Notes under the pieces: model-generated
What the model was told of the DNA's origin: nothing
Databases searched by the model: none
What the model saw: only the letters and a program-made list of their open reading frames with translations
Program-made: the position numbers and the translations under genes
Assembly: GCF_009687845.1 (NCBI RefSeq)
Contig: NZ_BLAD01000043.1
Location: 1-64,000, forward strand
Length of the DNA: 64,000 bases
Source: Acrocarpospora corrugata
GTDB lineage: Bacteria > Actinomycetota > Actinomycetes > Streptosporangiales > Streptosporangiaceae
Reading direction: 5' to 3'
Part shown: in pieces, positions 1 to 64,000 of the stretch
How positions within the stretch are numbered: position 1 is the stretch's first letter
Layout of the letters: each line of letters starts with the position of its first letter

Positions 1-951
1 GGCATCGGCGGGCACTCCCTCCAGGTGGTGCAGGTGGTGGGCAGGCTCAGAAAACTGGGGGTCACAGTAACCGCCCGGGAACTTCTGCAAACTCAGACGG
101 TGGCCGGCGTGGCCGCACGCTCGGCAGCGCCGACGGCCTCGCAGTCGTCTCTCGTGGTGGAGCTGAACCCGGGCAAACTCTCCGAGTCGGCGAAATCGGT
201 GTTCTGCCTACATCCCGGTGGCGGAAGCGCCCGCTGGTACATCCCACTCGCCGAGCAGATAGGCGCGGACGTCCGGATTTTCGGCGTGGAGGCAGTCGGC
301 CTGCATGGCGAGGAGCCGCCGTTGCACGAGATCGGGGAAATGGCCGATCGATACTGGCGAGAAATACGGGCGGTCCAGCCTGACGGGCCGTACTTTGTCG
401 TCGGATGGTCCTACGGGGCTATCGTCGCGCAAGAGATGGCGCGTCGGCACGGGGACCAGATGCAAGTCGTCATCCTGATCGAACCGCCGGTTCTTGAGGG
501 TCACATTCTGCATCGCATGCACCAGATCATGGATGGCTACCAATCATCCATCGATCTGTGGGAGCGAGGCCAGACGACCATCGGGGCGGAACGTCACGAG
601 ATAGAGGAGAAGCTGCGCAGCCTGGCTGACAGGCTGGAAGTGCCACGGGAAGCCGTCACTTTGGACGAGTGGCTTCCGTACCAGACCTTGTGGCTTCTGT
701 ACAAGGCAGCGGTGGAGCACCGTCCCCGCCCTTCGAAGGCGAAGACTCTTTTGCTGGTCGGTGACGAGGTCCGTGGCTCCTCCGATGGTTCCGATTACAA
801 TCTCGGCACCTATCAGGATTACCTCGAGTACTGGGGCGACCTGTGCGTCGGCGAGTTCCGGGTGGTCGACGCGCCTGGCCCGCACCTGGAAATGCTCGCG
901 TCCGGCCGTTCACTCGATGTCCTGATCCAGGAGATTCTCGACCTGCTGTGA
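1..951 (+). CDS. Nonribosomal peptide synthetase C-terminus: carrier domain and thioesterase (5' truncated)
   Basis: The reading frame is open from base 1, so the gene starts outside the window. The first codons read GIGGHSL, the phosphopantetheine attachment motif of a peptidyl carrier protein, with the Ser at 16-18. A type I thioesterase follows: it opens with FCLHPGGGS, has the nucleophile motif GWSYG (Ser codon 409-411) and a late catalytic His in the motif PGPHLEML. The domain releases the finished peptide by hydrolysis or cyclisation. The TGA at 949-951 is followed 90 bp later by a halogenase, so both probably belong to one biosynthetic cluster extending to the left. The product cannot be predicted from this fragment. 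Confidence 0.93.
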   Translation, partial: GIGGHSLQVVQVVGRLRKLGVTVTARELLQTQTVAGVAARSAAPTASQSSLVVELNPGKLSESAKSVFCLHPGGGSARWYIPLAEQIGADVRIFGVEAVGLHGEEPPLHEIGEMADRYWREIRAVQPDGPYFVVGWSYGAIVAQEMARRHGDQMQVVILIEPPVLEGHILHRMHQIMDGYQSSIDLWERGQTTIGAERHEIEEKLRSLADRLEVPREAVTLDEWLPYQTLWLLYKAAVEHRPRPSKAKTLLLVGDEVRGSSDGSDYNLGTYQDYLEYWGDLCVGEFRVVDAPGPHLEMLASGRSLDVLIQEILDLL

Positions 952-2583
<1,632 letters not shown>

Positions 2584-2654
2584 CACGCCCGCGAGTGATC
2601 GTTCGATCCCACCGCATCCGCTGACGGCCCCGTGGTTCAGAGGCCCAGCCCACG

Positions 2655-2682
2655 GCCCCAGGTCAGATCGCTGACCTGGGGC
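2655..2682. terminator. Intrinsic-terminator-like hairpin after the halogenase
   Basis: A perfect 12-bp stem, GCCCCAGGTCAG (2655-2666) pairing with 2671-2682, closes a 4-nt loop. There is no T tract, which is common in GC-rich actinobacteria. The right-arm sequence GCTGACCTGGG recurs as a direct copy at about 2689-2699. The hairpin sits 72 bp after the halogenase stop and probably ends the biosynthetic transcript. Confidence 0.7.
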
Positions 2683-2792
2683 TTTGCCGCTGACCTGGGT
2701 TCCGGCCGGCGATAACTCTCTGGAAAGGCGATGAACCCTCACTTTCTTCGCTAAAGTTAAGATCGTCAACAAACGCCCAGGTAGGGGGATCG

Positions 2793-3602
2793 ATGGAGTC
2801 CGAGCAGGCGCCAACTGGTATCGACCCGAACATTCCGAGCGTCGCCCGGATGTACGACTACCTGCTCGGCGGCAAGGACAACTTCGCCTCCGACCGCGCC
2901 GCCGCCCAGAAGATCATCGAACTCACGCCCAACGTGCGCGAGAGCGTCCAGGCCAACCGACGCTTCCTCAGCCGCGCCGTCAACTACCTCACCGACACCG
3001 GCGTCCGCCAGTTCCTGGACATCGGCGCGGGCCTCCCCACCCAGGAGAACGTGCACCAGGTCGCCCTCCGCGCCGCCTCCGACTCGCGCGTCGTCTACGT
3101 CGACAACGACCCGATCGTCCTCACCCACGGGCGCGCCCTGCTGGCCGACAACCGCCAGACCATCGTCCTCGACGGCGACCTCCGCGAACCCCTCGCCATC
3201 CTCAAGGACCCCCGCGCCACCGCCCACCTGGACCTGACCCGGCCCGTCGGCGTCCTCATGCTGGCCGTCCTGCACTTCATCCCCGAAGACGACCTGGCCG
3301 AGACCGTCGTCCACGCCCTCCGCGACCACCTCCCCGCCGGCAGCGCCATCGTCATCAGCCACCTCTCCTTCGGCGACCTGGACGACAACAGCCTCGCCGA
3401 AGGCACCGCCGTCTACACCCACACCACCGCCGGCGGCGTCCGCCCCCGCTCCCACGCCCAAATCCTCCGCTTCTTCGACGGCTTCACCCTCGTCAACCCC
3501 GGCCTCGTCTCCACCGACGACTGGCGCCCCGACCCCCGCACCCCCCGCCTCCCGGCCCTCCCCGGCGTAGACGGCTTCGTCGGCGTCGGCCTCCTCGACT
3601 GA
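2793..3602 (+). CDS. SAM-dependent methyltransferase, PF04672 (DUF574) family, copy 1
   Basis: A 269-residue protein with the family signature SVARMYDYLLGGKDNF near the N-terminus, the SAM-binding motif FLDIGAGLPTQEN and an acidic strand VVYVDNDPIV that would hold the ribose. The family is abundant in actinomycetes and its substrates are largely unknown. The ATG is preceded by a G-rich ribosome site at about 2782-2789. It converges on the NACHT gene at 3652 and is clearly paralogous to the methyltransferase at 7027-7842, so the NACHT gene is bracketed by two copies. No other function is visible. Confidence 0.9.
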   Translation: MESEQAPTGIDPNIPSVARMYDYLLGGKDNFASDRAAAQKIIELTPNVRESVQANRRFLSRAVNYLTDTGVRQFLDIGAGLPTQENVHQVALRAASDSRVVYVDNDPIVLTHGRALLADNRQTIVLDGDLREPLAILKDPRATAHLDLTRPVGVLMLAVLHFIPEDDLAETVVHALRDHLPAGSAIVISHLSFGDLDDNSLAEGTAVYTHTTAGGVRPRSHAQILRFFDGFTLVNPGLVSTDDWRPDPRTPRLPALPGVDGFVGVGLLD

Positions 3603-3632
3603 GGCCGATCTCACCGTCGACAGGGTTTCGGT

Positions 3633-3651
3633 TCCGGCGAGCAGCGCCGGA
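3633..3651. terminator. Short hairpin between convergent genes
   Basis: TCCGGCG (3633-3639) pairs with 3645-3651 around a 5-nt loop. It lies in the 49-bp gap between the convergent methyltransferase and NACHT genes and may serve both. The stem is only 7 bp, so this is tentative. Confidence 0.35.
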
Positions 3652-6600
3652 TCAGCCTGGCCAGACGAGCCGGTAGCGACCGCCGTCGGCGCGGATGATT
3701 CGTCGGGCACGGTGGAACAGATGAGGGTGGTCGTCTTCCATGTCGGCCATCTCGTCGGGGGACAGTCGGCGGACGACGTCGAAGGCTGTCACCGGGACTT
3801 CCGAGGGGTCGATCTCCAACTCCATGAGGGTTACCGCTGCCTCCAGGTATGAGGCCGGTGGCAGGTCCAGTTCGTACAGGACCCGGCCGAGAAGTTCCAG
3901 CTGTCCGCGATCACGGGCTACCAGGTCCAAAGCACAGGTGATCATCGCGTGGTGGAACAGATCCAAGCCGTTGCTTGCGTTGATGGCATTGAGGGCCCGA
4001 TTGAGAAGCTGGGACACCTCCCAGGTAGTCAGGTTCGGCAGATGCGAGACGAGCCGATCCAGTGTCTCATCAAGGTATTCCCAAGGGAGTTCGTCGGGAA
4101 ATGTGGCGAGCATATCGAACACTCGCTCGAAGGCTCTGATGAGCTGGGGGTGAGGGGATTCATCGATAGGGAGCCACAGATTGTTGAGGGCAGCGAGCAG
4201 AGAGGTTGAGTTCTCCTGTTCCGTGCTGGCGATGAATGTCGCCGCTGCCCCGACGTAGCCAAAGCCTGAGCCGAGGGCTTCGGTGAGCATCGCATGGTCG
4301 GCCCTGATGTCCAGGGACGTTTGCGCGGGCAAGGCCCGCCATTTCCGCTGACGTTCTGTCGGGGGCTGGTTGTACGCCCACGCGAGGGAGTCCTCGGCTT
4401 CCCAGATGATGGTGGCTCGACTGCCAAGGATGATCGCTAGATCGGATGTCCTGGTGCCCGGGTGGGCTCGATGGGAGCCCTTCCAGAACAAAGTCAACAC
4501 TCGATCGTCGCCTCCCCAGGAGCGGGCGATTCCCAGCGTCGACACCAAACTGGACCATCCATCATGTTGTGTCCCGGCACGCCAGAGATCGACCAGGTGC
4601 TGCCACCGCCGGACTGCCTCTTCGCCCGCACCGAACAGCTCCGTGGCAGTCACCGGCCCGGCAAGGACTGTCGTCAGCAAGACGAGGTTGGCCGTCTGCC
4701 GGGCTATGCGCTCGACTGCAGACAAGGATTGCGGCTCATAGGCCGAGTTGATCGGCTCCGAGCCGAAGTAGATCTCCTGGAATCGGCGCAGGAGGAGGGG
4801 TTTGAGCTGGTGACCGGGTTCAGCGAGTTCATTGAGGAACTGCGGAATTGGCGCGCGGACCGATAGGACGGCGAAGGACAGGAGCGGAGCCAACGGGCCA
4901 GAATCCTGGCGGGTGGTGAGAATTCCACCCAGCAGGCCACCCCGGTCGAGTGCGTCACGCTCTGCCTCCCGTCTGAGGAGTTCGTGGACCAGGCGCGCGA
5001 TCAGGTATTCGCCGAATGTGGCGTGCAGGAATTCGTAGGTGCTTAGCTCTTCGGAGTCCTGCAGAGCGCGGGCTTGATGGATGAAGAAGAATCGGCCGAT
5101 CACGGTCTGTGCTGCGGTCAGCGGTCGCTGAAATCCGGTCCCGGCAGTGGGTGGGTCCGGGATCAGTGCGGTGAGATCACGGTCCAGGTCCTCACGGGTG
5201 ACCCACTGCTGTCCCCGGTTGAACATGGCGAACGCGGCGACGGAGAGTCGGAGTAGCTCTCGTTGGATCGCTGCTTCACGCTGTTGTGGCGAAAGCCCGC
5301 GCTCGTGTTTGTCGACCTCCCGCGCGGCGAAGCGGTGCAGCAGCCGCTCGTACAATTCGCCGAGCCGAAGCGTGCTGGCTCCATGCAGCGCGCCATCGGT
5401 CGCGGGGTTCGACGGGAAGGCAGAGTCGGCGTCATACAGGGCGAGCATGAGGAGAAGCAGCGGCTGTTCGGCCAGGTCCTGGTGAGCGAGCACATCTTTG
5501 CTTGACAGAGGTGTGCGGCCCTGGCTGAGGAAATGAGCGGTGTTGGCCTTGTTCCAGATGTCGATCCACAGTTTTACCTGGGCGTTTGAGAATGGTTCCA
5601 GCCGGATTGCGATCGTTCCGGCGGGCAGGCGGCAGCGGTCGGATACTGCGGTCCGGGTGGTCACGATCACGACTACTGGGCGGCCGAGTTCGGCTTCGCG
5701 GGTCTGGAATTCGGCGGCCTGGATCAGGTAGTCAGCTCGGTTGACGCCGGTGGCCTGGAGGAGTTCGTCGAGGCCGTCGAGCATGATGACCGGGAGCGCG
5801 CCTTCGGTCGATCGGGCGAGGTCAGGCCACGTCATGGACTCGCCGGTGGTGACCCGGATGGCGGCCTCGATCTGTTCCTGGATGCCGGCGTCCGCCGGAA
5901 CCTGACGCAGTGGGACGCGGACGGGGAGATAGTCGGCGGACGGGAGGCGGGCGGCGAGCATCTGGACGAGCACGGATTTGCCGACGCCCGGTTGCCCGAG
6001 TGCCAGCAAGGGCCATTTCGTCGCGGATATCGAGGTCACGAAGGCCGCCAGGAAGTGCTGCAGGTCGTCGCGGACGGGCTCGGCCGCCCATGATTCCTCC
6101 AGACTGAGATCGTTGCGGCGGTCCAGGAGCCGGAAACGCGGGTTTATGTATCCGTCGGCGAGGCTCGGCAGCGCTAGACCGTCAGGTAACTCGTCGCCAG
6201 GGCTGATCGTCCGGGCCAGGCAACCTTGGTTCAGGGCCAGAATGCTTCGCAGTTTGGCCGGTGGCACCCGCCCGGAGGCCACCGAGTCGAGCATGGCGGT
6301 CAGATCGGTCAGCCCGTGCTGGAGCTGGTGCTGAGTGGCGTGATGTTCGCCCTGATTCGTCCAGAAAGCGAATTCCGGGAACTCGACGGCCAGCTGACGG
6401 TAGAGCTCGTGGTAACGGCGGGCTGCGGCTTCGGGCAACACCTTGGTGATCTGGTCGCGGGCCTGATCCTTCTGCGTCGCGGTCAGTCCCTCCCAGACGG
6501 CCAGCCCCCGGACGAAGCGCAGAAGCGAGACGTTGGCCACGCGGTAGATCGATACCTTCGCGTGAAAAGGCGTGGGTGCCTGCGGAAGATCCGCGTCCGA

Positions 6601-7017
6601 GGAACTCGTGACGTCGCGGACTTCGAGCCGCGGGATGTCCGGGTTCAACTCCGGCAGGAGGGAGAGTTGCTCCGCGTAGGTGAGATCCAGGTCTTCGAGG
6701 CGGAAAGGGAGTTCGATGTCGTCGAGGGCCTCGAAGAACGCGGTCGCGGTGATGATCGCCTGGGCGGCGAGCAGGCGTTCTGTTCTGGTGTGGCGGGCGG
6801 TGCCGGTGACCTTCTCGCGGAGTGAGCCGATGAGGTGGTGGCCCAGTCGTACCGCCTCGGCTTTGGCGTCGAACAGGCTGAGAGCTAGCGCGCCCGCTCC
6901 TGGGAGGGCGGCGGCCCCGAGTAGCGCGCCGCCGAGGACCTTGTCGAGCGCTCGGAGCGTGCGGGTTTCGCCGCCGAGGATTCGTACCGCTTCCGCATAG
7001 CTGAACTGCTTGGCCAC
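3652..7017 (-). CDS. NACHT-domain STAND NTPase (NLR-like)
   Basis: An 1121-residue protein. The N-terminal part (about 1-120) is an alpha-helical region opening AKQFSYAEAVRILGG that resembles the NACHT-associated helical domain NNH7. The NACHT core has Walker A GQPGVGKS near residue 345 and Walker B VIMLDGLDEL near 410, the DGLDE form typical of NACHT rather than NB-ARC. The C-terminal 500 residues are helical, and I see no clear LRR, TPR or WD motifs. STAND NTPases act as ligand-triggered oligomerising switches, and several bacterial NACHT proteins defend against phage; the role here is inferred. The GTG start follows GAGGAG, and that Shine-Dalgarno overlaps the TGA of the upstream methyltransferase, so the two are translationally coupled. 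Confidence 0.88.
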   Translation of the reverse strand: MAKQFSYAEAVRILGGETRTLRALDKVLGGALLGAAALPGAGALALSLFDAKAEAVRLGHHLIGSLREKVTGTARHTRTERLLAAQAIITATAFFEALDDIELPFRLEDLDLTYAEQLSLLPELNPDIPRLEVRDVTSSSDADLPQAPTPFHAKVSIYRVANVSLLRFVRGLAVWEGLTATQKDQARDQITKVLPEAAARRYHELYRQLAVEFPEFAFWTNQGEHHATQHQLQHGLTDLTAMLDSVASGRVPPAKLRSILALNQGCLARTISPGDELPDGLALPSLADGYINPRFRLLDRRNDLSLEESWAAEPVRDDLQHFLAAFVTSISATKWPLLALGQPGVGKSVLVQMLAARLPSADYLPVRVPLRQVPADAGIQEQIEAAIRVTTGESMTWPDLARSTEGALPVIMLDGLDELLQATGVNRADYLIQAAEFQTREAELGRPVVVIVTTRTAVSDRCRLPAGTIAIRLEPFSNAQVKLWIDIWNKANTAHFLSQGRTPLSSKDVLAHQDLAEQPLLLLMLALYDADSAFPSNPATDGALHGASTLRLGELYERLLHRFAAREVDKHERGLSPQQREAAIQRELLRLSVAAFAMFNRGQQWVTREDLDRDLTALIPDPPTAGTGFQRPLTAAQTVIGRFFFIHQARALQDSEELSTYEFLHATFGEYLIARLVHELLRREAERDALDRGGLLGGILTTRQDSGPLAPLLSFAVLSVRAPIPQFLNELAEPGHQLKPLLLRRFQEIYFGSEPINSAYEPQSLSAVERIARQTANLVLLTTVLAGPVTATELFGAGEEAVRRWQHLVDLWRAGTQHDGWSSLVSTLGIARSWGGDDRVLTLFWKGSHRAHPGTRTSDLAIILGSRATIIWEAEDSLAWAYNQPPTERQRKWRALPAQTSLDIRADHAMLTEALGSGFGYVGAAATFIASTEQENSTSLLAALNNLWLPIDESPHPQLIRAFERVFDMLATFPDELPWEYLDETLDRLVSHLPNLTTWEVSQLLNRALNAINASNGLDLFHHAMITCALDLVARDRGQLELLGRVLYELDLPPASYLEAAVTLMELEIDPSEVPVTAFDVVRRLSPDEMADMEDDHPHLFHRARRIIRADGGRYRLVWPG

Positions 7018-7026
7018 CGGAGCTCC

Positions 7027-7842
7027 TCAGCGGTCGACTGTGCCCACACCGCCCAGAACATAAGGCTTACCGGTGTCCATTCGCGGGGGAACCGGATGAT
7101 CCGGTCGCCAGTCGTGTACGGGGACCAAGCCGGGCGGGAGCAGGGTCGTACCGGAGAAGAAGTCGGTGAGGCACTGGAGGGAGCGGTCGGCGACCGGGCC
7201 CGAGGAGGTGCGGGCGTAGATGGCACGGCCCGCGTCACGGTCGGCCTGTGACATCTCGCCGGCGTAGATGTGGCTGATCACGAGGTGGCTGCCGGGCGGG
7301 AGTGCGTCGCGGACGGCGGCCACCACGCTCAGGGCGTCGCGGTCGACGGTGATGAAGTGCAGGACGGAGAGCATCAGAACAGCCGTCGGGAGCTCTGGAT
7401 CGAGGTGAACGGCCAGTTCAGGGTGGTCGAAGATGGATTTGGGCTCGCGCAGGTCGCCCTCGATCGCGATCGTCTGCGAATTCTCGACGAGTAGGGCGCG
7501 GGCGTGGGCCAGGACGACCGGGTCGTTGTCGACGTACACCACGCGGGCGTCGGCGGCGATCCGCTGGGCCACCTCGTGGGTGTTCTCCTGTGTGGGCAGC
7601 CCGGCCCCGATATCGATGAACTGGCGAATCCCGACCTTCGTCAGATGCTCCACGGCCCGGCGCAGGAAGGCCCGATTCTCTCTCGCGAGTTCCCGCACCC
7701 CCGGAACCAGGCGAATGACCTCTTCGGCCGCCTCCCGATCCGCGCCGAAGTTGTCCTTGCCCCCGAGCCAGTAGTCGTACATCCGCGCGACACTGGGAAC
7801 AGCAGGATTGATCCCCGGTGATACCTCGTCCGATTCGCTCAT
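7027..7842 (-). CDS. SAM-dependent methyltransferase, PF04672 family, copy 2 (coupled to NACHT gene)
   Basis: A 271-residue paralog of the gene at 2793, with SVARMYDYWLGGKDNF, FIDIGAGLPTQEN and VVYVDNDPVV. The ATG has a strong GAGGAG site just upstream (reverse strand, about 7848-7853). Its stop lies 9 bp before the NACHT start and overlaps the NACHT ribosome-binding site. The pair therefore forms a two-gene operon in which the methyltransferase is made first. It could modify a small ligand or the NACHT protein itself, but nothing in the sequence names a substrate. Confidence 0.9.
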   Translation of the reverse strand: MSESDEVSPGINPAVPSVARMYDYWLGGKDNFGADREAAEEVIRLVPGVRELARENRAFLRRAVEHLTKVGIRQFIDIGAGLPTQENTHEVAQRIAADARVVYVDNDPVVLAHARALLVENSQTIAIEGDLREPKSIFDHPELAVHLDPELPTAVLMLSVLHFITVDRDALSVVAAVRDALPPGSHLVISHIYAGEMSQADRDAGRAIYARTSSGPVADRSLQCLTDFFSGTTLLPPGLVPVHDWRPDHPVPPRMDTGKPYVLGGVGTVDR

Positions 7843-7946
7843 ATGCGCTCCTCGACCCCATGACGGAAGCCAATACTAGAGCGACATCGGCGATATGTGA
7901 CGCGCCGATAGACCACAGGCGGAATGTACCTAACTACATCGCAGCA

Positions 7947-8324
7947 TTAGTCGGTCAGGCGTCGGCGTAGCAGGCAGAACTCGTTGCCCTCTGGGTCGGC
8001 CAGGACGTGCCAGGATTCCTCGCCCGTCTGACCGACGTCGGCGGGCTTGGCGCCAATGGCCAGCAGGCGCTCAAGTTCGGCATCCTGGTCTCGATCGGTG
8101 GGACTCACGTCGATATGCAGCGGCAGTATGCCAGCCTTCGGCCTGTCGCTCGGACTGAAGACGATCGTCGGCTGGAGCCCGCCGAAGCCTTCGTCCTCAG
8201 GACCGATCTCGACGCTGCCCTCGACGCGACCGAGGACGACGTAGCCGAGCACGTCACACCAGAATGCGGCGAGGCGTTCGGGGTCTCGGCTGTCGATCAC
8301 CAATTCACTGATACGGCACGCCAT
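7947..8324 (-). CDS. VOC-family (glyoxalase/bleomycin-resistance-like) protein
   Basis: About 125 residues with two beta-alpha-beta-beta-beta modules: ISELVIDSRDPERLAAFW opens the first and PLHIDVSPTDRDQD the second. The family-typical ending LADPEGNEFCLL is present. VOC proteins are metal-dependent lyases, isomerases or binding proteins. I chose the ATG at 8324 because the protein family usually starts at this point, although no good ribosome site precedes it; an upstream ATG at 8357 is possible. The start lies inside the 3' end of the lipoprotein gene (28-bp overlap), which supports an operon with the lipoprotein and MerR genes. The substrate is unknown. Confidence 0.85.
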   Translation of the reverse strand: MACRISELVIDSRDPERLAAFWCDVLGYVVLGRVEGSVEIGPEDEGFGGLQPTIVFSPSDRPKAGILPLHIDVSPTDRDQDAELERLLAIGAKPADVGQTGEESWHVLADPEGNEFCLLRRRLTD

Positions 8325-8941
8325 GCGGTTGTTGGTACCCGGCTCAACTCCCGCCATGCGCGCGTGGAGCGGCATCCGACACTGCGAGCCCGGCGTAGGT
8401 CTCCGGTCACAGCATCAGCAAAATATCCGTCGTCGGTCCAACACGCGTCGATGAACGAAACAGTCACCCTGAATGACGACGGCGACGGGTGATCGTGCCG
8501 GTCGAAAGCGGCGGACAGGAGGCGTCCTGACGTGCCCCGTCTCAGCAGCATTCCGCTGCAGTCGGTGGCTGAGCACTCCTTGAATTCGGTTGGGTCTTCC
8601 GACCAGCCCGCAGTCGCCAGACTTCGTGCGATATCGCGTTCCTTGGATTCGGGTGCCAGGACCACGTAGACCCAGGCGCCGCTGTTCGCGGAATCGCAGC
8701 CATTCGCCGAAGCAACCTCTACGACGGCTCCCGTCGGAAAAGCCGCGTCCGGAACCTCGGCACGTATCGCGGAGTTCTCCTTCTCGGCGGTAGCCAGACA
8801 CCGCTCCATACGGGCCTGGCCGGACGACTCGGAGCATCCCGTGATCTGCGTCATCAGGATGGCGGCGAGCCCGGCGGCCAGAGGGCTGGGACTCAGCTTC
8901 TGCGTTCGCGGCCGTGGTCGTCGGCGGATCTGCTTCCACAT
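8297..8941 (-). CDS. Putative lipoprotein, 214 residues
   Basis: The start ATG (8941-8939) overlaps the TGA of the MerR gene. The N-terminus is Arg-rich, followed by a hydrophobic stretch and a lipobox-like ITGCSES, so the mature protein would be lipidated at that Cys and face the outside of the membrane. The mature part has further Cys residues (NGCDSANSG, KECSATDCSG) that could form disulphides. No family is recognised. The MerR and VOC genes overlap it on either side, so the three form one operon. I rejected competing frames over this stretch because only this frame gives a signal peptide. Confidence 0.72.
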   Translation of the reverse strand: MWKQIRRRPRPRTQKLSPSPLAAGLAAILMTQITGCSESSGQARMERCLATAEKENSAIRAEVPDAAFPTGAVVEVASANGCDSANSGAWVYVVLAPESKERDIARSLATAGWSEDPTEFKECSATDCSGMLLRRGTSGRLLSAAFDRHDHPSPSSFRVTVSFIDACWTDDGYFADAVTGDLRRARSVGCRSTRAWRELSRVPTTAWRAVSVNW

Positions 8942-9582
8942 CACGGGGTCTGGGGTGCCAGGATTCGGGCGGATTCTGATTCCTGGGCGAGGCGGCGGAT
9001 GGTGTCCAGGACCCGGCCGTACATGACTGTGCCGATGATGTGGGCTTCCACGGTTGTTTCGCGTGGGGCGTCGAATGGGATTTTGTGGATTTCGTGGGTT
9101 TGGACCAGGGTTTGGGCGGCGGTGGCGTAGGGGGTTAGGTCGGCGAGGGTGGGGTCGGTGCCGAGGGTGCGGAGGGTGACGATGGTTTGGGCTAGTTCTT
9201 CGCGGGCGGGGGCTTTGGGCTCGATCTTCCAGTCGTAGTCGGCGATTAGTTGGTCGACCATTTCGCGGGCCTCTTGCCAGTCCGGGGATTCTTCGTGGGG
9301 TTCGACGCCGGGGCTGAGGGCGTAGTGGGCGGTGCCGAGCATCTGGTGCACGCCGAGGTTCTCGTCGTCCACGGCGTCGATCACTTTGCGGATGGAGGCC
9401 ACGGGGAGGCGGCCGACTTCGAGCAGGGCGCGGATCAGGCGGAGGCGGCGGAGGTGGGCCTGGCCGTACTCGGCGCGGGTGGCGGAGGTCTGTTCGCCCT
9501 GGGGGAGGAGGCCTTCGCGCAGGTAGTACTTGATGGTCGGGATGGGCACCCCGGATTCGGCGCTGAGCTGGGAGATCCGCAT
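8941..9582 (-). CDS. MerR-family transcriptional regulator
   Basis: 213 residues. The N-terminal winged HTH reads MRISQLSAESGVPIPTIKYYLREGLLP, the standard MerR DNA-binding start, followed by a helical dimerisation region (about 60-110) and a C-terminal ligand region of about 100 residues without a Cys-rich metal site. It therefore probably senses an organic ligand rather than a metal. It is first in a MerR-lipoprotein-VOC operon and likely controls its own promoter through the dyad at 9602-9624. The ATG at 9582 starts directly at the conserved HTH. Confidence 0.92.
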   Translation of the reverse strand: MRISQLSAESGVPIPTIKYYLREGLLPQGEQTSATRAEYGQAHLRRLRLIRALLEVGRLPVASIRKVIDAVDDENLGVHQMLGTAHYALSPGVEPHEESPDWQEAREMVDQLIADYDWKIEPKAPAREELAQTIVTLRTLGTDPTLADLTPYATAAQTLVQTHEIHKIPFDAPRETTVEAHIIGTVMYGRVLDTIRRLAQESESARILAPQTP

Positions 9583-9601
9583 GAGAAGAGGGTACTCGTT
9601 G

Positions 9602-9624
9602 GTTGGACAGTAATGCTATCCAAC
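9602..9624. promoter_or_regulatory. Dyad, probable MerR operator
   Basis: GTTGGACAG (9602-9610) and CTATCCAAC (9616-9624) form a 9-bp inverted repeat with one mismatch around TAATG. It lies 20 bp upstream of the MerR start. MerR regulators bind such dyads in the promoter spacer and untwist the DNA, so this is the natural autoregulatory site. It has not been shown experimentally. Confidence 0.55.
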
Positions 9625-9633
9625 ACATAACCG

Positions 9634-9647
9634 AGCAAGCGCTTGCC
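9634..9647. promoter_or_regulatory. KstR2-type operator candidate 1
   Basis: AGCAAGCGCTTGCC contains the perfect palindrome GCAAGCGCTTGC and matches the mycobacterial KstR2 consensus AnCAAGnnCTTGnT except at the last base. It lies between the MerR gene and the thiolase-like gene at 9783. A KstR2-like regulator is encoded at 20628. Confidence 0.6.
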
Positions 9648-9692
9648 TAAGCATTTTGGGCGGGTTAGCGTGGCGAGCGTCCCGCCGGGTCG

Positions 9693-9779
9693 GATCGCGC
9701 CCCGTCCCGGCGGGTCTGGGAGGGCATTGCGGGACTTGACACGACACGATCGCGCTCCGTCCCGGCGGGTTTGGGAGGG
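9693..9779 (+). repeat. Two 32-bp direct repeats upstream of the thiolase-like gene
   Basis: 9693-9724 and 9748-9779 are the same 32-bp sequence with two C/T differences, 55 bp apart. The second copy ends in GGGAGGG, which serves as the ribosome site of the gene at 9783. The arrangement looks like a local duplication of a leader segment. The 23 bp between the copies carry no recognisable gene. Confidence 0.7.
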
Positions 9780-9782
9780 GAT

Positions 9783-10868
9783 GTGCGGCAGGAGTTGGGT
9801 GGGAGGGCTGCCGTCGCGGGGGTGGGGATGACCGCGTTGAGCAGGGGGTCGGGGCGGTCGGAGTTGGAGCTTGCCGTTGAAGCGTGTCGGGGGGCGCTGG
9901 CGGATGCGGGGGTGGGTACGGCCGATGCCGTTCTGAGCTACCACATGAACGATTCCGTGGGTGCGGTTCAGGTGGCCAGGGCGTTGCGGATTGAGCCGGT
10001 GGGGTGGCATAACGACATCAGCGGTGGGGGGACGCAGTGTGCGTCGATCCTGGGGGACGCGGCGATGTTGATTGCGTCGGGTGTTGCCCGGACTGTGTTG
10101 ATTTATCGTGCGATGAACGGTCGGTCGGGGAAGCGGATGAACGTGGCTTCCATCGGGCCGCAGGAGGCTTTCACTGTTCCGTATGGGATGGCGGGGCCGA
10201 TTCCGCTTTTTGCGTTGGCCGCGCAGCGGTACCTCTATGACACGGGGCTGACGGAGGAGCATCTGCACGCGGTTGTGGCGCAGTCGCGGGACAACGCGGC
10301 CGGCAATCCGCGGGCGCTCCGGCGCGAACCGCTCAGTCTGGAGGACTATCTGGCCGCGCCGTTCGTGTCCACGCCGCTGCGTAACGTCGACTGCTGCCAG
10401 GAGACGGACGGCGCGTGCGCTCTCGTCGTGACCGGCGTGTCCAGGGCGCCCGACGCGCCCCGGATCCACACCGTGGTCAGGGGTGGTGGTTCCGGGTGTT
10501 CGACGATGGACGTCGCCGACGATGTCACGCGGATCTTCTCCGGGTATGTCGCCCCGCGATTGTGGGATGAATCCGGAATGTCCCCTGGGCAGGTGGACGT
10601 GCCGGTGCTGTATGACGCGTACTCATGGTTGGTGCCCCGGCAGCTCGCGGACTTTGGGCTGGCCGAGCCCGGGGACATTGGTGATTATCTGCTCAAACGG
10701 GCGCACGCGCGGGTGAACCCCCATGGTGGGCTGCTCTCCGAGGGGTACGTGCACGGCCTGAACAATGTCGCCCAGGCCGTCCGTGAGCTAAGGCGAGCAG
10801 GCGGAGTCGCGCTCGTCACCGGGTTCGGCGGTTCCTACGGCAGTGCCGCGCTCATTGAGCGTTCTTGA
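9783..10868 (+). CDS. Thiolase-like / lipid-transfer (SCP2-type) protein
   Basis: 361 residues. It opens with GRAAVAGVGMTALSRG and carries the internal motif DCCQETDGACALVVT and the C-terminal HGGLLSEGYVHGLNNVAQAV, all typical of nondecarboxylating thiolase-fold proteins related to Ltp2-type steroid side-chain aldolases and SCP2 thiolases. Such proteins usually need a DUF35 partner, and none is next to this copy. The GTG at 9783 is preceded by GGGAGGGG at the right distance, which decided the start. The KstR2-type site at 9634 suggests control with the steroid genes. It is a paralog of the gene at 61118. Confidence 0.8.
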   Translation: MRQELGGRAAVAGVGMTALSRGSGRSELELAVEACRGALADAGVGTADAVLSYHMNDSVGAVQVARALRIEPVGWHNDISGGGTQCASILGDAAMLIASGVARTVLIYRAMNGRSGKRMNVASIGPQEAFTVPYGMAGPIPLFALAAQRYLYDTGLTEEHLHAVVAQSRDNAAGNPRALRREPLSLEDYLAAPFVSTPLRNVDCCQETDGACALVVTGVSRAPDAPRIHTVVRGGGSGCSTMDVADDVTRIFSGYVAPRLWDESGMSPGQVDVPVLYDAYSWLVPRQLADFGLAEPGDIGDYLLKRAHARVNPHGGLLSEGYVHGLNNVAQAVRELRRAGGVALVTGFGGSYGSAALIERS

Positions 10869-11814
10869 TCCAGAAGGACGCGGCGACCAGTTCGGCGACC
10901 AAGGTCTCGGTGAGCAGGGCCACGTCGGGGTCGTCGTCGTGGCGGTAGCGGATCGAAGCCGCCTGCCCGTCGAGTTCGCCGCCGACCGTGAGTACGGCGG
11001 AGTTCCGCTGCCGGATCCACTCCATCGCCTGCTCGTCGTATCGGGAACCGGGGAAGACGAGCGCGCGGTAGTCGTATGTTTTCGTGAGGTATACGTCCAC
11101 GTGTGACCAGTCGCCGGTCTCGCAGGCGTCGGCCTGGCGGCGGGGGCCCTCCCGGAACATCAGCGCCGACTGCTGCGCCGACGACAACCGTCCGGCGGGC
11201 GCGATCGTGTACACGCCGTGCGGCCCGTCCAGCACCGAGATCGCCTGATCAAGCCACTCAGCGCGCCGATCGAGCAGATCCGCGCTCCCCTCAGCCGCCC
11301 GACGAACAAGTCCGGAAATATCCGCACCTGCTCCCGTGAGCCGATCGACCAGCCCCAGCAGCAGCACCAGTGTGTGCTGAAATGTCCGGCAAGCGACTCC
11401 GCCGGCCTCTTCCCCGGCCACCATGGGCACCACGAAATCCGCGCCCTCCGTGACCGCGGACCCCGGCTTGTTGGTCAGCGCCACCACCCGCGACCGGCCC
11501 CGATACCGCGCCACCGCGTCCAGCGTCTCCCGGCTACCCCCAGACGCCGAAATCGCCACCACCAACGTCGCCGGATCAGCCGGATACCCCACATCCGCCG
11601 ACGCGTACTCCGCCACCGCGTCGATCCCCGCCGCCCGCAACCGCAGCGCCGCGACCCCGGCCGCGTACCGGGAACTCCCCATCCCCAGAAAAACGACCCG
11701 CCGCGCATCCACCGGCACACCACTCAGCAGCCCACCGGCCTCCCACGCGTCGGCGAGCGCCGCCAACGCCTCCGGTTTCGCTTCCAAATCAGCCAGATAC
11801 CGCCCAGCGTCCAT
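10852..11814 (-). CDS. SIS-domain sugar isomerase/deaminase-like protein
   Basis: 320 residues with two SIS (sugar isomerase) halves. The phosphosugar-binding motifs are VVFLGMGSSRYAAG near residue 40 and VVAISASGGSRETLDA near residue 86, as in the isomerase half of glucosamine-6-phosphate synthase. It would act on a hexosamine phosphate in the cytoplasm. It lies downstream of the glucosamine-kinase-like gene (84-bp gap, same strand), so kinase product to SIS enzyme is the natural order. It converges on the thiolase-like gene with a 17-bp overlap at the 3' ends. Confidence 0.85.
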   Translation of the reverse strand: MDAGRYLADLEAKPEALAALADAWEAGGLLSGVPVDARRVVFLGMGSSRYAAGVAALRLRAAGIDAVAEYASADVGYPADPATLVVAISASGGSRETLDAVARYRGRSRVVALTNKPGSAVTEGADFVVPMVAGEEAGGVACRTFQHTLVLLLGLVDRLTGAGADISGLVRRAAEGSADLLDRRAEWLDQAISVLDGPHGVYTIAPAGRLSSAQQSALMFREGPRRQADACETGDWSHVDVYLTKTYDYRALVFPGSRYDEQAMEWIRQRNSAVLTVGGELDGQAASIRYRHDDDPDVALLTETLVAELVAASFWIKNAQ

Positions 11815-11898
11815 CAGAGACCTTCCACTCTCGAACCAGTCACACCGCCACCGCTGCGGACATCGGCCTGCCGCAGGCGCCGGGCGGCGTCTATCGAT

Positions 11899-12972
11899 CT
11901 AAAACCAGCTACGCAGAACGCCCATCGGCGCGTACCGCCACCGCGGCAGATGCCGTGCCGCGTAGATGAGCTCCCGGCACTCCTGCTCGACCTCGAACGG
12001 CCGCACCAGCGACCGATCCAGCAACTCCGACCGCCCCGCCTCCGCCAATGTCGCGACATATGCCGTTTCGAGCGCCTCCCGCGTCATCCACGCCCACGCC
12101 ACCATGGCCTGCGGATCGGCCTCCCGCCGCTTCACGGCCACCTGCGCCACATGCTCCAGACTGGTCGCCAGCTGGGCCAGATCCCGCGCCGCCGGCTGGT
12201 ACGGCAAAGCCTCCGTAACCGTCGGATTCCCATCGAAGTCCACCACCGCGAACCCATCCCGCCACCGAAGCACCTGCCCCACATGCAGATCCCCGTGAAT
12301 CCGCAACACCGGCGTCTCCCCAGCCACCGCCAGCGGCGCCAGCTCCCGCCGCAGATCCCCCTCATGCGCCGCCAGCCAGGCCGAATCCTCCGCGTCCTCG
12401 GTCACCCGCAACGCCTCGGCCAGCGCCTCCCCGGCCCGCCCGAACCAGGACCCCGCCGCCATCCGGACCGGCTCCGGCCACACCGGCGACGGCGTCGCCA
12501 TCGCCACGTGCAGCTCGGCCGCGATCCGCCCCAGCTCCCCGGCGAAAGCCGTACCCCCGGAGACGGCCTCGTCGACGCACCACTCCCACCCGTCGGTGGC
12601 CTCCGGCAGATACGCGGTCACCAGCGCGAGCAGCGCCTCCCCGCAGAACACCGCCGCGTACGGCTCCGCGATCCGCCCGAACCCCACCACCGCCAGATGC
12701 GCGAACAACTCAGGTGCGGGCGAATCATCAGAAGGCCTCGCAAACCACTTAACCACTACGGTTTCACCTACGATCACCGAGTGGTTGGTCTGATCGGCCG
12801 GAATGACCCGCTCCCCGGCCGGGATGGGTGGAAGGGGCCGCATGAGCCGTACGGCGAAAGGCTCCGGCGCGTCGGACAGCGCGCCGAGCAGCCGCTCCGA
12901 CAGCCCCGGTTCGATCGGGAGCCCCGGGATCAGGGTGGCCGCCGGCGCCAGCCGCCACTGGGGAGTGTCCAC
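11899..12972 (-). CDS. Glucosamine-kinase-like / maltokinase-like phosphotransferase
   Basis: 357 residues of the aminoglycoside-phosphotransferase fold. The catalytic loop reads RIHGDLHVGQVLRW and the metal-binding strand VVDFDGNP, the arrangement found in actinobacterial maltokinases and in the glucosamine kinases described from antibiotic-producing actinobacteria. An N-terminal cap region of about 100 residues is present. A SIS-domain gene follows, which favours glucosamine over maltose. I chose GTG 12972 because AGGAG lies 6 bp upstream; a TTG at 12996 would add 8 residues. Predicted role: ATP-dependent phosphorylation of glucosamine salvaged from outside. Confidence 0.75.
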   Translation of the reverse strand: MDTPQWRLAPAATLIPGLPIEPGLSERLLGALSDAPEPFAVRLMRPLPPIPAGERVIPADQTNHSVIVGETVVVKWFARPSDDSPAPELFAHLAVVGFGRIAEPYAAVFCGEALLALVTAYLPEATDGWEWCVDEAVSGGTAFAGELGRIAAELHVAMATPSPVWPEPVRMAAGSWFGRAGEALAEALRVTEDAEDSAWLAAHEGDLRRELAPLAVAGETPVLRIHGDLHVGQVLRWRDGFAVVDFDGNPTVTEALPYQPAARDLAQLATSLEHVAQVAVKRREADPQAMVAWAWMTREALETAYVATLAEAGRSELLDRSLVRPFEVEQECRELIYAARHLPRWRYAPMGVLRSWF

Positions 12973-13093
12973 GTCTGCTCCTGAACGTCGCTTCAACTAG
13001 AAACACAAATGTAAAGCTCACCGTGCTCAGCAAAGTCTTGTCTAAGTTGAGTTCTCCTGCAACACTCGCGAATCATCAGGAAGGGAGCGCCGC

Positions 13094-13987
13094 TTGTCCG
13101 GAGATCTCACGAAGGCTGCTGAGACTTCGCGGAGGCCGCGCGGCTGGGGTAGAGCCGCCGCGTCGGTGTTCTTCCTCGCGCCGGGGCTGACCCTGCTGAT
13201 CGTGCTGGCCATCGTGCCCATGATCCTGATGCTGACCTACATGTTCTTCCCGCGCGGGCGCTTCGGCGGGGTGGTGTACGAGTTCACCCTGGAGAACTTC
13301 GCCCGCCTCAACGACCCCCTCTACCTGGGCGTCATCGGCGACTCTTTCGTCATCGCGGGCACGGTCACCCTGCTCGCGCTGGTGATCGGCTACCCGACCG
13401 CGTACGCGATCGCGCAACTGCCGCAGCGCTGGAAGACCATCGCGCTGCTGGCGATCATGCTGCCGTTCTGGACCAACTTCCTGATCCGGATCTACGCCTG
13501 GATCGTGCTGCTGTCCGGGCCCGGCCTGGTCAACAGAGCGCTCATCGGCATCGGGCTGATCGACGAGCCGCTGGCGTTCCTCTACAACGAGGGCACCATC
13601 GTGCTCGGTCTGCTCTACGGCTACCTTTCGCTCATGATTCTGCCGATCTACTCGGCCGTGGAGCGGCTGGATCCCCGGCTGCGGGAGGCGTCCGCCAACC
13701 TGGGCGCGACGCCGGTCCGCACCTTCTTCAGCGTGACGCTGCCGCTGACCCTGCCCAGCGCGCTGATCGGCGCGGTGCTGGTGTTCGTGCCGAGCTTCGG
13801 CAACTACGTGGTGCCCGAGCTGCTCGGCGGCGGTAAGGCGATCATGCTGGGCAACATGATCAGGGACCAGTTCCTGAAGGCCAGGGACTGGCCGTTCGGC
13901 GCGACCCTGGCCCTGGTCATGATCCTGGTCACCTGCGTGCTGCTCATCGCGCAGGCCGTGGTCTCCCGGAGGGTGCGCAATGCGTAG
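13094..13987 (+). CDS. potB: ABC transporter permease, PotB type (polyamine)
   Basis: 297 residues with six predicted membrane segments, the first at about 25-45 (FFLAPGLTLLIVLAIVPMIL). The EAA loop SANLGATPVRTFFSVTLPLTLP couples it to the ATPase. The sequence fits the spermidine/putrescine permease PotB family. Translation probably starts at TTG 13094, preceded by GAAGGGAG. It is the first gene of potB-potC-potA, with an 8-bp overlap to the next gene. No PotD-like binding protein is present in the window, so import needs one encoded elsewhere. Confidence 0.86.
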   Translation: MSGDLTKAAETSRRPRGWGRAAASVFFLAPGLTLLIVLAIVPMILMLTYMFFPRGRFGGVVYEFTLENFARLNDPLYLGVIGDSFVIAGTVTLLALVIGYPTAYAIAQLPQRWKTIALLAIMLPFWTNFLIRIYAWIVLLSGPGLVNRALIGIGLIDEPLAFLYNEGTIVLGLLYGYLSLMILPIYSAVERLDPRLREASANLGATPVRTFFSVTLPLTLPSALIGAVLVFVPSFGNYVVPELLGGGKAIMLGNMIRDQFLKARDWPFGATLALVMILVTCVLLIAQAVVSRRVRNA

Positions 13988-14756
13988 GCGGAACCGCGCG
14001 GTCTACGCGCCGCTCTGGCTCACCTACCTGTTCTTCTACACGCCGATCGCGGTCATGGTGGTGATGTCGTTCAACTCCAGCGACGCGCCGTTCGTCTTCG
14101 AGGGCTTCAGCCTGAAGTGGTACGGCGCGCTGGCCGAGAACGAGAACGTCCTGCACGGCCTGGTCAACACGCTGATCGTGGCGGTGGGCACGACGGTCGT
14201 GGCCACCGTCGTCGGCACCATGCTCGCGGTCGGGCTGGCCCGCCACACCCGGTCCAAGGTGCTGGAGGCGCTCGGCACGCTGCCCGCCATCCTGCCGGAG
14301 CTGATGCTCGCGGTCGGGCTGATCATCTTCTACTCCGCGGTGCAGTTCACCCTCGGCCTGCACTCGATTCTGCTGGCGCACCTGACCTTCGGCATCCCGC
14401 TGGTCGCGGTCGTGGTGCGGGTCCGGCTGGCCTCCATGGACATGTCCCTGGAGGAGGCCTCCCGCGACCTGGGCGCGGGGGCGGTGCCCACCTTCCTGCG
14501 GATCACGCTGCCCGGCCTGATGCCGGGCGTCGCCGCGGGGGCGCTGCTGGCGTTCACCTTCTCGCTGGACGAGTTCGTGCTGGCCTTCTTCACCGCGGAG
14601 CCGACCGAGCCGACGCTGCCGATCGTGATCTACTCGATGATCCGGTTCGGCGTGACCCCCGACATCAACGCCCTGGCGACGATCCTGCTGGCGGTCAGCT
14701 GCACCGCCGTGATCGCCGTCCAGCGGATGACCAGACTGACGGAGTCCTTCAAATGA
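13980..14756 (+). CDS. potC: ABC transporter permease, PotC type (polyamine)
   Basis: 258 residues, six predicted membrane helices, starting LWLTYLFFYTPIAVMVVMSF. It contains the PotC-like FNSSDAPFVFEGFSLKWY segment and the EAA loop SRDLGAGAVPTFLRITLPGL. Its start lies inside the end of potB, and its stop overlaps the ATG of potA (ATGA), indicating translational coupling. It pairs with PotB as the channel of a polyamine importer. Confidence 0.87.
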   Translation: MRRRNRAVYAPLWLTYLFFYTPIAVMVVMSFNSSDAPFVFEGFSLKWYGALAENENVLHGLVNTLIVAVGTTVVATVVGTMLAVGLARHTRSKVLEALGTLPAILPELMLAVGLIIFYSAVQFTLGLHSILLAHLTFGIPLVAVVVRVRLASMDMSLEEASRDLGAGAVPTFLRITLPGLMPGVAAGALLAFTFSLDEFVLAFFTAEPTEPTLPIVIYSMIRFGVTPDINALATILLAVSCTAVIAVQRMTRLTESFK

Positions 14757-15787
14757 CGCTGCTTTCCATCGAGGGAGTCTCCCGGAAGTTCGGGGACGTG
14801 ATAGCTCTCGACGAGGTCAGCCTCGACATCCGGGCGGGCGAGTTCTTCGCCCTGCTCGGGCCGTCGGGCTGCGGCAAGACCACGCTGCTGCGCATCCTGG
14901 CCGGCTTCGAGTGGCCGGACCGGGGGGCGGTCCGGCTGGACGGCGCCGACCTGCTCCGGCAGCCGCCGCACCGGCGGCCGGTCAACCTGATGTTCCAGTC
15001 GTACGCGCTGTTCCCGCACATGACCGTGGCCAAGAACGTGGCCTACGGGCTGGAGCGGGAGGGCCTGCCCCGCGAGGAGATCAAGAAGCGGGTCGGCGAG
15101 GTGCTGGCGAAGGTCGGGCTGGACACGATGGCCGGGCGGCGGCCCAGCCAGCTGTCCGGCGGCCAGCAGCAGCGCGTCGCGCTGGCCCGCGCCATCGTGA
15201 AGCGCCCCCGCATGCTGCTGCTGGACGAGCCGCTGTCGGCGCTGGACAAGAAGGTCCGCGCGGAGATGCAGCTGGAGCTCAAGCGGCTGCAGGTCGAGGT
15301 CGGGATCACCTTCGTGGTGGTCACCCACGACCAGGAGGAGGCCATGTCGCTGGCCGACCGGATCGCGGTCATGGACAACGGCAGGATCGAGCAGGTGGAC
15401 GCGCCGATCGCCCTCTACGACAGGCCGCGCACCCGCTTCGTCGCCGACTTCATCGGCGCCAACAACCTGTTCACCGGCACGATCACCGGCAACGGCTTCG
15501 AGGTCCCCGGCCTCGGCTACCTGCCCTGCAAGCCCGAGCTGCCGAACGGGCTCGCGGTGCTGGCCGTGCGTCCCGAGCGGGTACGGCTCGGCGATCCCGG
15601 CCGCGGGGCCGCCGACGGGATCGTGGCCGACGTGAGCTTCTTCGGCGGGATCTCGCACATCGCGGTGGACGTGTCGGGGCACGACCGTAAGGTGCTGGCG
15701 GCCACGCAGGGCGCGGCGCGGATCACGCCCGGGGCGGCCGTGGGGCTGTTCTGGAACCCGGACGACGCGGTGCTCGTGCCCGCCTGA
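14753..15787 (+). CDS. potA: ABC transporter ATPase, PotA type (polyamine)
   Basis: 344 residues. Walker A GPSGCGKTTLLRIL, Q-loop FQSYALFPHM, signature LSGGQQQRVALARAI, Walker B MLLLDEPLSALD and switch His VVTHDQEEA are all present and intact. A C-terminal TOBE domain (about 275-340) is typical of PotA. It energises the PotBC channel. The gene ends 6 bp before the end of the convergent TetR gene. The downstream FAD oxidase and aldehyde dehydrogenase point to putrescine or a related amine as substrate. Confidence 0.9.
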   Translation: MTLLSIEGVSRKFGDVIALDEVSLDIRAGEFFALLGPSGCGKTTLLRILAGFEWPDRGAVRLDGADLLRQPPHRRPVNLMFQSYALFPHMTVAKNVAYGLEREGLPREEIKKRVGEVLAKVGLDTMAGRRPSQLSGGQQQRVALARAIVKRPRMLLLDEPLSALDKKVRAEMQLELKRLQVEVGITFVVVTHDQEEAMSLADRIAVMDNGRIEQVDAPIALYDRPRTRFVADFIGANNLFTGTITGNGFEVPGLGYLPCKPELPNGLAVLAVRPERVRLGDPGRGAADGIVADVSFFGGISHIAVDVSGHDRKVLAATQGAARITPGAAVGLFWNPDDAVLVPA

Positions 15788-15793
15788 GCGTGT

Positions 15794-16462
15794 TCAGGCG
15801 CTTTGGGCGCGTGGGGTGGCCGGGCGGCGGGCAGCCGTCGTCCGGTGCGGGGCCGCGGTCAGTTTTAGGGCGTGGCCGGTGGCCAGGCGGGCGTAGCCGA
15901 GGATGAGTTCCACGGCCTCGTCGGCGCCGATGCTGTGGTGGCGGGCGACGATGCGGTAGCCGTACGCGTCCTCCAGGGCGACCAGGTTGCGGCCGATGGT
16001 CTCGGAGTCCTGGGCCAGGGTGAAGGCGTTGTGCGCGGCGCCCACCTCCAGGATGGTCTGGTACATGGCGACCTGGCGGTCGTAGAGGGTGGTCAGCAGC
16101 GTGCCGTACACCCGGTTGCGGCCGGCCGCGCCGCCGAGTTCGCAGAGCAGGCGCACGCCCGCGTCGTCCGGGCCCTGGGGCAGGCCGGAGCGGATCGTGA
16201 CGATGAGCTTCTGGGCGGGGTCGGCGATGCCGGTGATCTTCTTCATCCGCTGCTCGTAGAAGCGCTCCATGCCCGCGTGATGCGCCTCGATCAGCAGATC
16301 CCGCAGGTCCGGGTAGTGGTAGAGGACCGCGCCTGAGGTAAGGCCCGCCTCTTCGGCGATCTGGTTCAGATGCACCCCCTCCGCGCCGTGCTGGATCATG
16401 GCGCGCCGGGCCGCGTCGATCAGCTCGATCCGCCGATCTGCCTTGCTCTTGCGCTGCGTCAT
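15794..16462 (-). CDS. TetR-family regulator of the polyamine-use genes
   Basis: 222 residues. The TetR HTH is at about 15-60 (GVHLNQIAEEAGLTSGAVLYHYPDLRD, shown here in two parts: GVHLNQIAEEAGL and TSGAVLYHY). The helical C-terminal ligand domain has a BetI-like feel, and the Ala/Arg/Pro-rich tail is probably disordered. It is divergent from the FAD oxidoreductase, and the 111-bp gap between them holds the palindrome at 16533-16548. It most likely represses the oxidase-dehydrogenase unit and responds to a polyamine or aldehyde. Confidence 0.88.
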   Translation of the reverse strand: MTQRKSKADRRIELIDAARRAMIQHGAEGVHLNQIAEEAGLTSGAVLYHYPDLRDLLIEAHHAGMERFYEQRMKKITGIADPAQKLIVTIRSGLPQGPDDAGVRLLCELGGAAGRNRVYGTLLTTLYDRQVAMYQTILEVGAAHNAFTLAQDSETIGRNLVALEDAYGYRIVARHHSIGADEAVELILGYARLATGHALKLTAAPHRTTAARRPATPRAQSA

Positions 16463-16532
16463 GACACCCGTCCCAGTCTGAACGATCTCACAACTAGTCT
16501 CGCAGGTCTTGACGTAGGAACTCGATGGGTAT

Positions 16533-16548
16533 TTGAATCACGATTCAA
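16533..16548. promoter_or_regulatory. Palindromic TetR operator candidate
   Basis: TTGAATC-AC-GATTCAA is a perfect 7-bp inverted repeat with a 2-bp spacer, located 26 bp before the oxidoreductase start and 71 bp from the TetR start. Size and position fit a TetR dimer site controlling both divergent genes. No second copy was seen upstream of potB. Confidence 0.65.
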
Positions 16549-16573
16549 CAAACATGGGCGAGAAGGAGACGCG

Positions 16574-17941
16574 GTGCTCAAGGATGCGGCTCCCCGGGTC
16601 TTCTGGACGGCTGACCAAACTCTTCCGGCATACCCACCTTTGCACGGACGTACTACTGCGGATTTGCTCGTCGTTGGCGCGGGTTTTACGGGATTGTGGG
16701 CGGCCGTGCTCGCGAAGCGGGAGAACCCCGCGTGCGATGTCGTCCTGGTGGACGCGCACACCGTCGGGTTCGGGGCGACCGGGCGGAACGGGGGCTTCAT
16801 CTCCGACTCGCTCACGCACGGGCTGACCCATGGCGTGCACCGCTGGCCTGGGGAGATGGAGCTGCTGCTGGCGCTGGGGCGGGAGAACCTGGCGGAGATC
16901 GCCGCGTTCGTGGCCGAGCACCGCATCGACGCCGATCTGCGGCTGGTCGGCAAGACCAATGTCGCGGTCGAGCCGTACCAGGTCGACGATCTGCGCAGAG
17001 CGGAAAAACTCCATCGGGAGTACGGCGAGGACGTCACCTTCCTCGGCCGGGACGAGATGCGCTCCGACGTGGACTCGCCCACCTATCTGGCGGGGCTGCG
17101 GATCCGGGGGACCGGCGGCGTGGTCGATCCGGCCAAGCTGGCCTGGGGGATGCTGCGGGTCGCGGGCGATCTGGGCATCCGGATCTACGAGAACACCACG
17201 GTCACCGGCCTGGACCGGGCCGGACCGGCAGTCAGGGTGACCACCGGGACGGGCGTCGTGCAGGCCCGCCAGGTCCTGCTGGCCACCAACGCCTTCCCCG
17301 CGCCGCTGCGGCGGCTGCGGCACTTCGTGCTGCCGGTGTGGGACTACGTGCTGGTCACCGAACCGCTGGACGCGGGACGGCGGGCGTCGCTGAACTGGCC
17401 GGAAGGGCAGGGGATCACCGACGCGGGCAACCAGTTCCACTACTACCGGCTCATCCGCGACCAGCGCGTCCTCTTCGGGGGGTACGACGCCGTCTACAAC
17501 TTCGGCGGGGCCGGCAGCGACCAGCGCGCGGGTTCACACCGGCTGCTGGCCCGCCATTTCTACGAGACGTTCCCCCAGCTGGAGGGCGTGCGCTTCACCC
17601 ACAGGTGGGGTGGCATGATCGACTCCACCAGCCGTTTCACCCCCTTCTTCGGCACCGCGATGGGAGGCCGGGTGGCGTACGCGCTCGGCTACACCGGTCT
17701 CGGCGTCGGCGCGTCCCGGTTCGGCGCTCTGGTCGGCCTGGACCTGCTCGCCCGCAGGAGCACCCCCAGAACCGGCCTGCGCATGGTCCGGCGGCACCCC
17801 GTGCCGTTCCCGCCGGAGCCGCTGCGCTGGCCGGTGGTCGAGTTCACCCGCCGCGCCCTGGCCCGCGCCGACGAGAACGAGGGCCGCCGAGGGCCCTGGC
17901 TGCGCGTCCTAGACCGATTCGGTATCGGTTTCGACAGTTGA
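16574..17941 (+). CDS. FAD-dependent amine oxidoreductase (gamma-glutamylputrescine oxidase-like)
   Basis: 455 residues of the DAO superfamily. The Rossmann motif reads LLVVGAGFTGLWAAVLA, followed by FGATGRNGGF, which is typical of PuuB/OrdL-type oxidases. The C-terminal FAD contact region is LGYTGLGVGAS. These enzymes oxidise gamma-glutamylputrescine or similar amines to aldehydes. I chose GTG 16574, preceded by AAGGAG at 16563-16568. The aldehyde dehydrogenase follows after 20 bp, giving an oxidase then dehydrogenase order. No PuuA-type ligase is in the window, so direct amine oxidation is possible. Confidence 0.84.
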   Translation: MLKDAAPRVFWTADQTLPAYPPLHGRTTADLLVVGAGFTGLWAAVLAKRENPACDVVLVDAHTVGFGATGRNGGFISDSLTHGLTHGVHRWPGEMELLLALGRENLAEIAAFVAEHRIDADLRLVGKTNVAVEPYQVDDLRRAEKLHREYGEDVTFLGRDEMRSDVDSPTYLAGLRIRGTGGVVDPAKLAWGMLRVAGDLGIRIYENTTVTGLDRAGPAVRVTTGTGVVQARQVLLATNAFPAPLRRLRHFVLPVWDYVLVTEPLDAGRRASLNWPEGQGITDAGNQFHYYRLIRDQRVLFGGYDAVYNFGGAGSDQRAGSHRLLARHFYETFPQLEGVRFTHRWGGMIDSTSRFTPFFGTAMGGRVAYALGYTGLGVGASRFGALVGLDLLARRSTPRTGLRMVRRHPVPFPPEPLRWPVVEFTRRALARADENEGRRGPWLRVLDRFGIGFDS

Positions 17942-17961
17942 ACAGGTAAGGAACCACCCGG

Positions 17962-19359
17962 ATGACCATCCTCATCAACCCCGCCACCGGAGAACCCGTC
18001 GACGAGGTACCTGACAGCACTCCCGAGGACGTCTCGGCGGCGGTACGCGCCGGGCGGGACGCCTTCGAGCAGTGGAAGGACACCACCCCCGCGGACCGGG
18101 CCCGGTTGCTGCTGCGCCTGGCCGACCTGGTCGAGGCCGACGCCGAGGAACTCACCCGCCTGGAGGTCGAGGAGACCGGCAAACCGGCCGCCGTCTTCCG
18201 GGACGGCGAGCTCCCCTTCGCCATCGACAACCTGCGCTTCTTCGCCGGCGCGGCCCGCTCCCTGGACGGCACCGGCGCCGGCGTGCTCAGCTCCGGTTAC
18301 ACCTCGGCGCTGATCCGCCGCCCGATCGGGGTGATCGGCTCGATCGCGCCGTGGAACTTCCCGTTCATCATGGGCGTCTGGAAGGTCGGCCCCGCGCTCG
18401 CCGCCGGCAACGCGGTGGTCATCAAACCGGCTCCCGCGACCCCGCGCAGCACGCTCCGCCTGGCCGCCCTGCTGGCCGAGGCGGGCGCTCCCGAAGGACT
18501 GCTCCAGGTCGTCACCGGCGGCGCCGACGTCGGCCAGGCTCTGGTCACCCACCCCGGCGTCGACATGGTCGGCGTCACCGGCTCCACCGCGACCGGCCGC
18601 GCCGTCATGAGGGGCGCCGTGGAGGGCCTCAAACGGGTGCATCTCGAACTGGGCGGCAAGGCGCCCGCCCTGGTGTTCGAGGACGCCTCCATCGAGGACA
18701 TGGCCTTCGGGGTCACCATGGGCGCGACGTACAACACCGGGCAGGACTGCACCGCCGCCACCCGCGTCTACATCGCCAGATCCCGCTACGACGAGGCCGT
18801 GGAGGCCCTGCACGCCGCGATGGAGCAGGTCCGCCCGGGAGATCCCTGGTCCGAGGAGACCGACATCGGCCCGCTCATCTCGGCCGCGCACCGCGACCGG
18901 GTGCACGGGTTCGTCACCCGCGCCTCCGGCCGGGTCGTGTTGGGCGGCAAGCCGATCGAGGCGCCCGGCTTCTTCTACCCGCCGACGCTGATCGCCGACG
19001 CCGAGCAGGGCAGCGAGATCGTCCAGGGCGAGGTCTTCGGCCCCGTCCTGGTGGCGCTCCCGTTCGACGACGAGGACGAGGCGATCCGCCTGGCCAACGA
19101 CACGCCCTACGGGCTGGCCTCCTCCATCTGGTCGACCGACGTGGCCCGCGCGCTGCGGGTGGCCCACCAGCTCGACGTGGGCGTCACCTGGATCAACGAC
19201 CACCTGCCGATCGCTTCAGAAGCGCCGCACGGCGGCGTGAAGGGCAGCGGGTTCGGCAAGGACATGAGCCAGGAGGCCGTGCAGGAGTACTCCGTGGTCC
19301 GCCATCTGATGATCAAGCACGCGGCGCCCGAGGCGCGTGACTCGTTCCGGCCGGCCTGA
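17962..19359 (+). CDS. Aldehyde dehydrogenase (aminobutyraldehyde dehydrogenase-like)
   Basis: 465 residues of the NAD(P)-dependent ALDH superfamily. The active site has the nucleophile in NTGQDCTAATR and the general base in LELGGKAPALVFEDA, with the cofactor contact GVTGSTATGR between them. Context with the PotABC importer and FAD amine oxidase suggests oxidation of an aldehyde such as 4-aminobutyraldehyde or its gamma-glutamyl form to the acid. The 3' end overlaps the convergent FadA6 gene by 47 bp, a tight arrangement that may cause mutual interference. Confidence 0.9.
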   Translation: MTILINPATGEPVDEVPDSTPEDVSAAVRAGRDAFEQWKDTTPADRARLLLRLADLVEADAEELTRLEVEETGKPAAVFRDGELPFAIDNLRFFAGAARSLDGTGAGVLSSGYTSALIRRPIGVIGSIAPWNFPFIMGVWKVGPALAAGNAVVIKPAPATPRSTLRLAALLAEAGAPEGLLQVVTGGADVGQALVTHPGVDMVGVTGSTATGRAVMRGAVEGLKRVHLELGGKAPALVFEDASIEDMAFGVTMGATYNTGQDCTAATRVYIARSRYDEAVEALHAAMEQVRPGDPWSEETDIGPLISAAHRDRVHGFVTRASGRVVLGGKPIEAPGFFYPPTLIADAEQGSEIVQGEVFGPVLVALPFDDEDEAIRLANDTPYGLASSIWSTDVARALRVAHQLDVGVTWINDHLPIASEAPHGGVKGSGFGKDMSQEAVQEYSVVRHLMIKHAAPEARDSFRPA

Positions 19360-20506
19360 GGTTCTCGATGATCGTCACGTTGGCCTGGCCGCCGCCCTCG
19401 CACATGGTCTGCAGGCCGTACCTGCCGCCGGTGGAGGTCAGTTCGTGGATGAGGGAGGTCATCAGGCGGGCTCCGGTCGCGCCGAGGGGGTGACCGAGGG
19501 CGATGGCCCCGCCGTTGGGGTTGACCCTGGCGGGGTCGGCGCCGGTCTCCTTGAGCCAGGCGAGGACGACGGGGGCGAAGGCTTCGTTGATCTCGACGAC
19601 GTCGATGTCGCCGATCTTCAGGCCAGATTTGGCGAGGGCGCGGGCGGTGGCCGGGATGGGGGCCGAGAGCATCATGATCGGGTCGTCGGCGCGGACGGAG
19701 AGATGATGGATTCTGGCGAGCGGAGTGAGGCCGTGGGCGCGGAGCGCGGCGGGGGAGGCGATCAGCAGCGCGGCGGCGGCGTCGGAGAGCTGCGAGGAGA
19801 CGGCGGCGGTGAGCCGGCCGCCTTCGACGAGCGGTTTCAGCGCGGCCATCCGGGCCGGCGAGGTGTCCCGGCGCGGGCCTTCGTCGATGGTGACAGCGTT
19901 ATACGGGGATATTTCGTCATCGAAGCGGCCGGTGTCGATCGCGTGCAGAGCCCGGCGGTGGGATTCGCAGGCGTACGCCTCCATCTCCTCGCGGGTGATC
20001 TCCCAGCGGTCGGCCATCAGCTCCGCGCCGCGGAACTGCGAGACCTCCTGGTCGCCGTACCGGGCGGCCCATCCGGACGAGCCGTGGAACGGCGTCGCGA
20101 AGCCGAGCTGCTGCCCGGCCGTCATGGCGTATCCGATCGGGACCATGCTCATGTTCTGCACGCCCCCGGCCACCACCAGATCGGCGTTCCCGCTCTGTAC
20201 GGCCATCGCCGCGAAGTGCACCGCCTGCTGCGAAGACCCGCACTGCCGATCCACGGTCACCCCGGGAACCTCCTGCGGCAACCCCGCCGCCAGCCAGCAC
20301 GTACGGGCGATGTCCCCCGCCTGCGGCCCCAGCGCGTCCACACAACCGAAGACCACATCCTCGACCGCCGATGGATCGACCCCGGTGCGATCCATCAACG
20401 CCCGGAGCGCGTGCGCCCCCAGATCCGCCGGATGGACCCCGGCCAGCCCCCCGCCCCGCCGCCCCACCGGAGTGCGGACCGCCCCGACGATGAACGCCTC
20501 CGTCAT
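19313..20506 (-). CDS. fadA6: Acetyl-CoA C-acyltransferase, FadA6-like (steroid C/D-ring catabolism)
   Basis: 397-residue thiolase. It has the acylation Cys in VDRQCGSSQQAV, the His in NEAFAPV and GGAIALGHPLGATGARL, and the C-terminal Cys in TMCEGGGQANV. The opening TEAFIVGAVRTPVGRRGG and the GCVDALGPQAG segment resemble mycobacterial FadA6 (Rv3556c), which thiolyses a late intermediate of HIP degradation. As in Mycobacterium, the gene sits next to a KstR2-like regulator, here divergent, with an operator at 20540. I chose ATG 20506, preceded by GGAGGGG; reading further upstream gives no thiolase sequence. Confidence 0.88.
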   Translation of the reverse strand: MTEAFIVGAVRTPVGRRGGGLAGVHPADLGAHALRALMDRTGVDPSAVEDVVFGCVDALGPQAGDIARTCWLAAGLPQEVPGVTVDRQCGSSQQAVHFAAMAVQSGNADLVVAGGVQNMSMVPIGYAMTAGQQLGFATPFHGSSGWAARYGDQEVSQFRGAELMADRWEITREEMEAYACESHRRALHAIDTGRFDDEISPYNAVTIDEGPRRDTSPARMAALKPLVEGGRLTAAVSSQLSDAAAALLIASPAALRAHGLTPLARIHHLSVRADDPIMMLSAPIPATARALAKSGLKIGDIDVVEINEAFAPVVLAWLKETGADPARVNPNGGAIALGHPLGATGARLMTSLIHELTSTGGRYGLQTMCEGGGQANVTIIENLRPAGTSHAPRAPRA

Positions 20507-20539
20507 GACCCCTCCGCCCAGAACCTTGTTCCGAAGAGT

Positions 20540-20553
20540 AGCAAGCGCTTGGT
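20540..20553. promoter_or_regulatory. KstR2-type operator between fadA6 and kstR2
   Basis: AGCAAGCGCTTGGT matches the KstR2 consensus AnCAAGnnCTTGnT at every fixed base. It lies 34 bp upstream of fadA6 and 75 bp upstream of the KstR2-like gene, so one dimer site could control both divergent promoters. Confidence 0.78.
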
Positions 20554-20627
20554 CGCACATGGAACATGGGATGAGCAGGCGACTCACCGCAGGGTTACGT
20601 GAACAAGCCATTGCTCGGAGGCTCATA

Positions 20628-21323
20628 ATGGAGCATGTGAACACGCGAAAGAACTCCGGCACGACGACCCCGGTGAAGCGCCAGACCGGCGGCAAGCGGG
20701 GGACCAGCACGGCCGGCACCGCCTCGGAGCGCCGCGACCACCTGGTGAAACTCGCCGCGGAGCTCTTCGCGCGCAAGGGCTTCCAAGCCACCACCGTCCG
20801 CGAGATCGCGGAAGAGGCGGGCATTCTCTCCGGAAGTCTCTACCACCATTTCGACTCGAAGGAAACCATCGTCGACGAGGTGCTCCGCACCTTCCTCGAA
20901 GACCTGGTCGCCCGCTACCGCGGCGCGCTCCAGACCGAGAGCGACCCGCGCACGGTCCTGTCGGAGATGGTGCGGATCGGCTTCGGCACCCTCGAACCGC
21001 ACCGTGCCGCGATCACCGTCATGCAGAACGACTGGAGCTACCTGCGCTCGCTGCCCGACAACCGGTTCGACTACCTGGTGAAGGCCGAGGACGAGGTCGA
21101 GCGCATGTGGGTCGAGCAGATCAAGCGCGGCCAGGCCCTCGGCCAGTTCCGCGGCGACGTCGACCCCAAGCTGACCTACCGGATGATCCGCGACACCATC
21201 TGGGTGGCCGTGCGCTGGTTCCGGCCCGGCGGCCGGCTCAACACCACCGGGCTGGCCGAGCACTACGTCACGGTTCTGTTCGACGGCCTCGCGACCGGAG
21301 AGCGGACCAGCCAGTCGGCATGA
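20628..21323 (+). CDS. kstR2: KstR2-like TetR-family repressor of HIP catabolism
   Basis: 231 residues. After a 30-residue charged tail, the TetR HTH reads TTVREIAEEAGILSGSLYHHF followed by DSKETIVDEVLRTFL, closely resembling mycobacterial KstR2. The C-terminal half keeps MWVEQIKRGQ and IRDTIWVAVRWFRPGG, also KstR2-like. KstR2 represses the C/D-ring genes of steroid degradation and is released by HIP-CoA. The ATG at 20628 has GGAGG 7 bp upstream. Its likely operators occur next to it and at four other sites in the window. The stop overlaps the next gene (ATGA). Confidence 0.86.
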   Translation: MEHVNTRKNSGTTTPVKRQTGGKRGTSTAGTASERRDHLVKLAAELFARKGFQATTVREIAEEAGILSGSLYHHFDSKETIVDEVLRTFLEDLVARYRGALQTESDPRTVLSEMVRIGFGTLEPHRAAITVMQNDWSYLRSLPDNRFDYLVKAEDEVERMWVEQIKRGQALGQFRGDVDPKLTYRMIRDTIWVAVRWFRPGGRLNTTGLAEHYVTVLFDGLATGERTSQSA

Positions 21324-22012
21324 GCCACCAGGGCAAGAGCCTCGTCGAGGCCGTCAGGTCGGCGCTGGTCGAGGTCGCCGACCCGGCCAAGGCTCCGGCG
21401 ATGCGCGCGTACATGAAGTCGGCGCTGCCGTTCCTCGGCGCGCAGTCGGGGCCACGCAAGACCGCGTTGCGCAAGGTGTTCGCCCAGCATCGGCTGGGGT
21501 CGGCGCCGGAGTGGCGCAAGGCCGTGCTGACGCTGTGGCGGGAGGCCGAGTACCGCGAGGAGCGGTATGCGGCGGTTGAGCTGACCGGGTCGCGGCTGTA
21601 CCGCGACTGGCAGACGCTGTACACGCTGCCGATGTACGAGGAGATGATCGTCACCGGGGCCTGGTGGGACCTGGTGGACGAGTTGGCCGTGCACCGGATC
21701 GGCACGCTGCTGCGGCTGTTCCCGGAGACGATGAAGGTCACCATGCTGGAGTGGGCCCGCGACCCCGATCTGTGGAAGCGGCGGACCTCGATCCTGTGCC
21801 AGAACACCTTCAAGGACAGGACCGACCTCGGGCTGCTGTACGCGTGCGTCGAACCGAGCCTGTCCGACACCGACTTCTTCGCCAGGAAGGCGATCGGGTG
21901 GGCGCTGCGCGAATACGCCAAGACCGACCCGCGGGAGGTCGTGCGCTACGTGAACAACCACGGCATCAGCGGGCTGTCCCGGCGTGAGGCGCTCAAGAAC
22001 GTGGCGGAATAG
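21320..22012 (+). CDS. DNA alkylation repair (AlkD-like) HEAT-repeat protein
   Basis: 230 residues, entirely helical, with repeated pairs of helices. The segment EYREERYAAVELTGSRLYRDW and the motif ETMKVTMLEWARDPDLWKRR are characteristic of the AlkD family, as are WWDLVDELAVHRIG and KAIGWALREYAKTDP. AlkD-type glycosylases remove bulky cationic alkyl adducts without base flipping. Some relatives are linked to self-protection from genotoxic products. The ATG overlaps the stop of kstR2, so it is co-transcribed with a regulator of unrelated function. Confidence 0.87.
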   Translation: MSHQGKSLVEAVRSALVEVADPAKAPAMRAYMKSALPFLGAQSGPRKTALRKVFAQHRLGSAPEWRKAVLTLWREAEYREERYAAVELTGSRLYRDWQTLYTLPMYEEMIVTGAWWDLVDELAVHRIGTLLRLFPETMKVTMLEWARDPDLWKRRTSILCQNTFKDRTDLGLLYACVEPSLSDTDFFARKAIGWALREYAKTDPREVVRYVNNHGISGLSRREALKNVAE

Positions 22013-22014
22013 GA

Positions 22015-22047
22015 ACGGCTCGCGCGCCCCGAATACGCGCGAGCCGT
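22015..22047. terminator. Bidirectional terminator hairpin
   Basis: A perfect 12-bp stem, ACGGCTCGCGCG (22015-22026) with 22036-22047, and a 9-nt loop. It lies in the 45-bp gap between the convergent AlkD-like and GH16 genes, so it can end both transcripts. Confidence 0.75.
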
Positions 22048-22057
22048 ACCGGATGGA

Positions 22058-23479
22058 TCAGGCGTTGGGCACGGTGTCGACCCAGCGGGTGGAGGCGGTC
22101 CGGTAGGAGTTGACCCGATTGAGGACCTCGGTGGGCGCGACGACCTCGTTCTTGGAGTGGTAGAACCAGTCGACCTGCTGCAGGTAGGTGCGGGGGGTCG
22201 AGCTGCCGAGCAGGCCGCCGCTGATGAACCACAGGTTGAAGTTCACCGACTGGACGGTCTCGGGATAGTAGATGTCACCGTGGGTGGCGAACAGGGCGCC
22301 GTCGATGTAGTACTTGATCTGGCCGCCGGAGACCTGGAGGACCAGGTCGTGCCAGCCGTCGTAGCTGATCCGGTTCTCGGTGTGCACGTTCACGGCCAGC
22401 CAGGGCTCGTTGCGGTAGGTCTCCCAGGATGTGGCGTACATGATGTTGGCTGGCTCGCCCCAGCCGCCGTTGGGCAGGTACTCGAAGTCCTGCTCGCTGT
22501 AGTTGGGGTCGAGGTCCTGGTTGAGCGGGGTGATCGTGAAGAAGGTCTGCACGATGTGGTCGCCGTCGGGGCCGCTGGTCGGGGCGTCGGAAAACTTGAC
22601 CCTGGCCGCGTAGGTGCCCTCCAGGAACTTGCGCTGGTGCAGCACTTCGGACTGCTGGGTGCCGGCCGAGGTTCCGTCGGTGACCGACTTGAGCTGAAGC
22701 GCCTTGTTGGTGCCCGAGACGACGGGGAAGGAGATGTTGCCCTTCGGCCAGGTCGCGCCGGGGATGCCGGGGCCGCCCTGGTTGGTGCGGATCGTCCAGT
22801 TGTGTGAGGCGATGCTGGTGTCGTTGGCGTCGACGTAGCTGAAGTCGTCGAACACGACGCCGGAGCCGCCGGGCGGGGGGCCGCTCGGGGACGGCGACGG
22901 GGACCCGCCGGTCGGCGACGGCGACGGGGACGGGTTGCCGCCGGTCGGGGCGGTGCCCCAGAGCAGGGCGCCGTTCTGGTAGACGGTCACCTTCGTCCAG
23001 TCGGCGTAGGAGGTGCTGGTGCCGAAGGAGTAGTCGTCGCTCTGGGTGACGCGCTGCCAGTCGGCCCGGTAGAAGCGCAGCTGCATGTCACCCGACTGGG
23101 CGCCGGCGGCCAGGCTGCCGGCGGTGAAGCCGACCTCCAGGTAGCGGTCGGCGGTGGCGGTGCCGGGGGAGATGGCGCCGAAGGCGCCGGTGACCGTGGA
23201 GCAGGACACGACCGCCCAGGAGCAGGCGAAACGGTACTGCTGGGCGGCCGAGTCGGCCTTGAAGTAGTAGCGGATCTTGAGGCCGCTCAGCGGGATCGCG
23301 GTGGTGCCGTTGTTGATCAGGTTGAACCACGGTTCGGCCTGGTCGGCGGTGGCGCCGGAGGCACTGGTCTTGTACTGCAGCCGGACCGATGTCGCGGCGT
23401 TGGCCGGCAGGGCGACCAAGCCGATGAGGGCGAGGGCGGACACCAGTCCGCCGGCTAACCACTTCTTTCTGGACAACAT
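22058..23479 (-). CDS. Secreted CBM3-GH16 endoglycanase
   Basis: 473 residues. There is a Sec signal peptide (MLSRKKWLAGG, hydrophobic core, cleavage near PANAAT), then a CBM3-type cellulose/chitin-binding module (about 32-175), a Pro/Ser linker of PSPSP repeats (about 185-210) and a GH16-type beta-jellyroll domain (about 215-473). The catalytic motif reads EQDFE, fitting the GH16 pattern E-x-D-x-E. GH16 enzymes cut beta-1,3/1,4-glucans, agar-like or related polymers. It lies 32 bp downstream of the GH20 gene on the same strand and is probably the last gene of the Das-like operon. The start has an AAAGGAAG site. Confidence 0.87.
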   Translation of the reverse strand: MLSRKKWLAGGLVSALALIGLVALPANAATSVRLQYKTSASGATADQAEPWFNLINNGTTAIPLSGLKIRYYFKADSAAQQYRFACSWAVVSCSTVTGAFGAISPGTATADRYLEVGFTAGSLAAGAQSGDMQLRFYRADWQRVTQSDDYSFGTSTSYADWTKVTVYQNGALLWGTAPTGGNPSPSPSPTGGSPSPSPSGPPPGGSGVVFDDFSYVDANDTSIASHNWTIRTNQGGPGIPGATWPKGNISFPVVSGTNKALQLKSVTDGTSAGTQQSEVLHQRKFLEGTYAARVKFSDAPTSGPDGDHIVQTFFTITPLNQDLDPNYSEQDFEYLPNGGWGEPANIMYATSWETYRNEPWLAVNVHTENRISYDGWHDLVLQVSGGQIKYYIDGALFATHGDIYYPETVQSVNFNLWFISGGLLGSSTPRTYLQQVDWFYHSKNEVVAPTEVLNRVNSYRTASTRWVDTVPNA

Positions 23480-23511
23480 TCTTCCTTTCGATGGAACGAG
23501 TCCCCCGAGGT

Positions 23512-24801
23512 CTAGGGAATGAGCGGCCCGATCCTGATCCCCTGGGCGGCGAGCCTGGACAGGTGGGGGGTGAGCCGCTGAAGGAAGTCGGGATAGTCCC
23601 GGGGCGAGCCCCAGGCCACTTCGGCGAAGGCGCAGAGCCGGGGGAAGGTCTGGCGCTCGACGTCGGCGGGGGTGGGCATGTACTCGGTCCAGAGCTGGGC
23701 CTGGACGCCGATGATCCGGCCGGTCGCCTGGGGTGGGGCGGGCGGGGGGTCGAAGTGGTACGTCTCGGCCAGCGGCAGCACCCGGTCGGGGGCGAAGGGG
23801 CCCGGTTCCGGCTCCACGGGGTAGTCGAGATATGTCCGCATATGTGGGGCTAGGACGACGTCGCGGCCCTCCAGGGCGGCCAGCGGGCCGCTCTGCTCGT
23901 CGAGCCAGGTCATCGTGGTCGCGCCGGGCGGGCCGTCGGCCTTCTCGTGCCAGTAGACGAGCCGGCGGCCCCGGCGGTGCAGGTGTTCGGCCATCCGAGC
24001 GGTGATCCAGGCGCGGGCCGCGTGCGCGCCGGGCAGTCCCAGTTCGCCGATCCGCTGCTGGGCGCGCGGGGTGCGCTCCCACTCGCCGGGACGGCATTCG
24101 TCCCCGCCCACGTGCACGCACTCGTCCGGAAATATCTCGATTACTTCGTCTAGGACCTCCTCGAAGAAGGCGATCGTGGACTCTTCCAGGTTGAGGGTGT
24201 GCGGGCTGATCCCCCAGGTGTCCCAGACGCCCAGCTGCCGGGTGGGATCGTTGCCCAGATGGGGGTACGCGGCGAGCGCGGCCTGCACATGCCCCGGCAG
24301 CCCGATCTCGGGAATGATCCGGACGTGCCGCTCCGCCGCGTACGCGACGATCTCCCGGATGTCGTCGTGCGTGTAGTGCTCGCCGGACACCTCGGTCAGC
24401 CGGGGATGACGCTTGATCTGCAACCGCCAGCCCTGGTCGTCGGTGAGATGCAGCTGCAGCACGTTCAGCTTGTGCAGGGCGAGCAGGTCGACCATCCGGA
24501 GGATGAATTCCTTCGGCATGAAATGCCGGGCCACATCCAGCATCAGCCCGCGCCACGGGAAGCGCGGCGCGTCCTCGATCGTGCCGAGGGGGAGCGCGTC
24601 GCCGTACAGGGCCAGGGTCTGCCGTCCGTAGAAGCGGCCCGCCTCGCCGCCGGCGGTGAGGTCGATGGCGTTGGGCGAAATGTCCAGCCGGTAGCCCTCC
24701 GGGCCGAGCGCCGGATCATGCGGGGCCAGCCGGACGAGCTCAGGGTCGTACGCGACAGTGCCCCCGAGGACGGCCAGTTTCCCGGGCCGCGGAATTATCA
24801 C
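23512..24801 (-). CDS. Beta-N-acetylhexosaminidase, GH20
   Basis: 429 residues. The GH20 fold is clear from FPWRGLMLDVARHF, LHLTDDQGWRL and the catalytic pair in HVGGDECRPGEW, where Asp positions the substrate acetamido group and Glu is the acid/base. There is no signal peptide and the N-terminal GH20b domain is shortened, so it is probably cytoplasmic. It would split imported chitobiose into GlcNAc, which fits its place directly after the sugar permease genes. The GTG start has GAAGGGA upstream. Confidence 0.9.
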   Translation of the reverse strand: MIIPRPGKLAVLGGTVAYDPELVRLAPHDPALGPEGYRLDISPNAIDLTAGGEAGRFYGRQTLALYGDALPLGTIEDAPRFPWRGLMLDVARHFMPKEFILRMVDLLALHKLNVLQLHLTDDQGWRLQIKRHPRLTEVSGEHYTHDDIREIVAYAAERHVRIIPEIGLPGHVQAALAAYPHLGNDPTRQLGVWDTWGISPHTLNLEESTIAFFEEVLDEVIEIFPDECVHVGGDECRPGEWERTPRAQQRIGELGLPGAHAARAWITARMAEHLHRRGRRLVYWHEKADGPPGATTMTWLDEQSGPLAALEGRDVVLAPHMRTYLDYPVEPEPGPFAPDRVLPLAETYHFDPPPAPPQATGRIIGVQAQLWTEYMPTPADVERQTFPRLCAFAEVAWGSPRDYPDFLQRLTPHLSRLAAQGIRIGPLIP

Positions 24802-24819
24802 GTGAAGATCCCTTCAGGG

Positions 24820-25644
24820 TCAGCCCTTGATCGCGCCCGCGGTGAACCCGGAGGTCACCCGGCGCTGCAGGACGAGGAAGATGAGCAGGACGGGCAGCAT
24901 GAAGAGGGTGGCGGCGGCCATCGTGGCGCCCCAGTCGGTGCCGAAGATGTTGCTGAAGGACGACAGCCAGACCGGCAGCGTGCGGTCGTCCTGGTTCTTG
25001 ATGATCAGCGCGTTCGCGAACGCGAACTCGTTCCACGCGGTGATGAACCCGAACAGCGAGGTCGACATCAGGCCCGGCGCCAGCAGCGGGAAGACCACCC
25101 GGCGGAACGCCACCACCCGGCTCGCGCCGTCCATCTGGGCGGCCTCCTCCAGCTCCGGCGGGATGGCCGCCAGGAAGCCGCGCAGCGTGACGATCGTGAA
25201 CGGCAGCGTCGTCATGAAGTAGATGAGGCTGAGCATGGACAGCTTGTCGAGCATGCCGGTGTCGCGGGCGATGATGAACATCGAGATCAGCAGCGCCTCC
25301 CAGGGCGCCATCTGGGCGATGAAGACCATCAGGATGAAGCCGCGCCGCCCCCGCCACCGCATCCGCGCCACCGCGAACGCGGCGAGCAGCGCCACGGCCA
25401 TCGCGGCCAGCACGGCGCTGACCGTGACCAGCAGGCTGTTGCGCCAGAACAGGCCGAAGCCGTCGGCGCTGATGGCGGTGGCGAAATGGTCGAGAGTCGG
25501 ATGACTGGGCCAGAACGTGGGGGTGTCGGCCTGGATGTCCCTGGTGGGCTTGAACGCGGTCAGCACCATCCAGTAGACGGGGAAGACCGAGACGATCAGG
25601 ACAGACAGGGCGGCCAGGGTGAGCGGGAGGCGCCGGAGTCTCAC
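24820..25644 (-). CDS. dasC: Carbohydrate ABC transporter permease, DasC-like
   Basis: 274 residues with six predicted membrane helices and the MalG-type EAA loop EEAAQMDGASRVVAFRRVVFP. It is paired with the permease just upstream, and its GTG overlaps that gene's TGA (GTGA). In streptomycetes DasABC imports chitobiose using the shared ATPase MsiK, and here too no ATPase gene is adjacent. The GH20 enzyme downstream supports a chitooligosaccharide substrate. Confidence 0.82.
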   Translation of the reverse strand: MRLRRLPLTLAALSVLIVSVFPVYWMVLTAFKPTRDIQADTPTFWPSHPTLDHFATAISADGFGLFWRNSLLVTVSAVLAAMAVALLAAFAVARMRWRGRRGFILMVFIAQMAPWEALLISMFIIARDTGMLDKLSMLSLIYFMTTLPFTIVTLRGFLAAIPPELEEAAQMDGASRVVAFRRVVFPLLAPGLMSTSLFGFITAWNEFAFANALIIKNQDDRTLPVWLSSFSNIFGTDWGATMAAATLFMLPVLLIFLVLQRRVTSGFTAGAIKG

Positions 25645-26648
25645 AGCTGGTCTCCTTCGTGCCGGAGCATCCGCCGCAGGTGCGTGATCAGGGCGGCGAC
25701 CAGGATCAGCACGGTCAGCGTGGAGATGGCCGCGCCCAGGTCGTATTTGTGCAGGGATTGGGCGACCTGGAAGGCGTACACCGGCAGGGTGGTGGTGGCG
25801 CCGTCCGGGCCGCCTCGGCTGATCGCCCAGATCTGGGCGAAGCACTTGAACACCCAGATCACCTCCAGCGAGGTGATCAGCCCGAACAGGGGCCGCAGGA
25901 TGGGGAAGGTGACGTTCCTGAAGATCTGCCAGCCGGTCGCGCCGTCGATCCTGGCCGATTCGTAGAGCTCCGCCGGGATGGTGGTGAGCGCGGCGTAGAG
26001 GGTCAGGGCCGCGAACGGCACCGACTGCCAGACCACCAGCACGACCAGGATGACGAAGGTGGACGTGCCGTCCGCGAACCAGGTGTAACTCCGGAAGGAC
26101 TCGAGACCGAGCGTGGCCAGCAGCCAGTTGACCACGCCCAGCCTCGACTGGAACAACCACTGGAAGATGGTGGTCGCCGCCAGGACCGGCGTCGCCCAGG
26201 TGAGCACCAGGCCACTCATCACGGCCAGCCGCAGGCGTTTCCGCAGCCGGGCGATCATCAACGCGACGAGGGTGGAGATCACCATGATCAGCACGACGTT
26301 GACGGCCGTCCACAGGAGGGTCCGCCACACCACCGACCAGAACTCGCCGCTGCCGAGGACCTCCTGGTAGTTCTCCAGACCGACGAAGGCCGCCCCGCCA
26401 CGGATCAGCTCGCCGGTCCGGAAGTGCTGGAAGGAGATCACCACACTGCGCAGCAGCGGGTAGAGCAGGAGGTACGCGGCCCCGAGCACGGTGGGGGCGA
26501 CGAGCAGGTACGGCCACAGCCCGGGCATGCGAGGACGTCCCTGCCGCCTGCGGGAAACGGGCGGCGCTGGACTTTCCTGGCGGGGAGCGACCACGGGAGG
26601 TGCGGACACGGGCTTCCTCGGGAGGTCGTGCGGAGGCCGGCCCGCCAC
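25641..26648 (-). CDS. dasB: Carbohydrate ABC transporter permease, DasB-like
   Basis: 335 residues. A Pro/Arg-rich cytoplasmic tail of about 40 residues precedes the first membrane helix (LWPYLLVAPTVLGAAYLLLY). The MalF-type EAA loop is ESARIDGATGWQIFRNVTFPIL. The GTG start at 26648 lies 28 bp after the binding-protein gene; internal starts closer to the first helix are possible because the tail is not conserved. It forms the channel with the next gene product. Confidence 0.82.
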   Translation of the reverse strand: MAGRPPHDLPRKPVSAPPVVAPRQESPAPPVSRRRQGRPRMPGLWPYLLVAPTVLGAAYLLLYPLLRSVVISFQHFRTGELIRGGAAFVGLENYQEVLGSGEFWSVVWRTLLWTAVNVVLIMVISTLVALMIARLRKRLRLAVMSGLVLTWATPVLAATTIFQWLFQSRLGVVNWLLATLGLESFRSYTWFADGTSTFVILVVLVVWQSVPFAALTLYAALTTIPAELYESARIDGATGWQIFRNVTFPILRPLFGLITSLEVIWVFKCFAQIWAISRGGPDGATTTLPVYAFQVAQSLHKYDLGAAISTLTVLILVAALITHLRRMLRHEGDQL

Positions 26649-26676
26649 GCTTCAGGGGCGGGCCGCGCTCCTACGG

Positions 26677-27948
26677 CTAGGACTTGGTGTTGAGGATGTC
26701 CGTGATGACCTGGGAGGCCGCGGTGGACTCGGCCGCCGCGTCGCCGCCGGTGAGAACCTTGGTCAGGTATTCCTTGATGACGTTCTTCGCCTCGACCGCC
26801 GCCCAGTTGGCGGAGTTCGGGGTGGCGTGCCCGTTGGTCGCGCCGATCGCCATCGCGGCCGCGCCCTCGCTGCCGCTCAGCACGCCGGCGAAGGACGCCT
26901 TGTTCGGGACGTACGACATCTCCTTGGCCATGTCGAGCTGGAACTTCTCGCCGGCCAGCGCCTTGATCACCTCGTACGCGGCGTCGGGGTTCCTGGACGC
27001 CTCCGGGATGATCAGGTCGGAGCCGCCGGTGAACACCGCGCCCGGCTTGTCGGCCGTCTTCCCGGGAATCGGGAAGAAGCCCAGCTTCCCGGCCAGTTCC
27101 GGATTGGCCTTCTCGATCGCGGTCGCGCCGCCCGGGGAGGAGATCAGCTGCGCCACGTCGCCCTTGGCGAACACGTCGGCCTGCGGCGGCTTGGCCTCGT
27201 CGGAGTCACGCGGCCCCTCGCCGAGCGCCTGCAACCGCTGGTAGAAGCCGATCCCGGCGATCGCCTGCGGTGTGTCGAGGGCGCCCTTCCACTGGTCGCC
27301 CTCCTTGACGGCCAGGTCGCCGCCCTCGTCCCAGATGAATCCGGCCAGGGTGTACCAGTTCTGGCCGGGCAGGTAGATGCCCTGGGTGCCGCCCTTGTTG
27401 AGCTTGGTGGTGACCTCGATCCACTCGTCCCGCGTCTTCGGCGCGGCCGTGACGCCGGCCTTCTCGAACAGGTCCTTGTTGTAGATGACGACCCGGTTGG
27501 CCGCGTACCACGGGATGCCGTACTGCCGTCCGTCGATCTTGCCCGGTTCGGCCAGGCCCGGGATCCAGTCGGTGCCGCCCAGTTCCGCGACCTTGTCGGT
27601 GAGGTCCTTCACGCCGCCGCTGGCCGCGTACTCGGCCACCTGGGTGTTGCCGACCTCGATCACGTCGGGGGCGTCGTTGCTGGCCAGGGCGCTGGTGACC
27701 TTCTGGCCGATGCCGTCCCACTCCTGGATCTGGATGTCCAGCGTGGTCCCCTGGTGGCTGGCCTCGAAGCCGGTCTTGAAGCGGCTGATGACCCCGTCGG
27801 TGAAGCTATCCCGCATGACCCAGACGGTCAGTTTGACCGGATCCGCGGCGGCGTTCGGAGTGGTCGTGGATTCTGGTGTGGACCCGCACGCGGTCAGCCC
27901 GGCGGCAAGCGCCAGCACCGCCGTCGCGGTAAGGAAGCGGGACGTCAT
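26677..27948 (-). CDS. dasA: Sugar-binding lipoprotein of ABC importer, DasA-like
   Basis: 423 residues. The signal peptide ends in the lipobox LTACGST, so the protein is anchored outside the membrane. The mature part is a family 1 solute-binding protein with the motifs DAPDVIEVGNTQVAEYAASG and YGIPWYAANRVVIYNKDLF. It is first in an operon with two permeases, GH20 and GH16 genes and divergent from a DasR-like regulator, so N,N'-diacetylchitobiose is the most likely ligand. The ATG at 27948 begins 12 bp from the direct-repeat box at 27961. Confidence 0.86.
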   Translation of the reverse strand: MTSRFLTATAVLALAAGLTACGSTPESTTTPNAAADPVKLTVWVMRDSFTDGVISRFKTGFEASHQGTTLDIQIQEWDGIGQKVTSALASNDAPDVIEVGNTQVAEYAASGGVKDLTDKVAELGGTDWIPGLAEPGKIDGRQYGIPWYAANRVVIYNKDLFEKAGVTAAPKTRDEWIEVTTKLNKGGTQGIYLPGQNWYTLAGFIWDEGGDLAVKEGDQWKGALDTPQAIAGIGFYQRLQALGEGPRDSDEAKPPQADVFAKGDVAQLISSPGGATAIEKANPELAGKLGFFPIPGKTADKPGAVFTGGSDLIIPEASRNPDAAYEVIKALAGEKFQLDMAKEMSYVPNKASFAGVLSGSEGAAAMAIGATNGHATPNSANWAAVEAKNVIKEYLTKVLTGGDAAAESTAASQVITDILNTKS

Positions 27949-27960
27949 CGGTACTCCCGG

Positions 27961-28075
27961 TGGTCAGATATTGGTAAGCAATCTGCCTGCTGCGAGTAGA
28001 GTGGTCTTAACCAGTTGGCCCGTCAAGAGCTGTTATCAACCGTTAACATGGGCGTACTGGTCAATAGCTGGTAAG
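27961..28075. promoter_or_regulatory. Divergent control region with a dre-like site and two direct-repeat boxes
   Basis: The centre, 28000-28015, reads AGTGGTCTTAACCAGT and matches the DasR element ACTGGTCTAGACCAGT at 13 of 16 positions. Two further 18-bp boxes share the form TGGTCA-n5-TGGTAAG: 27961-27978 next to the dasA-like start and 28058-28075 next to the regulator start. Both are in the same orientation. GlcNAc/GlcN-6-phosphate is the known DasR effector; its use here is inferred. Confidence 0.7.
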
Positions 28076-28084
28076 GTCGAGGAT

Positions 28085-28819
28085 GTGACTCTGAACATGC
28101 GGGCCGGGCTGAAACGCGACCGGGTGCGTGACTTCTTGCTCGACTTCATCGCCGACAAGAAGCCGGGCGAGGCCATCCCGTCAGAACGCGACCTGTGCAA
28201 GGAGTTGGGTGTCTCCCGTCCCACTCTCCGCGCCGCCATCGACGATCTGGTCCGCTCCGGCCACCTCGTCCGGGAGCACGGCCGCGGCACCTTCACCGGC
28301 CCCCAGCGCGTCACTCAGGCCCTCGCCGCCACCCCGAGTGGCTCGTTCTACGCTCCGCCCGCCGAAGGCCACTGGGCCAGCCGCATCCTGGAGTTCGGCT
28401 CCGCCCCCGCCGGCCCCCAGCTGGCCAGCCGCCTCCAGCTGGCCCCCGCCGCCCCGGTCCTCCGGGTGGTACGCCTCCGTGTCGTCGACGACGAGCCGAT
28501 GGCCATCGAGCGCCTGCACCTGCCGCACGTGCTGGTCGACGGCCTGGTTCCCGAGGACATGGAGTCCGGCTCGTTCTACCGTTTCCTGCGCGAGCGTTTC
28601 GGCATCGACGTGCGCAGCGCCGTCCAGACCATCGAGGCGACGGTGACCGACGAGACGGAGGCCGAACTCCTGCACGTTCCCGAGCATTTCCCGGCATTGA
28701 TGGTGGAGCGCACCACCAGAGATGTGAACCACAGAATCGTGGAGTTCACCCGGTCCATCTACCGGGGCGACCGCTACCGCGTCACGTCGGAACTGAACTT
28801 CGACGCCGATTCCGGCTGA
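28085..28819 (+). CDS. GntR/HutC-family regulator, DasR-like
   Basis: 244 residues. The N-terminal winged HTH reads PSERDLCKELGVSRPTLRAA and ends with REHGRGTFT. The C-terminal UTRA domain (about 85-240) keeps MAIERLHLPH and VEFTRSIYRGDRYR, which closely match DasR. It is divergent from the DasABC-like operon, with a dre-like site between them, so it is likely the local repressor of chitobiose import. I used GTG 28085; ATG 28097 is an alternative start. It may be a paralog rather than the global DasR itself. Confidence 0.85.
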   Translation: MTLNMRAGLKRDRVRDFLLDFIADKKPGEAIPSERDLCKELGVSRPTLRAAIDDLVRSGHLVREHGRGTFTGPQRVTQALAATPSGSFYAPPAEGHWASRILEFGSAPAGPQLASRLQLAPAAPVLRVVRLRVVDDEPMAIERLHLPHVLVDGLVPEDMESGSFYRFLRERFGIDVRSAVQTIEATVTDETEAELLHVPEHFPALMVERTTRDVNHRIVEFTRSIYRGDRYRVTSELNFDADSG

Positions 28820-28904
28820 CCTTGTTTTGGTGAAACAGCCGTGAACGTGTCGTTACCCGGACATTATGGGGGGTCGATGTAAGGGCCGAATGCCGGAGGG
28901 GCAG

Positions 28905-29375
28905 ATGACGCGTCGCGTGCCACGGATCTTGTCGATCGCTGTTTTCGTCGCATTCGTACTGTCCGGATGTGGGGATAACGCCCCTCCGTTACCGACCTCG
29001 ACCGAGGCCGGCCAGGTACTCAAGAGCCACATCGACCGGACTTTCCGGTATGCGCTGGCCAAGGAGATAACGATCACTGACCCCGGCGGCAGGGACGTGC
29101 CCTGCGGCGACGGCAAGTACCGCCGCACCTACTCCGTCGAGGCCGTCGCCGGAGAGGGCCCCGGCGATTCCCAGAAAGTCGCCACCTCGCTCATCAGCGC
29201 GCTGAACGGGGTGGCCAAGTACCAAATGACCGAGGTGCCGGGCACCCTCGCCATGCGGGTGGCCGTGAGCACCCAGTTCCGGACGAGGATCGCGATTTAC
29301 TCCCCGTCCAAAGGCCGGATGGCGGCACGAGGCGAGACGGAGTGCCTGGCCTTGAAATCGGATTCGGCCGTTTAG
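28905..29375 (+). CDS. Small lipoprotein, unknown function
   Basis: 156 residues. The signal peptide ends in the lipobox FVLSGCGDN, so the mature protein is lipid-anchored on the outside. The mature part holds two further Cys residues (DVPCGDGKY and ETECLAL) that may form a disulphide. It has no family I recognise. The ATG has GGAGGGG upstream. Its stop codon overlaps the stop of the convergent gene at 29372. Confidence 0.75.
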   Translation: MTRRVPRILSIAVFVAFVLSGCGDNAPPLPTSTEAGQVLKSHIDRTFRYALAKEITITDPGGRDVPCGDGKYRRTYSVEAVAGEGPGDSQKVATSLISALNGVAKYQMTEVPGTLAMRVAVSTQFRTRIAIYSPSKGRMAARGETECLALKSDSAV

Positions 29376-29728
29376 CCGTTCAGGTTGATCGGGCCGAACA
29401 AGTCACCGGCCTGAATGACGGTGCCCTGAATGCGGGCATTGCCGCTGATGGTGTTGGACACGTTGTGGCTCTGCTGGATGACGCGCGTGGTCGTGGCCGC
29501 CCACGACGTCAGCTCTTCGTCGAACCCGGCATCGGACTGGGCTCGCTCGGTCAGGACGGCCGTGATCTCCGGCGCCGACTCGCTGTCCAGCACCGCCAGC
29601 TCGGCGGAGTCCTTACCGAACCGCTGCCGCACCAGCGAGGTCAGCGAAGTCCAGGCCCCCTTGCCTGCTTCCCCTGCGGCCCCGCCCAGCACAGCGGAGA
29701 TGAGCGCCACGAGCACGGTCGGATCCAT
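29372..29728 (-). CDS. Small protein with RHIM-like / amyloid-motif C-terminus
   Basis: 118 residues. The N-terminal 70 residues are helical (MDPTVLVALISAVLGGAAGEAG followed by a charged helix), and a second helix precedes the tail. The tail reads SNTISGNARIQGTVIQAGDLFG, a pattern (here split as SNTISGN and GTVIQAGDLFG) that recurs in actinobacterial proteins linked to STAND NTPases and resembles the RHIM-like core V-Q-x-G of amyloid signalling motifs. Such tails can template beta-amyloid assembly between a sensor and an effector. The ATG at 29728 has AGGAG at proper distance; an upstream ATG would add 38 poorly conserved residues. No NLR gene is adjacent. Confidence 0.65.
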   Translation of the reverse strand: MDPTVLVALISAVLGGAAGEAGKGAWTSLTSLVRQRFGKDSAELAVLDSESAPEITAVLTERAQSDAGFDEELTSWAATTTRVIQQSHNVSNTISGNARIQGTVIQAGDLFGPINLNG

Positions 29729-29916
29729 TTCTGCGTCTCCTAAGTCGGGTCCTCGAATTATCCGCTGCCGGAGTTCGTTATGGACATTAACCATGATCTT
29801 GGAAGATAATCCGAGGAACTGTTGCTCGCGAGCCTCAGTCACCGTGGCCTCGCAACCTCATCGCGATGTCGATGCCCGGTGACTTGTCATGCCCCCGGGC
29901 GACAGAAGGGTTTCTC

Positions 29917-31482
29917 ATGAAGCGAACCCCCCGGCTGCTGACGATGGCAGTCTCCTTACTCCTGGCGGCCTTGGGCGTCCTGGCGTCCCAGACGTCGGCC
30001 TACGCGGCCAACCTGCTGGCCAATCCGGGTTTCGAGACCGGATCCCTCTCGCCGTGGTCCTGCACCGGTGGGCTCGGGTCGGTGGTCAGCACGCCGGTGC
30101 GCACCGGCACCCGGGCGCTCTCGGGCGCGGCGAGCGCGTCGGACAACGCCAAGTGCACCCAGACGGTGAGCGTCCGGCCGAGCACCGCGTACACGGTCAC
30201 CGCGTGGGTCCGCGGCAACTACGTCTACCTGGGCGTGAACGGAGGACCCGCCACCTGGACGTCGGCGGCGGCCTACCAGCAGCTGACGCTCTCCTTCACC
30301 ACCGCGGCGGGTCAGACCACAGCGCAGGTCTACGTGCACGGCTGGTACGGCCAGGGCACCTACAACGCCGACGACATCAGCTTCGACGGCCCCGGCGGAA
30401 CGGCATCGCCCTCTCCCTCCCCGTCCCCGTCGCGGTCCCCGTCTCCCTCGCCGTCCCCGCCCGTCTCGCCCTCGCCCTCTCCTTCGCCGTCCGTCTCCCC
30501 GTCGCCGTCGCCCTCCCCGACGGGCGGCACCTGCGCCGTGAAGTCCAGGCCGACCGGCAAGGTTCTCCAGGGTTACTGGGAGAACTGGGACGGCGCGTCG
30601 AACGGCGTGCACCCGCCGCTCGGCTGGATCCCGATCACCGACGCCCGGATCAAGGCGCACGGCTACAACGTGATCAACGCCGCGTTCCCGGTCATCCGCT
30701 CTGACGGCACCGCGCTCTGGCAGGACGGCATGGACGCCACCGTCAAGGTCGCCACCCCCGCCGAGATGTGCGCCGCCAAGGCCGCGGGCGCCACCATCCT
30801 GATGTCCATCGGCGGCGCGACCGCGGGCATCGACCTCAACTCCAGCACGGTCGCCGACCGCTTCATCGCCACCATCGTGCCGATCCTGCGCCAGTACAAC
30901 TTCGACGGCATCGACATCGACATCGAGACCGGCCTGACCGGCAGCGGCAGCATCACCCAGCTGTCGGCGTCGCAGGCCAACCTTATCCGCATCATCGACG
31001 GCGTACTCGCCCAGATGCCCGCCAACTTCGGCCTGACTATGGCTCCCGAGACGGCGTACGTCACGGGCGGCAGCGTGGTCTACGGCTCCATCTGGGGCGC
31101 CTACCTGCCGATCATCAAGAAGTACGCCGACAACGGCCGCCTGTGGTGGCTGAACATGCAGTACTACAACGGCTCCATGTACGGCTGCGCGGGAGACTCC
31201 TACTCGGCCGGCACCGTGCAGGGCTTCACCGCCCAGACCACCTGCCTCAACAACGGCCTGGTCATCCAGGGCACCACGATCCGGGTCCCGTACGACAAGC
31301 AGGTGCCCGGCCTGCCCGCCCAGTCCGGCGCGGGCGGCGGCTACATGACGCCGTCCCTGGTGTCGCAGAGCTGGAACGCTTTCAACGGCAGCCTGAAGGG
31401 CCTGATGACCTGGTCCATCAACTGGGACGGTTCCAGGAACTGGACCTTCGGCGACAACGTCAAGGCGCTCCAGGGCCGGTGA
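29917..31482 (+). CDS. Secreted chitinase, GH18 with N-terminal carbohydrate-binding module
   Basis: 521 residues. There is a Sec signal peptide (cleavage near SAYAAN), a beta-sandwich binding module (about 32-155, starting NLLANPGFETGS), a Pro/Ser linker of about 50 residues and a GH18 barrel (about 210-521). The catalytic motif is DGIDIDIE, with the acid Glu at its end. The barrel has the QYYNGSMYG segment of bacterial chitinases. It would release chitooligosaccharides that the DasABC-like importer 2 kb away can take up. The ATG at 29917 follows AGAAGGG. Confidence 0.92.
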   Translation: MKRTPRLLTMAVSLLLAALGVLASQTSAYAANLLANPGFETGSLSPWSCTGGLGSVVSTPVRTGTRALSGAASASDNAKCTQTVSVRPSTAYTVTAWVRGNYVYLGVNGGPATWTSAAAYQQLTLSFTTAAGQTTAQVYVHGWYGQGTYNADDISFDGPGGTASPSPSPSPSRSPSPSPSPPVSPSPSPSPSVSPSPSPSPTGGTCAVKSRPTGKVLQGYWENWDGASNGVHPPLGWIPITDARIKAHGYNVINAAFPVIRSDGTALWQDGMDATVKVATPAEMCAAKAAGATILMSIGGATAGIDLNSSTVADRFIATIVPILRQYNFDGIDIDIETGLTGSGSITQLSASQANLIRIIDGVLAQMPANFGLTMAPETAYVTGGSVVYGSIWGAYLPIIKKYADNGRLWWLNMQYYNGSMYGCAGDSYSAGTVQGFTAQTTCLNNGLVIQGTTIRVPYDKQVPGLPAQSGAGGGYMTPSLVSQSWNAFNGSLKGLMTWSINWDGSRNWTFGDNVKALQGR

Positions 31483-31489
31483 CGTCGCG

Positions 31490-31518
31490 CGGTGACCGCT
31501 CCGGGGGAGCGGTCACCG
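31490..31518. terminator. Strong bidirectional terminator hairpin
   Basis: A perfect 13-bp stem, CGGTGACCGCTCC (31490-31502) with 31506-31518, and a 3-nt loop. It lies just after the chitinase stop and includes the stop codon of the convergent gene at 31513, so it can end both transcripts. Confidence 0.78.
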
Positions 31519-33684
31519 CCGGGCCGGGGCCCGCAGCCGGGCGGGCCGCTCGATGACCGTCGCGCCGGTCTCGGCCTCCAGGACCGGCGTGTAGCCGGCG
31601 CTCCGCAGTCCGGCGAGGGTCTCCTGCTCGCCGGCGGAGCTGATCAGAACCGTGGGCGCGATCTTGCGCAGGCCGAGTTTGGCCAGGACCCGGGTTCGCG
31701 CCAGTTCGTCGATGAGGGTCTCGTCGTCGGAGCGTACGCAGCAGCCGGAGCGGACCACCCGCATCCGGCCGTGGGTGCGGCCCACGTCCTTGATCAGGTA
31801 TTCGAGCGGCTGCGGCAGCGCGGAACCGGACACCGCGGCGAGCCGGTCGAGCAGGTCGCCGGCCTCGCGCCCGTTGTCGAGCGCGCGGCGCACGGTCGCC
31901 GGGCCGAACCGCCAGACCACCGCGTGGCCCTCCGACTCCCGGTCGGCGCTCTCGTCCAGCAGGGCGGCCAGTTCGCCGGTCGGCAGGCCCCGCACGACCG
32001 CGGTCAGGTCGGCCTGGAACAGGACGGTGTTCTGCGGCGGCGGTAACGTCGCGGCCAGCGCGGCGGTCAGCGCGGCGTCCGGCGCCGTCCACGCCTGGCC
32101 GGATCTGAGCAACTCCAGGACGGCACGGCCGACCTCGGTGAGCGTGCCCCCGGCGACCGCCCCGAGCAGTTCCGCCTCCCGCAGGACGGCGGTGAGCTGC
32201 GCCTCCACCTCCGGATGGGCGCCGTGCGGTCGGTGCCAGTTCGCGCAGGCGATCAGGTACGGCATCGCCCGCGCGCCGCCGCCCTTGCCAGGCGGCAGCG
32301 CGGCCAGCGCCTCCAGCAGGGCGTAACGGGTGCCGACCGCGTACGGGTCGTCGGGTTCTGTGAGGGCGACGGGCGTCTCCTCGAAGGGCCAGTAGATGTA
32401 GGTCGCCGGGATGGTGGCCCAGGTGGCGATGATCGGGACCAGCCGCTCGGCCGGAGGCCGCTCCAGCCAGGTGTCGTACGCGCGGGTCGGGAGCAGGTTC
32501 ACGATGGGGTCGGGCAGCTTGCCCCGGTGGCCTTTGGGGCGTTTGACGGCTTCCGCGTGCAGGCCGAGGAGCCGGGCCTGGGTGGCGAGATCCAGCCAGA
32601 ACCTGGCAAGGTCCTCCGGTATTCCGGCGGCTTTGGCGGCGCGTTTGGTGTCCCGTACCGCCACGCCCCCGGACTTGCGCAGGGCGAGCGGCTGGTCGGC
32701 GCAGGCGGCGAGCAGCCGCTCGATCTGGGAGACCGCGGTGGTGGCGGCGGCCTGGGCGGAGCCGTCGGCCCGGGGCGCGTCGGCCAGGCCGGTCGGCGGC
32801 TGCGGCGGCCGGGGGTGGAACGGCACGCGCGGGCCGCCGAGCACGGCGGTGGCGACCTCGATCGGCACCTCGGCCAGGTCCTCCGTCCCGGCCGGAAGCA
32901 GCAGTCCCCGCACGGCCAGCCAGTCGGTGTCCGGGCTGCCCGAGCCGCCGTCCCGGAATCTGATCTTGGGATTCGGGAGGTAGCCGTAGGAGCCGTGATA
33001 GACGTGCGTGCGGACCCGCGATCCGTGCCGGATGATGTCGTTCAGGTGCGCCAGGACGGACGCGGGAGCTTCGTCGAGCAGGGCGCGCACCCGGACGGGA
33101 TCGGCCAGCAGCCCGACGATGTCACGCTGGGCGTTGTCCCGCAGCGACGCCTTCGGGAAGCCCAGCGCGACAGCGATCCGGTGCACCTCGGGGGCGTTGA
33201 AGTGCGCCGTCAGGAGCTGGGCGGCCGGGCGGCCCAGGCCGGCCGCGTCGGCCAGGCTCAGCTGCACCCCGGCGGGCACGATCACCTGTTTCCCGTGCGG
33301 CGGGAGCACCAGCGCCAGCTCGGCCAGCGCGTCCAGCGTCGCCTCGGCTTCGGTCCGGAGCTCCCGATCGGCCCCGGCGAGCAGGTCGATCACCTCCGAT
33401 CGCGGTACGGCGCGGTCGGCCGGGTCCCCGTCGTGCCAGTGATAGCCGCGCTGCGCGCCGTGATGGTGTTTGGCCAGCCAGGCCACGGCCGCCAGCGTCT
33501 GGGTCTGGGGCAGCGTGCAGAACCTGACCAGCGCGAGGGTCATATGGTGCTGGAGCAGCAACCGGGCGAGCTGGTTCGGGGTGACATCCGTCTCGCCGGG
33601 GAAACCGGCCCGGGTCAGGAACAGCCGGAGCTCGGCCGCGCTCTTCGCCTTCAGCCACGCGGCCAATCGGCGCTCTGTGCTCAT
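31513..33684 (-). CDS. XPB/Ssl2-like helicase-associated protein (no helicase motor)
   Basis: 723 residues, mostly helical. The N-terminal part resembles the XPB/Ssl2-type N-terminal domain (PF13625), and the C-terminal segment VVRSGCCVRSDDETLIDEL with LEYLIKDVGRTHGRM is typical of the actinobacterial form. There is no Walker A motif, so it has no helicase activity of its own. Such proteins occur in many actinobacteria, sometimes alongside an XPB helicase gene; none is adjacent here. A role in DNA repair or transcription-coupled processes is inferred from the family only. The ATG at 33684 is followed by a well-conserved start (STERRLAAWLKAKSAAEL). Confidence 0.8.
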   Translation of the reverse strand: MSTERRLAAWLKAKSAAELRLFLTRAGFPGETDVTPNQLARLLLQHHMTLALVRFCTLPQTQTLAAVAWLAKHHHGAQRGYHWHDGDPADRAVPRSEVIDLLAGADRELRTEAEATLDALAELALVLPPHGKQVIVPAGVQLSLADAAGLGRPAAQLLTAHFNAPEVHRIAVALGFPKASLRDNAQRDIVGLLADPVRVRALLDEAPASVLAHLNDIIRHGSRVRTHVYHGSYGYLPNPKIRFRDGGSGSPDTDWLAVRGLLLPAGTEDLAEVPIEVATAVLGGPRVPFHPRPPQPPTGLADAPRADGSAQAAATTAVSQIERLLAACADQPLALRKSGGVAVRDTKRAAKAAGIPEDLARFWLDLATQARLLGLHAEAVKRPKGHRGKLPDPIVNLLPTRAYDTWLERPPAERLVPIIATWATIPATYIYWPFEETPVALTEPDDPYAVGTRYALLEALAALPPGKGGGARAMPYLIACANWHRPHGAHPEVEAQLTAVLREAELLGAVAGGTLTEVGRAVLELLRSGQAWTAPDAALTAALAATLPPPQNTVLFQADLTAVVRGLPTGELAALLDESADRESEGHAVVWRFGPATVRRALDNGREAGDLLDRLAAVSGSALPQPLEYLIKDVGRTHGRMRVVRSGCCVRSDDETLIDELARTRVLAKLGLRKIAPTVLISSAGEQETLAGLRSAGYTPVLEAETGATVIERPARLRAPARR

Positions 33685-33869
33685 CGCCGCAGCCTAGCCA
33701 ATCCGCGTTGAGATCAAGGCCCTGTCCCGTTCCATGGTTTCGCGGACCTCTTGGTGACCATGAAGCGTTCATGGATCTTCGCAGGTCGATGTTGCGCAAT
33801 GACCCCAGGACTTGACACGAGTCGGCATAGGCGTCAGTTTCCAGCTGGTCGCATCCCAGGGGTCGGGAC

Positions 33870-34751
33870 GTGCACATGGACAGGACGTTGGAAAAACCGG
33901 GAACCGAGGTCGCGATGACCTCCTCGGAGCTGACGGTGCTCAACCTGCTCGGGTCGGGGCTGAGCACGGCGCGGATCGCGGCGTCGCTCGGCGTCACGAC
34001 CTGCGCGGTGGAGGCGTGCAAGCGCGGGATCTACCGGAAACTCGGCGTGGTGAGCCAGGCGCACGCGGTCGCGAAGGCCATCTCGCTGGGGTTCTTCGAT
34101 CATCATCGGCCACTGCCGGACAACGGCCGTACCCGGCCTGAGGTGGTGATCGTGCACGCGCGCCCCGGAGCCGGCCGGGATCGGGTGGCCGAGACGCTGG
34201 TCGGCTGCGGGCAGTCCTTCGCGGTGCTCCGGGACGCCGCGGGCGCGCACTGGCTGCAGTGGCGGCGGGGCACGCTGGCGGCGGTGCTGATCGACCCGGA
34301 CCCCGGCGACTGGCGGCTGCCGGCCCAGCTGGGCGCGCCCACGCTGGTGGTCTGCTCGGCGCCGCCGGATCTGGCGGCGGTCGGGGAGGCGGTCCGGCAC
34401 GGCGCGCGGGCGCTGGTGTGGCGGGAGGACGTGCCCGAGGATCTGTGCGGGATGTTGTCGCTCATGTGCCGGGGCTACTTCACGATGACCGCCCTCTGCC
34501 TGGACGCGTTCACGACCGGCATGCCCGCGCATCCGCCCGAGCTCACCGCCCGGGAGCGGGACGTGCTCAGCTCGATCGCGCTCGGCCACACGATCGGGCA
34601 GACCGCGCGGCGGCTGGGCATCACCGCGAAGACGGTGGAGAGCGTGCAGGCCCGCCTGTTCCTGCGGCTGGGGGCTCGGACCCGGTCGGAAGCGCTGATC
34701 ATCTCGCATCGCCTCGGCCTGGTGGAGCGCCCCCGCGACGGAGCCTCCTGA
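33870..34751 (+). CDS. LuxR-type regulator with two HTH domains
   Basis: 293 residues. The C-terminal LuxR HTH is standard (ELTARERDVLSSIALGHT then ARRLGITAKTVESVQARL). A second HTH-like region occurs at about 16-75 (SELTVLNLLGSGLSTARIAA then ACKRGIYRKLGVVSQAHAVAKA). Between them lies a 120-residue alpha/beta segment with receiver-like strands (LAAVLIDPDP, TLVVCSAPPD) that lacks an obvious phosphoacceptor arrangement. This two-ended layout is unusual for NarL/LuxR proteins. GTG 33870 has AGGGG 7 bp upstream; ATG 33876 is also possible. It lies 113 bp upstream of the deaminase-like gene and may control it. Confidence 0.77.
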   Translation: MHMDRTLEKPGTEVAMTSSELTVLNLLGSGLSTARIAASLGVTTCAVEACKRGIYRKLGVVSQAHAVAKAISLGFFDHHRPLPDNGRTRPEVVIVHARPGAGRDRVAETLVGCGQSFAVLRDAAGAHWLQWRRGTLAAVLIDPDPGDWRLPAQLGAPTLVVCSAPPDLAAVGEAVRHGARALVWREDVPEDLCGMLSLMCRGYFTMTALCLDAFTTGMPAHPPELTARERDVLSSIALGHTIGQTARRLGITAKTVESVQARLFLRLGARTRSEALIISHRLGLVERPRDGAS

Positions 34752-34864
34752 CCTGGGCGGCGGGTTCTCGGCGCGAACTATCACCACGGCAGTAGGTCCG
34801 TCGCCGTTCGGGCCGAAGACCATGGGGTGGATATCGGGGCCGTGAGTCACTGGGGGTTCGCGAC

Positions 34865-37488
34865 ATGTCGACGCCGTACGAGCCGCAGAAGAGAAAGCTG
34901 CTGGAGCCGGACTTCCTGGGAGGGCCGCTTTCGACCGGGCCCAAGAAGTCATCCCGATACGAGAAACGCAAGCCCGCGGAGGGTTCCGGACGACTGTCCA
35001 GCCTTTCCGAGTGGCCCGCCAGGCCGGGCCCGCCGGAGCCGTCCCCGCTTCGGGTGGAGTCGCCGCGTTCGTCGCGGCCGTTCGGGCTGGTGGCGCCGAA
35101 ATACCGGACCCAGCCGACGAAGCAGCGCCAGAGGCGCAAATCGAAAGCGCCGACCGGCCGCTACACCCCCTTGACGCTGGTCCCCACCACCTCGGCACCG
35201 CCACCTCCGCCCTTGCCCCCCAGGCGCATGACCATGACGCCGACCTCCCGCAGCCGCTACGCCCCACTGCCACTCATCCCGGCCCCCAGCCTCCCAGCGC
35301 GAGAGGACCCCCCATCGCCCGTCTTCTCCCGAACGGCTGCCCCACGACCCCTTGGGACGACGACTTCGAGGTCATTCCCGAATCCCCACCCGACAAGTTC
35401 ACGCCCGGGATACCCAGAGACTCCACGAGCGACTTCACGTTGCGCCCGTCCAGGAGCTCCAGGAGCGACTTCTCGATCGGTCCGCCTAGGAGTTCCACGA
35501 CCGATTTGTCCATCGGTCCGTCCAGGGACGTCACGGCTGGCTTTGGCGAGGACTCCACGACCGATTTCACGTTGCGCCCGTCTAGGAGCTCCAGGAGCGA
35601 CTTCTCGTTCGGTCCGCCTAGGAGTTCCACGACCGATTTGTCCATCCGTCCGTTCAGGGACTGCACTACCGGCCTTGGCGAGGACTTCACGACCGAGCCG
35701 GCCGGAGACGACGACGTGAGCCGGGACGGGCCGTTCCGTCTCGTGTCCGCAGGCCCCCGGCCATCCGCAGTCCGGCCCCGGTATCAAGCGCTGCGAGAGC
35801 ATGGGCCGTTCGCGAATTTCGCCGACTTCGTGGATTTCACCACCCGAAACGAGGAGCTGACGGCGGATCTGCTGGAAGCGCCCGCGTCTCCGCACTCCCC
35901 GGACGCGCCGATGGCCCAGTACTGGCTCGCCCAGGCCCGCAGGGTCGCCTCCGACTCACTGGCCGACCTCGGCCCGCTGATATGGCAGTCCGCGACCCTG
36001 TGGCGGGCCATCGGCAGATCCCTGAACCTGACCGAGACCGACAGGGCCAACCTGCTGGCCGAGCTCTACTGGACGAAAGGCCGCGACAACGAGGCGTTCG
36101 ACGAGGAACTGGTCCCATTGGACGCCCATCTGCGGAAGGCAGGCCTGTTCGAGGACTTCTACATGCAGCTCGCGATGCTCCGGGACGGGCAGGCATTGCC
36201 GGACACGGCGCCCATCGAGATGGCGACGACGAAAGCCGCCGGGTATCGCGACTACCGGCAGGCGGCCGCAGCGGCCACGAAATTCATGGAGAAGCGGGTG
36301 AGCGACCTGCAGACCAGGCTCCTGCGGGAACACCGCTCCCACCAAGAATGGCTGAGAGAGATGGCCGGACTGCCGGAGCTCGACTACGACCGCTCGCTCG
36401 ACCGGCTGGCCGACGTGCTCACCTCGCTCAAGGGCGACCGAGTGTGCGTCGCGATACTCACAAAGGCCGCGAGATCGGGCATCACCGCCAACCGGCCGGA
36501 CGGCCTCATGGCGGAGGACCTGGAGGCCCTGCTGCGCGCCTCCCGGGCCGTGGGCTCGGCCGCCGAGGCGCAACTGGCGGAACTGACGCGGCTGATGACG
36601 TCCCGCCTGAGCCCCGAAGCCCAGCCGACCAGCCGGGCGAAAGCCCGCTTCCAAGCCCGGCTGCGCAAAACCGTCGCCTTCCTCAGAACGCTGGAGCAGA
36701 GCCAGGGCCGAATCCGGGTCATCGGCTACAACAGCGCCCTGCCAGTGGCGGGGGACCAGGATCACGAGCAGGAGATGCATGCCGAAATGCAGGCGCTGGC
36801 CATCTCCCTCAACCACCCGAAAGGCGCCAAGCTGGGCGTCGCAAAGCTCTGCCGCATCAAATGCTGGATGGTCCTGCAGGACGTGTGGCCGGGAGTCTTC
36901 GACCGCATGCTGGCCACGCACATGACCACCTACCCATGGCCCCCGCCCCTGTTCCTGGCCAAGAAGGAGCCACTCACCCGGCTGTACGGCGGCAGCCTGA
37001 CCGAGCGGCCGAAGGAGGTGGAGGCCGCGTTGGCCCACCCCGTCGGCCTGGGACCACTGATGAACGCCTTCGCCCACGTGAAGGGCCGCAAAATCACCGA
37101 CGACACCGGATACGCGTCGAGCGGGGACGACGCGGAACCGCTCCCATCCTCACCCGTGCCGCCACCGGCCGGCCCAGACCAGGATTTCCAGGACTATCTA
37201 GGCACGGGCGTGCAACTGACATCGGCCGAAGAACTGGCGGCACAAGGCCCTGCGCGGCCGTCACCCATCTCCGGCGCCAGCGCTCGGAAGGTCACGGAGA
37301 GCCCGCTCACGAAGGTCAAGCGCAGCACTTCCGTCATCTCGCCCGTACCCGTCCCGACCCGCCCACGGTCCAGCACGACCACCACCACCTCGACCACGAC
37401 CAGCACGACCCCACGCGTCCCCGACAAACCGCCGACCATTACCACGTCCAGACGCAGCAGCTCATCTCAGCGCAAAAAGTCCAGGTAA
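34865..37488 (+). CDS. Large disordered protein with deaminase-like domain; apparent frameshift near 35308
   Basis: The protein begins in one frame (STPYEPQKRKLLEPDFLGG, from ATG 34865) and continues in another (TTPWDDDFEVIPESPPDKF onward, up to 37488). The switch lies between about 35300 and 35345, where a run of six C occurs at 35308-35313. After a Pro/Arg/Ser-rich region with two 44-residue repeats comes a helical domain (about 35800-36700). A cytidine-deaminase-like fold follows with HAEMQAL (zinc His and catalytic Glu, His codon at 36778). Its second zinc motif is CRIKC (36850-36864), with three residues between the Cys instead of two. The tail is Ser/Thr-rich. No signal peptide is seen. 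It may be a nucleic-acid deaminase toxin relative; function is unproven. Confidence 0.6.
35419..35682 (+). repeat. Two tandem 132-bp coding repeats
   Basis: 35419-35550 and 35551-35682 are tandem 132-bp units in frame with the deaminase-like gene. A third partial unit begins at 35683. Each encodes 44 residues with the shared blocks DFTLRPSRSSRSDFS and GPPRSSTTDLSI. The units differ at a modest number of bases, so the duplication is fairly recent or kept similar by gene conversion. Confidence 0.85.
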
Positions 37489-37490
37489 CC

Positions 37491-37633
37491 GTGACTGCCG
37501 ACTCAGCCCCCGTCCGCCTGGAGGTGCGAGAGGAGCAGGCGGCTCCGGGCCTCGTCTACGGCGACCACGGCACCTTCCCATGATCGGCGACTGGAGCGGC
37601 GACAACCTCGACACCCAGGGCGTCGTCGGCTGA
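37491..37633 (+). pseudogene. Remnant of a beta-propeller (VCBS/FG-GAP-like) repeat protein
   Basis: Two adjacent frames together read LVYGDHGTFP and IGDWSGDNLDTQGVVG, the pattern seen in VCBS/FG-GAP-type repeats (GDWdGDG-D-GV). The frame breaks at about 37580, where a stop follows TTCCCA. Only one repeat-sized fragment remains, with a stop at 37631. It starts directly after the deaminase-like gene and is probably a leftover of a deleted gene. The family call rests on a short match. Confidence 0.4.
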
Positions 37634-37642
37634 CCCGCTGAC

Positions 37643-37678
37643 GAGACCGGTCACGCGTGTGAACCCGTGACCGGTCTC
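37643..37678. terminator. Bidirectional terminator hairpin
   Basis: A perfect 13-bp stem, GAGACCGGTCACG (37643-37655) with 37666-37678, and a 10-nt loop. It sits 6 bp before the 3' end of the convergent peroxidase gene and ends both transcripts. Confidence 0.8.
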
Positions 37679-37684
37679 TCAGGT

Positions 37685-39961
37685 TCAGACGGTCGCGCAG
37701 CGGCGGTTGTTGAGGGTGAAGTTGGGTGGTTTCGCGTTGGTGAAGTTGTCGCGCTGGGCGTTGAAGCCGATGCCGTTCCGGCTGGCTCCCGGTGCGATCG
37801 TGCCGTTGGTGGCCGCGTTCGTGACGGTCACATTCCGGCCGCTCTGGCTGACCACCCCGTTCCACAGTTCACTGACGGTCTGCCCGTTGGCCCACTCCCA
37901 GCGCAGCGCCCATCCGTTGATCGGCGTCGTGCCGGTGTTGGTGATGGTCATATTGACCTGGAAGTTGCCGGGCCACTCGGTGGTCTGGGTGAAGCTCACC
38001 GTGCAAGTCGGCGCCGGCAGATCGGCTTCGGGGACGAGGAACACGTTGGGGGCCAGGTCGGCCGCGGTCAGGTCGGTGTTCAGATCGATGATCTGGCCGA
38101 GAGTGCGGCGGTAGTCGATCCCGTAGGTGTTCTTGATGTACGTGAGCCCCTGGTCGTTCCCGTAGAAGAACCGGTCACCATCACGGAGAGCCTGGAACTG
38201 CCGAGCCCACATGGCCAGCTGCAGCTCGCCGAACTCACTACCGGGCACATGCTGTTCGGCGACCATGCCGACGAACGCGTCGACATTGTTCACGTTGCCG
38301 TAGAGCGCGCGCAGCCGGGCGGCCAGCGTGGTCCGGCGGACCTCGCGGGTGCCGGTGCCCTCGACCGCGTCCTCGTCGTTCAGGTCGACCGGGTTGCCGT
38401 CGATGTCGAACAGCTGCAGGACGTCCAGACTGTCCGGATCGTTGATCTCGTTGCCCGCGGTCAGCTGCGGGTCGGCGGGGAAGAGCTCGGTCCCCTCACC
38501 GGTGATCGCGGTGAAGGAGGTCTTCACCGGCAACCCGAACGCCTGCCGCATCTGGTTGTACGTCGGCATGCCGTGGTCACGACCACGCTCGATGTCGATC
38601 GCACCCAGGTCCACCACTCCGTTGAAGCACGTCGGCAGCCCTTCGCCGTCCAGACATTCCGGGTTGCCGGAGACCGGGATCTGGAACAGCACGCTGCGCA
38701 GCTGGTTGTCGATCTGCTCGTCGTTCTTGTACTCCGACTCCAGGCCGAGCGCGAGCAGCATCGGGCCGAGCTGGACCTGCTCCAGCAGGTCGGGGTTGAA
38801 GAAGGCCAGGTTCAACGGGATCGCGATCTCGGCGTCGGCGCCGTCCACCACGACCTCGACACCCTGCGCGGTCATCGCGTTCAGCGTCGCCTGCGAGTAC
38901 CGGGACGCGTTGGTCTCCAGCTCGAACTCGCCGTGGATCATGCTGTGCGCGCGGTACCCGACGGTCGCGAACTCGTTCCCGAGGTTGGCGTTGACCCCCG
39001 CGTTGTAGCCGGTGTAGCGCGGCAGCGCCACCCCGAGCGAGGGCAGGAACTCGTTGTAGGTGATGTACTGCTGCTCGGCCATGATCACCCGGCGGGCGAT
39101 CTGGAACTTGTCCTCCTCGCTCAGCGAACCCGGCAACAGCCCGACGATCCGGTTGTGCTCACGCGCGAACAGGGTCTGGGTCGCGGTCAGTGACAGGTTC
39201 TCGTTCGCCCGCACGTCACCCGCCACCATCGCTCGCGCCGGCTGCCCGATCAGCCGGCCGTTGAGCTCCATCACCGGCGCGGCCCCCGCGTTGCCGCGAG
39301 CGTCCCGCCGCGGCAGATACCCGTTGGCCATCAGTAACGAGGCACTGTTGTTGGCCAGGTTCCCGTCCACAGGACCGGTACGCAGCCACTCCAGCCGGGT
39401 GTTGTCCGGCCCGTATACCGGGAACCCGTTGAGGTAGGAACTGTTGGTGTTGGTCTGCTGCCGCGGATTGCTGACCCCCGTCCCCGGCGCCGGATTCGAC
39501 CGGACGAACGGAATCACCCCCAGCGTGCTGGTGAAACTCTCCAGCGGATCGGACGCCACGAACGGAATGTTCGCCGTCTCCCCCTGCGGATCACCCGGCT
39601 CCCGCCCGTCCCGCAGCCCGAAGGTGTGATCGATGAACTGCCCCCAGGTGAACCCCCACTGGGTCACCCGCCGCTCGGAGAACAGATTCTGGTTGACGTC
39701 GTTGTGAACCCGGTTGCTGATGTTCCGCACATTCGGCCCCCCGAACGGCTGACTCAGATTGTTGACGTACCGCGCCGGCCCGACCCGGCTGTACGCCGTC
39801 CCCGCCTGCCCCCACGTCGGATTGCCGACATTGTTGCCGCTCCCATTGAGACTCTGCACCGTGAATGGCACCACAGCATGGGCGGCCGGAGTCCCGGTCA
39901 ACGTGACCGCACCAGCGACCACGAGCGCGACGCCCAGCCGCGCGGCTCGATGATATGACAT
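37685..39961 (-). CDS. Secreted animal-type haem peroxidase fused to a CBM2 module
   Basis: 758 residues. There is a signal peptide (start MSYHRAARLGVALVV, cleavage near PAAHAV), then a peroxidase domain of the animal/PF03098 type: distal His in WGQFIDHTFGL, catalytic Arg in TLFAREHNRI, proximal His in YRAHSMIHGEF, and the terminal helix region VDLGAIDIERGRDHG. The C-terminal 100 residues (from CTVSFTQTTEWPGNFQV to the end) form a CBM2-like cellulose-binding module with conserved Trp and flanking Cys. The enzyme would oxidise small aromatics or halides while bound to polysaccharide. ATG 39961 has AGGGAG upstream. A possible operator lies at 40062. Confidence 0.88.
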   Translation of the reverse strand: MSYHRAARLGVALVVAGAVTLTGTPAAHAVVPFTVQSLNGSGNNVGNPTWGQAGTAYSRVGPARYVNNLSQPFGGPNVRNISNRVHNDVNQNLFSERRVTQWGFTWGQFIDHTFGLRDGREPGDPQGETANIPFVASDPLESFTSTLGVIPFVRSNPAPGTGVSNPRQQTNTNSSYLNGFPVYGPDNTRLEWLRTGPVDGNLANNSASLLMANGYLPRRDARGNAGAAPVMELNGRLIGQPARAMVAGDVRANENLSLTATQTLFAREHNRIVGLLPGSLSEEDKFQIARRVIMAEQQYITYNEFLPSLGVALPRYTGYNAGVNANLGNEFATVGYRAHSMIHGEFELETNASRYSQATLNAMTAQGVEVVVDGADAEIAIPLNLAFFNPDLLEQVQLGPMLLALGLESEYKNDEQIDNQLRSVLFQIPVSGNPECLDGEGLPTCFNGVVDLGAIDIERGRDHGMPTYNQMRQAFGLPVKTSFTAITGEGTELFPADPQLTAGNEINDPDSLDVLQLFDIDGNPVDLNDEDAVEGTGTREVRRTTLAARLRALYGNVNNVDAFVGMVAEQHVPGSEFGELQLAMWARQFQALRDGDRFFYGNDQGLTYIKNTYGIDYRRTLGQIIDLNTDLTAADLAPNVFLVPEADLPAPTCTVSFTQTTEWPGNFQVNMTITNTGTTPINGWALRWEWANGQTVSELWNGVVSQSGRNVTVTNAATNGTIAPGASRNGIGFNAQRDNFTNAKPPNFTLNNRRCATV

Positions 39962-40061
39962 CTTCTGCTCCCTAACCGCCGGACCGAAGACCGTGTACGT
40001 CCGGCGCGTGGCGCCAGACTCGTCCCGAGCCGAATTACCGTCAATGGAACAGATGAGACGT

Positions 40062-40095
40062 ATACCCCTTAAGGGAAATAAACCCCTAAGGGTAT
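40062..40095. promoter_or_regulatory. Inverted-repeat cluster upstream of the peroxidase gene
   Basis: Two palindromic cores, CCCTTAAGGG (40066-40075) and a near-palindrome ACCCCTAAGGGT (40082-40093), also form one larger imperfect inverted repeat across 40062-40095. A similar half, CATAGGGTAT, occurs at about 40189-40198. The spacing (about 100 bp upstream of the peroxidase ATG) suits an operator. No adjacent regulator is known. Confidence 0.5.
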
Positions 40096-40238
40096 TTGGA
40101 AGATGCATGCCATCGATGCGGCGAAACATCAGAAAATTTCATCCGGTTCACCGTCGCGATCGTTACCGGAATGAACTCATATTCCCTACATAGGGTATGG
40201 TGTCGCTGGTAGCGCAGCGATCTCGCATGCCAGCTGAG

Positions 40239-40417
40239 CTAGGCGGGAAGGTCGAACTCGCCCAACCTGACACCGCCAGCAAAAGCGCGCCACTCACCCG
40301 GAGCGAGATCAGCACAGGACCATCGGGATTTCTTACTGTCCCGCACCACGACTCGACCGCCGACAACGGCCACCTGCACACACTGCCCATTGGCACCACT
40401 AAACTACTGGTCCGCCA
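40239..40417 (-). pseudogene. DUF397 gene remnant with frameshifts
   Basis: Read on the reverse strand, the family pattern is spread over three frames: WRTSS, then FSGANGQCVQVA and VVVRDSK, then NPDGPVLIS, then EWRAFAGGVRLGEFDLPA followed by TAG at 40241-40239. At least three single-base changes are needed to rejoin it and no start codon remains. DUF397 genes normally sit next to a Scr1-type XRE regulator gene; none is present here. The region is decayed. Confidence 0.65.
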
Positions 40418-40528
40418 CTAGGCGTCGGAGAGATCAAGTCCCTGTTTCATCATGCCTCACTACTTCTTATATTCTGCCAGCGCCCCGGAAATCAGGTCAC
40501 GAGTCTGTAAAGAAGTCATCTCGTTGTT

Positions 40529-40969
40529 ATGGTTGACCTGCTGGTATGCGAGCGTATCCAGTGCGTCTCGCGAAGAACTGCGAATAACGGCAGAAGTCTC
40601 TCCGCTCGATACCCACTCCACCGTGAGCTGCGCGACCGCGGCCTGGACCACACCGTCCCCGGCGAAGGCAGCTACGTCGGCCTTCCCGGCACCCCCCGCG
40701 CCGACCACCTCACGCCCGTCTACCAGCAGATCGCCGACGATCTCGCCACCGAGATCCGCACCGGAATCATCCTCACAAACCACCCCATCCCCAGCGAACG
40801 CACCCTCCTGGATCGGTACGGCGTCGCCAAGGCCACCATCCGCCAAGCCATCGGTCAACTCCGCGCCCAAGGCTGGGTATTCACCGTCCCTTACCGAGGC
40901 TCATACGCCGCGCCTTCCGGAAACTGGCCACCAATACACCGCCCCCAAGTTGATCCATCTGCCGAGTAG
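40529..40969 (+). pseudogene. GntR-type regulator remnant
   Basis: One frame encodes LRDRGLDHTVPGEGSYVG, the end of a GntR winged helix, followed by a complete second winged helix (VYQQIADDLATEIRTG, SERTLLDRYGVAKATIRQAI, GWVFTVPYRGSYAA). Double GntR helix proteins occur in actinobacteria, but here the first domain lacks its start and the N-terminal 30 residues look unrelated. A truncated gene is most likely, although expression from 40529 cannot be excluded. The 1.1-kb stretch 39962-41053 holds only this remnant, the DUF397 remnant and the element at 40062. Confidence 0.5.
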
Positions 40970-41053
40970 TAATCGGTTGCTTTTAGGGATTGCGAAGCTG
41001 ATCAACGGGGAAGTGCAGATTCAGGGTTCGGGTCGCACGAGTGAGGAGCCATC

Positions 41054-42148
41054 GTGAAGCGTTCGCTCGTCATCGACAGTCACGCGAGTTCCTGCTATTT
41101 CAGGACCTCGGTTGAGGGAGCCGAGCGTAAGGCGCTCATTCAGATTACTGAGCGCTGCAATCTTCACTGCGCTCACTGTTTCGTCTCGTCTGGGGACTGG
41201 GGACACCATATGAGCCTGACCGATATTACGGGCGCGGTGATTCCCCGGCTCCTGCGGGCGCGAGTCGAGAGAGTGACGCTGACAGGGGGTGAACCGTTCG
41301 TCCAACCCGAGTTGATGGAGATCTGCGAGGCCATCGTCCGTGCCGGGTTGCCGGTCGGCATCTGCACGAATGCCACGCAGACCGTCCCAGGCCAGATAGA
41401 GACGCTGGCCAGGATCGGCAACGTGCATATCAACGTGAGCTTCGATGGGTTTCGGCCGGAAAGCCATGGCAAATTCCGGGGGAGTATCGCTTCGTTCGCC
41501 ACCACGCTGGCCACCACCCGCGCGTTCGCACAGGCGGGGCTCCTGCAGGGTCTGCTGTCTACTCCGCAATGCGCTCACCGAAGTGGCGGAGTTCGCCGCG
41601 TTGTGCGAGTTCGCGGTCGAAGTCGGTGCCGAGTACGTCTTGATGAATCCACTGTCGCCCTTCGGTCGTGGCGTCAAGAGTCATGGCAGGTTGGCGGCCG
41701 ATTCCGGGCGGATGCGCGCCATCGCCGAGGTCACCGCACGGTTCCGAGAGCAAGGTATCGATGTCGTGCATATCCGCTTCCCGAATGACGGCAAACCGCT
41801 GGCCGGATGCGACGCGGGCAAACTGATCTATGTGTTCGCCGACGGTCTGACCGCAGTGTCCCCTATCTGGTGTTCGCGGCTCGCACACCACAGTCACGGC
41901 ACTCGGATCGAGAGTTCACCGTCGGCAACATTCTCCGCGAAGAGGTGGCTGGCGCCCTGGACGGCTACGACCTCGCCGGGAAGCTCGCCATGGGCGCCAA
42001 TCCCACCTGTGGGGGTTGCCTGATGAACAGTGCCTGCGGGAAGGGATGCCCGGCGGCGGTGATCGCGGACGGCCGCCACGTGGGGGAGATAGACCTTGAA
42101 CAATGTCCGGTCGTTCAGATCACCACCCGCCCTGCGGACGGATCCTGA
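41054..42148 (+). pseudogene. Radical SAM/SPASM protein gene with two frameshifts
   Basis: The N-terminal frame from GTG 41054 carries the radical SAM motif CNLHCAHC and TLTGGEPFVQPELMEI. Near 41567 the frame shifts (STP joins to NALTEVAEFAALCEF), and near 41860 it shifts again (GLTAV joins to CPYLVFAARTP). The C-terminal frame has the Cys-rich SPASM-like end NPTCGGC, SACGKGC and LEQCPV. Joined, the protein is about 364 residues, the normal length for a peptide-modifying SPASM enzyme. GAGGAGCC precedes the GTG. Two independent indels argue for decay, though sequencing error is possible. The stop overlaps the next gene (TGATG). Confidence 0.72.
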
Positions 42149-42969
42149 TGGATGGGTTGTTCATCGCCGTAGAGGGGCCCAATGGCGTGGGGAAGTCGAC
42201 CACGGTGAACCGGCTGGCATCGAGGCTCCGGGGGCTTGGTATGGCCGCGCACCCCACCACCGAACCGACGGACACTCCGTTGGGGCGCCTGATCCGGACC
42301 AGTGAATCCACGCTGACCGGTCGTGCGATGGCCCTGGCGGTGGCCGCCGACCGTACGCAGCACGTCGACAAGGAGGTTGAGCCGGCGCTGGCCGCAGGGC
42401 AGGGGCGGCCACCGGCGCTCGACCAGGTGAGCATCCCCGGGCGGGTCGCCGTAGCGGTCCTGGACACTGATCCTCGGACCTGGTTTCTCAGCGTCTATGT
42501 GCCCAGCCGGGATCGTGGCGCGGACAAGACCACGCGCAAGGAGATGTTCGTCGGCTCGCTCCTCAAACTCCTGGCCGAACTCCCGGCGGGACCGCATGAC
42601 CACCTGGTGATCGGTGGCGACTACAACGTGATCCCCGCCGATCACGACCCGCTCCACCCGGGATTCCTGCCGTTCGAGTTCGGCCTGCTCGACACGCTGC
42701 ACGCCCGTGGCTTCGTGGACGCTCACCGGCACTGCGCCCCCGGAGTTCAGGCATACAGCTGGATCGGCAGGACCGGGGCCGGATACCGCTATGACTACTT
42801 CCACGTCGGGTCCGCTCTGAGCGGCCGCATTCAGGCTTGCGAATACCTGCATGAGCCTCGCGAGCTTGGACTGACCGACCACGCCGCCGTCCGCCTCGAC
42901 CTCGATATTCGGGCCGTGCGGCTGTCCTGCCGGAACCCGGCCGAGCCGGACGCCATCTCCTTGTTCTAG
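42148..42969 (+). CDS. Chimeric protein: thymidylate kinase N-terminus joined to EEP-nuclease C-terminus
   Basis: 273 residues. Residues 1-85 look like thymidylate kinase: FIAVEGPNGVGKSTT (P-loop), then TTEPTDTPLGRLIR and a DRTQHV segment. The kinase lid and C-terminus are missing. From about residue 92 the protein matches the C-terminal two-thirds of an endonuclease/exonuclease/phosphatase fold: LVIGGDYNVIP, DTLHARGFVDAHR, YRYDYFHV and GLTDHAAVRLDL with the catalytic Asp-His. The join near 42410 looks like an in-frame deletion linking two formerly separate genes. The ATG overlaps the stop of the radical SAM gene. Activity of either half is doubtful; an EEP without its N-terminal strands would lack a metal ligand. 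Confidence 0.7.
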   Translation: MDGLFIAVEGPNGVGKSTTVNRLASRLRGLGMAAHPTTEPTDTPLGRLIRTSESTLTGRAMALAVAADRTQHVDKEVEPALAAGQGRPPALDQVSIPGRVAVAVLDTDPRTWFLSVYVPSRDRGADKTTRKEMFVGSLLKLLAELPAGPHDHLVIGGDYNVIPADHDPLHPGFLPFEFGLLDTLHARGFVDAHRHCAPGVQAYSWIGRTGAGYRYDYFHVGSALSGRIQACEYLHEPRELGLTDHAAVRLDLDIRAVRLSCRNPAEPDAISLF

Positions 42970-43499
42970 GTGGCCCGGACCAGCGAGTCATAGGTTTCGG
43001 TGGTCCGTTCAAGGTCGAGACCCAGCGAACACGCGAACGCGTGGAGTTCCTCTTGTACGGCGAGGCCGTTCTCGTCGCCGTGGACGGTGCGTTCGATTTC
43101 CACGAAGGAGCCGGCGTGTTCGACCTCGTCGACGCAGATCGTCATGTTCTTGAGGGTGGAGGTGCGGCGGGTCTTGACGATGCGGACGGTGGGATAGAAA
43201 CCCATGGCCACGATGGCGGAGTGCATTTCGGCCCGGTCGGTCACCTCGGTTTCGTGTTCGAAGCAGGCCATCGCGTTGTCGAGTGGTCTTTTCACGGTGA
43301 ACAGGTGTCTGCCCTGCTGGGTGCGGAGCCGGGCGAAGGTGACGCCGAGTTTGCTCTGGCCGTAGGTCCAGCCTTGTTCGGCGTACGCCTGGTCGTCCTG
43401 GTGGGCGGGGGGCGAGAGGCGTACGCCGCGGTGGAGGAGGGCGGCCTCCAGGGCGGCGAGGTCGCGTACGCGGTATTTGACCTCGATCTCACGGGTCAC
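42966..43499 (-). CDS. CYTH-domain (class IV adenylate cyclase-like) protein
   Basis: 177 residues. The hallmark EIEVKYRV at the N-terminus gives the ExExK pattern of the CYTH fold, followed by paired basic and acidic strands (FARLRTQQGRHLFTVKRP, HETEVTD, ICVDEVEHAGSFVEIE). CYTH proteins bind triphosphates and metal; members include adenylate cyclase CyaB, thiamine triphosphatase and inorganic triphosphatase. The GTG start has GGAGAGG upstream. It converges on the kinase/EEP chimera with a 4-bp overlap. The substrate is not evident. Confidence 0.87.
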   Translation of the reverse strand: MTREIEVKYRVRDLAALEAALLHRGVRLSPPAHQDDQAYAEQGWTYGQSKLGVTFARLRTQQGRHLFTVKRPLDNAMACFEHETEVTDRAEMHSAIVAMGFYPTVRIVKTRRTSTLKNMTICVDEVEHAGSFVEIERTVHGDENGLAVQEELHAFACSLGLDLERTTETYDSLVRAT

Positions 43500-43556
43500 A
43501 GTGGCCTCTCCAGTCTCCGGCGACTGGGGGAATCTACCTTGGGGCGGCGGGTGGCG

Positions 43557-44225
43557 TCAGCCGGTCCAGCGGTAGCGGTGTTCTGGGCGGCCGGCGGTGC
43601 CGTAGCGGGGGCGGAGTTCGGCGCGGCCGGAGGCGCAGAGGTATTCGAGGTAGCGGCGGGTGCTGACGCGGGAGAGGCCGGTGAGGTCGGCGGCTTCGGT
43701 GGCGGAGAGGTCGGTGCCGGTGCGGCGGAGGGTTTCGGCGACGAGGGCGCAGGTGGTCTGGGAGAGGCCCTTGGGGAGAGGTGAGGTGCCGCGGGTGGAG
43801 CCGAAGAGGCGGTCCACGTCTTCCTGGCGGGCTTCGACGCCCAGGGCGGTGAGGTGGCGGCCGGTGTCGGCGTAGCGGCGGAGGCGGTCGGCCAGGGCGG
43901 CGGCGGTGAAGGGTTTGATCAGGTAGTTGACGGCGCCGCCGCGGAGGGCGGCGCGGACGGTGCCGATGTCGCGGGCGGCGGTGACGACGAGGACGTCGAC
44001 GGGGGAGGCCAGGCCGCGGAGGGCGCGGAGCACGTCGAGGCCGGACATGTCGGGTAGGTAGATGTCGAGGAGGACCAGGTCGGGGGTGTGCTCGGAGACG
44101 GCGGCGATGGCGGCTCGGCCGGTGTGGGCGGCGGCGACGACCGTGAAGCCGGGCGTCTTGGCGACGTAGCCGGCATTGACCCGGGCCACCATGAAGTCGT
44201 CGTCCACGACGAGCACGCGTTTCAT
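43557..44225 (-). CDS. Response regulator, CitB/DcuR type
   Basis: 222 residues. The receiver domain has the acidic pair in VLVVDDDFM, the phosphoacceptor Asp in LVLLDIYLPDMSG, Thr in VVTAARD and Lys in YLIKPF. The C-terminal winged helix (about 150-222) includes SATEAADLTGLSRVSTRRYLEYL. It is paired with the sensor kinase at 44269 and lies near the divergent tctCBA genes, so it likely activates tricarboxylate uptake. Its ATG overlaps the stop of a 16-codon mini-ORF that resembles a duplicated copy of its own start. Confidence 0.92.
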   Translation of the reverse strand: MKRVLVVDDDFMVARVNAGYVAKTPGFTVVAAAHTGRAAIAAVSEHTPDLVLLDIYLPDMSGLDVLRALRGLASPVDVLVVTAARDIGTVRAALRGGAVNYLIKPFTAAALADRLRRYADTGRHLTALGVEARQEDVDRLFGSTRGTSPLPKGLSQTTCALVAETLRRTGTDLSATEAADLTGLSRVSTRRYLEYLCASGRAELRPRYGTAGRPEHRYRWTG

Positions 44226-44272
44226 CGGCGGGCCGCCAGGTGGTCGTCGTTCAGGACGAGAGCGTGTTTCAT
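44222..44272 (-). CDS. 16-codon mini-ORF, duplicated start of the response-regulator gene
   Basis: The ORF reads MKHALVLNDDHLAARR and aligns with the response regulator start MKRVLVVDDDFMVARV. Its ATG overlaps the kinase stop (ATGA) and its own stop overlaps the regulator ATG in the same way. The DNA around both starts shares CGGCCCGCCGATGAAACRCG, 47 bp apart. It appears to be a small tandem duplication that kept translational coupling. A function for the peptide is unlikely. Confidence 0.55.
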   Translation of the reverse strand: MKHALVLNDDHLAARR

Positions 44273-45852
44273 CGGCGGGCCGGTGCCGGGGGGAGGAGGG
44301 CGGTGAAGACGGCGCCGTTGGCGTTGTGGACGCGGACCCAGCCGCCGCGGCGGAGGCAGGTTTGGCGGGTGAGGGCGAGGCCGAGGCCGCGGGAGCCGGA
44401 GTGGGCGATTTTGGTGGTGAAGCCTTCGCGGAAGACCTCTTCCGCGAGTTCGGGGGTGACGCCGGGGCCGGAGTCGCGGACGCGGACGTGCAGGCCGGCG
44501 GGGTCGGTGCGGACGAGGACCTCGACCACGCCGCCGGTGCCCTCCAGGGCGTCGATCGCGTTGGCGACCAGGTTGCCGACGACGAGGACGGCGTCGCGCG
44601 GGTCTTCCAGGTCGCCGTCCACGTGGGAGTCGTCGGCGACCACCAGGGATGCGCCGCGTTCGGCCGCCTCGGCGGCCTTGGCCAGCAGGAGGGCGGCGAG
44701 GGTGGGGTCGGCGACGCGTTCGCGGATGCCCTGGGCGTACTGGCTGTAGGCCTCGGTGGTCTGGGTGATGTAGCGGACGGCGGCCTCGTGTTCGCCGAGT
44801 TCGAGCAGGCCGACGACGGTGTGCATGCGGTTGGCGAACTCGTGGGCCTGGGCTCGGAGGGCGTCGGTGGTGGTGCTGGCGTCGTCGAGTTCGCGGGCCA
44901 GCTGGACCAGTTCGGTGCGGTCCCGCAGGGTGACAACCCAGCCGCGGTGCTGGTCACGTACGGACACGGGGGTGCGGTTGAGCACCAGCACCCGGCCGCG
45001 GTGCAGCACGATGCGGTCCTCGCCGGGGTCGTCGCCGCCGAGCACGTCGCGGACCCGGTCGGAGAGCGGCATCTCGGTCAGATCGCGGCCGACGGTGTCG
45101 GAGGACAGGTCGAGCAGGTCCTTGGCGGCGTCGTTGGCCAGGGTCACCCTGCCGGCCAGGTCGAGGGCGAGCACGCCTTCCTTGACGCCGTGCAGGACGC
45201 CTTCGCGCTGCTCCAGCAGGGCGGCGATCTCGATGGGCTCCAGGCCGAAGGTCTGGCGGCGGACCCGGCGGGCGATGAGCGCGGCGGCCAATGAACCGGC
45301 GACGAAGACGGCCAGCACGGTCCAGATGAGCGGCGGGAGCGCCGCCCCGAGCTGGTCGGCGACGGTCTGCTCCAGCACGCCGACCGAGGTGAGGCCGATC
45401 ACCTGGCCGGCCTCGTCGAAGATGGGGGCCTTGCCGCGGACCGAGCGGCCGAGGGTGCCGGTCTGGAAGCCGGTCCAGGTCTGGCCGGTCTCCAGCACCT
45501 CCGAGCCGTCGGTGGAGAGGCGTTTGCCGATGAGGTCGGTGTTGGGGTGGGCGTACCTGATCTGGTCGCGGTTGGCGATGACCACGTAGTCGGCGCCGGT
45601 GGCGAGCTGCACGCCCGCGGCGATGGGCTGGAGCAGCACTTCGGGGCGCGGGTACCTGAAGGCGTCGCGGACCTGGGGGAGCCCGGCCACGGACTGGGCG
45701 ATGGCCAGGGCCCGCTGGCGGTACTGGTCGTCGAGCTGGTTGCGGGTGTGCTGGGCCCAGACGGTGGCGGTGCCGCCGACGGCGAGCAGGACGATCACCA
45801 TCTGCAGCACGAACAGCTGGGTGCCGAGGGAGGCGGTTGTCACTCGTCGCAC
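44269..45852 (-). CDS. Sensor histidine kinase, CitA/DcuS type
   Basis: 527 residues. Membrane helix 1 (about 10-30) is followed by a periplasmic-type PAS/PDC domain (about 40-175, with ADYVVIANRDQIRYAHPNTD typical of citrate/dicarboxylate sensors), helix 2 (about 180-200), a cytoplasmic PAS (about 215-320) and a kinase core with the H-box AQAHEFANRMHTVVGLL, N-box VGNLVANAIDAL and G-box GSRGLGLAL. It phosphorylates the downstream regulator. It is divergent from tctCBA across a 178-bp gap in which I saw no clear operator. GTG start with GAGAGG upstream. Confidence 0.92.
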   Translation of the reverse strand: MRRVTTASLGTQLFVLQMVIVLLAVGGTATVWAQHTRNQLDDQYRQRALAIAQSVAGLPQVRDAFRYPRPEVLLQPIAAGVQLATGADYVVIANRDQIRYAHPNTDLIGKRLSTDGSEVLETGQTWTGFQTGTLGRSVRGKAPIFDEAGQVIGLTSVGVLEQTVADQLGAALPPLIWTVLAVFVAGSLAAALIARRVRRQTFGLEPIEIAALLEQREGVLHGVKEGVLALDLAGRVTLANDAAKDLLDLSSDTVGRDLTEMPLSDRVRDVLGGDDPGEDRIVLHRGRVLVLNRTPVSVRDQHRGWVVTLRDRTELVQLARELDDASTTTDALRAQAHEFANRMHTVVGLLELGEHEAAVRYITQTTEAYSQYAQGIRERVADPTLAALLLAKAAEAAERGASLVVADDSHVDGDLEDPRDAVLVVGNLVANAIDALEGTGGVVEVLVRTDPAGLHVRVRDSGPGVTPELAEEVFREGFTTKIAHSGSRGLGLALTRQTCLRRGGWVRVHNANGAVFTALLPPAPARR

Positions 45853-46030
45853 GGCCTCTCACCTCTCCCGGTTAACTGCCCCGAAATATAGTCATGGGCG
45901 GGTAACGCCCCGGTCGCGGAGGCTGTGACCAATACCACCAATACGACGGCAAGCACGGGAAGCATCGACACCGCGGGTGACCGGCGCTCACGATCCTCAC
46001 CACATTCTTTCTCACGGTGTTGGAGTGATC

Positions 46031-47008
46031 ATGCGTCTTCGCAGGCTCGCCGTACTGACGGCGGTGATCGCGTCGGTGACGGCCGCGACCGCGTGCGGTG
46101 CGGGATCGGATACGGCGTCAGGGACCAGCGCGCTGCGCATCATGGCCCCGGCCGCGCCCGGCGGTGGCTGGGACCAGACCTCGCGTACGGCGGAGCAGGC
46201 GATCAAGTCGATCGAGCCCGCCAGGAAGGTGGAGGTGTTCAACGTCCCCGGCGCGGGCGGCACGATCGGGCTGGCCCAGCTCGCGGGCGACAAGGGCAAC
46301 GGCGGGGTGCTGATGACCATGGGCCTGGTCATGGTCGGCGCGGTCGAGCAGAACAAGTCCGCGGTGACGCTGGCCGAGGTCACCCCGATCGCCCGGCTGA
46401 CCGAGGAGTACGAGATCGTCGTGGTCCCGGCCGAGTCCCCGCTCCAGACGCTGGCCGACCTGGTCGCGGCCTGGAAGGCGGACCCCACCAGGATCTCGGT
46501 GGCCGGCGGCTCCGCGGGCGGCACCGACCACATCGTGGCCGGCCTGATGGCCAAGGCCGCTGATATCGATCCCAAGCAGGTCAACTACATCGCCCACTCG
46601 GGCGGCGGCGAGGCGCTGAACGCGCTGCTCGGCAACAAGGTGTCGATCGGCATCTCCGGCATCGGCGAGTTCGCCGAGCACATCAAGTCCGGCAAGCTGC
46701 GCTCGCTCGGCATCACCGCTCCGGCCCGCATCCCGTCGATCGAGTCCCCGACCCTGAAGGAGGGCGGCCTGGACGTCGAGCTGGCCAACTGGCGTGGTTT
46801 CGTCGCGCCCCCCGGCCTCGACGAGGCCGCCACCAAGTCCCTCACCGACCTGGTCACCAAGATGCACGACGGCCAGGCGTGGAAGGACGCGGTCGCCAAG
46901 AACGGCTGGGTCGACTCGTTCCAGACCGGGCAGCTGTTCGCGGACTTCCTCACCTCTGAGCAGACGCGGGTGAAGGGCATCATCGCGGAAATGGGACTCG
47001 TCTCCTGA
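46031..47008 (+). CDS. tctC: Tripartite tricarboxylate transporter substrate-binding lipoprotein (TctC)
   Basis: 325 residues. The signal peptide ends in a lipobox near TAATACGAG. The mature part is a TctC/Bug-family binding protein with IMAPAAPGGGWDQTSRT near the N-terminus, VEVFNVPGAGGTIGLAQLA and the GGTDHIVAGLM segment. It captures citrate or another (tri)carboxylate and delivers it to TctBA. GGAG lies 5 bp before ATG 46031. The stop overlaps the start of tctB (TGATG). The divergent CitA/B-type two-component system likely controls it. Confidence 0.91.
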   Translation: MRLRRLAVLTAVIASVTAATACGAGSDTASGTSALRIMAPAAPGGGWDQTSRTAEQAIKSIEPARKVEVFNVPGAGGTIGLAQLAGDKGNGGVLMTMGLVMVGAVEQNKSAVTLAEVTPIARLTEEYEIVVVPAESPLQTLADLVAAWKADPTRISVAGGSAGGTDHIVAGLMAKAADIDPKQVNYIAHSGGGEALNALLGNKVSIGISGIGEFAEHIKSGKLRSLGITAPARIPSIESPTLKEGGLDVELANWRGFVAPPGLDEAATKSLTDLVTKMHDGQAWKDAVAKNGWVDSFQTGQLFADFLTSEQTRVKGIIAEMGLVS

Positions 47009-47520
47009 TGTCCTCCACCGATGAGAGAGAGGGGGTCAAGCCCCGCCGGCGGCCGGAGCTCGCGCTCGCGCTGATCGTCCTCGGCCTCGGCGTCTTCGTG
47101 ATCGCCGGGACCGCGGACGTGACGGCGGCGGCCTCCACGCTCGGGCTCGGCCCCCGTTTCTTCCCGCTGCTGGTGGGGTCGGCGATGATCGTCATCGGCG
47201 TCTGCTACGTGGTGGACGTGCTGCGCGGCGGGCACGGCGACCCGGAGGAGAGCGAGGACGTGGACGCCAGGGCCCCGGCGGACTGGCGCGGGGTCGGCGT
47301 GGTCAGCGTGATCTTCCTGGCCTTCGCCGGGCTGCTGGACCTGCTCGGCTGGGTGATCGCGGCCGCGCTGCTCTTCTTCGGCCTGGCCGTGGCGCTCGGC
47401 GCGCGGGACCGGCTCAGGGCGGGCGTGGTGGCGATCATCCTGGGGGTCGCGACCTACCTGGCGTTCGTCAAGGGGCTCGGGGTCACCCTCCCCGCCGGGC
47501 TGCTGTCCGGGGTGATCTGA
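47008..47520 (+). CDS. tctB: Tripartite tricarboxylate transporter small membrane subunit (TctB)
   Basis: 170 residues with four predicted membrane helices (about 20-40, 55-70, 100-140, 145-165), opening RRPELALALIVLGLGVFVIAG. This size and topology fit TctB, the small integral subunit. It overlaps tctC at the start and abuts tctA at its stop, so the three are made together. Confidence 0.88.
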   Translation: MSSTDEREGVKPRRRPELALALIVLGLGVFVIAGTADVTAAASTLGLGPRFFPLLVGSAMIVIGVCYVVDVLRGGHGDPEESEDVDARAPADWRGVGVVSVIFLAFAGLLDLLGWVIAAALLFFGLAVALGARDRLRAGVVAIILGVATYLAFVKGLGVTLPAGLLSGVI

Positions 47521-49017
47521 GTGGATTCGCTGAACCTGCTGCTGGACGGCTTCGCCACCGCCCTCACCCCGGTCAACCTGCTGTACGCGCTGGTCGGCGT
47601 CACCCTCGGCACCCTCGTCGGGGTGCTCCCCGGCATCGGCCCGGCGATGACCGTGGCGCTGCTCCTGCCGATCACCTTCAACGTCCCCCCGGCCAGCGCC
47701 TTCATCATGTTCGCCGGGATCTACTACGGCGGCATGTACGGCGGCTCCACCACCTCCATCCTGCTCAACACCCCCGGCGAGAGCTCGTCGATGATCACCG
47801 CGCTGGAAGGCAACAAGATGGCCAGGCGCGGCCGGGCCGCCCAGGCCCTGGCCACGGCGGCGATCGGCTCGTTCGTGGCCGGCACGATCGCGACCGGCCT
47901 GCTGGTCGTGGCGGCCCCGCTGGTGGTGGAGTTCGCCATCTCGTTCGGACCGGAGGACTACTTCGCGCTGGCGATCCTGGCCTTCACGGCGGTGTCGTCG
48001 GTGCTGTCCCGCTCGGTGGTCCGGGGGCTGGCCTCGCTGGTCCTGGGCCTGGCCATCGGGCTGGTCGGGATCGACCAGCAGACCGGCCAGGCCAGGCTCA
48101 CCCTGGGCATCCCGCAGCTGCTCGACGGCATCGACGTGGTGATCGTCGCGGTCGGCCTGTTCGCGCTCGGCGAGGCGCTCTACGTGGCGTCCCGGCTGCG
48201 GCACGCGCCGCCGGAGATCGTCCCCGTCGGCCGCGCCTGGATGGGCCGCGCGGACTGGCGCAGGTCCTGGCGTCCCTGGCTGCGCGGCACCGCGCTCGGC
48301 TTCCCGTTCGGCGCGCTGCCCGGCGGCGGCGCGGAGATCCCCACGTTCCTGTCGTACGCGGCGGAGAAGCGCCTGGCGCGCGGCACCGCCAAGGAGGAGT
48401 TCGGCAAGGGCGCGATCGAGGGCGTCGCCGGTCCTGAGGCGGCCAACAACGCCTCAGCGGCGGGGACGCTGGTGCCGCTGCTGACGCTGGGCCTGCCCAC
48501 TTCGGCGACGGCCGCCATCATGCTGGCCGCCTTCCAGCAGTACGGCCTGCAGCCGGGCCCGCAGCTGTTCGACCACAACCCGGCCCTGGTGTGGGGGATG
48601 GTGGCGTCGCTGTTCATCGGCAACACGATGCTGCTGGTGCTCAACCTGCCGCTCGCCCCGGTGTGGGCGCGGGTGCTGCGGATCCCCCGGCCGTATCTGT
48701 ACGCGGGAATCGTGCTGTTCGCGGCGCTGGGCGTGTACGCGCTGAACAACTCGTGGGTGGACCTGATCGTGCTCTACCTGCTGGGACTGCTCGGTTTCGC
48801 GATGCGCAGGTTCGGCCTCCCGGTGGCCCCCGCCGTGATCGGCCTGATCCTCGGGCCGATGGCGGAGATCCAGCTGCGCCGGGCCCTGGCCATCGGCGCG
48901 GGCGACGTCAGCACACTGGTCGCCAGCCCGGTCGCGGGCGTGCTCCTGGTGCTCTCCGCGCTCGCCCTGCTCACCCCACTGCTCAGGAAGCTGCTCAGAA
49001 AGGTGCTCGCCCGCTGA
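47521..49017 (+). CDS. tctA: Tripartite tricarboxylate transporter large membrane subunit (TctA)
   Basis: 498 residues with about twelve membrane helices. Family motifs are [41 protein letters not shown] and the second-half [18 protein letters not shown] and [16 protein letters not shown]. It is the ion-coupled channel subunit that works with TctB and TctC. The GTG start directly follows the TGA of tctB. No hairpin was seen before the next gene at 49063. Confidence 0.93.
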
Positions 49018-49062
49018 CCAAATCGCTACGCAGTCGTCACTCAACTGGATAAAGATCCCCTT

Positions 49063-50409
49063 ATGGCGAAATTAGGGTTTCCGTTCACCCTTGGGGTGGC
49101 TTCGGGGGAACCATCCGCTGACGGGGTGATCTTGTGGACGCGGCTCGCCGTCGAGCCGCTGCACGCGAGCAAGACGGGTGGCATGCCGAACCAGGCGTTC
49201 TCGGTCAAGTGGGAACTGGCCGAGGACGCGGCGTTCAGCCGGATCGTCCAGTCCGGCGCCGCGCCCGCCCAGCCGGACTGGGCGCACAGCGTGCACGTCC
49301 GGGTGAGCGGGCTGCGTGCCTGGACGGAGTACTTCTACCGGTTCAGCGTGGACGGGCACACCAGCCCCGTAGGGCGTACCAAAACAGCACCGGGCCCCGA
49401 CTCGACCGAGCCGATCAGAATCGGCGTGATCTCCTGCCAGCGATACGAACACGGTTTCTTCACCGTGCTCAAACACCTGGCCGCGGAACGGCCGGACGTG
49501 ATCTTCCACCTGGGCGACTACGTCTACGAGTACGGCAAGCCCGCCAACCCGCAGCCGGGCCGCTACCTCCGGCCGCTGGAGTCGACCGAGGAGTGCAAGA
49601 CGCTGGCCGCCTACCGCCGCAGGTACGCGCGCTACCAGCTGGACAAGGACCTCCAGGCGGCGCACGCGGCGGCCCCGTGGATCGCGATGCCGGACGACCA
49701 CGAGGTGCGCGACAACTACGCGGGACTGCTGCCGGGGGACGGTTCCAGCCAGGCGGCGTTCGTGAAACGGCGGAACGCCGCGTACAAGGCGTATTACGAG
49801 CATCTGCCGCTGCGGGTCCGGCCGGTCGGCAACAACCTGCAGTTCTACCGCTGGCGGCCGTACGGCAAGGTGGCGGATTTCCTGTTCGTGGACGCCCGGC
49901 AGTACCGGAGCGGCCGGAACATGCTCGGGACCGAGCAGCAGGAGTGGCTCACCACCCGGCTGACCGCCTCCACCGCGCGCTGGAAGGTGCTCGCGCAGCC
50001 GCTCTTCTTCGCGCCGCGCAAGTTCCCGCTGGAACCGCCGAGCGCCGACGCCTGGGACGGCTTCCCCGACTCGCGGGCCAAGGTGCTGGCCGCGGCCACC
50101 GGCGACCTGGTGGTGCTGAGCGGCGACGTGCACAACGCCTGGGCGGCCGAGCTGGGCAACGGGGTGGAGTTCGTGACCAGTTCGGTCACCAGCCGCCCGC
50201 CGAGCACGGACGGCAGCGCGACGCTCGCGCTCAACCCGCACCTCAAGTACTTCGACGGCAGGCGCGGCTACCTGATGGTCACGGCGAGCATGACCGACTT
50301 CACGGTGGACTACCGAGCCGTCGCGTTCGTGGACCAGCCCGGCGCACCGGTGGTGACAGCAGCGGGGTTTCGTGTCCTCAACAACAAACTGCAACGAACC
50401 GATCTGTGA
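49063..50409 (+). CDS. PhoD-like alkaline phosphatase/phosphodiesterase without signal peptide
   Basis: 448 residues. The N-terminal fibronectin-like domain begins FTLGVASGEPSADGVILWTRL, typical of mature PhoD. The metallophosphatase core has HLGDYVYEYG, MPDDHEVRDNY and VVLSGDVHNAWAAEL, with the metal ligands in place. PhoD proteins are normally exported by the Tat pathway, yet this one starts only eight residues before the mature sequence and no twin-Arg signal is found upstream in frame. It may act in the cytoplasm on phosphodiesters or the signal may have been lost. It lies 45 bp after tctA. Confidence 0.88.
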   Translation: MAKLGFPFTLGVASGEPSADGVILWTRLAVEPLHASKTGGMPNQAFSVKWELAEDAAFSRIVQSGAAPAQPDWAHSVHVRVSGLRAWTEYFYRFSVDGHTSPVGRTKTAPGPDSTEPIRIGVISCQRYEHGFFTVLKHLAAERPDVIFHLGDYVYEYGKPANPQPGRYLRPLESTEECKTLAAYRRRYARYQLDKDLQAAHAAAPWIAMPDDHEVRDNYAGLLPGDGSSQAAFVKRRNAAYKAYYEHLPLRVRPVGNNLQFYRWRPYGKVADFLFVDARQYRSGRNMLGTEQQEWLTTRLTASTARWKVLAQPLFFAPRKFPLEPPSADAWDGFPDSRAKVLAAATGDLVVLSGDVHNAWAAELGNGVEFVTSSVTSRPPSTDGSATLALNPHLKYFDGRRGYLMVTASMTDFTVDYRAVAFVDQPGAPVVTAAGFRVLNNKLQRTDL

Positions 50410-50432
50410 AATAGGAGGTCAGCCCCCTAGCG

Positions 50433-50451
50433 AATAGGAAAGTTTCCTATT
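50433..50451. promoter_or_regulatory. Palindromic operator candidate upstream of the GH3 gene
   Basis: AATAGGAAA-G-TTTCCTATT is a perfect 9-bp inverted repeat around one base. It resembles the GGAAAsTTTCC-type elements linked to ROK-family regulators of amino-sugar and chitosan genes in streptomycetes. It lies 31 bp before the GH3 start. The regulator is not in this window. Confidence 0.6.
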
Positions 50452-50482
50452 AGATTTCGGGCATGTCCAAGTGCGGTGCCGC

Positions 50483-51976
50483 ATGACGCGAAGCATGGAG
50501 CTGTTGCGTCTGGCAGACACGGTCCTGTTCCCCGGCTTCGAGGGAACCACGCCCCCTGACTGGCTGCGGCGTCGCCTCGGCGACGGTCTCGCCGGGGCGG
50601 TCCTTTTTTCCCGCAACGTGGACACGCCCAGCCAACTGGCCGAGCTGACGGCCGCGCTGCGCGCGGAGAACCCGGACATCGTCCTGGGAATCGACGAGGA
50701 GGCCGGGGAGGTCACCCGGCTGGAAGCCAGGACCGGCAGTTCGCGGCCGGGCAACTTCGCGCTCGGGGTGGTGGACGACGAGGCGCTGACCGAGGCGGTC
50801 GCCCGGGACGTCGGGTGGGACCTGGCGGCGGCCGGGGTCACCATCGACTTCGCGCCGGCGGCGGACGTGAACTCCAACGCCGACAACCCGGTGATCGGGC
50901 TGCGCTCCTTCGGCGCGGATCCCGAGCTGGTGGCGCGGCACACCGCCGCGTGGGTGCGCGGGCTCCAGTCGGCCGGGGTGGCGGCGTGCGCCAAACACTT
51001 CCCCGGGCACGGCGACACCTCGGTGGACTCGCACTACAGCGTGCCGGTGGTGGCCGGCAGCCGCGCGGACCTGCACGAGGTCGAGCTGCGGCCGTTCCGG
51101 GCGGCCATCGCGGAGGGGGTGCGCTCGATCATGACCGGGCACCTGCTGGTGTCCGCCTACGACCGGGAGCTGCCCGCCACGCTGAGCCCCAGGATCCTGA
51201 CCGAGCTGCTCCGCCACGAGCTCGGCTTCGAGGGGCTGATCGTCACCGACGGCATCGAGATGGCGGCGGTCTCCGGCCCGTACGGCATCGGCGGCGCCAG
51301 CGCGCGGGCCATCGCGGCCGGAGCCGACGCGATCTGCGTGGGCGGCGAGCACGCCGACGAGGCCATCGTGGAGCACATCAGGGACGCCATGGTGGACGCC
51401 GTGTTCGAGGGCTGGCTGCCCGAGGAACGCCTGGCCGACGCGGCGGAGCGGGTCAGGGCGCTGGCCGCCTGGCGGCCGTCGCGGGTGCCGCCGGCGACGC
51501 GCGAGCCGGTCGGGCTGGCCGCGGCCCGCCGGGCCATCCGGGTCAGCAGGGACGACGGCACGGTGCTGCCGCTGGTGGTCGCGCCGCACGTGGTGGAGCT
51601 CTCGCCGGTGATGAACCTGGCGATCGACAAGGGCATGCCGTGGGGGGTCGGGGAGCCGCTGGGCAAGCTGCTGCCGGGGACCACGGTGACCCGGCTGCAC
51701 GAGCCGGAGCTGGCCGACGGGCTTCCCGGCGACGTGCTCGCCCAGGCCGCGGATCGGCCGCTGGTGATCGTGGTCCGGGACGCGCACCGGCACGCCTGGC
51801 AGATGGACGCGCTGGCGCACCTGCTGGCGCGGCGGCCCGACGGGGTCGTGGTGGAGATGGGGCTGCCGGGCCGTACCGACCTGGGCGCGGTGCACGTCGC
51901 CACGCACGGGGCGGCGCGGGTCTGCGGGCAGGCGGCGGCCGAGACGCTGACCGGTCAGGTCGCCGCGTTCTCCTGA
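50483..51976 (+). CDS. GH3 beta-N-acetylhexosaminidase-like enzyme (NagZ-type)
   Basis: About 497 residues. The TIM barrel has ENPDIVLGIDEEAGEVTRL, the NagZ-type loop CAKHFPGHGDTSVDSH, whose Asp/His pair replaces the usual acid/base, and the nucleophile Asp in GLIVTDGIEMAAV. A C-terminal alpha/beta domain follows. It has no signal peptide, so it would act on imported GlcNAc-containing sugars or muropeptides. The start is uncertain (GTG 50471, ATG 50483 or ATG 50495), and no good ribosome site is seen. The 3' end overlaps the convergent ipdC gene by 22 bp. Confidence 0.86.
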   Translation: MTRSMELLRLADTVLFPGFEGTTPPDWLRRRLGDGLAGAVLFSRNVDTPSQLAELTAALRAENPDIVLGIDEEAGEVTRLEARTGSSRPGNFALGVVDDEALTEAVARDVGWDLAAAGVTIDFAPAADVNSNADNPVIGLRSFGADPELVARHTAAWVRGLQSAGVAACAKHFPGHGDTSVDSHYSVPVVAGSRADLHEVELRPFRAAIAEGVRSIMTGHLLVSAYDRELPATLSPRILTELLRHELGFEGLIVTDGIEMAAVSGPYGIGGASARAIAAGADAICVGGEHADEAIVEHIRDAMVDAVFEGWLPEERLADAAERVRALAAWRPSRVPPATREPVGLAAARRAIRVSRDDGTVLPLVVAPHVVELSPVMNLAIDKGMPWGVGEPLGKLLPGTTVTRLHEPELADGLPGDVLAQAADRPLVIVVRDAHRHAWQMDALAHLLARRPDGVVVEMGLPGRTDLGAVHVATHGAARVCGQAAAETLTGQVAAFS

Positions 51977-52998
51977 CCCAGCCGGGCCAGTACGGCGGTC
52001 GCCTCGGCCATGATCCGGTCGATGAGTTCGGCGCAGGACGGGAGGTCGCCCAGCGTGGCGACCACCTGGCCGGCGGCGAGCACGCCCAGGTCAGCACGCC
52101 CGTCGACCATCGCCGAGCGGAGCATCATCGGGGTGTTGGCGGCTTGCAGGACCTGGGCCCAGGTGAGGTCGCGGCCGTGGCGCATCCTGCGTCCTTCGCG
52201 GAGCATGGCCGCCCAGGACAGGCCGGAGAGGTCGCGGAGGCGGGCGGCGTTGAGGAGGGCGCGGAGCAGGCGGCCGCGTTCGAGCTTGTCGATGAACGGG
52301 GTGCGCAGGACGCGGTGGGGGACGCCGTCGACGCGGGTGGTGACGACGGTGTCGGTGGCGGCCTGGTACTCCTTCTTGACCTCGTCGGGGACGGGGGAGT
52401 CCGAGGTGAGCAGGAAGCGGGTGCCCATCGCGATTCCGGCCGCGCCGTAGGCGAGGGCGGCTACCAGGCCGCGGCCGTCGGAGAAGCCTCCGGCGGCGAT
52501 GACCGGGATGTCTACCGCGTCGACGACCTGGGGGAGCAGGACGGTGGTGGGGATCGGGCCGGTGTGGCCGCCGCCCTCGCCGCCCTGGACGATCACCGCG
52601 TCCGCGCCCCAGGCGGCGACCTTCTCGGCGTGGCGGCGGGCGCCGACGGAGGGGATGGTGACGACTCCGGCGTCCTTGAGGCGGGCGATTAGTTCGGGGC
52701 GGGGGGCGAGGGCGAAGGAGGCGACGGGGACGCCTTCGCGGATCATGATCGTTACGCGGTCGGAGGCGTCGTCGGCGTCGGCGCGGATGTTGACGCCGAA
52801 AGGGGCGTCGGTGCGGTCGCGGACTTCGCGGATGGCGGTGGTCATCTCGTCGGTAGTGAGGGTGGCGGCAGCGATGATGCCGAGGCCGCCGGCTTTCGAC
52901 GTGGCGGTGACCAGGCGGGCTCCGGCGACGTAGCCCATGCCGGTCTGGACGATCGGGTAACGGCAGCCGACCAGGTCCGTCAGGGCGGTTCTGATCAC
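51955..52998 (-). CDS. ipdC: IpdC-like flavin-dependent oxidoreductase (HIP catabolism)
   Basis: 347 residues of the nitronate monooxygenase/enoyl reductase fold. It starts CRYPIVQTGMGYVAGARLV and has the FMN site VIVQGGEGGGHTG and IPVIAAGGFSDGRG. It closely resembles mycobacterial IpdC (Rv3553), which acts on C/D-ring intermediates after HIP-CoA. It is last in the order echA20-ipdA-ipdB-ipdC with GTGA or ATGA overlaps throughout, the same order as in M. tuberculosis (Rv3550-Rv3553). The GTG overlaps the ipdB stop. Confidence 0.88.
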   Translation of the reverse strand: MIRTALTDLVGCRYPIVQTGMGYVAGARLVTATSKAGGLGIIAAATLTTDEMTTAIREVRDRTDAPFGVNIRADADDASDRVTIMIREGVPVASFALAPRPELIARLKDAGVVTIPSVGARRHAEKVAAWGADAVIVQGGEGGGHTGPIPTTVLLPQVVDAVDIPVIAAGGFSDGRGLVAALAYGAAGIAMGTRFLLTSDSPVPDEVKKEYQAATDTVVTTRVDGVPHRVLRTPFIDKLERGRLLRALLNAARLRDLSGLSWAAMLREGRRMRHGRDLTWAQVLQAANTPMMLRSAMVDGRADLGVLAAGQVVATLGDLPSCAELIDRIMAEATAVLARLGQENAAT

Positions 52999-53726
52999 GA
53001 GGGGACCTCGCGGGCACGCTGGTTCCGCGGGTCGAGGCTGGTGAGCACGCGCAGTTCGTCCTCGGTCGGGAGCCTGGTCTGATGGACCTCGTCAGGGACG
53101 GTCAGCGGGAAGCCGGTGTTCTCCAGCACGTCGTTCACCGTCACGCCCGGATGCACTGAGGCCAGGCGCATCGAGTGGTCCGGGGTGGCGAAGTCGAGGA
53201 CGGCGAGGTTCGTCACGACGCGGCGGAGGTCGTGGAAGCGGCCCCGGCCGGGGCGGTCATAGCCGACGCCGCTGACCATGTCGACGCGGGGGACGAAGAC
53301 GCGGGGGGAGTGTTTGGGTATCCAGTAGCTGGTCGGGTTGTTGACCGTGTTCCCGGGGACTCCGCGTACCCCGAGGAGCTGGGATTTCGGGCGGGACCAG
53401 TCGCCGACGCAGGAGATGTTGCTGTTGCCGTACCGGTCGAGCTGGGAGGCGCCGAGCAGGACGTGGCGGCGGCCGTGCAGGACCAGCCAGAGGTGGTCGC
53501 GGAAGGGGAGCCATCCTTCGACGCCGCCGGGATCGGCGCCGAGAGCGGGCACGTCGGCGGTGAGCAGGCAGGTGCCGTCGGTGGTCAGCAGGTCGGGTGC
53601 GAAGGTGAGCCGGGCCAGCCGGGCGGCCAGGACCGTGATCGCGCCGCCGATGCCGGCCGCGAGGATCTCCCCGTCGCCGCGGAAGGTCTCCGCGCAGGCG
53701 ACCACGCAGACGTCGGCGCGGCTCAT
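52995..53726 (-). CDS. ipdB: IpdB, beta subunit of the steroid ring-cleaving hydrolase
   Basis: 243 residues of the CoA-transferase class I fold, with ILAAGIGGAITVLAARLA near the N-terminus and LLGASQLDRYGNSN. IpdAB resembles CoA transferases but hydrolyses the last steroid ring of COCHEA-CoA. Adjacent ipdA and ipdC with overlapping codons, and the match to Rv3552, support the call. The Tyr/Glu chemistry cannot be checked from sequence alone. Confidence 0.87.
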   Translation of the reverse strand: MSRADVCVVACAETFRGDGEILAAGIGGAITVLAARLARLTFAPDLLTTDGTCLLTADVPALGADPGGVEGWLPFRDHLWLVLHGRRHVLLGASQLDRYGNSNISCVGDWSRPKSQLLGVRGVPGNTVNNPTSYWIPKHSPRVFVPRVDMVSGVGYDRPGRGRFHDLRRVVTNLAVLDFATPDHSMRLASVHPGVTVNDVLENTGFPLTVPDEVHQTRLPTEDELRVLTSLDPRNQRAREVPS

Positions 53727-54556
53727 CCGGCCACCGCCCGCTGGTAGTCCCCTTCATCACCGGACAAGTAGCGCTGGGCGAAATTTCGCCAGGAGTCGGC
53801 GGATGTGGTGGCTTCGAGGTAGGCGCGCTGAAACGCCTCGTCCCGGCCGTAGTCCGGCTCGCAGCTGGTGAAATGGGCTCCGCCGGGGGTTTCGACGACC
53901 CCGGTGACCATGGAACGGCTGATCAGCAACGACTGCACCGGGCCTTCCTTGAACTCGGTCACCAGGCGTTCGCAGGAGACGTAGCAGCGGGTGGCGGCCT
54001 TGGCGTACAGGTCGTCGAGGTAGGGGTCGGGGCCGAGGTACTGGGCGTTGCCGCGCTGGTCGGCGCGGTTGAGGTGGAGCAGCGCGACGTCCATGGTGAG
54101 CGCGGGGACCGCGACCAGTTCCTCCCCATCCGAGTACGGCGAACGCACGGTCCGCAGATCCGGATTTATCGTCATTACGTCGGACCCGAGCCCGGCCCTG
54201 GTCGGCAGGAACGGCAGCCGGTGCGCGGCGGCCAGCAGCCCGAACATGAACATGCCCTCGTCGTACTCGGTGAACTCGATCAGCCCGCGCTGCCGGGCGA
54301 TCCGGAACCACGGCTCCAGCGGGATCGAGTCCAGCGTGACGAAGGGCGCGATCACCCGCCGGACCTTGCCGAAGGCGCACAGCAGCCCCACATCCGGGCC
54401 GCCGAACGAGATCACCGTCAGGTCCCGCAGGCTCGACCGGCAGATCGCCCGGACCAGGGCCATTGGCTTGCGCCGCGACCCCCAGCCGCCGATCCCGACG
54501 GTCATGCCGCTCTCCAGCCCTCCGACGACGTCCTCGATCGCCAGAACTTTGGTCAC
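53723..54556 (-). CDS. ipdA: IpdA, alpha subunit of the steroid ring-cleaving hydrolase
   Basis: 277 residues. The CoA-transferase alpha fold is seen in GMTVGIGGWGSRRKPMALV and VISFGGPDVGLLCAFGKV. The YDEGMFMFGLLAA segment carries the Glu expected in IpdA. It forms the heterodimer with IpdB that opens ring C. The GTG start overlaps the echA20 stop and the stop overlaps the ipdB ATG (ATGA), so the subunits are made in step. Confidence 0.88.
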   Translation of the reverse strand: MTKVLAIEDVVGGLESGMTVGIGGWGSRRKPMALVRAICRSSLRDLTVISFGGPDVGLLCAFGKVRRVIAPFVTLDSIPLEPWFRIARQRGLIEFTEYDEGMFMFGLLAAAHRLPFLPTRAGLGSDVMTINPDLRTVRSPYSDGEELVAVPALTMDVALLHLNRADQRGNAQYLGPDPYLDDLYAKAATRCYVSCERLVTEFKEGPVQSLLISRSMVTGVVETPGGAHFTSCEPDYGRDEAFQRAYLEATTSADSWRNFAQRYLSGDEGDYQRAVAG

Positions 54557-55293
54557 GAACCCTCCAGGAAACGATCGCGATGCGCGTCACCCGCGCCCAT
54601 CAGGTTGAGCTCGAACGTGAACCCCTGCTCGAACCGGTAACTCCGCTTCACGTCGACGGGATCGATCCCGTTCAGCGACTCCTTGGCGCGCCGGATCACG
54701 TACGGATCCTTGGCGGCGATCACCCCCGCCACCCGGAGCGCGGCCTCCCTGAGCCCGTCACTCGGCACGACCTCCAGCACGGAACCGAACGCGTGCAACT
54801 CCGCCGCCGTGACATTCCGGCAGGTGTAGACCATCGCCCGCATCAGGTGCTGCGGCACCAGCCTGGCCAGATGCGTGGCCGCCCCCAGCGCCCCCCGATC
54901 CACCTCCGGCAGCCCGAAGTAGGCGTCCTCGCTCGCCACCACGATGTCCGCGTTCCCGGCCAGCCCCACCCCGCCCCCCAGGCAGAACCCGTGCACGGCC
55001 GCGATCACCGGCACCTCGCACTCGTAGACCGCCGCGAACGCCGCGTAACACCCGCGATTGGCGCCGACCAGCGCGGCGTGTCCCGGCGTCCGCTGCAACT
55101 CCTTGACGTCGACGCCGGCGTTGAACCCGCGCCCTTCTGCCCGCAGCACCACGACCCGCGTGGCCGGATCCCGCCCGGCCTCCTGGACGGCCGCCGCCAG
55201 GTCGAACCACCCCCGCACGCTGAGCGCGTTCACCGGCGGCGCGTCCACCACGACCTCCGCGATCCCGCCGTCCACCCGGGCCGAGACTCCCAT
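54553..55293 (-). CDS. echA20: EchA20-like crotonase (steroid D-ring hydrolase)
   Basis: 246 residues of the crotonase superfamily, with the oxyanion-hole regions FNAGVDVKEL and GFCLGGGVGLAGNADIV. In Mycobacterium, EchA20 (Rv3550) opens ring D by hydrolysis of HIEC-CoA. It is the first gene of the ipd block and its ATG lies 36 bp from the start of the divergent SDR. A KstR2-type site, slightly degenerate, lies in that gap at 55300-55313. Confidence 0.85.
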   Translation of the reverse strand: MGVSARVDGGIAEVVVDAPPVNALSVRGWFDLAAAVQEAGRDPATRVVVLRAEGRGFNAGVDVKELQRTPGHAALVGANRGCYAAFAAVYECEVPVIAAVHGFCLGGGVGLAGNADIVVASEDAYFGLPEVDRGALGAATHLARLVPQHLMRAMVYTCRNVTAAELHAFGSVLEVVPSDGLREAALRVAGVIAAKDPYVIRRAKESLNGIDPVDVKRSYRFEQGFTFELNLMGAGDAHRDRFLEGS

Positions 55294-55299
55294 ATGGTT

Positions 55300-55313
55300 A
55301 CCTAACGCTTGCT
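55300..55313. promoter_or_regulatory. Degenerate KstR2-type operator between echA20 and the divergent SDR
   Basis: ACCTAACGCTTGCT keeps the right half CTTGnT of the KstR2 consensus; the left half differs at two bases. With the following TGG it equals the site at 61031 at 15 of 17 positions. It overlaps the space between both starts. Confidence 0.6.
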
Positions 55314-55329
55314 TGGTACGGTAGGCCCC

Positions 55330-56055
55330 ATGGTAAGCCACGACTACGCGGGCCGAGTCGTCCTGGTCACCGGTGGGACCAAGGGCCTGGGGCTGGGGAT
55401 CGCGACCGCGTTCCGGGACGCGGGGGCCCGGGTGGTCGTGTGCGCGCGGACGGAGCCCGATGGTGTCGTTCCCGGTGAGTTCGTGCCCGCAGACGTGCGC
55501 GAGGCCGCCGACGTGGATCGGTTGATCAGCGCGATCGAGGCCCGGCACGGGCGGCTGGACGTGCTGGTGAACAACGCGGGCGGCTCGCCGTACGCGCCGG
55601 TGGCGGGGACCTCGCCCCGGCTGCACGCCCGGGTGATCGAGCTGAACCTGCTCGCCCCGCTGCTCGTCACGCAGCGTGCCCATGCGCTGCTGGAGGCCGC
55701 AGCCGGGGCGGTCGTGATGATCGGCAGCGTCAGCGGCTCCCGTCCGTCGCCCGGCACCTCGGCCTACGGCGCGGCGAAGGCCGGGCTGCGTCACCTGGCC
55801 GCCTGCCTGGCGGCCGAGTGGGCGCCGCGCGTGCGGGTGAACACCGTGGTCGTCGGGCTGGCCGCCACCGAGGCCGGGGCCGGGCACTACGCCCAGGGCG
55901 CGCCCGCCACGATCCCCGCGGGCCGGCTGGCGAGCCCGGCGGACGTGGCCGCCGCCTGCCTCTGGCTGGGCGAGCCCGGCTATGTCACCGGCGCTGAGCT
56001 GCTGGTCCACGGGGGCGGCGAAACTCCGGCCTGGCGGACGCTGAAGTCCGGCTGA
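55330..56055 (+). CDS. Short-chain dehydrogenase/reductase, Rv3549c-like
   Basis: 241 residues. The cofactor motif is VTGGTKGLGLGIA, the NNAG motif reads LVNNAGGSPYAP and the catalytic Ser, Tyr and Lys are in GSVSGS and SAYGAAKAGLRH. It is divergent from echA20-ipdABC, as Rv3549c is in M. tuberculosis, so a steroid-ring oxidoreductase role is likely. ATG 55330 gives the normal N-terminus; a TTG at 55309 would add seven residues. No clear ribosome site is present, so a near-leaderless mRNA is possible. Confidence 0.82.
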   Translation: MVSHDYAGRVVLVTGGTKGLGLGIATAFRDAGARVVVCARTEPDGVVPGEFVPADVREAADVDRLISAIEARHGRLDVLVNNAGGSPYAPVAGTSPRLHARVIELNLLAPLLVTQRAHALLEAAAGAVVMIGSVSGSRPSPGTSAYGAAKAGLRHLAACLAAEWAPRVRVNTVVVGLAATEAGAGHYAQGAPATIPAGRLASPADVAAACLWLGEPGYVTGAELLVHGGGETPAWRTLKSG

Positions 56056-56222
56056 GGATCCAGAGCAAAGTTCTGATTACGCAGAGCTATCATTTGACCA
56101 CGCTCAGCTATATGCTCGCTATTGCTTTGACCGGCCAGATCAACCGGGAGTCAGTGAACGTGGATGGCAGGGCCCGTCGTCCATGTTCCCGCTCACGGCT
56201 CTGGCGTACCCCAAGGAGCAAG

Positions 56223-56480
56223 ATGTTCAAGAAGATCGCCGTGACCGGTGCCATCCTCACCGCCGCCTGCGGTGCGAGCCTGATCGCGGCCCCGGCACAC
56301 GCCGACAGCTGGACCGACAACTGGAGTGTCAACCGGGACTCCGCACAGTCGGGCAACAACTTCGGCTGGGTGGTCGCCCGGAACGCCGGCTCCGGCCGCT
56401 CCACCAACGTCAACAACATCAACGGCATCGCCGCGACCGCCACGGGCGGCAGCGTCACGGTCACCTACATCTTCCACTAG
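56223..56480 (+). CDS. Small secreted protein, tandem copy A
   Basis: 85 residues. There is a Sec signal peptide (MFKKIAVTGAILTAACG, cleavage near PAHADS), then a 57-residue mature peptide rich in Asn, Ser, Gly and Ala with the blocks NRDSAQSGNNFGW and GRSTNVNNINGIAATATGG, ending VTYIFH. AAGGAG precedes the ATG. It is a duplicate of the next gene. The composition recalls chaplin-like or curli-like surface proteins, but no chaplin motif is present. The function is unknown. About 100 bp upstream I see no clear operator. Confidence 0.82.
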   Translation: MFKKIAVTGAILTAACGASLIAAPAHADSWTDNWSVNRDSAQSGNNFGWVVARNAGSGRSTNVNNINGIAATATGGSVTVTYIFH

Positions 56481-56536
56481 GTCCGACGCACATCGCATGG
56501 CCGTACGACCCCCTCAGAACTGACGAAGGAGACGAG

Positions 56537-56797
56537 ATGTTCAAGAAGATCGCCGTGACCGGTGCCGTTCTCGCCGCCACCTGTGGCGCCGTCCTGATGG
56601 CGGCCCCCGCGCAGGCCGACACCTGGACCAAGAACACCAGCCGGAACAGTGACTCCGCCCAGTCCGGCAACCACTTCGGCAACATCGCTGCGACCAACAT
56701 CGCCAGCGGCCGCTCGACCAACGTGAACAACATCAACGGCATCGCGGCCACCGCGACCAGCGGGGGCACCATCGGCCTCTCCTACCGGTTCGACTAA
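56537..56797 (+). CDS. Small secreted protein, tandem copy B
   Basis: 86 residues, paralogous to copy A. The first ten codons (MFKKIAVTGA) are shared and the blocks SDSAQSGNHFGN and SGRSTNVNNINGIAATAT recur. Cleavage is expected near PAQADT. The end differs slightly (IGLSYRFD in place of VTVTYIFH). The start has a GAAGGAGACGAG site. The gene lies 56 bp after copy A, and a strong terminator at 56808 follows, so the two form a unit. Confidence 0.83.
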   Translation: MFKKIAVTGAVLAATCGAVLMAAPAQADTWTKNTSRNSDSAQSGNHFGNIAATNIASGRSTNVNNINGIAATATSGGTIGLSYRFD

Positions 56798-56807
56798 CCG
56801 GAGGAAC

Positions 56808-56842
56808 GCGCGCGCCGGGACCCGGAAGGGCCCGGCGCGCGC
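56808..56842. terminator. Terminator hairpin after the small secreted protein pair
   Basis: A perfect 12-bp stem, GCGCGCGCCGGG (56808-56819) with 56831-56842, closing an 11-nt loop, and followed by TGTTGTATT. It lies 11 bp after copy B. Confidence 0.75.
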
Positions 56843-56885
56843 CGCTGTTGTATTCATGGGCATCGTGAGTACAACGAGGAGATCG

Positions 56886-57704
56886 ATGAAGGTCGCTTAC
56901 GTCACCTGGAACGGCCCCGACGACGAGCGTGAGGTGATGCTCACGGCGTGGCTCGGGCTCGACATCGAGGGCACCCCGGTGCGCTGGGACGACCCGGAGG
57001 TGGACTGGTCCTCCTTCGACGCGGCCGTGGTCCGCTCCACCTGGGACTACATCCACCGCCGGGACGAGTTCACCGCGTGGGCCCAGCGGGCGGGGGCGGC
57101 GACCAGGCTGCTCAACCCGGCCACCGTGCTGACCTGGAACACCGACAAGACCTACCTGCGGGATCTCGGCGTGCCGACCGTGCCGACCCACTGGAGCTCG
57201 ATCGGCATCCCGGTCTGGGACGACTACGTGATCAAGCCGGCGATCTCGGCCGGCGCCAGGGACACGATCAGGACCCGGGACCGGCAGCAGGCCGAGGCGT
57301 TCGCGGTCGAACTCGAAAGCCAGGGCCGGACCGTCATGGCGCAGCCCTACCTGGAGACGGTCGAGCACGAGGGCGAGCTCTCACTGATCTACTTCGGCGG
57401 CCAGTTCAGCCACGCGGTGCGGCGGAACCCGATGCTGGCGCACGGCACCGGCGAGCTCATCTCGGAGAACGCGAAGTTCAGCCTGCGCGACCCCGACGAC
57501 GACCAGTTCGAACTGGCCGAACGCGTGCTCGGCCAGGTGGCGGAAGAGCTGCTCTACGCCAGGGTCGACCTGGTCCGGATGCCCGACGGCGAGCCGGTGC
57601 TGATCGAGTTGGAAGTGACCGAGCCGTATCTGTATCTGAAGGCCGAGTTCGACGCCCCCGACATGTTCGCCAAGGCGCTGGCCGACGCGCTAGCCGTGGG
57701 TTGA
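56886..57704 (+). CDS. ATP-grasp enzyme, RimK/DcsG-like
   Basis: 272 residues. It begins MKVAYVTWNGPDDE, and the N-terminal part has the segment AAVVRSTWDYIHRRDEF. The ATP-grasp core includes DDYVIKPAISAGARDT and ARVDLVRMPDGEPVLIELEVTEPY, which carry the nucleotide and metal ligands. Such proteins ligate a carboxylate to an amine or hydroxyl using ATP; the family includes cycloserine synthetase DcsG and peptide-forming enzymes. ATG 56886 has GAGG upstream. The gene stands alone between the secreted pair and the convergent SDR (15-bp overlap at the 3' end). Substrate unknown. Confidence 0.8.
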   Translation: MKVAYVTWNGPDDEREVMLTAWLGLDIEGTPVRWDDPEVDWSSFDAAVVRSTWDYIHRRDEFTAWAQRAGAATRLLNPATVLTWNTDKTYLRDLGVPTVPTHWSSIGIPVWDDYVIKPAISAGARDTIRTRDRQQAEAFAVELESQGRTVMAQPYLETVEHEGELSLIYFGGQFSHAVRRNPMLAHGTGELISENAKFSLRDPDDDQFELAERVLGQVAEELLYARVDLVRMPDGEPVLIELEVTEPYLYLKAEFDAPDMFAKALADALAVG

Positions 57705-58451
57705 GATGCCGCCGTCCACCGGGATGACCGCGCCGGTGAGGTAGGCGCCCGCCCGGGAGGCCAGGTAGATCGCGGCCCCGGCCATGTCGTCGGGGCGGCC
57801 GATCCGGCCGAGCGGCACCTGGCCTTCGATGGCGGACCGCAGGGCCGGGTCGCCGAGGGCGAAGGCCATCATCTTCGACTCGAACGGGCCGGGCGCGATC
57901 GCGTTGACGGTGATCGATTCGGCGGCGAGCCGGTGCGCGAGGTGGCGGGTCATCATGTGGACCCCCGCTTTCGCTGCCGAGTATGCATAGTTCTCCACCT
58001 CGGGCACCCGCAGGCCGTCGACCGAGCCGATGTTGATCACCCGTGCCGGATTCTCCGGGCTGGCTGAGGCCCGCAGCAGCGGCAGGAACCGCTGGGTGAG
58101 GTAGAAGACGCCCTTCACGTTGATGTTCCAGAGCTTGTCGAAGGCGTGCTCGGGGTAGTCGGCCAGCGGCGCGCCCCAGGTCGCGCCCGCGTTGTTGACC
58201 AGCACGTCCAGCCGCGACTCCCGGGCGGTCACCGCCTCGACCAGCGCGCCGACGCCGTCAGCGGTGGAAAGGTCGGCCTGGACTGCGACGCAGCCCAGCT
58301 CGGCCGCCGCCGCGTCGAGCTCGTCCTTCTTCCGCGCCGAGATGTAGACCGTCGCCCCCGCGTCCACGAACCCGGACGCGATCATGCGGCCGATCCCGCG
58401 CGAACCCCCGGTCACCACGACCGTCTTCCCTGCCACCGAGAACAGACTCAT
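57690..58451 (-). CDS. Short-chain dehydrogenase/reductase
   Basis: 253 residues. The cofactor motif is VTGGSRGIGRMIA, with NNAGATWGAP, and the catalytic residues lie in NIGSVDG and NYAYSAAKAGVHMM. The C-terminal GAVIPVDGGIS is typical of SDRs. The ATG at 58451 is close to a palindrome at 58464 and lies 25 bp after ipdF on the same strand, so it may be co-transcribed with ipdF-fadE30 or have its own promoter. A steroid or acyl-CoA substrate is likely by context only. Confidence 0.85.
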   Translation of the reverse strand: MSLFSVAGKTVVVTGGSRGIGRMIASGFVDAGATVYISARKKDELDAAAAELGCVAVQADLSTADGVGALVEAVTARESRLDVLVNNAGATWGAPLADYPEHAFDKLWNINVKGVFYLTQRFLPLLRASASPENPARVINIGSVDGLRVPEVENYAYSAAKAGVHMMTRHLAHRLAAESITVNAIAPGPFESKMMAFALGDPALRSAIEGQVPLGRIGRPDDMAGAAIYLASRAGAYLTGAVIPVDGGISTHG

Positions 58452-58463
58452 GGCCGACAGCAT

Positions 58464-58477
58464 ACCGACCAGTCGGT
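58464..58477. promoter_or_regulatory. TetR-type palindrome between ipdF and the SDR
   Basis: ACCGAC-CA-GTCGGT is a perfect 6-bp inverted repeat with a 2-bp spacer, typical of TetR-family sites. It ends at the ipdF stop and precedes the SDR ATG by 12 bp. It does not match the KstR2 consensus, so a different regulator would be needed. Confidence 0.45.
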
Positions 58478-59250
58478 CAGGGGTGCTGGCTGGACACGGA
58501 CACCACCTCGCCGGTCATGTACGAGGCGTACTCACTCGCCAGGAAGACGATCACGTTGGCCACCTCCCAGGGCTCGGCCGAGCGGCCGAACGCCTCCCGG
58601 GCGGTCAGCTCGGCGAGCAGGTCGTCGGTGGTGACCTTGGCCAGGAACGGGTGCATGGCCAGCGAGGGGGCGACCGCGTTCACCCGGATGCCGTGCGGCG
58701 CGGCCTCCATGGCCACACACCTGGTCAGCGCCATCACCCCGGCCTTGGCGGCGGCGTAGTGGGCCTGGCCCCGCTGGGCCCGCCAGCCGATCACCGAGGC
58801 ATTGTTGACGATCACTCCGGTCCGGCGCGGGATCATGTGCCGGAGCGCCGCCCGGGTGCAGCGCATGGTCCCGTTCAGGGTCACGTCCAGCACCGTGGAC
58901 CACTGCTCGTCGGTCATCTCGGCGAGCTCCGCGGTGCCGCCGAGCCCGGCGTTGTTGACCACCACATCGATCCTGCCGTACGCCTCCAGGGCGGCGTCGA
59001 ACAGGGCGAGGACCTGGGACTCCGAGGTGACGTCGCAGGGGACGGCGAGCGGTTTGACGCCGGTGATCGAGGTCAGCGCGTCGGCGGCCGCCCCCAGCCG
59101 TGGTTCGTGCCGGTCGGAGATGACCACCGTGGCGCCCTCCTCGGCGCAGCGTTTGGCGGTCGCGAAGCCGATTCCGGCCCCGGCGGCGGCCGTGACCAGG
59201 GTGACCTTTCCGTTGAGCAGACCGTGCGCAGGTGGATACGACGGTGTCAT
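58477..59250 (-). CDS. ipdF: IpdF-like hydroxysteroid dehydrogenase (HIP catabolism)
   Basis: 257-residue SDR. It opens HGLLNGKVTLVTAAAGAGIG, has VNNAGLGGTAELAEMTD, and ends SYMTGEVVSVSSQHP. These segments closely resemble mycobacterial IpdF (Rv3559c), which oxidises the 5-hydroxyl of a HIP-CoA intermediate. Its ATG overlaps the stop of fadE30 (ATGA). The order fadE30-ipdF matches Rv3560c-Rv3559c. Confidence 0.87.
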   Translation of the reverse strand: MTPSYPPAHGLLNGKVTLVTAAAGAGIGFATAKRCAEEGATVVISDRHEPRLGAAADALTSITGVKPLAVPCDVTSESQVLALFDAALEAYGRIDVVVNNAGLGGTAELAEMTDEQWSTVLDVTLNGTMRCTRAALRHMIPRRTGVIVNNASVIGWRAQRGQAHYAAAKAGVMALTRCVAMEAAPHGIRVNAVAPSLAMHPFLAKVTTDDLLAELTAREAFGRSAEPWEVANVIVFLASEYASYMTGEVVSVSSQHP

Positions 59251-60356
59251 CTGGGCAGCCCCAAGGTGCGCTCGGCGATGATGTTGCGCTGGATCTCGCT
59301 CGATCCGGCGTAGATCGTGTCGGCTCTGCTGAACAGGTACAAGCGTTGCAGATCCGACAGCCCACCGTCCGTCACCAGACCGTTTCTGCCCTGTACGGCC
59401 ATGGCCAGCTCACCCAGCCGCCGATGCCACTCCGACCAGTACAGCTTCATGATGGACAGTTCCGGCCCGGGGCTGTCCAGCAGCCGGAGCGCGTTCATGC
59501 GCATGATCTCCAGCTCCAGCCAGGACCGGGTCAGCCGGTCCCGCAGCAGCGGATCGTCGATGGCTCCGCTGCGCCGGGCGGCTTCGAGCACGGCGGCCAG
59601 CTCGCGCCGGAACGAAAGCTGCTGGCCGAGCGTGGACGCGCCGCGCTCGTACCCGAGGGTGGCCATGGCGATCCGCCAGCCGTCGCCGGGCGAACCGACG
59701 ATGTTGCCGGCGGCCGTGCGGGCGTCGTCGAAGAAGACCTCGTTGAACTCGCTGGTGCCGGTCAGCTGGACGATCGGCCGGACCTCGACGCCGGGCTGCC
59801 GCATCGGGATGAGTAGATAGGAGAGCCCTTGGTGGCGCCGCGAGCCCGGTTCGGTCCGGCACAGCGCGAAACACCAGTCGGCCACGTGGGCGAGCGACGT
59901 CCACACCTTCTGGCCGGTCACCACCCACTCGCCGTCGGCCAGGCGGGCCCGGGTCCGCACCCCGGCCAGGTCGGAGCCGGCGTCGGGTTCGGAGTAGCCC
60001 TGGCACCAGAGTTCCTCGCCGCGCTGGATCGGGGGGAGGAAGCGGGCGCGCTGCCCGGGGGTGCCGTGTTCCAGGATGGTCGGGCCGATCAGGCCCTCGC
60101 CGATCAGGCCGACCCGGGCGGGGGCGTCGGCTTCGGCGTACTCCTCGTGGCAGGCGACCTGGTCGGGCAGGGTGGCGGCGCGTCCGCCGTACTCGGCCGG
60201 CCAGGCCAGGCAGGTCCAGCCGGCCGCGCCCAGGCGGCGTTCCCAGGCCGCGCGCAGGTCGTGGCCCTGGTGTTCGCGGCCGGGGCCGCCGAGGCCGCGC
60301 AGGTCGTCGGTGAGGTTGGCGGCCAGCCAGGCGCGCAGCTCGGCGCGCAGGCTCAC
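59247..60356 (-). CDS. fadE30: FadE30-like acyl-CoA dehydrogenase (HIP catabolism)
   Basis: 369 residues of the acyl-CoA dehydrogenase fold. It has CQGYSEPDAGSDLAGVRTRA, VTGQKVWTSLAHVADW and the C-terminal RADTIYAGSSEIQRNIIAERTLGLP. It resembles FadE30 (Rv3560c), which desaturates a HIP-CoA derivative. The GTG start overlaps the stop of the flavin reductase gene and its stop overlaps ipdF. The start was chosen from this overlap and the family length. Confidence 0.86.
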   Translation of the reverse strand: MSLRAELRAWLAANLTDDLRGLGGPGREHQGHDLRAAWERRLGAAGWTCLAWPAEYGGRAATLPDQVACHEEYAEADAPARVGLIGEGLIGPTILEHGTPGQRARFLPPIQRGEELWCQGYSEPDAGSDLAGVRTRARLADGEWVVTGQKVWTSLAHVADWCFALCRTEPGSRRHQGLSYLLIPMRQPGVEVRPIVQLTGTSEFNEVFFDDARTAAGNIVGSPGDGWRIAMATLGYERGASTLGQQLSFRRELAAVLEAARRSGAIDDPLLRDRLTRSWLELEIMRMNALRLLDSPGPELSIMKLYWSEWHRRLGELAMAVQGRNGLVTDGGLSDLQRLYLFSRADTIYAGSSEIQRNIIAERTLGLPR

Positions 60357-60925
60357 GGCTGGAAGCGGCCGTACCCGCCGCGGAAGAAGACCAGCGGGCC
60401 GCCGTCCTCGTGCTTGTCGAGGCCGAGGACCCGGGCGACGATGATCATGTGGTCGCCCGCCGGGTGCTCCGCCTCCAGCACGCAGTCGATCCAGGCCAGC
60501 GCGCCGTCCAGGACCGGGCTGCCGCCGGGGGAGCGCTGCCAGGCCAGGCCCGCGAACTTGTCGCCGCCGCGGGCCGCGAGCTGGGCGCAGACCTCGCGCT
60601 GGTCCTCGGCCAGCACGTTGACGCAGAGCGTGGGGGCGGCGCGCAGCAGGGGCCAGCTGGTGCTGGTGTGCGCGACGCAGAACGCGACCAGCGGCGGGTC
60701 CAGGCTGACCGAGGTGAAGGAGTTGGCGGCCAGGCCGCGGGGGTCGCCGGTCTCCGGGTCGATCGCGGTGACCGCCACCACGCCGGTGGCGAACCTGCCC
60801 AGGATGGCGCGGAAGTGGGCCGGGCCGACCGCACCGGGCAGGGCTGGGAACTCGGCGCCGTTGACGGCATCACGGTTGACGGCATCACGGTTGACGACAT
60901 CACGGTCGACGGCGTCGCGGTGCAT
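60353..60925 (-). CDS. HsaB-like flavin reductase
   Basis: 190 residues of the flavin-reductase fold, with FRAILGRFATGVVAVTA, AANSFTSVSLDPPLVAFC and the FMN contact DHMIIVARVLGL. It resembles HsaB, the reductase of the 3-HSA hydroxylase in steroid catabolism, but could serve another monooxygenase. Two starts are possible: ATG 60925, with GGAG 5 bp upstream, and ATG 61003, with GGAGG but a longer spacer. I prefer 60925. The N-terminus includes four degenerate 5-residue repeats (RDAVD, RDVVN, RDAVN, RDAVN). Divergent from the thiolase-DUF35 pair. Confidence 0.8.
   Translation of the reverse strand: MHRDAVDRDVVNRDAVNRDAVNGAEFPALPGAVGPAHFRAILGRFATGVVAVTAIDPETGDPRGLAANSFTSVSLDPPLVAFCVAHTSTSWPLLRAAPTLCVNVLAEDQREVCAQLAARGGDKFAGLAWQRSPGGSPVLDGALAWIDCVLEAEHPAGDHMIIVARVLGLDKHEDGGPLVFFRGGYGRFQP
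60861..60920 (-). repeat. Four tandem 15-bp repeats in the flavin reductase 5' end
   Basis: Four tandem copies of a 15-bp unit (TTGACGGCATCACGG on the plus strand) at 60861-60875, 60876-60890, 60891-60905 and 60906-60920, with the last two degenerate. They encode RDAVN-type units in the N-terminal extension. The unit length is a multiple of three, so copy-number change keeps the frame. Confidence 0.85.
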
Positions 60926-61030
60926 GGCGGCTCCGGTTACCAGGCCGATCCGGGGGACGGGGGCGTCACGACCCGCGATCGATCGAGCCGCGTGGCTGCC
61001 CATCGTGCGCCGCCTCCTCCGTGCTGCTTT

Positions 61031-61044
61031 ACCAAGCGCTTGCT
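61031..61044. promoter_or_regulatory. KstR2-type operator upstream of the flavin reductase-fadE30-ipdF operon
   Basis: ACCAAGCGCTTGCT matches AnCAAGnnCTTGnT fully. It lies between the divergent flavin reductase and thiolase-like genes, 87 bp from the thiolase start, and likely controls at least the leftward operon. Confidence 0.78.
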
Positions 61045-61117
61045 TGGACGATACGGGGGCGCGGGAATCGGTGTCAATTGTTTGACACTCGTGTTCACCG
61101 AGGTCTAGCGTCGAGTT

Positions 61118-62254
61118 GTGACCAAGCGCTTGCTGGGTTTCCGTGATCGCACGGCCGTCGCCGGGGTCGGGTACACGGCATTCAGCAAGAACTCGGGCGT
61201 GAGCACGCTGACCCTCGCCTGCGAGGCGGTGCTGGCCGCCCTGGCCGACGCGGGCCTGACCGCCGACGACGTGGACGGCCTGGCCACCCATCGGGTCGGG
61301 GATTCGGCCGCGCCCTCGCTGGTCGGTCCCGCGCTCGGGCTGAGGGCTCCGGCCTGGTATCTGGACCAGTTCGGCGGCGGCAGCGTCTCCCACTCGGTGC
61401 TCGGCCAGGCGGCGCTGGCGGTCGCCGCCGGGCTCGCGGAGACCGTGGTCTGCTACCGGGCCATCAACGCCCGCTCCGAGTTCCGGATGGGCCAGGCCCC
61501 GAACCCGTCCCCGGAGGCGCAGTACCAGGTGCCCTACGGGTATGCCGCCCCCGTCCAGATGTACGCCATGTACGCCCGAGCCCACATGCTGAAATATGGC
61601 ACCAAAGCGGAGCATTTCGGGGAGCTCGCGGTGGCGCAGCGGGCCTACGCGGTCAAGAATCCGCGCGCGATGATGCGGACGCCGATCACGCTGGACGACT
61701 ACCTGGCCAGCCGGTGGATCGCCGAACCGCTCCGGCTCTTCGACTGCTGCCTGGAGACCGACGGCGCGTGCGCCCTGGTCGTCACCACGGCGGAACGCGC
61801 CCGCGACCTTCGTCACCCGGCCGTCCTGATCTCCGCCGCGGCCTGGGGCGGCGGCGAATCCCCGCTCTCCTCCACCGACGTCACCACCACGGCCGCCGCC
61901 GAACTCGCCCCCCGCCTGTACGCCCAGGCCGGCCTCGGCCCCGCGGACATCGACGTCGCCGAACTCTACGACTGCTTCACCTACTCGGTGATCGTGCAAC
62001 TGGAGGACTACGGCTTCTGCGCCAAAGGCGACGGCGGCCCCTTCGCCGCAGCGGGAACGCTTCCGGTCAACACCCACGGCGGCTTCCTCTCCGAGGGCTA
62101 CGTGCACGGCATCAACCACATCGCAGAAGCCGTCTCCCAGCTGCGCGGCACGGCGGCCGACCGCCAGGTCCCCGGGGCCCAGGTCGCCCTCTCCACCGCC
62201 CAGCCCGGCTACGTCCTGCCAGCCACCTCGGCGCTGATCCTGCGGCGGTCCTGA
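61118..62254 (+). CDS. Thiolase-like / lipid-transfer (SCP2-type) protein with DUF35 partner
   Basis: 378 residues. It opens DRTAVAGVGYTAFSKNSG and contains DCCLETDGACALVVT and THGGFLSEGYVHGINHIAEA. These motifs match Ltp-type aldolases/thiolases of steroid and acyl-CoA metabolism. It overlaps the start of the DUF35 gene (TGATG), the usual partner. The GTG start is directly followed by a perfect KstR2-type site in codons 2-6 (61121-61134), so expression may be blocked by repressor at the start codon. It is paralogous to the gene at 9783. Confidence 0.84.
   Translation: MTKRLLGFRDRTAVAGVGYTAFSKNSGVSTLTLACEAVLAALADAGLTADDVDGLATHRVGDSAAPSLVGPALGLRAPAWYLDQFGGGSVSHSVLGQAALAVAAGLAETVVCYRAINARSEFRMGQAPNPSPEAQYQVPYGYAAPVQMYAMYARAHMLKYGTKAEHFGELAVAQRAYAVKNPRAMMRTPITLDDYLASRWIAEPLRLFDCCLETDGACALVVTTAERARDLRHPAVLISAAAWGGGESPLSSTDVTTTAAAELAPRLYAQAGLGPADIDVAELYDCFTYSVIVQLEDYGFCAKGDGGPFAAAGTLPVNTHGGFLSEGYVHGINHIAEAVSQLRGTAADRQVPGAQVALSTAQPGYVLPATSALILRRS
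61121..61134. promoter_or_regulatory. KstR2-type operator inside the start of the thiolase-like gene
   Basis: ACCAAGCGCTTGCT is identical to the site at 61031, 90 bp away, and begins at codon 2 of the thiolase-like gene. It is both coding (Thr-Lys-Arg-Leu) and an apparent operator, which would allow repression at or just after the transcription start if the mRNA is leaderless. Confidence 0.65.
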
Positions 62255-62628
62255 TGGCCGACCGGGACTCGGCGCAATGGTGGGAGGCGCTCCGGCGGCA
62301 CGAGTTCGTCGTCCAGGGCTGCGCGGACTGCGGCCGGCTGCGGTTTCCGTCCCGCGCGTACTGCGCCGGTTGCCGGTCGCGCTCCTGGCGCTGGCAGGCC
62401 GTCGAGCCGCTGGCCAGGATCGAGAGCTGGATCGTCACGCGGGGACACACGGTGGTGATGGTCCGCCTCGAAGCCGCCGCCGACTGCGTCCTGTACGGAC
62501 ACTGGCGGCAACCGCGCGCCCCCCGGCCCGGCGAGCAGGTCCATGTCGCCTACGAGGACGCCGACGACGTCACGGTCATCGAGTGGCGTCCCGGAAATAC
62601 GCTCGCGGGTGGCCGGGGTTGGAACTAA
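62254..62628 (+). CDS. DUF35 OB-fold protein with zinc ribbon
   Basis: 124 residues. A rubredoxin-like zinc ribbon (CADCGRLRFPSRAYCAGC, four Cys in two CxxC pairs) is followed by an OB-fold. Such proteins bind SCP2-type thiolases and channel CoA or keep them folded; here it overlaps the upstream thiolase-like gene. In steroid degraders, DUF35 partners are required for Ltp aldolase activity. It is followed 10 bp later by the ThrRS leader peptide, whose Shine-Dalgarno begins at the DUF35 stop. Confidence 0.87.
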   Translation: MADRDSAQWWEALRRHEFVVQGCADCGRLRFPSRAYCAGCRSRSWRWQAVEPLARIESWIVTRGHTVVMVRLEAAADCVLYGHWRQPRAPRPGEQVHVAYEDADDVTVIEWRPGNTLAGGRGWN

Positions 62629-62638
62629 GGTGAGCCAC

Positions 62639-62692
62639 ATGATCAAGCGTGCCGCTGTGACGACGACGCCGGAGGTTGTCCCGGCGCGCTGA
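62639..62692 (+). CDS. Threonine leader peptide of an attenuator (17 residues)
   Basis: ATG 62639 follows AAGGTGAGCCAC and opens a 17-codon ORF reading MIKRAAVTTTPEVVPAR, with three consecutive Thr codons (ACG ACG ACG, 62660-62668). It precedes a terminator hairpin and a ThrRS gene, the classic layout of amino-acid-specific attenuation. The segment 62675-62684 (GTTGTCCCGG) can pair with 62712-62721 (CCGGGGCGAC), using two G-U pairs, which would break the terminator. This was found by eye and no folding energy was computed. Confidence 0.72.
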   Translation: MIKRAAVTTTPEVVPAR

Positions 62693-62706
62693 TTCCTGAT
62701 CTGCAG

Positions 62707-62733
62707 AAAGCCCGGGGCGACGCCCCGGGCTTT
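62707..62733 (+). terminator. Attenuator terminator upstream of the ThrRS gene
   Basis: AAAGCCCGGGGC (62707-62718) pairs perfectly with 62722-62733 around a 3-nt loop and is followed by CGTGTTCC. It lies 14 bp after the leader peptide stop and 50 bp before the ThrRS ATG. In this model low charged tRNA-Thr stalls the ribosome on the ACG run and favours the competing antiterminator. Confidence 0.75.
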
Positions 62734-62783
62734 CGTGTTCCCCGGTCGCCTCGCCCCTTTTGATCCCCAGCGAGGAGACCGTC

Positions 62784-63998
62784 ATGTACGACCACCGCAA
62801 ACTCGGCCGCGAACTCGACCTGTTCGACACCGACCCCCTGATCGGCTCCGGGCTGCCGTACTGGCTGCCCGACGGCGCAAGCATCCGGCTGGCGCTGGAG
62901 GAGTACATCCGCGACGTCGAACGCCGGGCCGGATACCGGCACGTCTACTCCCCGGTCCTCGGCAAACGCGAGCTGTACGAGATGTCCGGGCACTGGGCGC
63001 ACTACCACGAGGACATGTTCCCGCCCATGGACCTCGGCGCGGAGCAGGTGGTGCTGCGGCCCAGCCTGTGCCCGCACCACGCGCTGATGTTCCGCGCCCG
63101 CGGCCACAGCTACCGCGAGCTGCCGCTGCGGATGGCCGAGATAGGCGGCATGTACCGGGCCGAACTCTCCGGCGTGCTCGGCGGGCTCACCCGGGTGCGC
63201 GCGATCCAGCTCAACGACGCCCACATCTTCTGCACCCCCGGCCAGGCCGTGGACGAGGCCCGCTCGGCGCTCGGCCTGATCGCCGCCGCCTACGACGCGC
63301 TGGGCATCGAGCCGGTGCGCTACCGCCTGTCCCTGCCGGGGCCCGGCGGCAAGTACGTGGCCGACCCGGAGCTGTGGGAACGGGCGAGCGCGCTGCTGGT
63401 GGAGGTGCTGAAGGAGGCCGGCGTGCCGTACCAGGCGGAGGAGGGCGAAGCCGCCTTCTACGGGCCCAAGATCGACGTCCAGATCGCCGACCACGCCGGG
63501 CGCGAGTCCACCCTGTCCACCGTGCAGATCGACTTCTACCAGCCGTCCCGCTTCGACCTGCACTACACCGGCGCGGACGGCGGGCGCCACCGCCCGGTCA
63601 TGGTGCACCGCAGCATCATCGGCAGCGTCGAACGCGCGGTCGCGCACCTGATCGAGGTCCACGGCGGCGCGTTCCCGGCCTGGCTGGCCCCCCGCCAGCT
63701 GGTCGTCCTGCCGATCTCCGAGGCCGAGCTTCCGGCCGCCGAAGCCGTGGCCGCCCGGGGCCGGGAACTCGGCCTGCGCGCCGACGTCGCCGATCAGGGC
63801 TCGCTGTCGGCGCGGATCCGCGCCGCCCACCTGACCCCGTACCAGGCCATCGTCGGCGCCCGCGAAGCCGCCGCCGGCACTCTCTCGCTCCGGCTGCGCG
63901 ACTCCCGCACCCTTCCGCCGCTCCCCGCCGCCGAGGCGCTGGGCCGGATCGCCGCCCTGGTCGGCGCGCACCGGGTGGACTTGTGGGATCAGAGCTGA
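62784..63998 (+). CDS. Threonyl-tRNA synthetase-like protein without TGS and editing domains
   Basis: 404 residues. It starts directly at the catalytic core (GSGLPYWLPDGASIRLALEEYI). Zinc ligands are intact: Cys in RPSLCPHHAL, His in LNDAHIFC and His in PVMVHRSII. Motif 2 reads GGMYRAELSGVLGGLTRVRA and motif 3 surrounds HRPVMVHR. An anticodon-binding domain (about 305-404) follows. The usual N-terminal TGS and editing domains, about 240 residues, are absent, so it charges Thr without proofreading Ser. ATG 62784 has GAGGAGA upstream. It is likely a second ThrRS induced by low charged tRNA-Thr and could confer resistance to ThrRS inhibitors. Confidence 0.88.
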   Translation: MYDHRKLGRELDLFDTDPLIGSGLPYWLPDGASIRLALEEYIRDVERRAGYRHVYSPVLGKRELYEMSGHWAHYHEDMFPPMDLGAEQVVLRPSLCPHHALMFRARGHSYRELPLRMAEIGGMYRAELSGVLGGLTRVRAIQLNDAHIFCTPGQAVDEARSALGLIAAAYDALGIEPVRYRLSLPGPGGKYVADPELWERASALLVEVLKEAGVPYQAEEGEAAFYGPKIDVQIADHAGRESTLSTVQIDFYQPSRFDLHYTGADGGRHRPVMVHRSIIGSVERAVAHLIEVHGGAFPAWLAPRQLVVLPISEAELPAAEAVAARGRELGLRADVADQGSLSARIRAAHLTPYQAIVGAREAAAGTLSLRLRDSRTLPPLPAAEALGRIAALVGAHRVDLWDQS

Positions 63999-64000
63999 GC

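What the first reader, a model, noticed from the sequence alone, without database searches (positions are those of the whole stretch)
2793..7842. NACHT NTPase coupled to a methyltransferase and bracketed by a second one
The PF04672 methyltransferase at 7027 has its stop inside the ribosome-binding site of the NACHT gene, so both are made together. A paralog ends 49 bp from the NACHT 3' end. A methylation-sensing or methylation-acting NLR module, possibly for phage defence, is a plausible but untested idea.
Basis: partly seen in the sequence, partly recalled or inferred. Interest (0 to 1): 0.65.

Follow-up and report, generated by a model that had tools for sequence, protein, structure and literature searches.

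The report
Immune-like NACHT gene beside older methyltransferase
A bacterial gene related to animal immune receptors sits next to a methyltransferase gene, but in related bacteria each gene is found without the other, so they look like neighbours and not the two halves of one defence machine.

Summary
Window 3652-7017(-) encodes a NACHT-type STAND ATPase with an N-terminal NNH7 domain. A PF04672 methyltransferase (7027-7842, -) ends inside its ribosome-binding site; a second PF04672 gene (2793-3602, +) ends 49 bp from its 3' end. The genome, an Acrocarpospora, has 21 PF04672 matches over the cut-off. The proposed methylation-NLR module is weakly supported. The tight junction occurs in 3 of 81 related loci, all Acrocarpospora. 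A looser neighbourhood exists in four genera, but the NACHT joined an older MerR-methyltransferase block that 8 of 49 MerR loci carry without NACHT. The genes part in both directions: A. phusangensis and A. catenulata keep the NACHT without the upstream methyltransferase; one Herbidospora keeps the methyltransferase and only a stub of the NACHT. Most likely the NACHT is a self-sufficient, fast-diverging NLR-related immune-type receptor beside resident genes. One oddity remains: NACHT sits mostly at methyltransferase-bearing MerR loci (9 of 17 versus 1 of 32) and probably arrived there more than once. No function was tested. New member of a known kind; modest interest.

The parts
3652..7017 (-). 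NNH7-NACHT STAND ATPase, 1121 aa, GTG start; NNH7 about residues 3-224, NACHT and following helical part about 250-850, fast-diverging segment about 861-1050, conserved C-terminal tail 1051-1121
7027..7842 (-). PF04672 S-adenosyl methyltransferase upstream of the NACHT; stop overlaps the NACHT ribosome-binding site
7018..7029 (-). junction: TGA stop of the methyltransferase, GAGGAG ribosome-binding site, then the GTG start at 7017
2793..3602 (+). second PF04672 methyltransferase, convergent with the NACHT
7947..8375 (-). glyoxalase-like (PF18029) gene between MerR and methyltransferase; does not align in A. macrocephala and A. phusangensis
8941..9582 (-). MerR-family regulator, the most constant neighbour of this NACHT at this locus
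10852..11814 (-). SIS-domain gene, part of the shared chromosomal neighbourhood

Best explanation
The NACHT gene is a self-sufficient NLR-related immune-type receptor that came to lie next to an older resident block (MerR regulator, PF04672 methyltransferase, often ThuA) and in some Acrocarpospora is probably read in the same transcript as the methyltransferase. Shown: domain layout, NLR-like ATPase fold of the model, rapid divergence, presence of each gene without the other. Inferred: the fast-diverging C-terminal segment (about 861-1050) senses an invader product or a disturbed host component; the NACHT ATPase then oligomerises; the N-terminal helical NNH7 domain, with a Gly/Ala-rich hydrophobic stretch at residues 31-49, acts as the killing or signalling effector, perhaps at the membrane, causing abortive infection. 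The methyltransferase most likely methylates a small metabolite and is not needed by the receptor.
For: NNH7 over its cut-off; model matches NLRP3 and NLRC4. In 5 Acrocarpospora genomes NACHT is present in 5, the upstream methyltransferase in 3. MerR-methyltransferase pair without NACHT in 8 of 49 MerR loci, 5 genera; none of these 8 genomes is among the 60 of 150 with an NNH7 match. The Planobispora NACHT lies between MerR and ThuA, whose aligned parts are 23-34 bp apart in three congeners; MerR and methyltransferase trees nest Planobispora among NACHT-less relatives. NACHT-less Herbidospora G109 keeps a full-length methyltransferase, MerR and ThuA and the NACHT start-codon stub. The NACHT diverges faster than its neighbours: amino-acid identity 65-67% versus 85-91% for both methyltransferases and MerR against A. 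macrocephala, phusangensis and pleiomorpha; dS 0.85-1.00 versus 0.21-0.61; residues 861-1050 are 41-47% identical. PDB 3giw of PF04672 holds an unknown phenylalanine-like ligand, hinting at a small-molecule substrate (passage of PMC2954221).
Against: Among 49 MerR loci, NACHT is enriched at those with a methyltransferase within 6 kb (9 of 17 versus 1 of 32, Fisher p 9.7e-5; by genus 4 of 7 versus 0 of 11, p 0.011), though relatedness is ignored there. A. phusangensis still has the downstream methyltransferase, which could substitute (and which counts it among the 9). Herbidospora G148 has lost both genes. The dN/dS of the NACHT (0.25-0.31) is no higher than that of the downstream methyltransferase (0.27-0.34), so the divergence is old or imported variation and not evidence of positive selection. 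No PADLOC model matches, no clear defence neighbours, and no solved fold matched NNH7. Defence function is inferred from family resemblance only.
Confidence: 0.68

Rival explanations
1. The methyltransferase and NACHT form one functional module: the methyltransferase modifies or makes a ligand for the NACHT, or the NACHT guards the methyltransferase and fires when a phage disturbs it.
For: Tight junction kept in 3 species; NACHT enriched at methyltransferase-bearing MerR loci; arrivals at this locus probably occurred more than once; a PF04672 gene of the same 23-row clade lies within 6 kb in 11 of the 12 NACHT loci that lie near MerR, window included.
Against: Each gene occurs without the other; A. 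catenulata has NACHT with no methyltransferase within 6 kb; order and strand relation of the two genes vary among genera; among the 68 other NACHT relatives none shows a methyltransferase within 3 kb (several of these loci hold little flank).
Confidence: 0.14
2. The NACHT protein is a regulatory STAND ATPase acting with the MerR regulator on this metabolic neighbourhood, not an immune receptor.
For: Of the 13-row NACHT clade that holds the window protein, 11 lie within 4 kb of this MerR; the exceptions are L105 and L106. STAND ATPases of actinomycetes include regulators (recalled, from no call).
Against: MerR occurs without NACHT in 39 of 49 loci; no DNA-binding family was found in the NACHT protein at E <= 0.01; it diverges far more than MerR.
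Confidence: 0.1
3. The locus is only a neutral insertion site, and co-location carries no functional meaning, whatever the NACHT does. (Not exclusive of the best explanation.)
For: Other genes (named by eye: a LysR-type regulator, a dehydrogenase-like gene and others) fill the same interval in NACHT-less Herbidospora; methyltransferase presence at MerR varies with and without NACHT.
Against: The same NACHT clade, rather than assorted genes, recurs there in four genera.
Confidence: 0.25

Closest known systems
Bacterial NACHT (bNACHT) NLR-related anti-phage proteins, e.g. bNACHT25 (PMC12169576, passages seen)
   Same: Tripartite layout: N-terminal effector-position domain, NACHT ATPase, C-terminal sensor-position region; NLR-like ATPase fold in the model.
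   Different: NNH7 in place of the nuclease effector of bNACHT25; no demonstrated phage protection; NACHT domain below the PF05729 cut-off.
PF22738 NNH7 (NACHT N-terminal helical domain 7) family
   Same: Residues 3-224 match at 226 bits; found in 60 of 150 genomes of the bacterial family.
   Different: Only the gene neighbours differ from most members seen.
PF04672 S-adenosyl methyltransferases (PDB 2qe6, 3giw, 3go4)
   Same: Full-length match; 2qe6 is listed with SAM and 3go4 with SAH (passage of PMC2954221).
   Different: Substrate unknown here as there; placed beside a MerR regulator and a NACHT gene.
Animal NLRs (NLRP3, NLRC4)
   Same: ATPase and following helical parts superpose (Z 16.1 at best, 348-383 residues).
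   Different: No leucine-rich-repeat, CARD or PYD family found at E <= 0.01.

Membership tests
NNH7-NACHT proteins | N-terminal PF22738 over curated cut-off | tested here: met
   226.1 vs 27 bits
NNH7-NACHT proteins | NACHT/STAND P-loop ATPase downstream | tested here: met
   core residues G341, P343, G344, G346, K347, S348 and D414, D417, E418 invariant among 45 rows; structural match to NLRP3/NLRC4; PF05729 itself sub-threshold
bNACHT anti-phage systems | demonstrated protection against phage | not testable with these tools
   needs plaque assays
bNACHT anti-phage systems | match to a catalogued defence model | tested here: not met
   no PADLOC 2.0.0 family at E <= 0.01 for the three proteins; the catalogue is of 2023
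NLR in the strict sense | C-terminal leucine-rich repeats | tested here: not met
   no LRR family at E <= 0.01; residues 940-1115 of the model are helical
PF04672 methyltransferase | full-length family match | tested here: met
   296.8 and 294.8 vs 26 bits; homologues 2qe6 and 3giw for the upstream copy
Methyltransferase-NACHT two-gene module | direct pairing conserved beyond the genus | tested here: not met
   tight junction in 3 of 81 loci, all Acrocarpospora
Methyltransferase-NACHT two-gene module | the two genes are gained and lost together | tested here: not met
   8 of 49 MerR loci have methyltransferase without NACHT, 1 of 49 the reverse; A. phusangensis lacks the upstream copy; but Herbidospora G148 lacks both
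Methyltransferase-NACHT two-gene module | co-occurrence at one locus above expectation | tested here: inconclusive
   9 of 17 vs 1 of 32, p 9.7e-5, not corrected for relatedness; by genus 4 of 7 vs 0 of 11, p 0.011

The most novel reading that the evidence does not exclude
The MerR-PF04672-ThuA block is a recurrent docking site at which NNH7-NACHT receptors were installed independently at least twice (the Herbidospora-Acrocarpospora ancestor and Planobispora), because the receptor guards this block: it watches the methyltransferase or its methylated metabolite and fires when a phage disturbs it. Swapping of NACHT alleles in place, with neighbours left alone, would be the trace of that arms race.
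Probability: 0.1. Interest if true: 0.65.

Novelty: new member of a known kind. Interest (0 to 1): 0.33.

Why it matters
It shows how an apparently translationally coupled enzyme-receptor pair can be a local accident of gene order: natural losses in both directions are a cheap control that should precede naming a two-gene defence system. It also marks the NNH7-NACHT proteins, common in this family of actinomycetes (60 of 150 genomes), as an untested immune-type family whose N-terminal domain matched no solved fold, and one locus where such a receptor diverges much faster than its neighbours.

Tried and rejected
A wide NACHT-PF04672 partnership: rejected. One search looked at 80 loci plus the window. 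Twelve NACHT loci lie near MerR (window, L097-L104, L107, L115, L131); L106 is a second, unlinked copy in NEAU-GS5 with a PF04672 gene of another branch 4.4 kb away; among the other 68, PF04672 was seen only at 3.7 kb (L109, opposite strand) and about 7 kb (L166). In the 150-genome survey L092 has one 1.9 kb upstream, of a different PF04672 branch.

A recent tandem duplication bracketing the NACHT: rejected; the two copies are 56.4% identical and form separate, old clades.

A defence island: 70 neighbouring proteins from 10 loci were scanned against PADLOC. These were 70 of the 145 listed; the rest, among them all of L104 and L131, were dropped by eye, mostly as near-duplicates. 52 models matched; the 25 shown (PD-T4-6 many times, PglW, mad6, MkoA and one labelled kinase, five members each) I read as ordinary Ser/Thr kinases, which is inference; the other 27 and the members' names were not shown.

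A deletion scar of the methyltransferase in A. phusangensis: an 8-nt and a 12-nt match between MerR and NACHT look like its 3' end, but 60 of 5000 shuffles and 64 of 3043 other segments reach the 8-nt match (16 of 2000 shuffles against the A. macrocephala copy), and part of the 12-nt match is the ribosome-binding site; suggestive only. The 40-nt match at the other end of the lost NACHT in G109 lies in the overlapping hydrolase gene, so I do not count it.

NNH7 fold: the AlphaFold model of residues 1-250 at pLDDT 74.8 gave no match at E <= 0.001 and no Z of 5 or more; this does not show a new fold. The viral library gave one match at E <= 0.001, an NLR-named phage protein, not followed up. The promoter scan found none; it covers only one promoter type.

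Papers: the listings of seven searches showed no title on a PF04672-NACHT pair; most were longer than the rows shown (for example 10 of 381, 20 of 52), and the library holds open-licence papers only. Passages were seen of PMC2954221, PMC2955703, PMC7159879, PMC12169576 and PMC13236601; no paper was read whole.
Full report
What is there. Both 270-residue proteins are PF04672 methyltransferases, and the 1121-residue protein begins with NNH7 (PF22738, 226 bits against a cut-off of 27) followed by a divergent NACHT ATPase (PF05729 20.2 bits against 26.7). The core residues of its Walker A and B motifs are invariant among 45 aligned relatives. An AlphaFold2 model (pLDDT 80) superposes on NLRP3 and NLRC4 over 348 and 383 residues (Z 16.1). 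PADLOC and NCBIfam gave no match for the NACHT protein at E <= 0.01.

Where it is. The window is contig C43 of a 9.27 Mb genome. NCBI lists one further named species, A. corrugata, so the window is probably that one; this is inference. The genome has 21 PF04672 matches over the cut-off, one a fragment, plus one weaker match, and one NNH7 gene.

How widely the pair is kept. In 150 genomes of the family, 60 have an NNH7 match. I fetched 66 stretches covering all listed matches but one weak one in G026 (two stretches, L095 and L096, showed no NACHT by tblastn) and searched them together with the window: PF04672 was found in 10 of 67 records. A scan of 84,980 species returned the best 80 of 297 related loci. 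Of these 80 plus the window, twelve lie near the MerR gene described below: Acrocarpospora (window and 4 others), Herbidospora (5), NEAU-GS5 (L103) and Planobispora (L107). The methyltransferase-NACHT junction of 8-9 nt exists in the window, A. macrocephala and A. pleiomorpha only (3 of 81). The 68 other relatives (L106 set apart), from Microbispora to Streptomyces and Actinoplanes, show no PF04672 within 3 kb, though several of those loci hold short flanks.

What the old neighbourhood is. The constant neighbour is a MerR regulator, window 8941-9582. Of 150 genomes, 103 have a MerR match at E <= 1e-30. I took the 49 with the closest MerR (58% identity or more) and read their surroundings within 6 kb, some cut by contig ends: methyltransferase and NACHT 9, methyltransferase only 8, NACHT only 1, neither 31. 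The 8 had been noticed first because of an adjacent methyltransferase; all 49 were then scored by the same rule. In A. phusangensis, one of the 9, the methyltransferase is the downstream, convergent one. In Planobispora the NACHT lies between MerR and ThuA, while in three congeners the aligned parts of MerR and ThuA are 23-34 bp apart with no NACHT. In Herbidospora and NEAU-GS5 it lies beyond ThuA; in Acrocarpospora it follows MerR or the methyltransferase.

Trees. Both window methyltransferases fall in a 23-row clade (support 95/91) with the MerR-linked methyltransferases and one further copy of this genome; they are not shown to be sisters. On the MerR tree (49 rows) NACHT needs 5 changes; Herbidospora plus Acrocarpospora form one clade (97/96), and Planobispora G133 is nested among NACHT-less relatives, sister to G044 (100/93). 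On the NACHT tree (81 rows) the window protein lies in a 13-row clade; in it the Planobispora protein pairs with one from Microbispora amethystogenes (support 95) that has no MerR match in the 16 kb held. More than one arrival at this locus is therefore likely but not proved; MerR alone is a short marker, and one search was a quick search without bootstrap.

Natural losses. A. phusangensis and A. catenulata have NACHT frames of 1119 and 1140 codons but no close relative of the upstream methyltransferase among the candidates scored in their draft genomes (best 55% identity, against 86% in the two species that have it). Herbidospora G109 has a full-length methyltransferase, MerR and ThuA and other genes where the NACHT stands in its congeners; the first 19 bases of the NACHT frame remain unchanged beside ThuA. 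Herbidospora G148 has lost the NACHT, with a similar stub seen by eye but not by BLAST, and its methyltransferase too, apart from a remnant; that case could be read as joint loss. H. cretacea has a NACHT split into two frames beside a full-length methyltransferase.

Rates. Against A. macrocephala, phusangensis and pleiomorpha the NACHT is 65-67% identical, the methyltransferases 85-88% (the upstream one compared in two species only), MerR 90-91% and SIS 83-88%. dS is 0.85-1.00 for the NACHT, 0.53-0.61 for the upstream methyltransferase, 0.21-0.33 downstream, 0.22-0.47 for MerR and 0.44-0.60 for SIS. Against A. catenulata the same order holds (NACHT 56%, dS 1.20; MerR 79%, 0.51; SIS 82%, 0.76). 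The method is simple counting, near saturation. dN/dS is 0.25-0.31 for the NACHT and 0.27-0.34 for the downstream methyltransferase, so no positive selection is shown. DNA identity to A. macrocephala falls from 89 to 73% at the 3' edge of the NACHT. Within the protein the ATPase (321-680) is 77-80% identical and residues 861-1050 41-47%. This fits import or swapping of NACHT alleles and a variable sensor, and is inference.

Mechanism. Shown here: architecture, fold class of the model, divergence, occurrence of each gene without the other. Inferred from bNACHT proteins (tripartite scheme and phage protection by others of the class, passages of PMC12169576): sensor, ATPase switch, N-terminal effector. 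The hydrophobic stretch at 31-49 is the most hydrophobic 19-residue segment of the protein and lies in the low-confidence part of both models; a membrane role is a guess. 24 of 51 relatives have a segment of hydropathy 1.6 or more in residues 1-110, so the feature is not universal.

What speaks for a link after all. NACHT is over-represented at methyltransferase-bearing MerR loci (9 of 17 versus 1 of 32; p 9.7e-5; by genus 4 of 7 versus 0 of 11, p 0.011). These tests ignore relatedness, and with two or three independent arrivals the enrichment could be chance. A guard relation stays possible, at about one in ten.

Noticed in passing
genomes G007, G023, G040, G042, G043, G045, G054, G086, G111, G132 (e.g. 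L042, L047, L069): Tandem pairs of NNH7 genes about 3.3-3.5 kb apart on the same strand in 10 of 150 genomes; the window genome has a single copy. Paired receptors might be worth a look.
   Followed up: no
L115 10001-11185 and 11095-13158: The Herbidospora cretacea NACHT is split into two overlapping frames (frameshift or assembly error) beside a full-length methyltransferase.
   Followed up: no
window 1-2583: End of what looks by eye like a carrier-protein/thioesterase NRPS gene (25-951) followed by a tryptophan halogenase (PF04820, 1042-2583): the edge of a biosynthetic cluster abuts the NACHT locus.
   Followed up: partly
L183 6365-6393 and L185 about 9969-9991: In two NACHT-less Herbidospora the start codon and first codons of the lost NACHT remain beside ThuA, followed by other genes including, by eye, a LysR-type regulator.
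   Followed up: yes
window 7947-8375: A glyoxalase-like gene sits between MerR and the methyltransferase here; this stretch does not align in A. macrocephala and A. phusangensis.
   Followed up: partly
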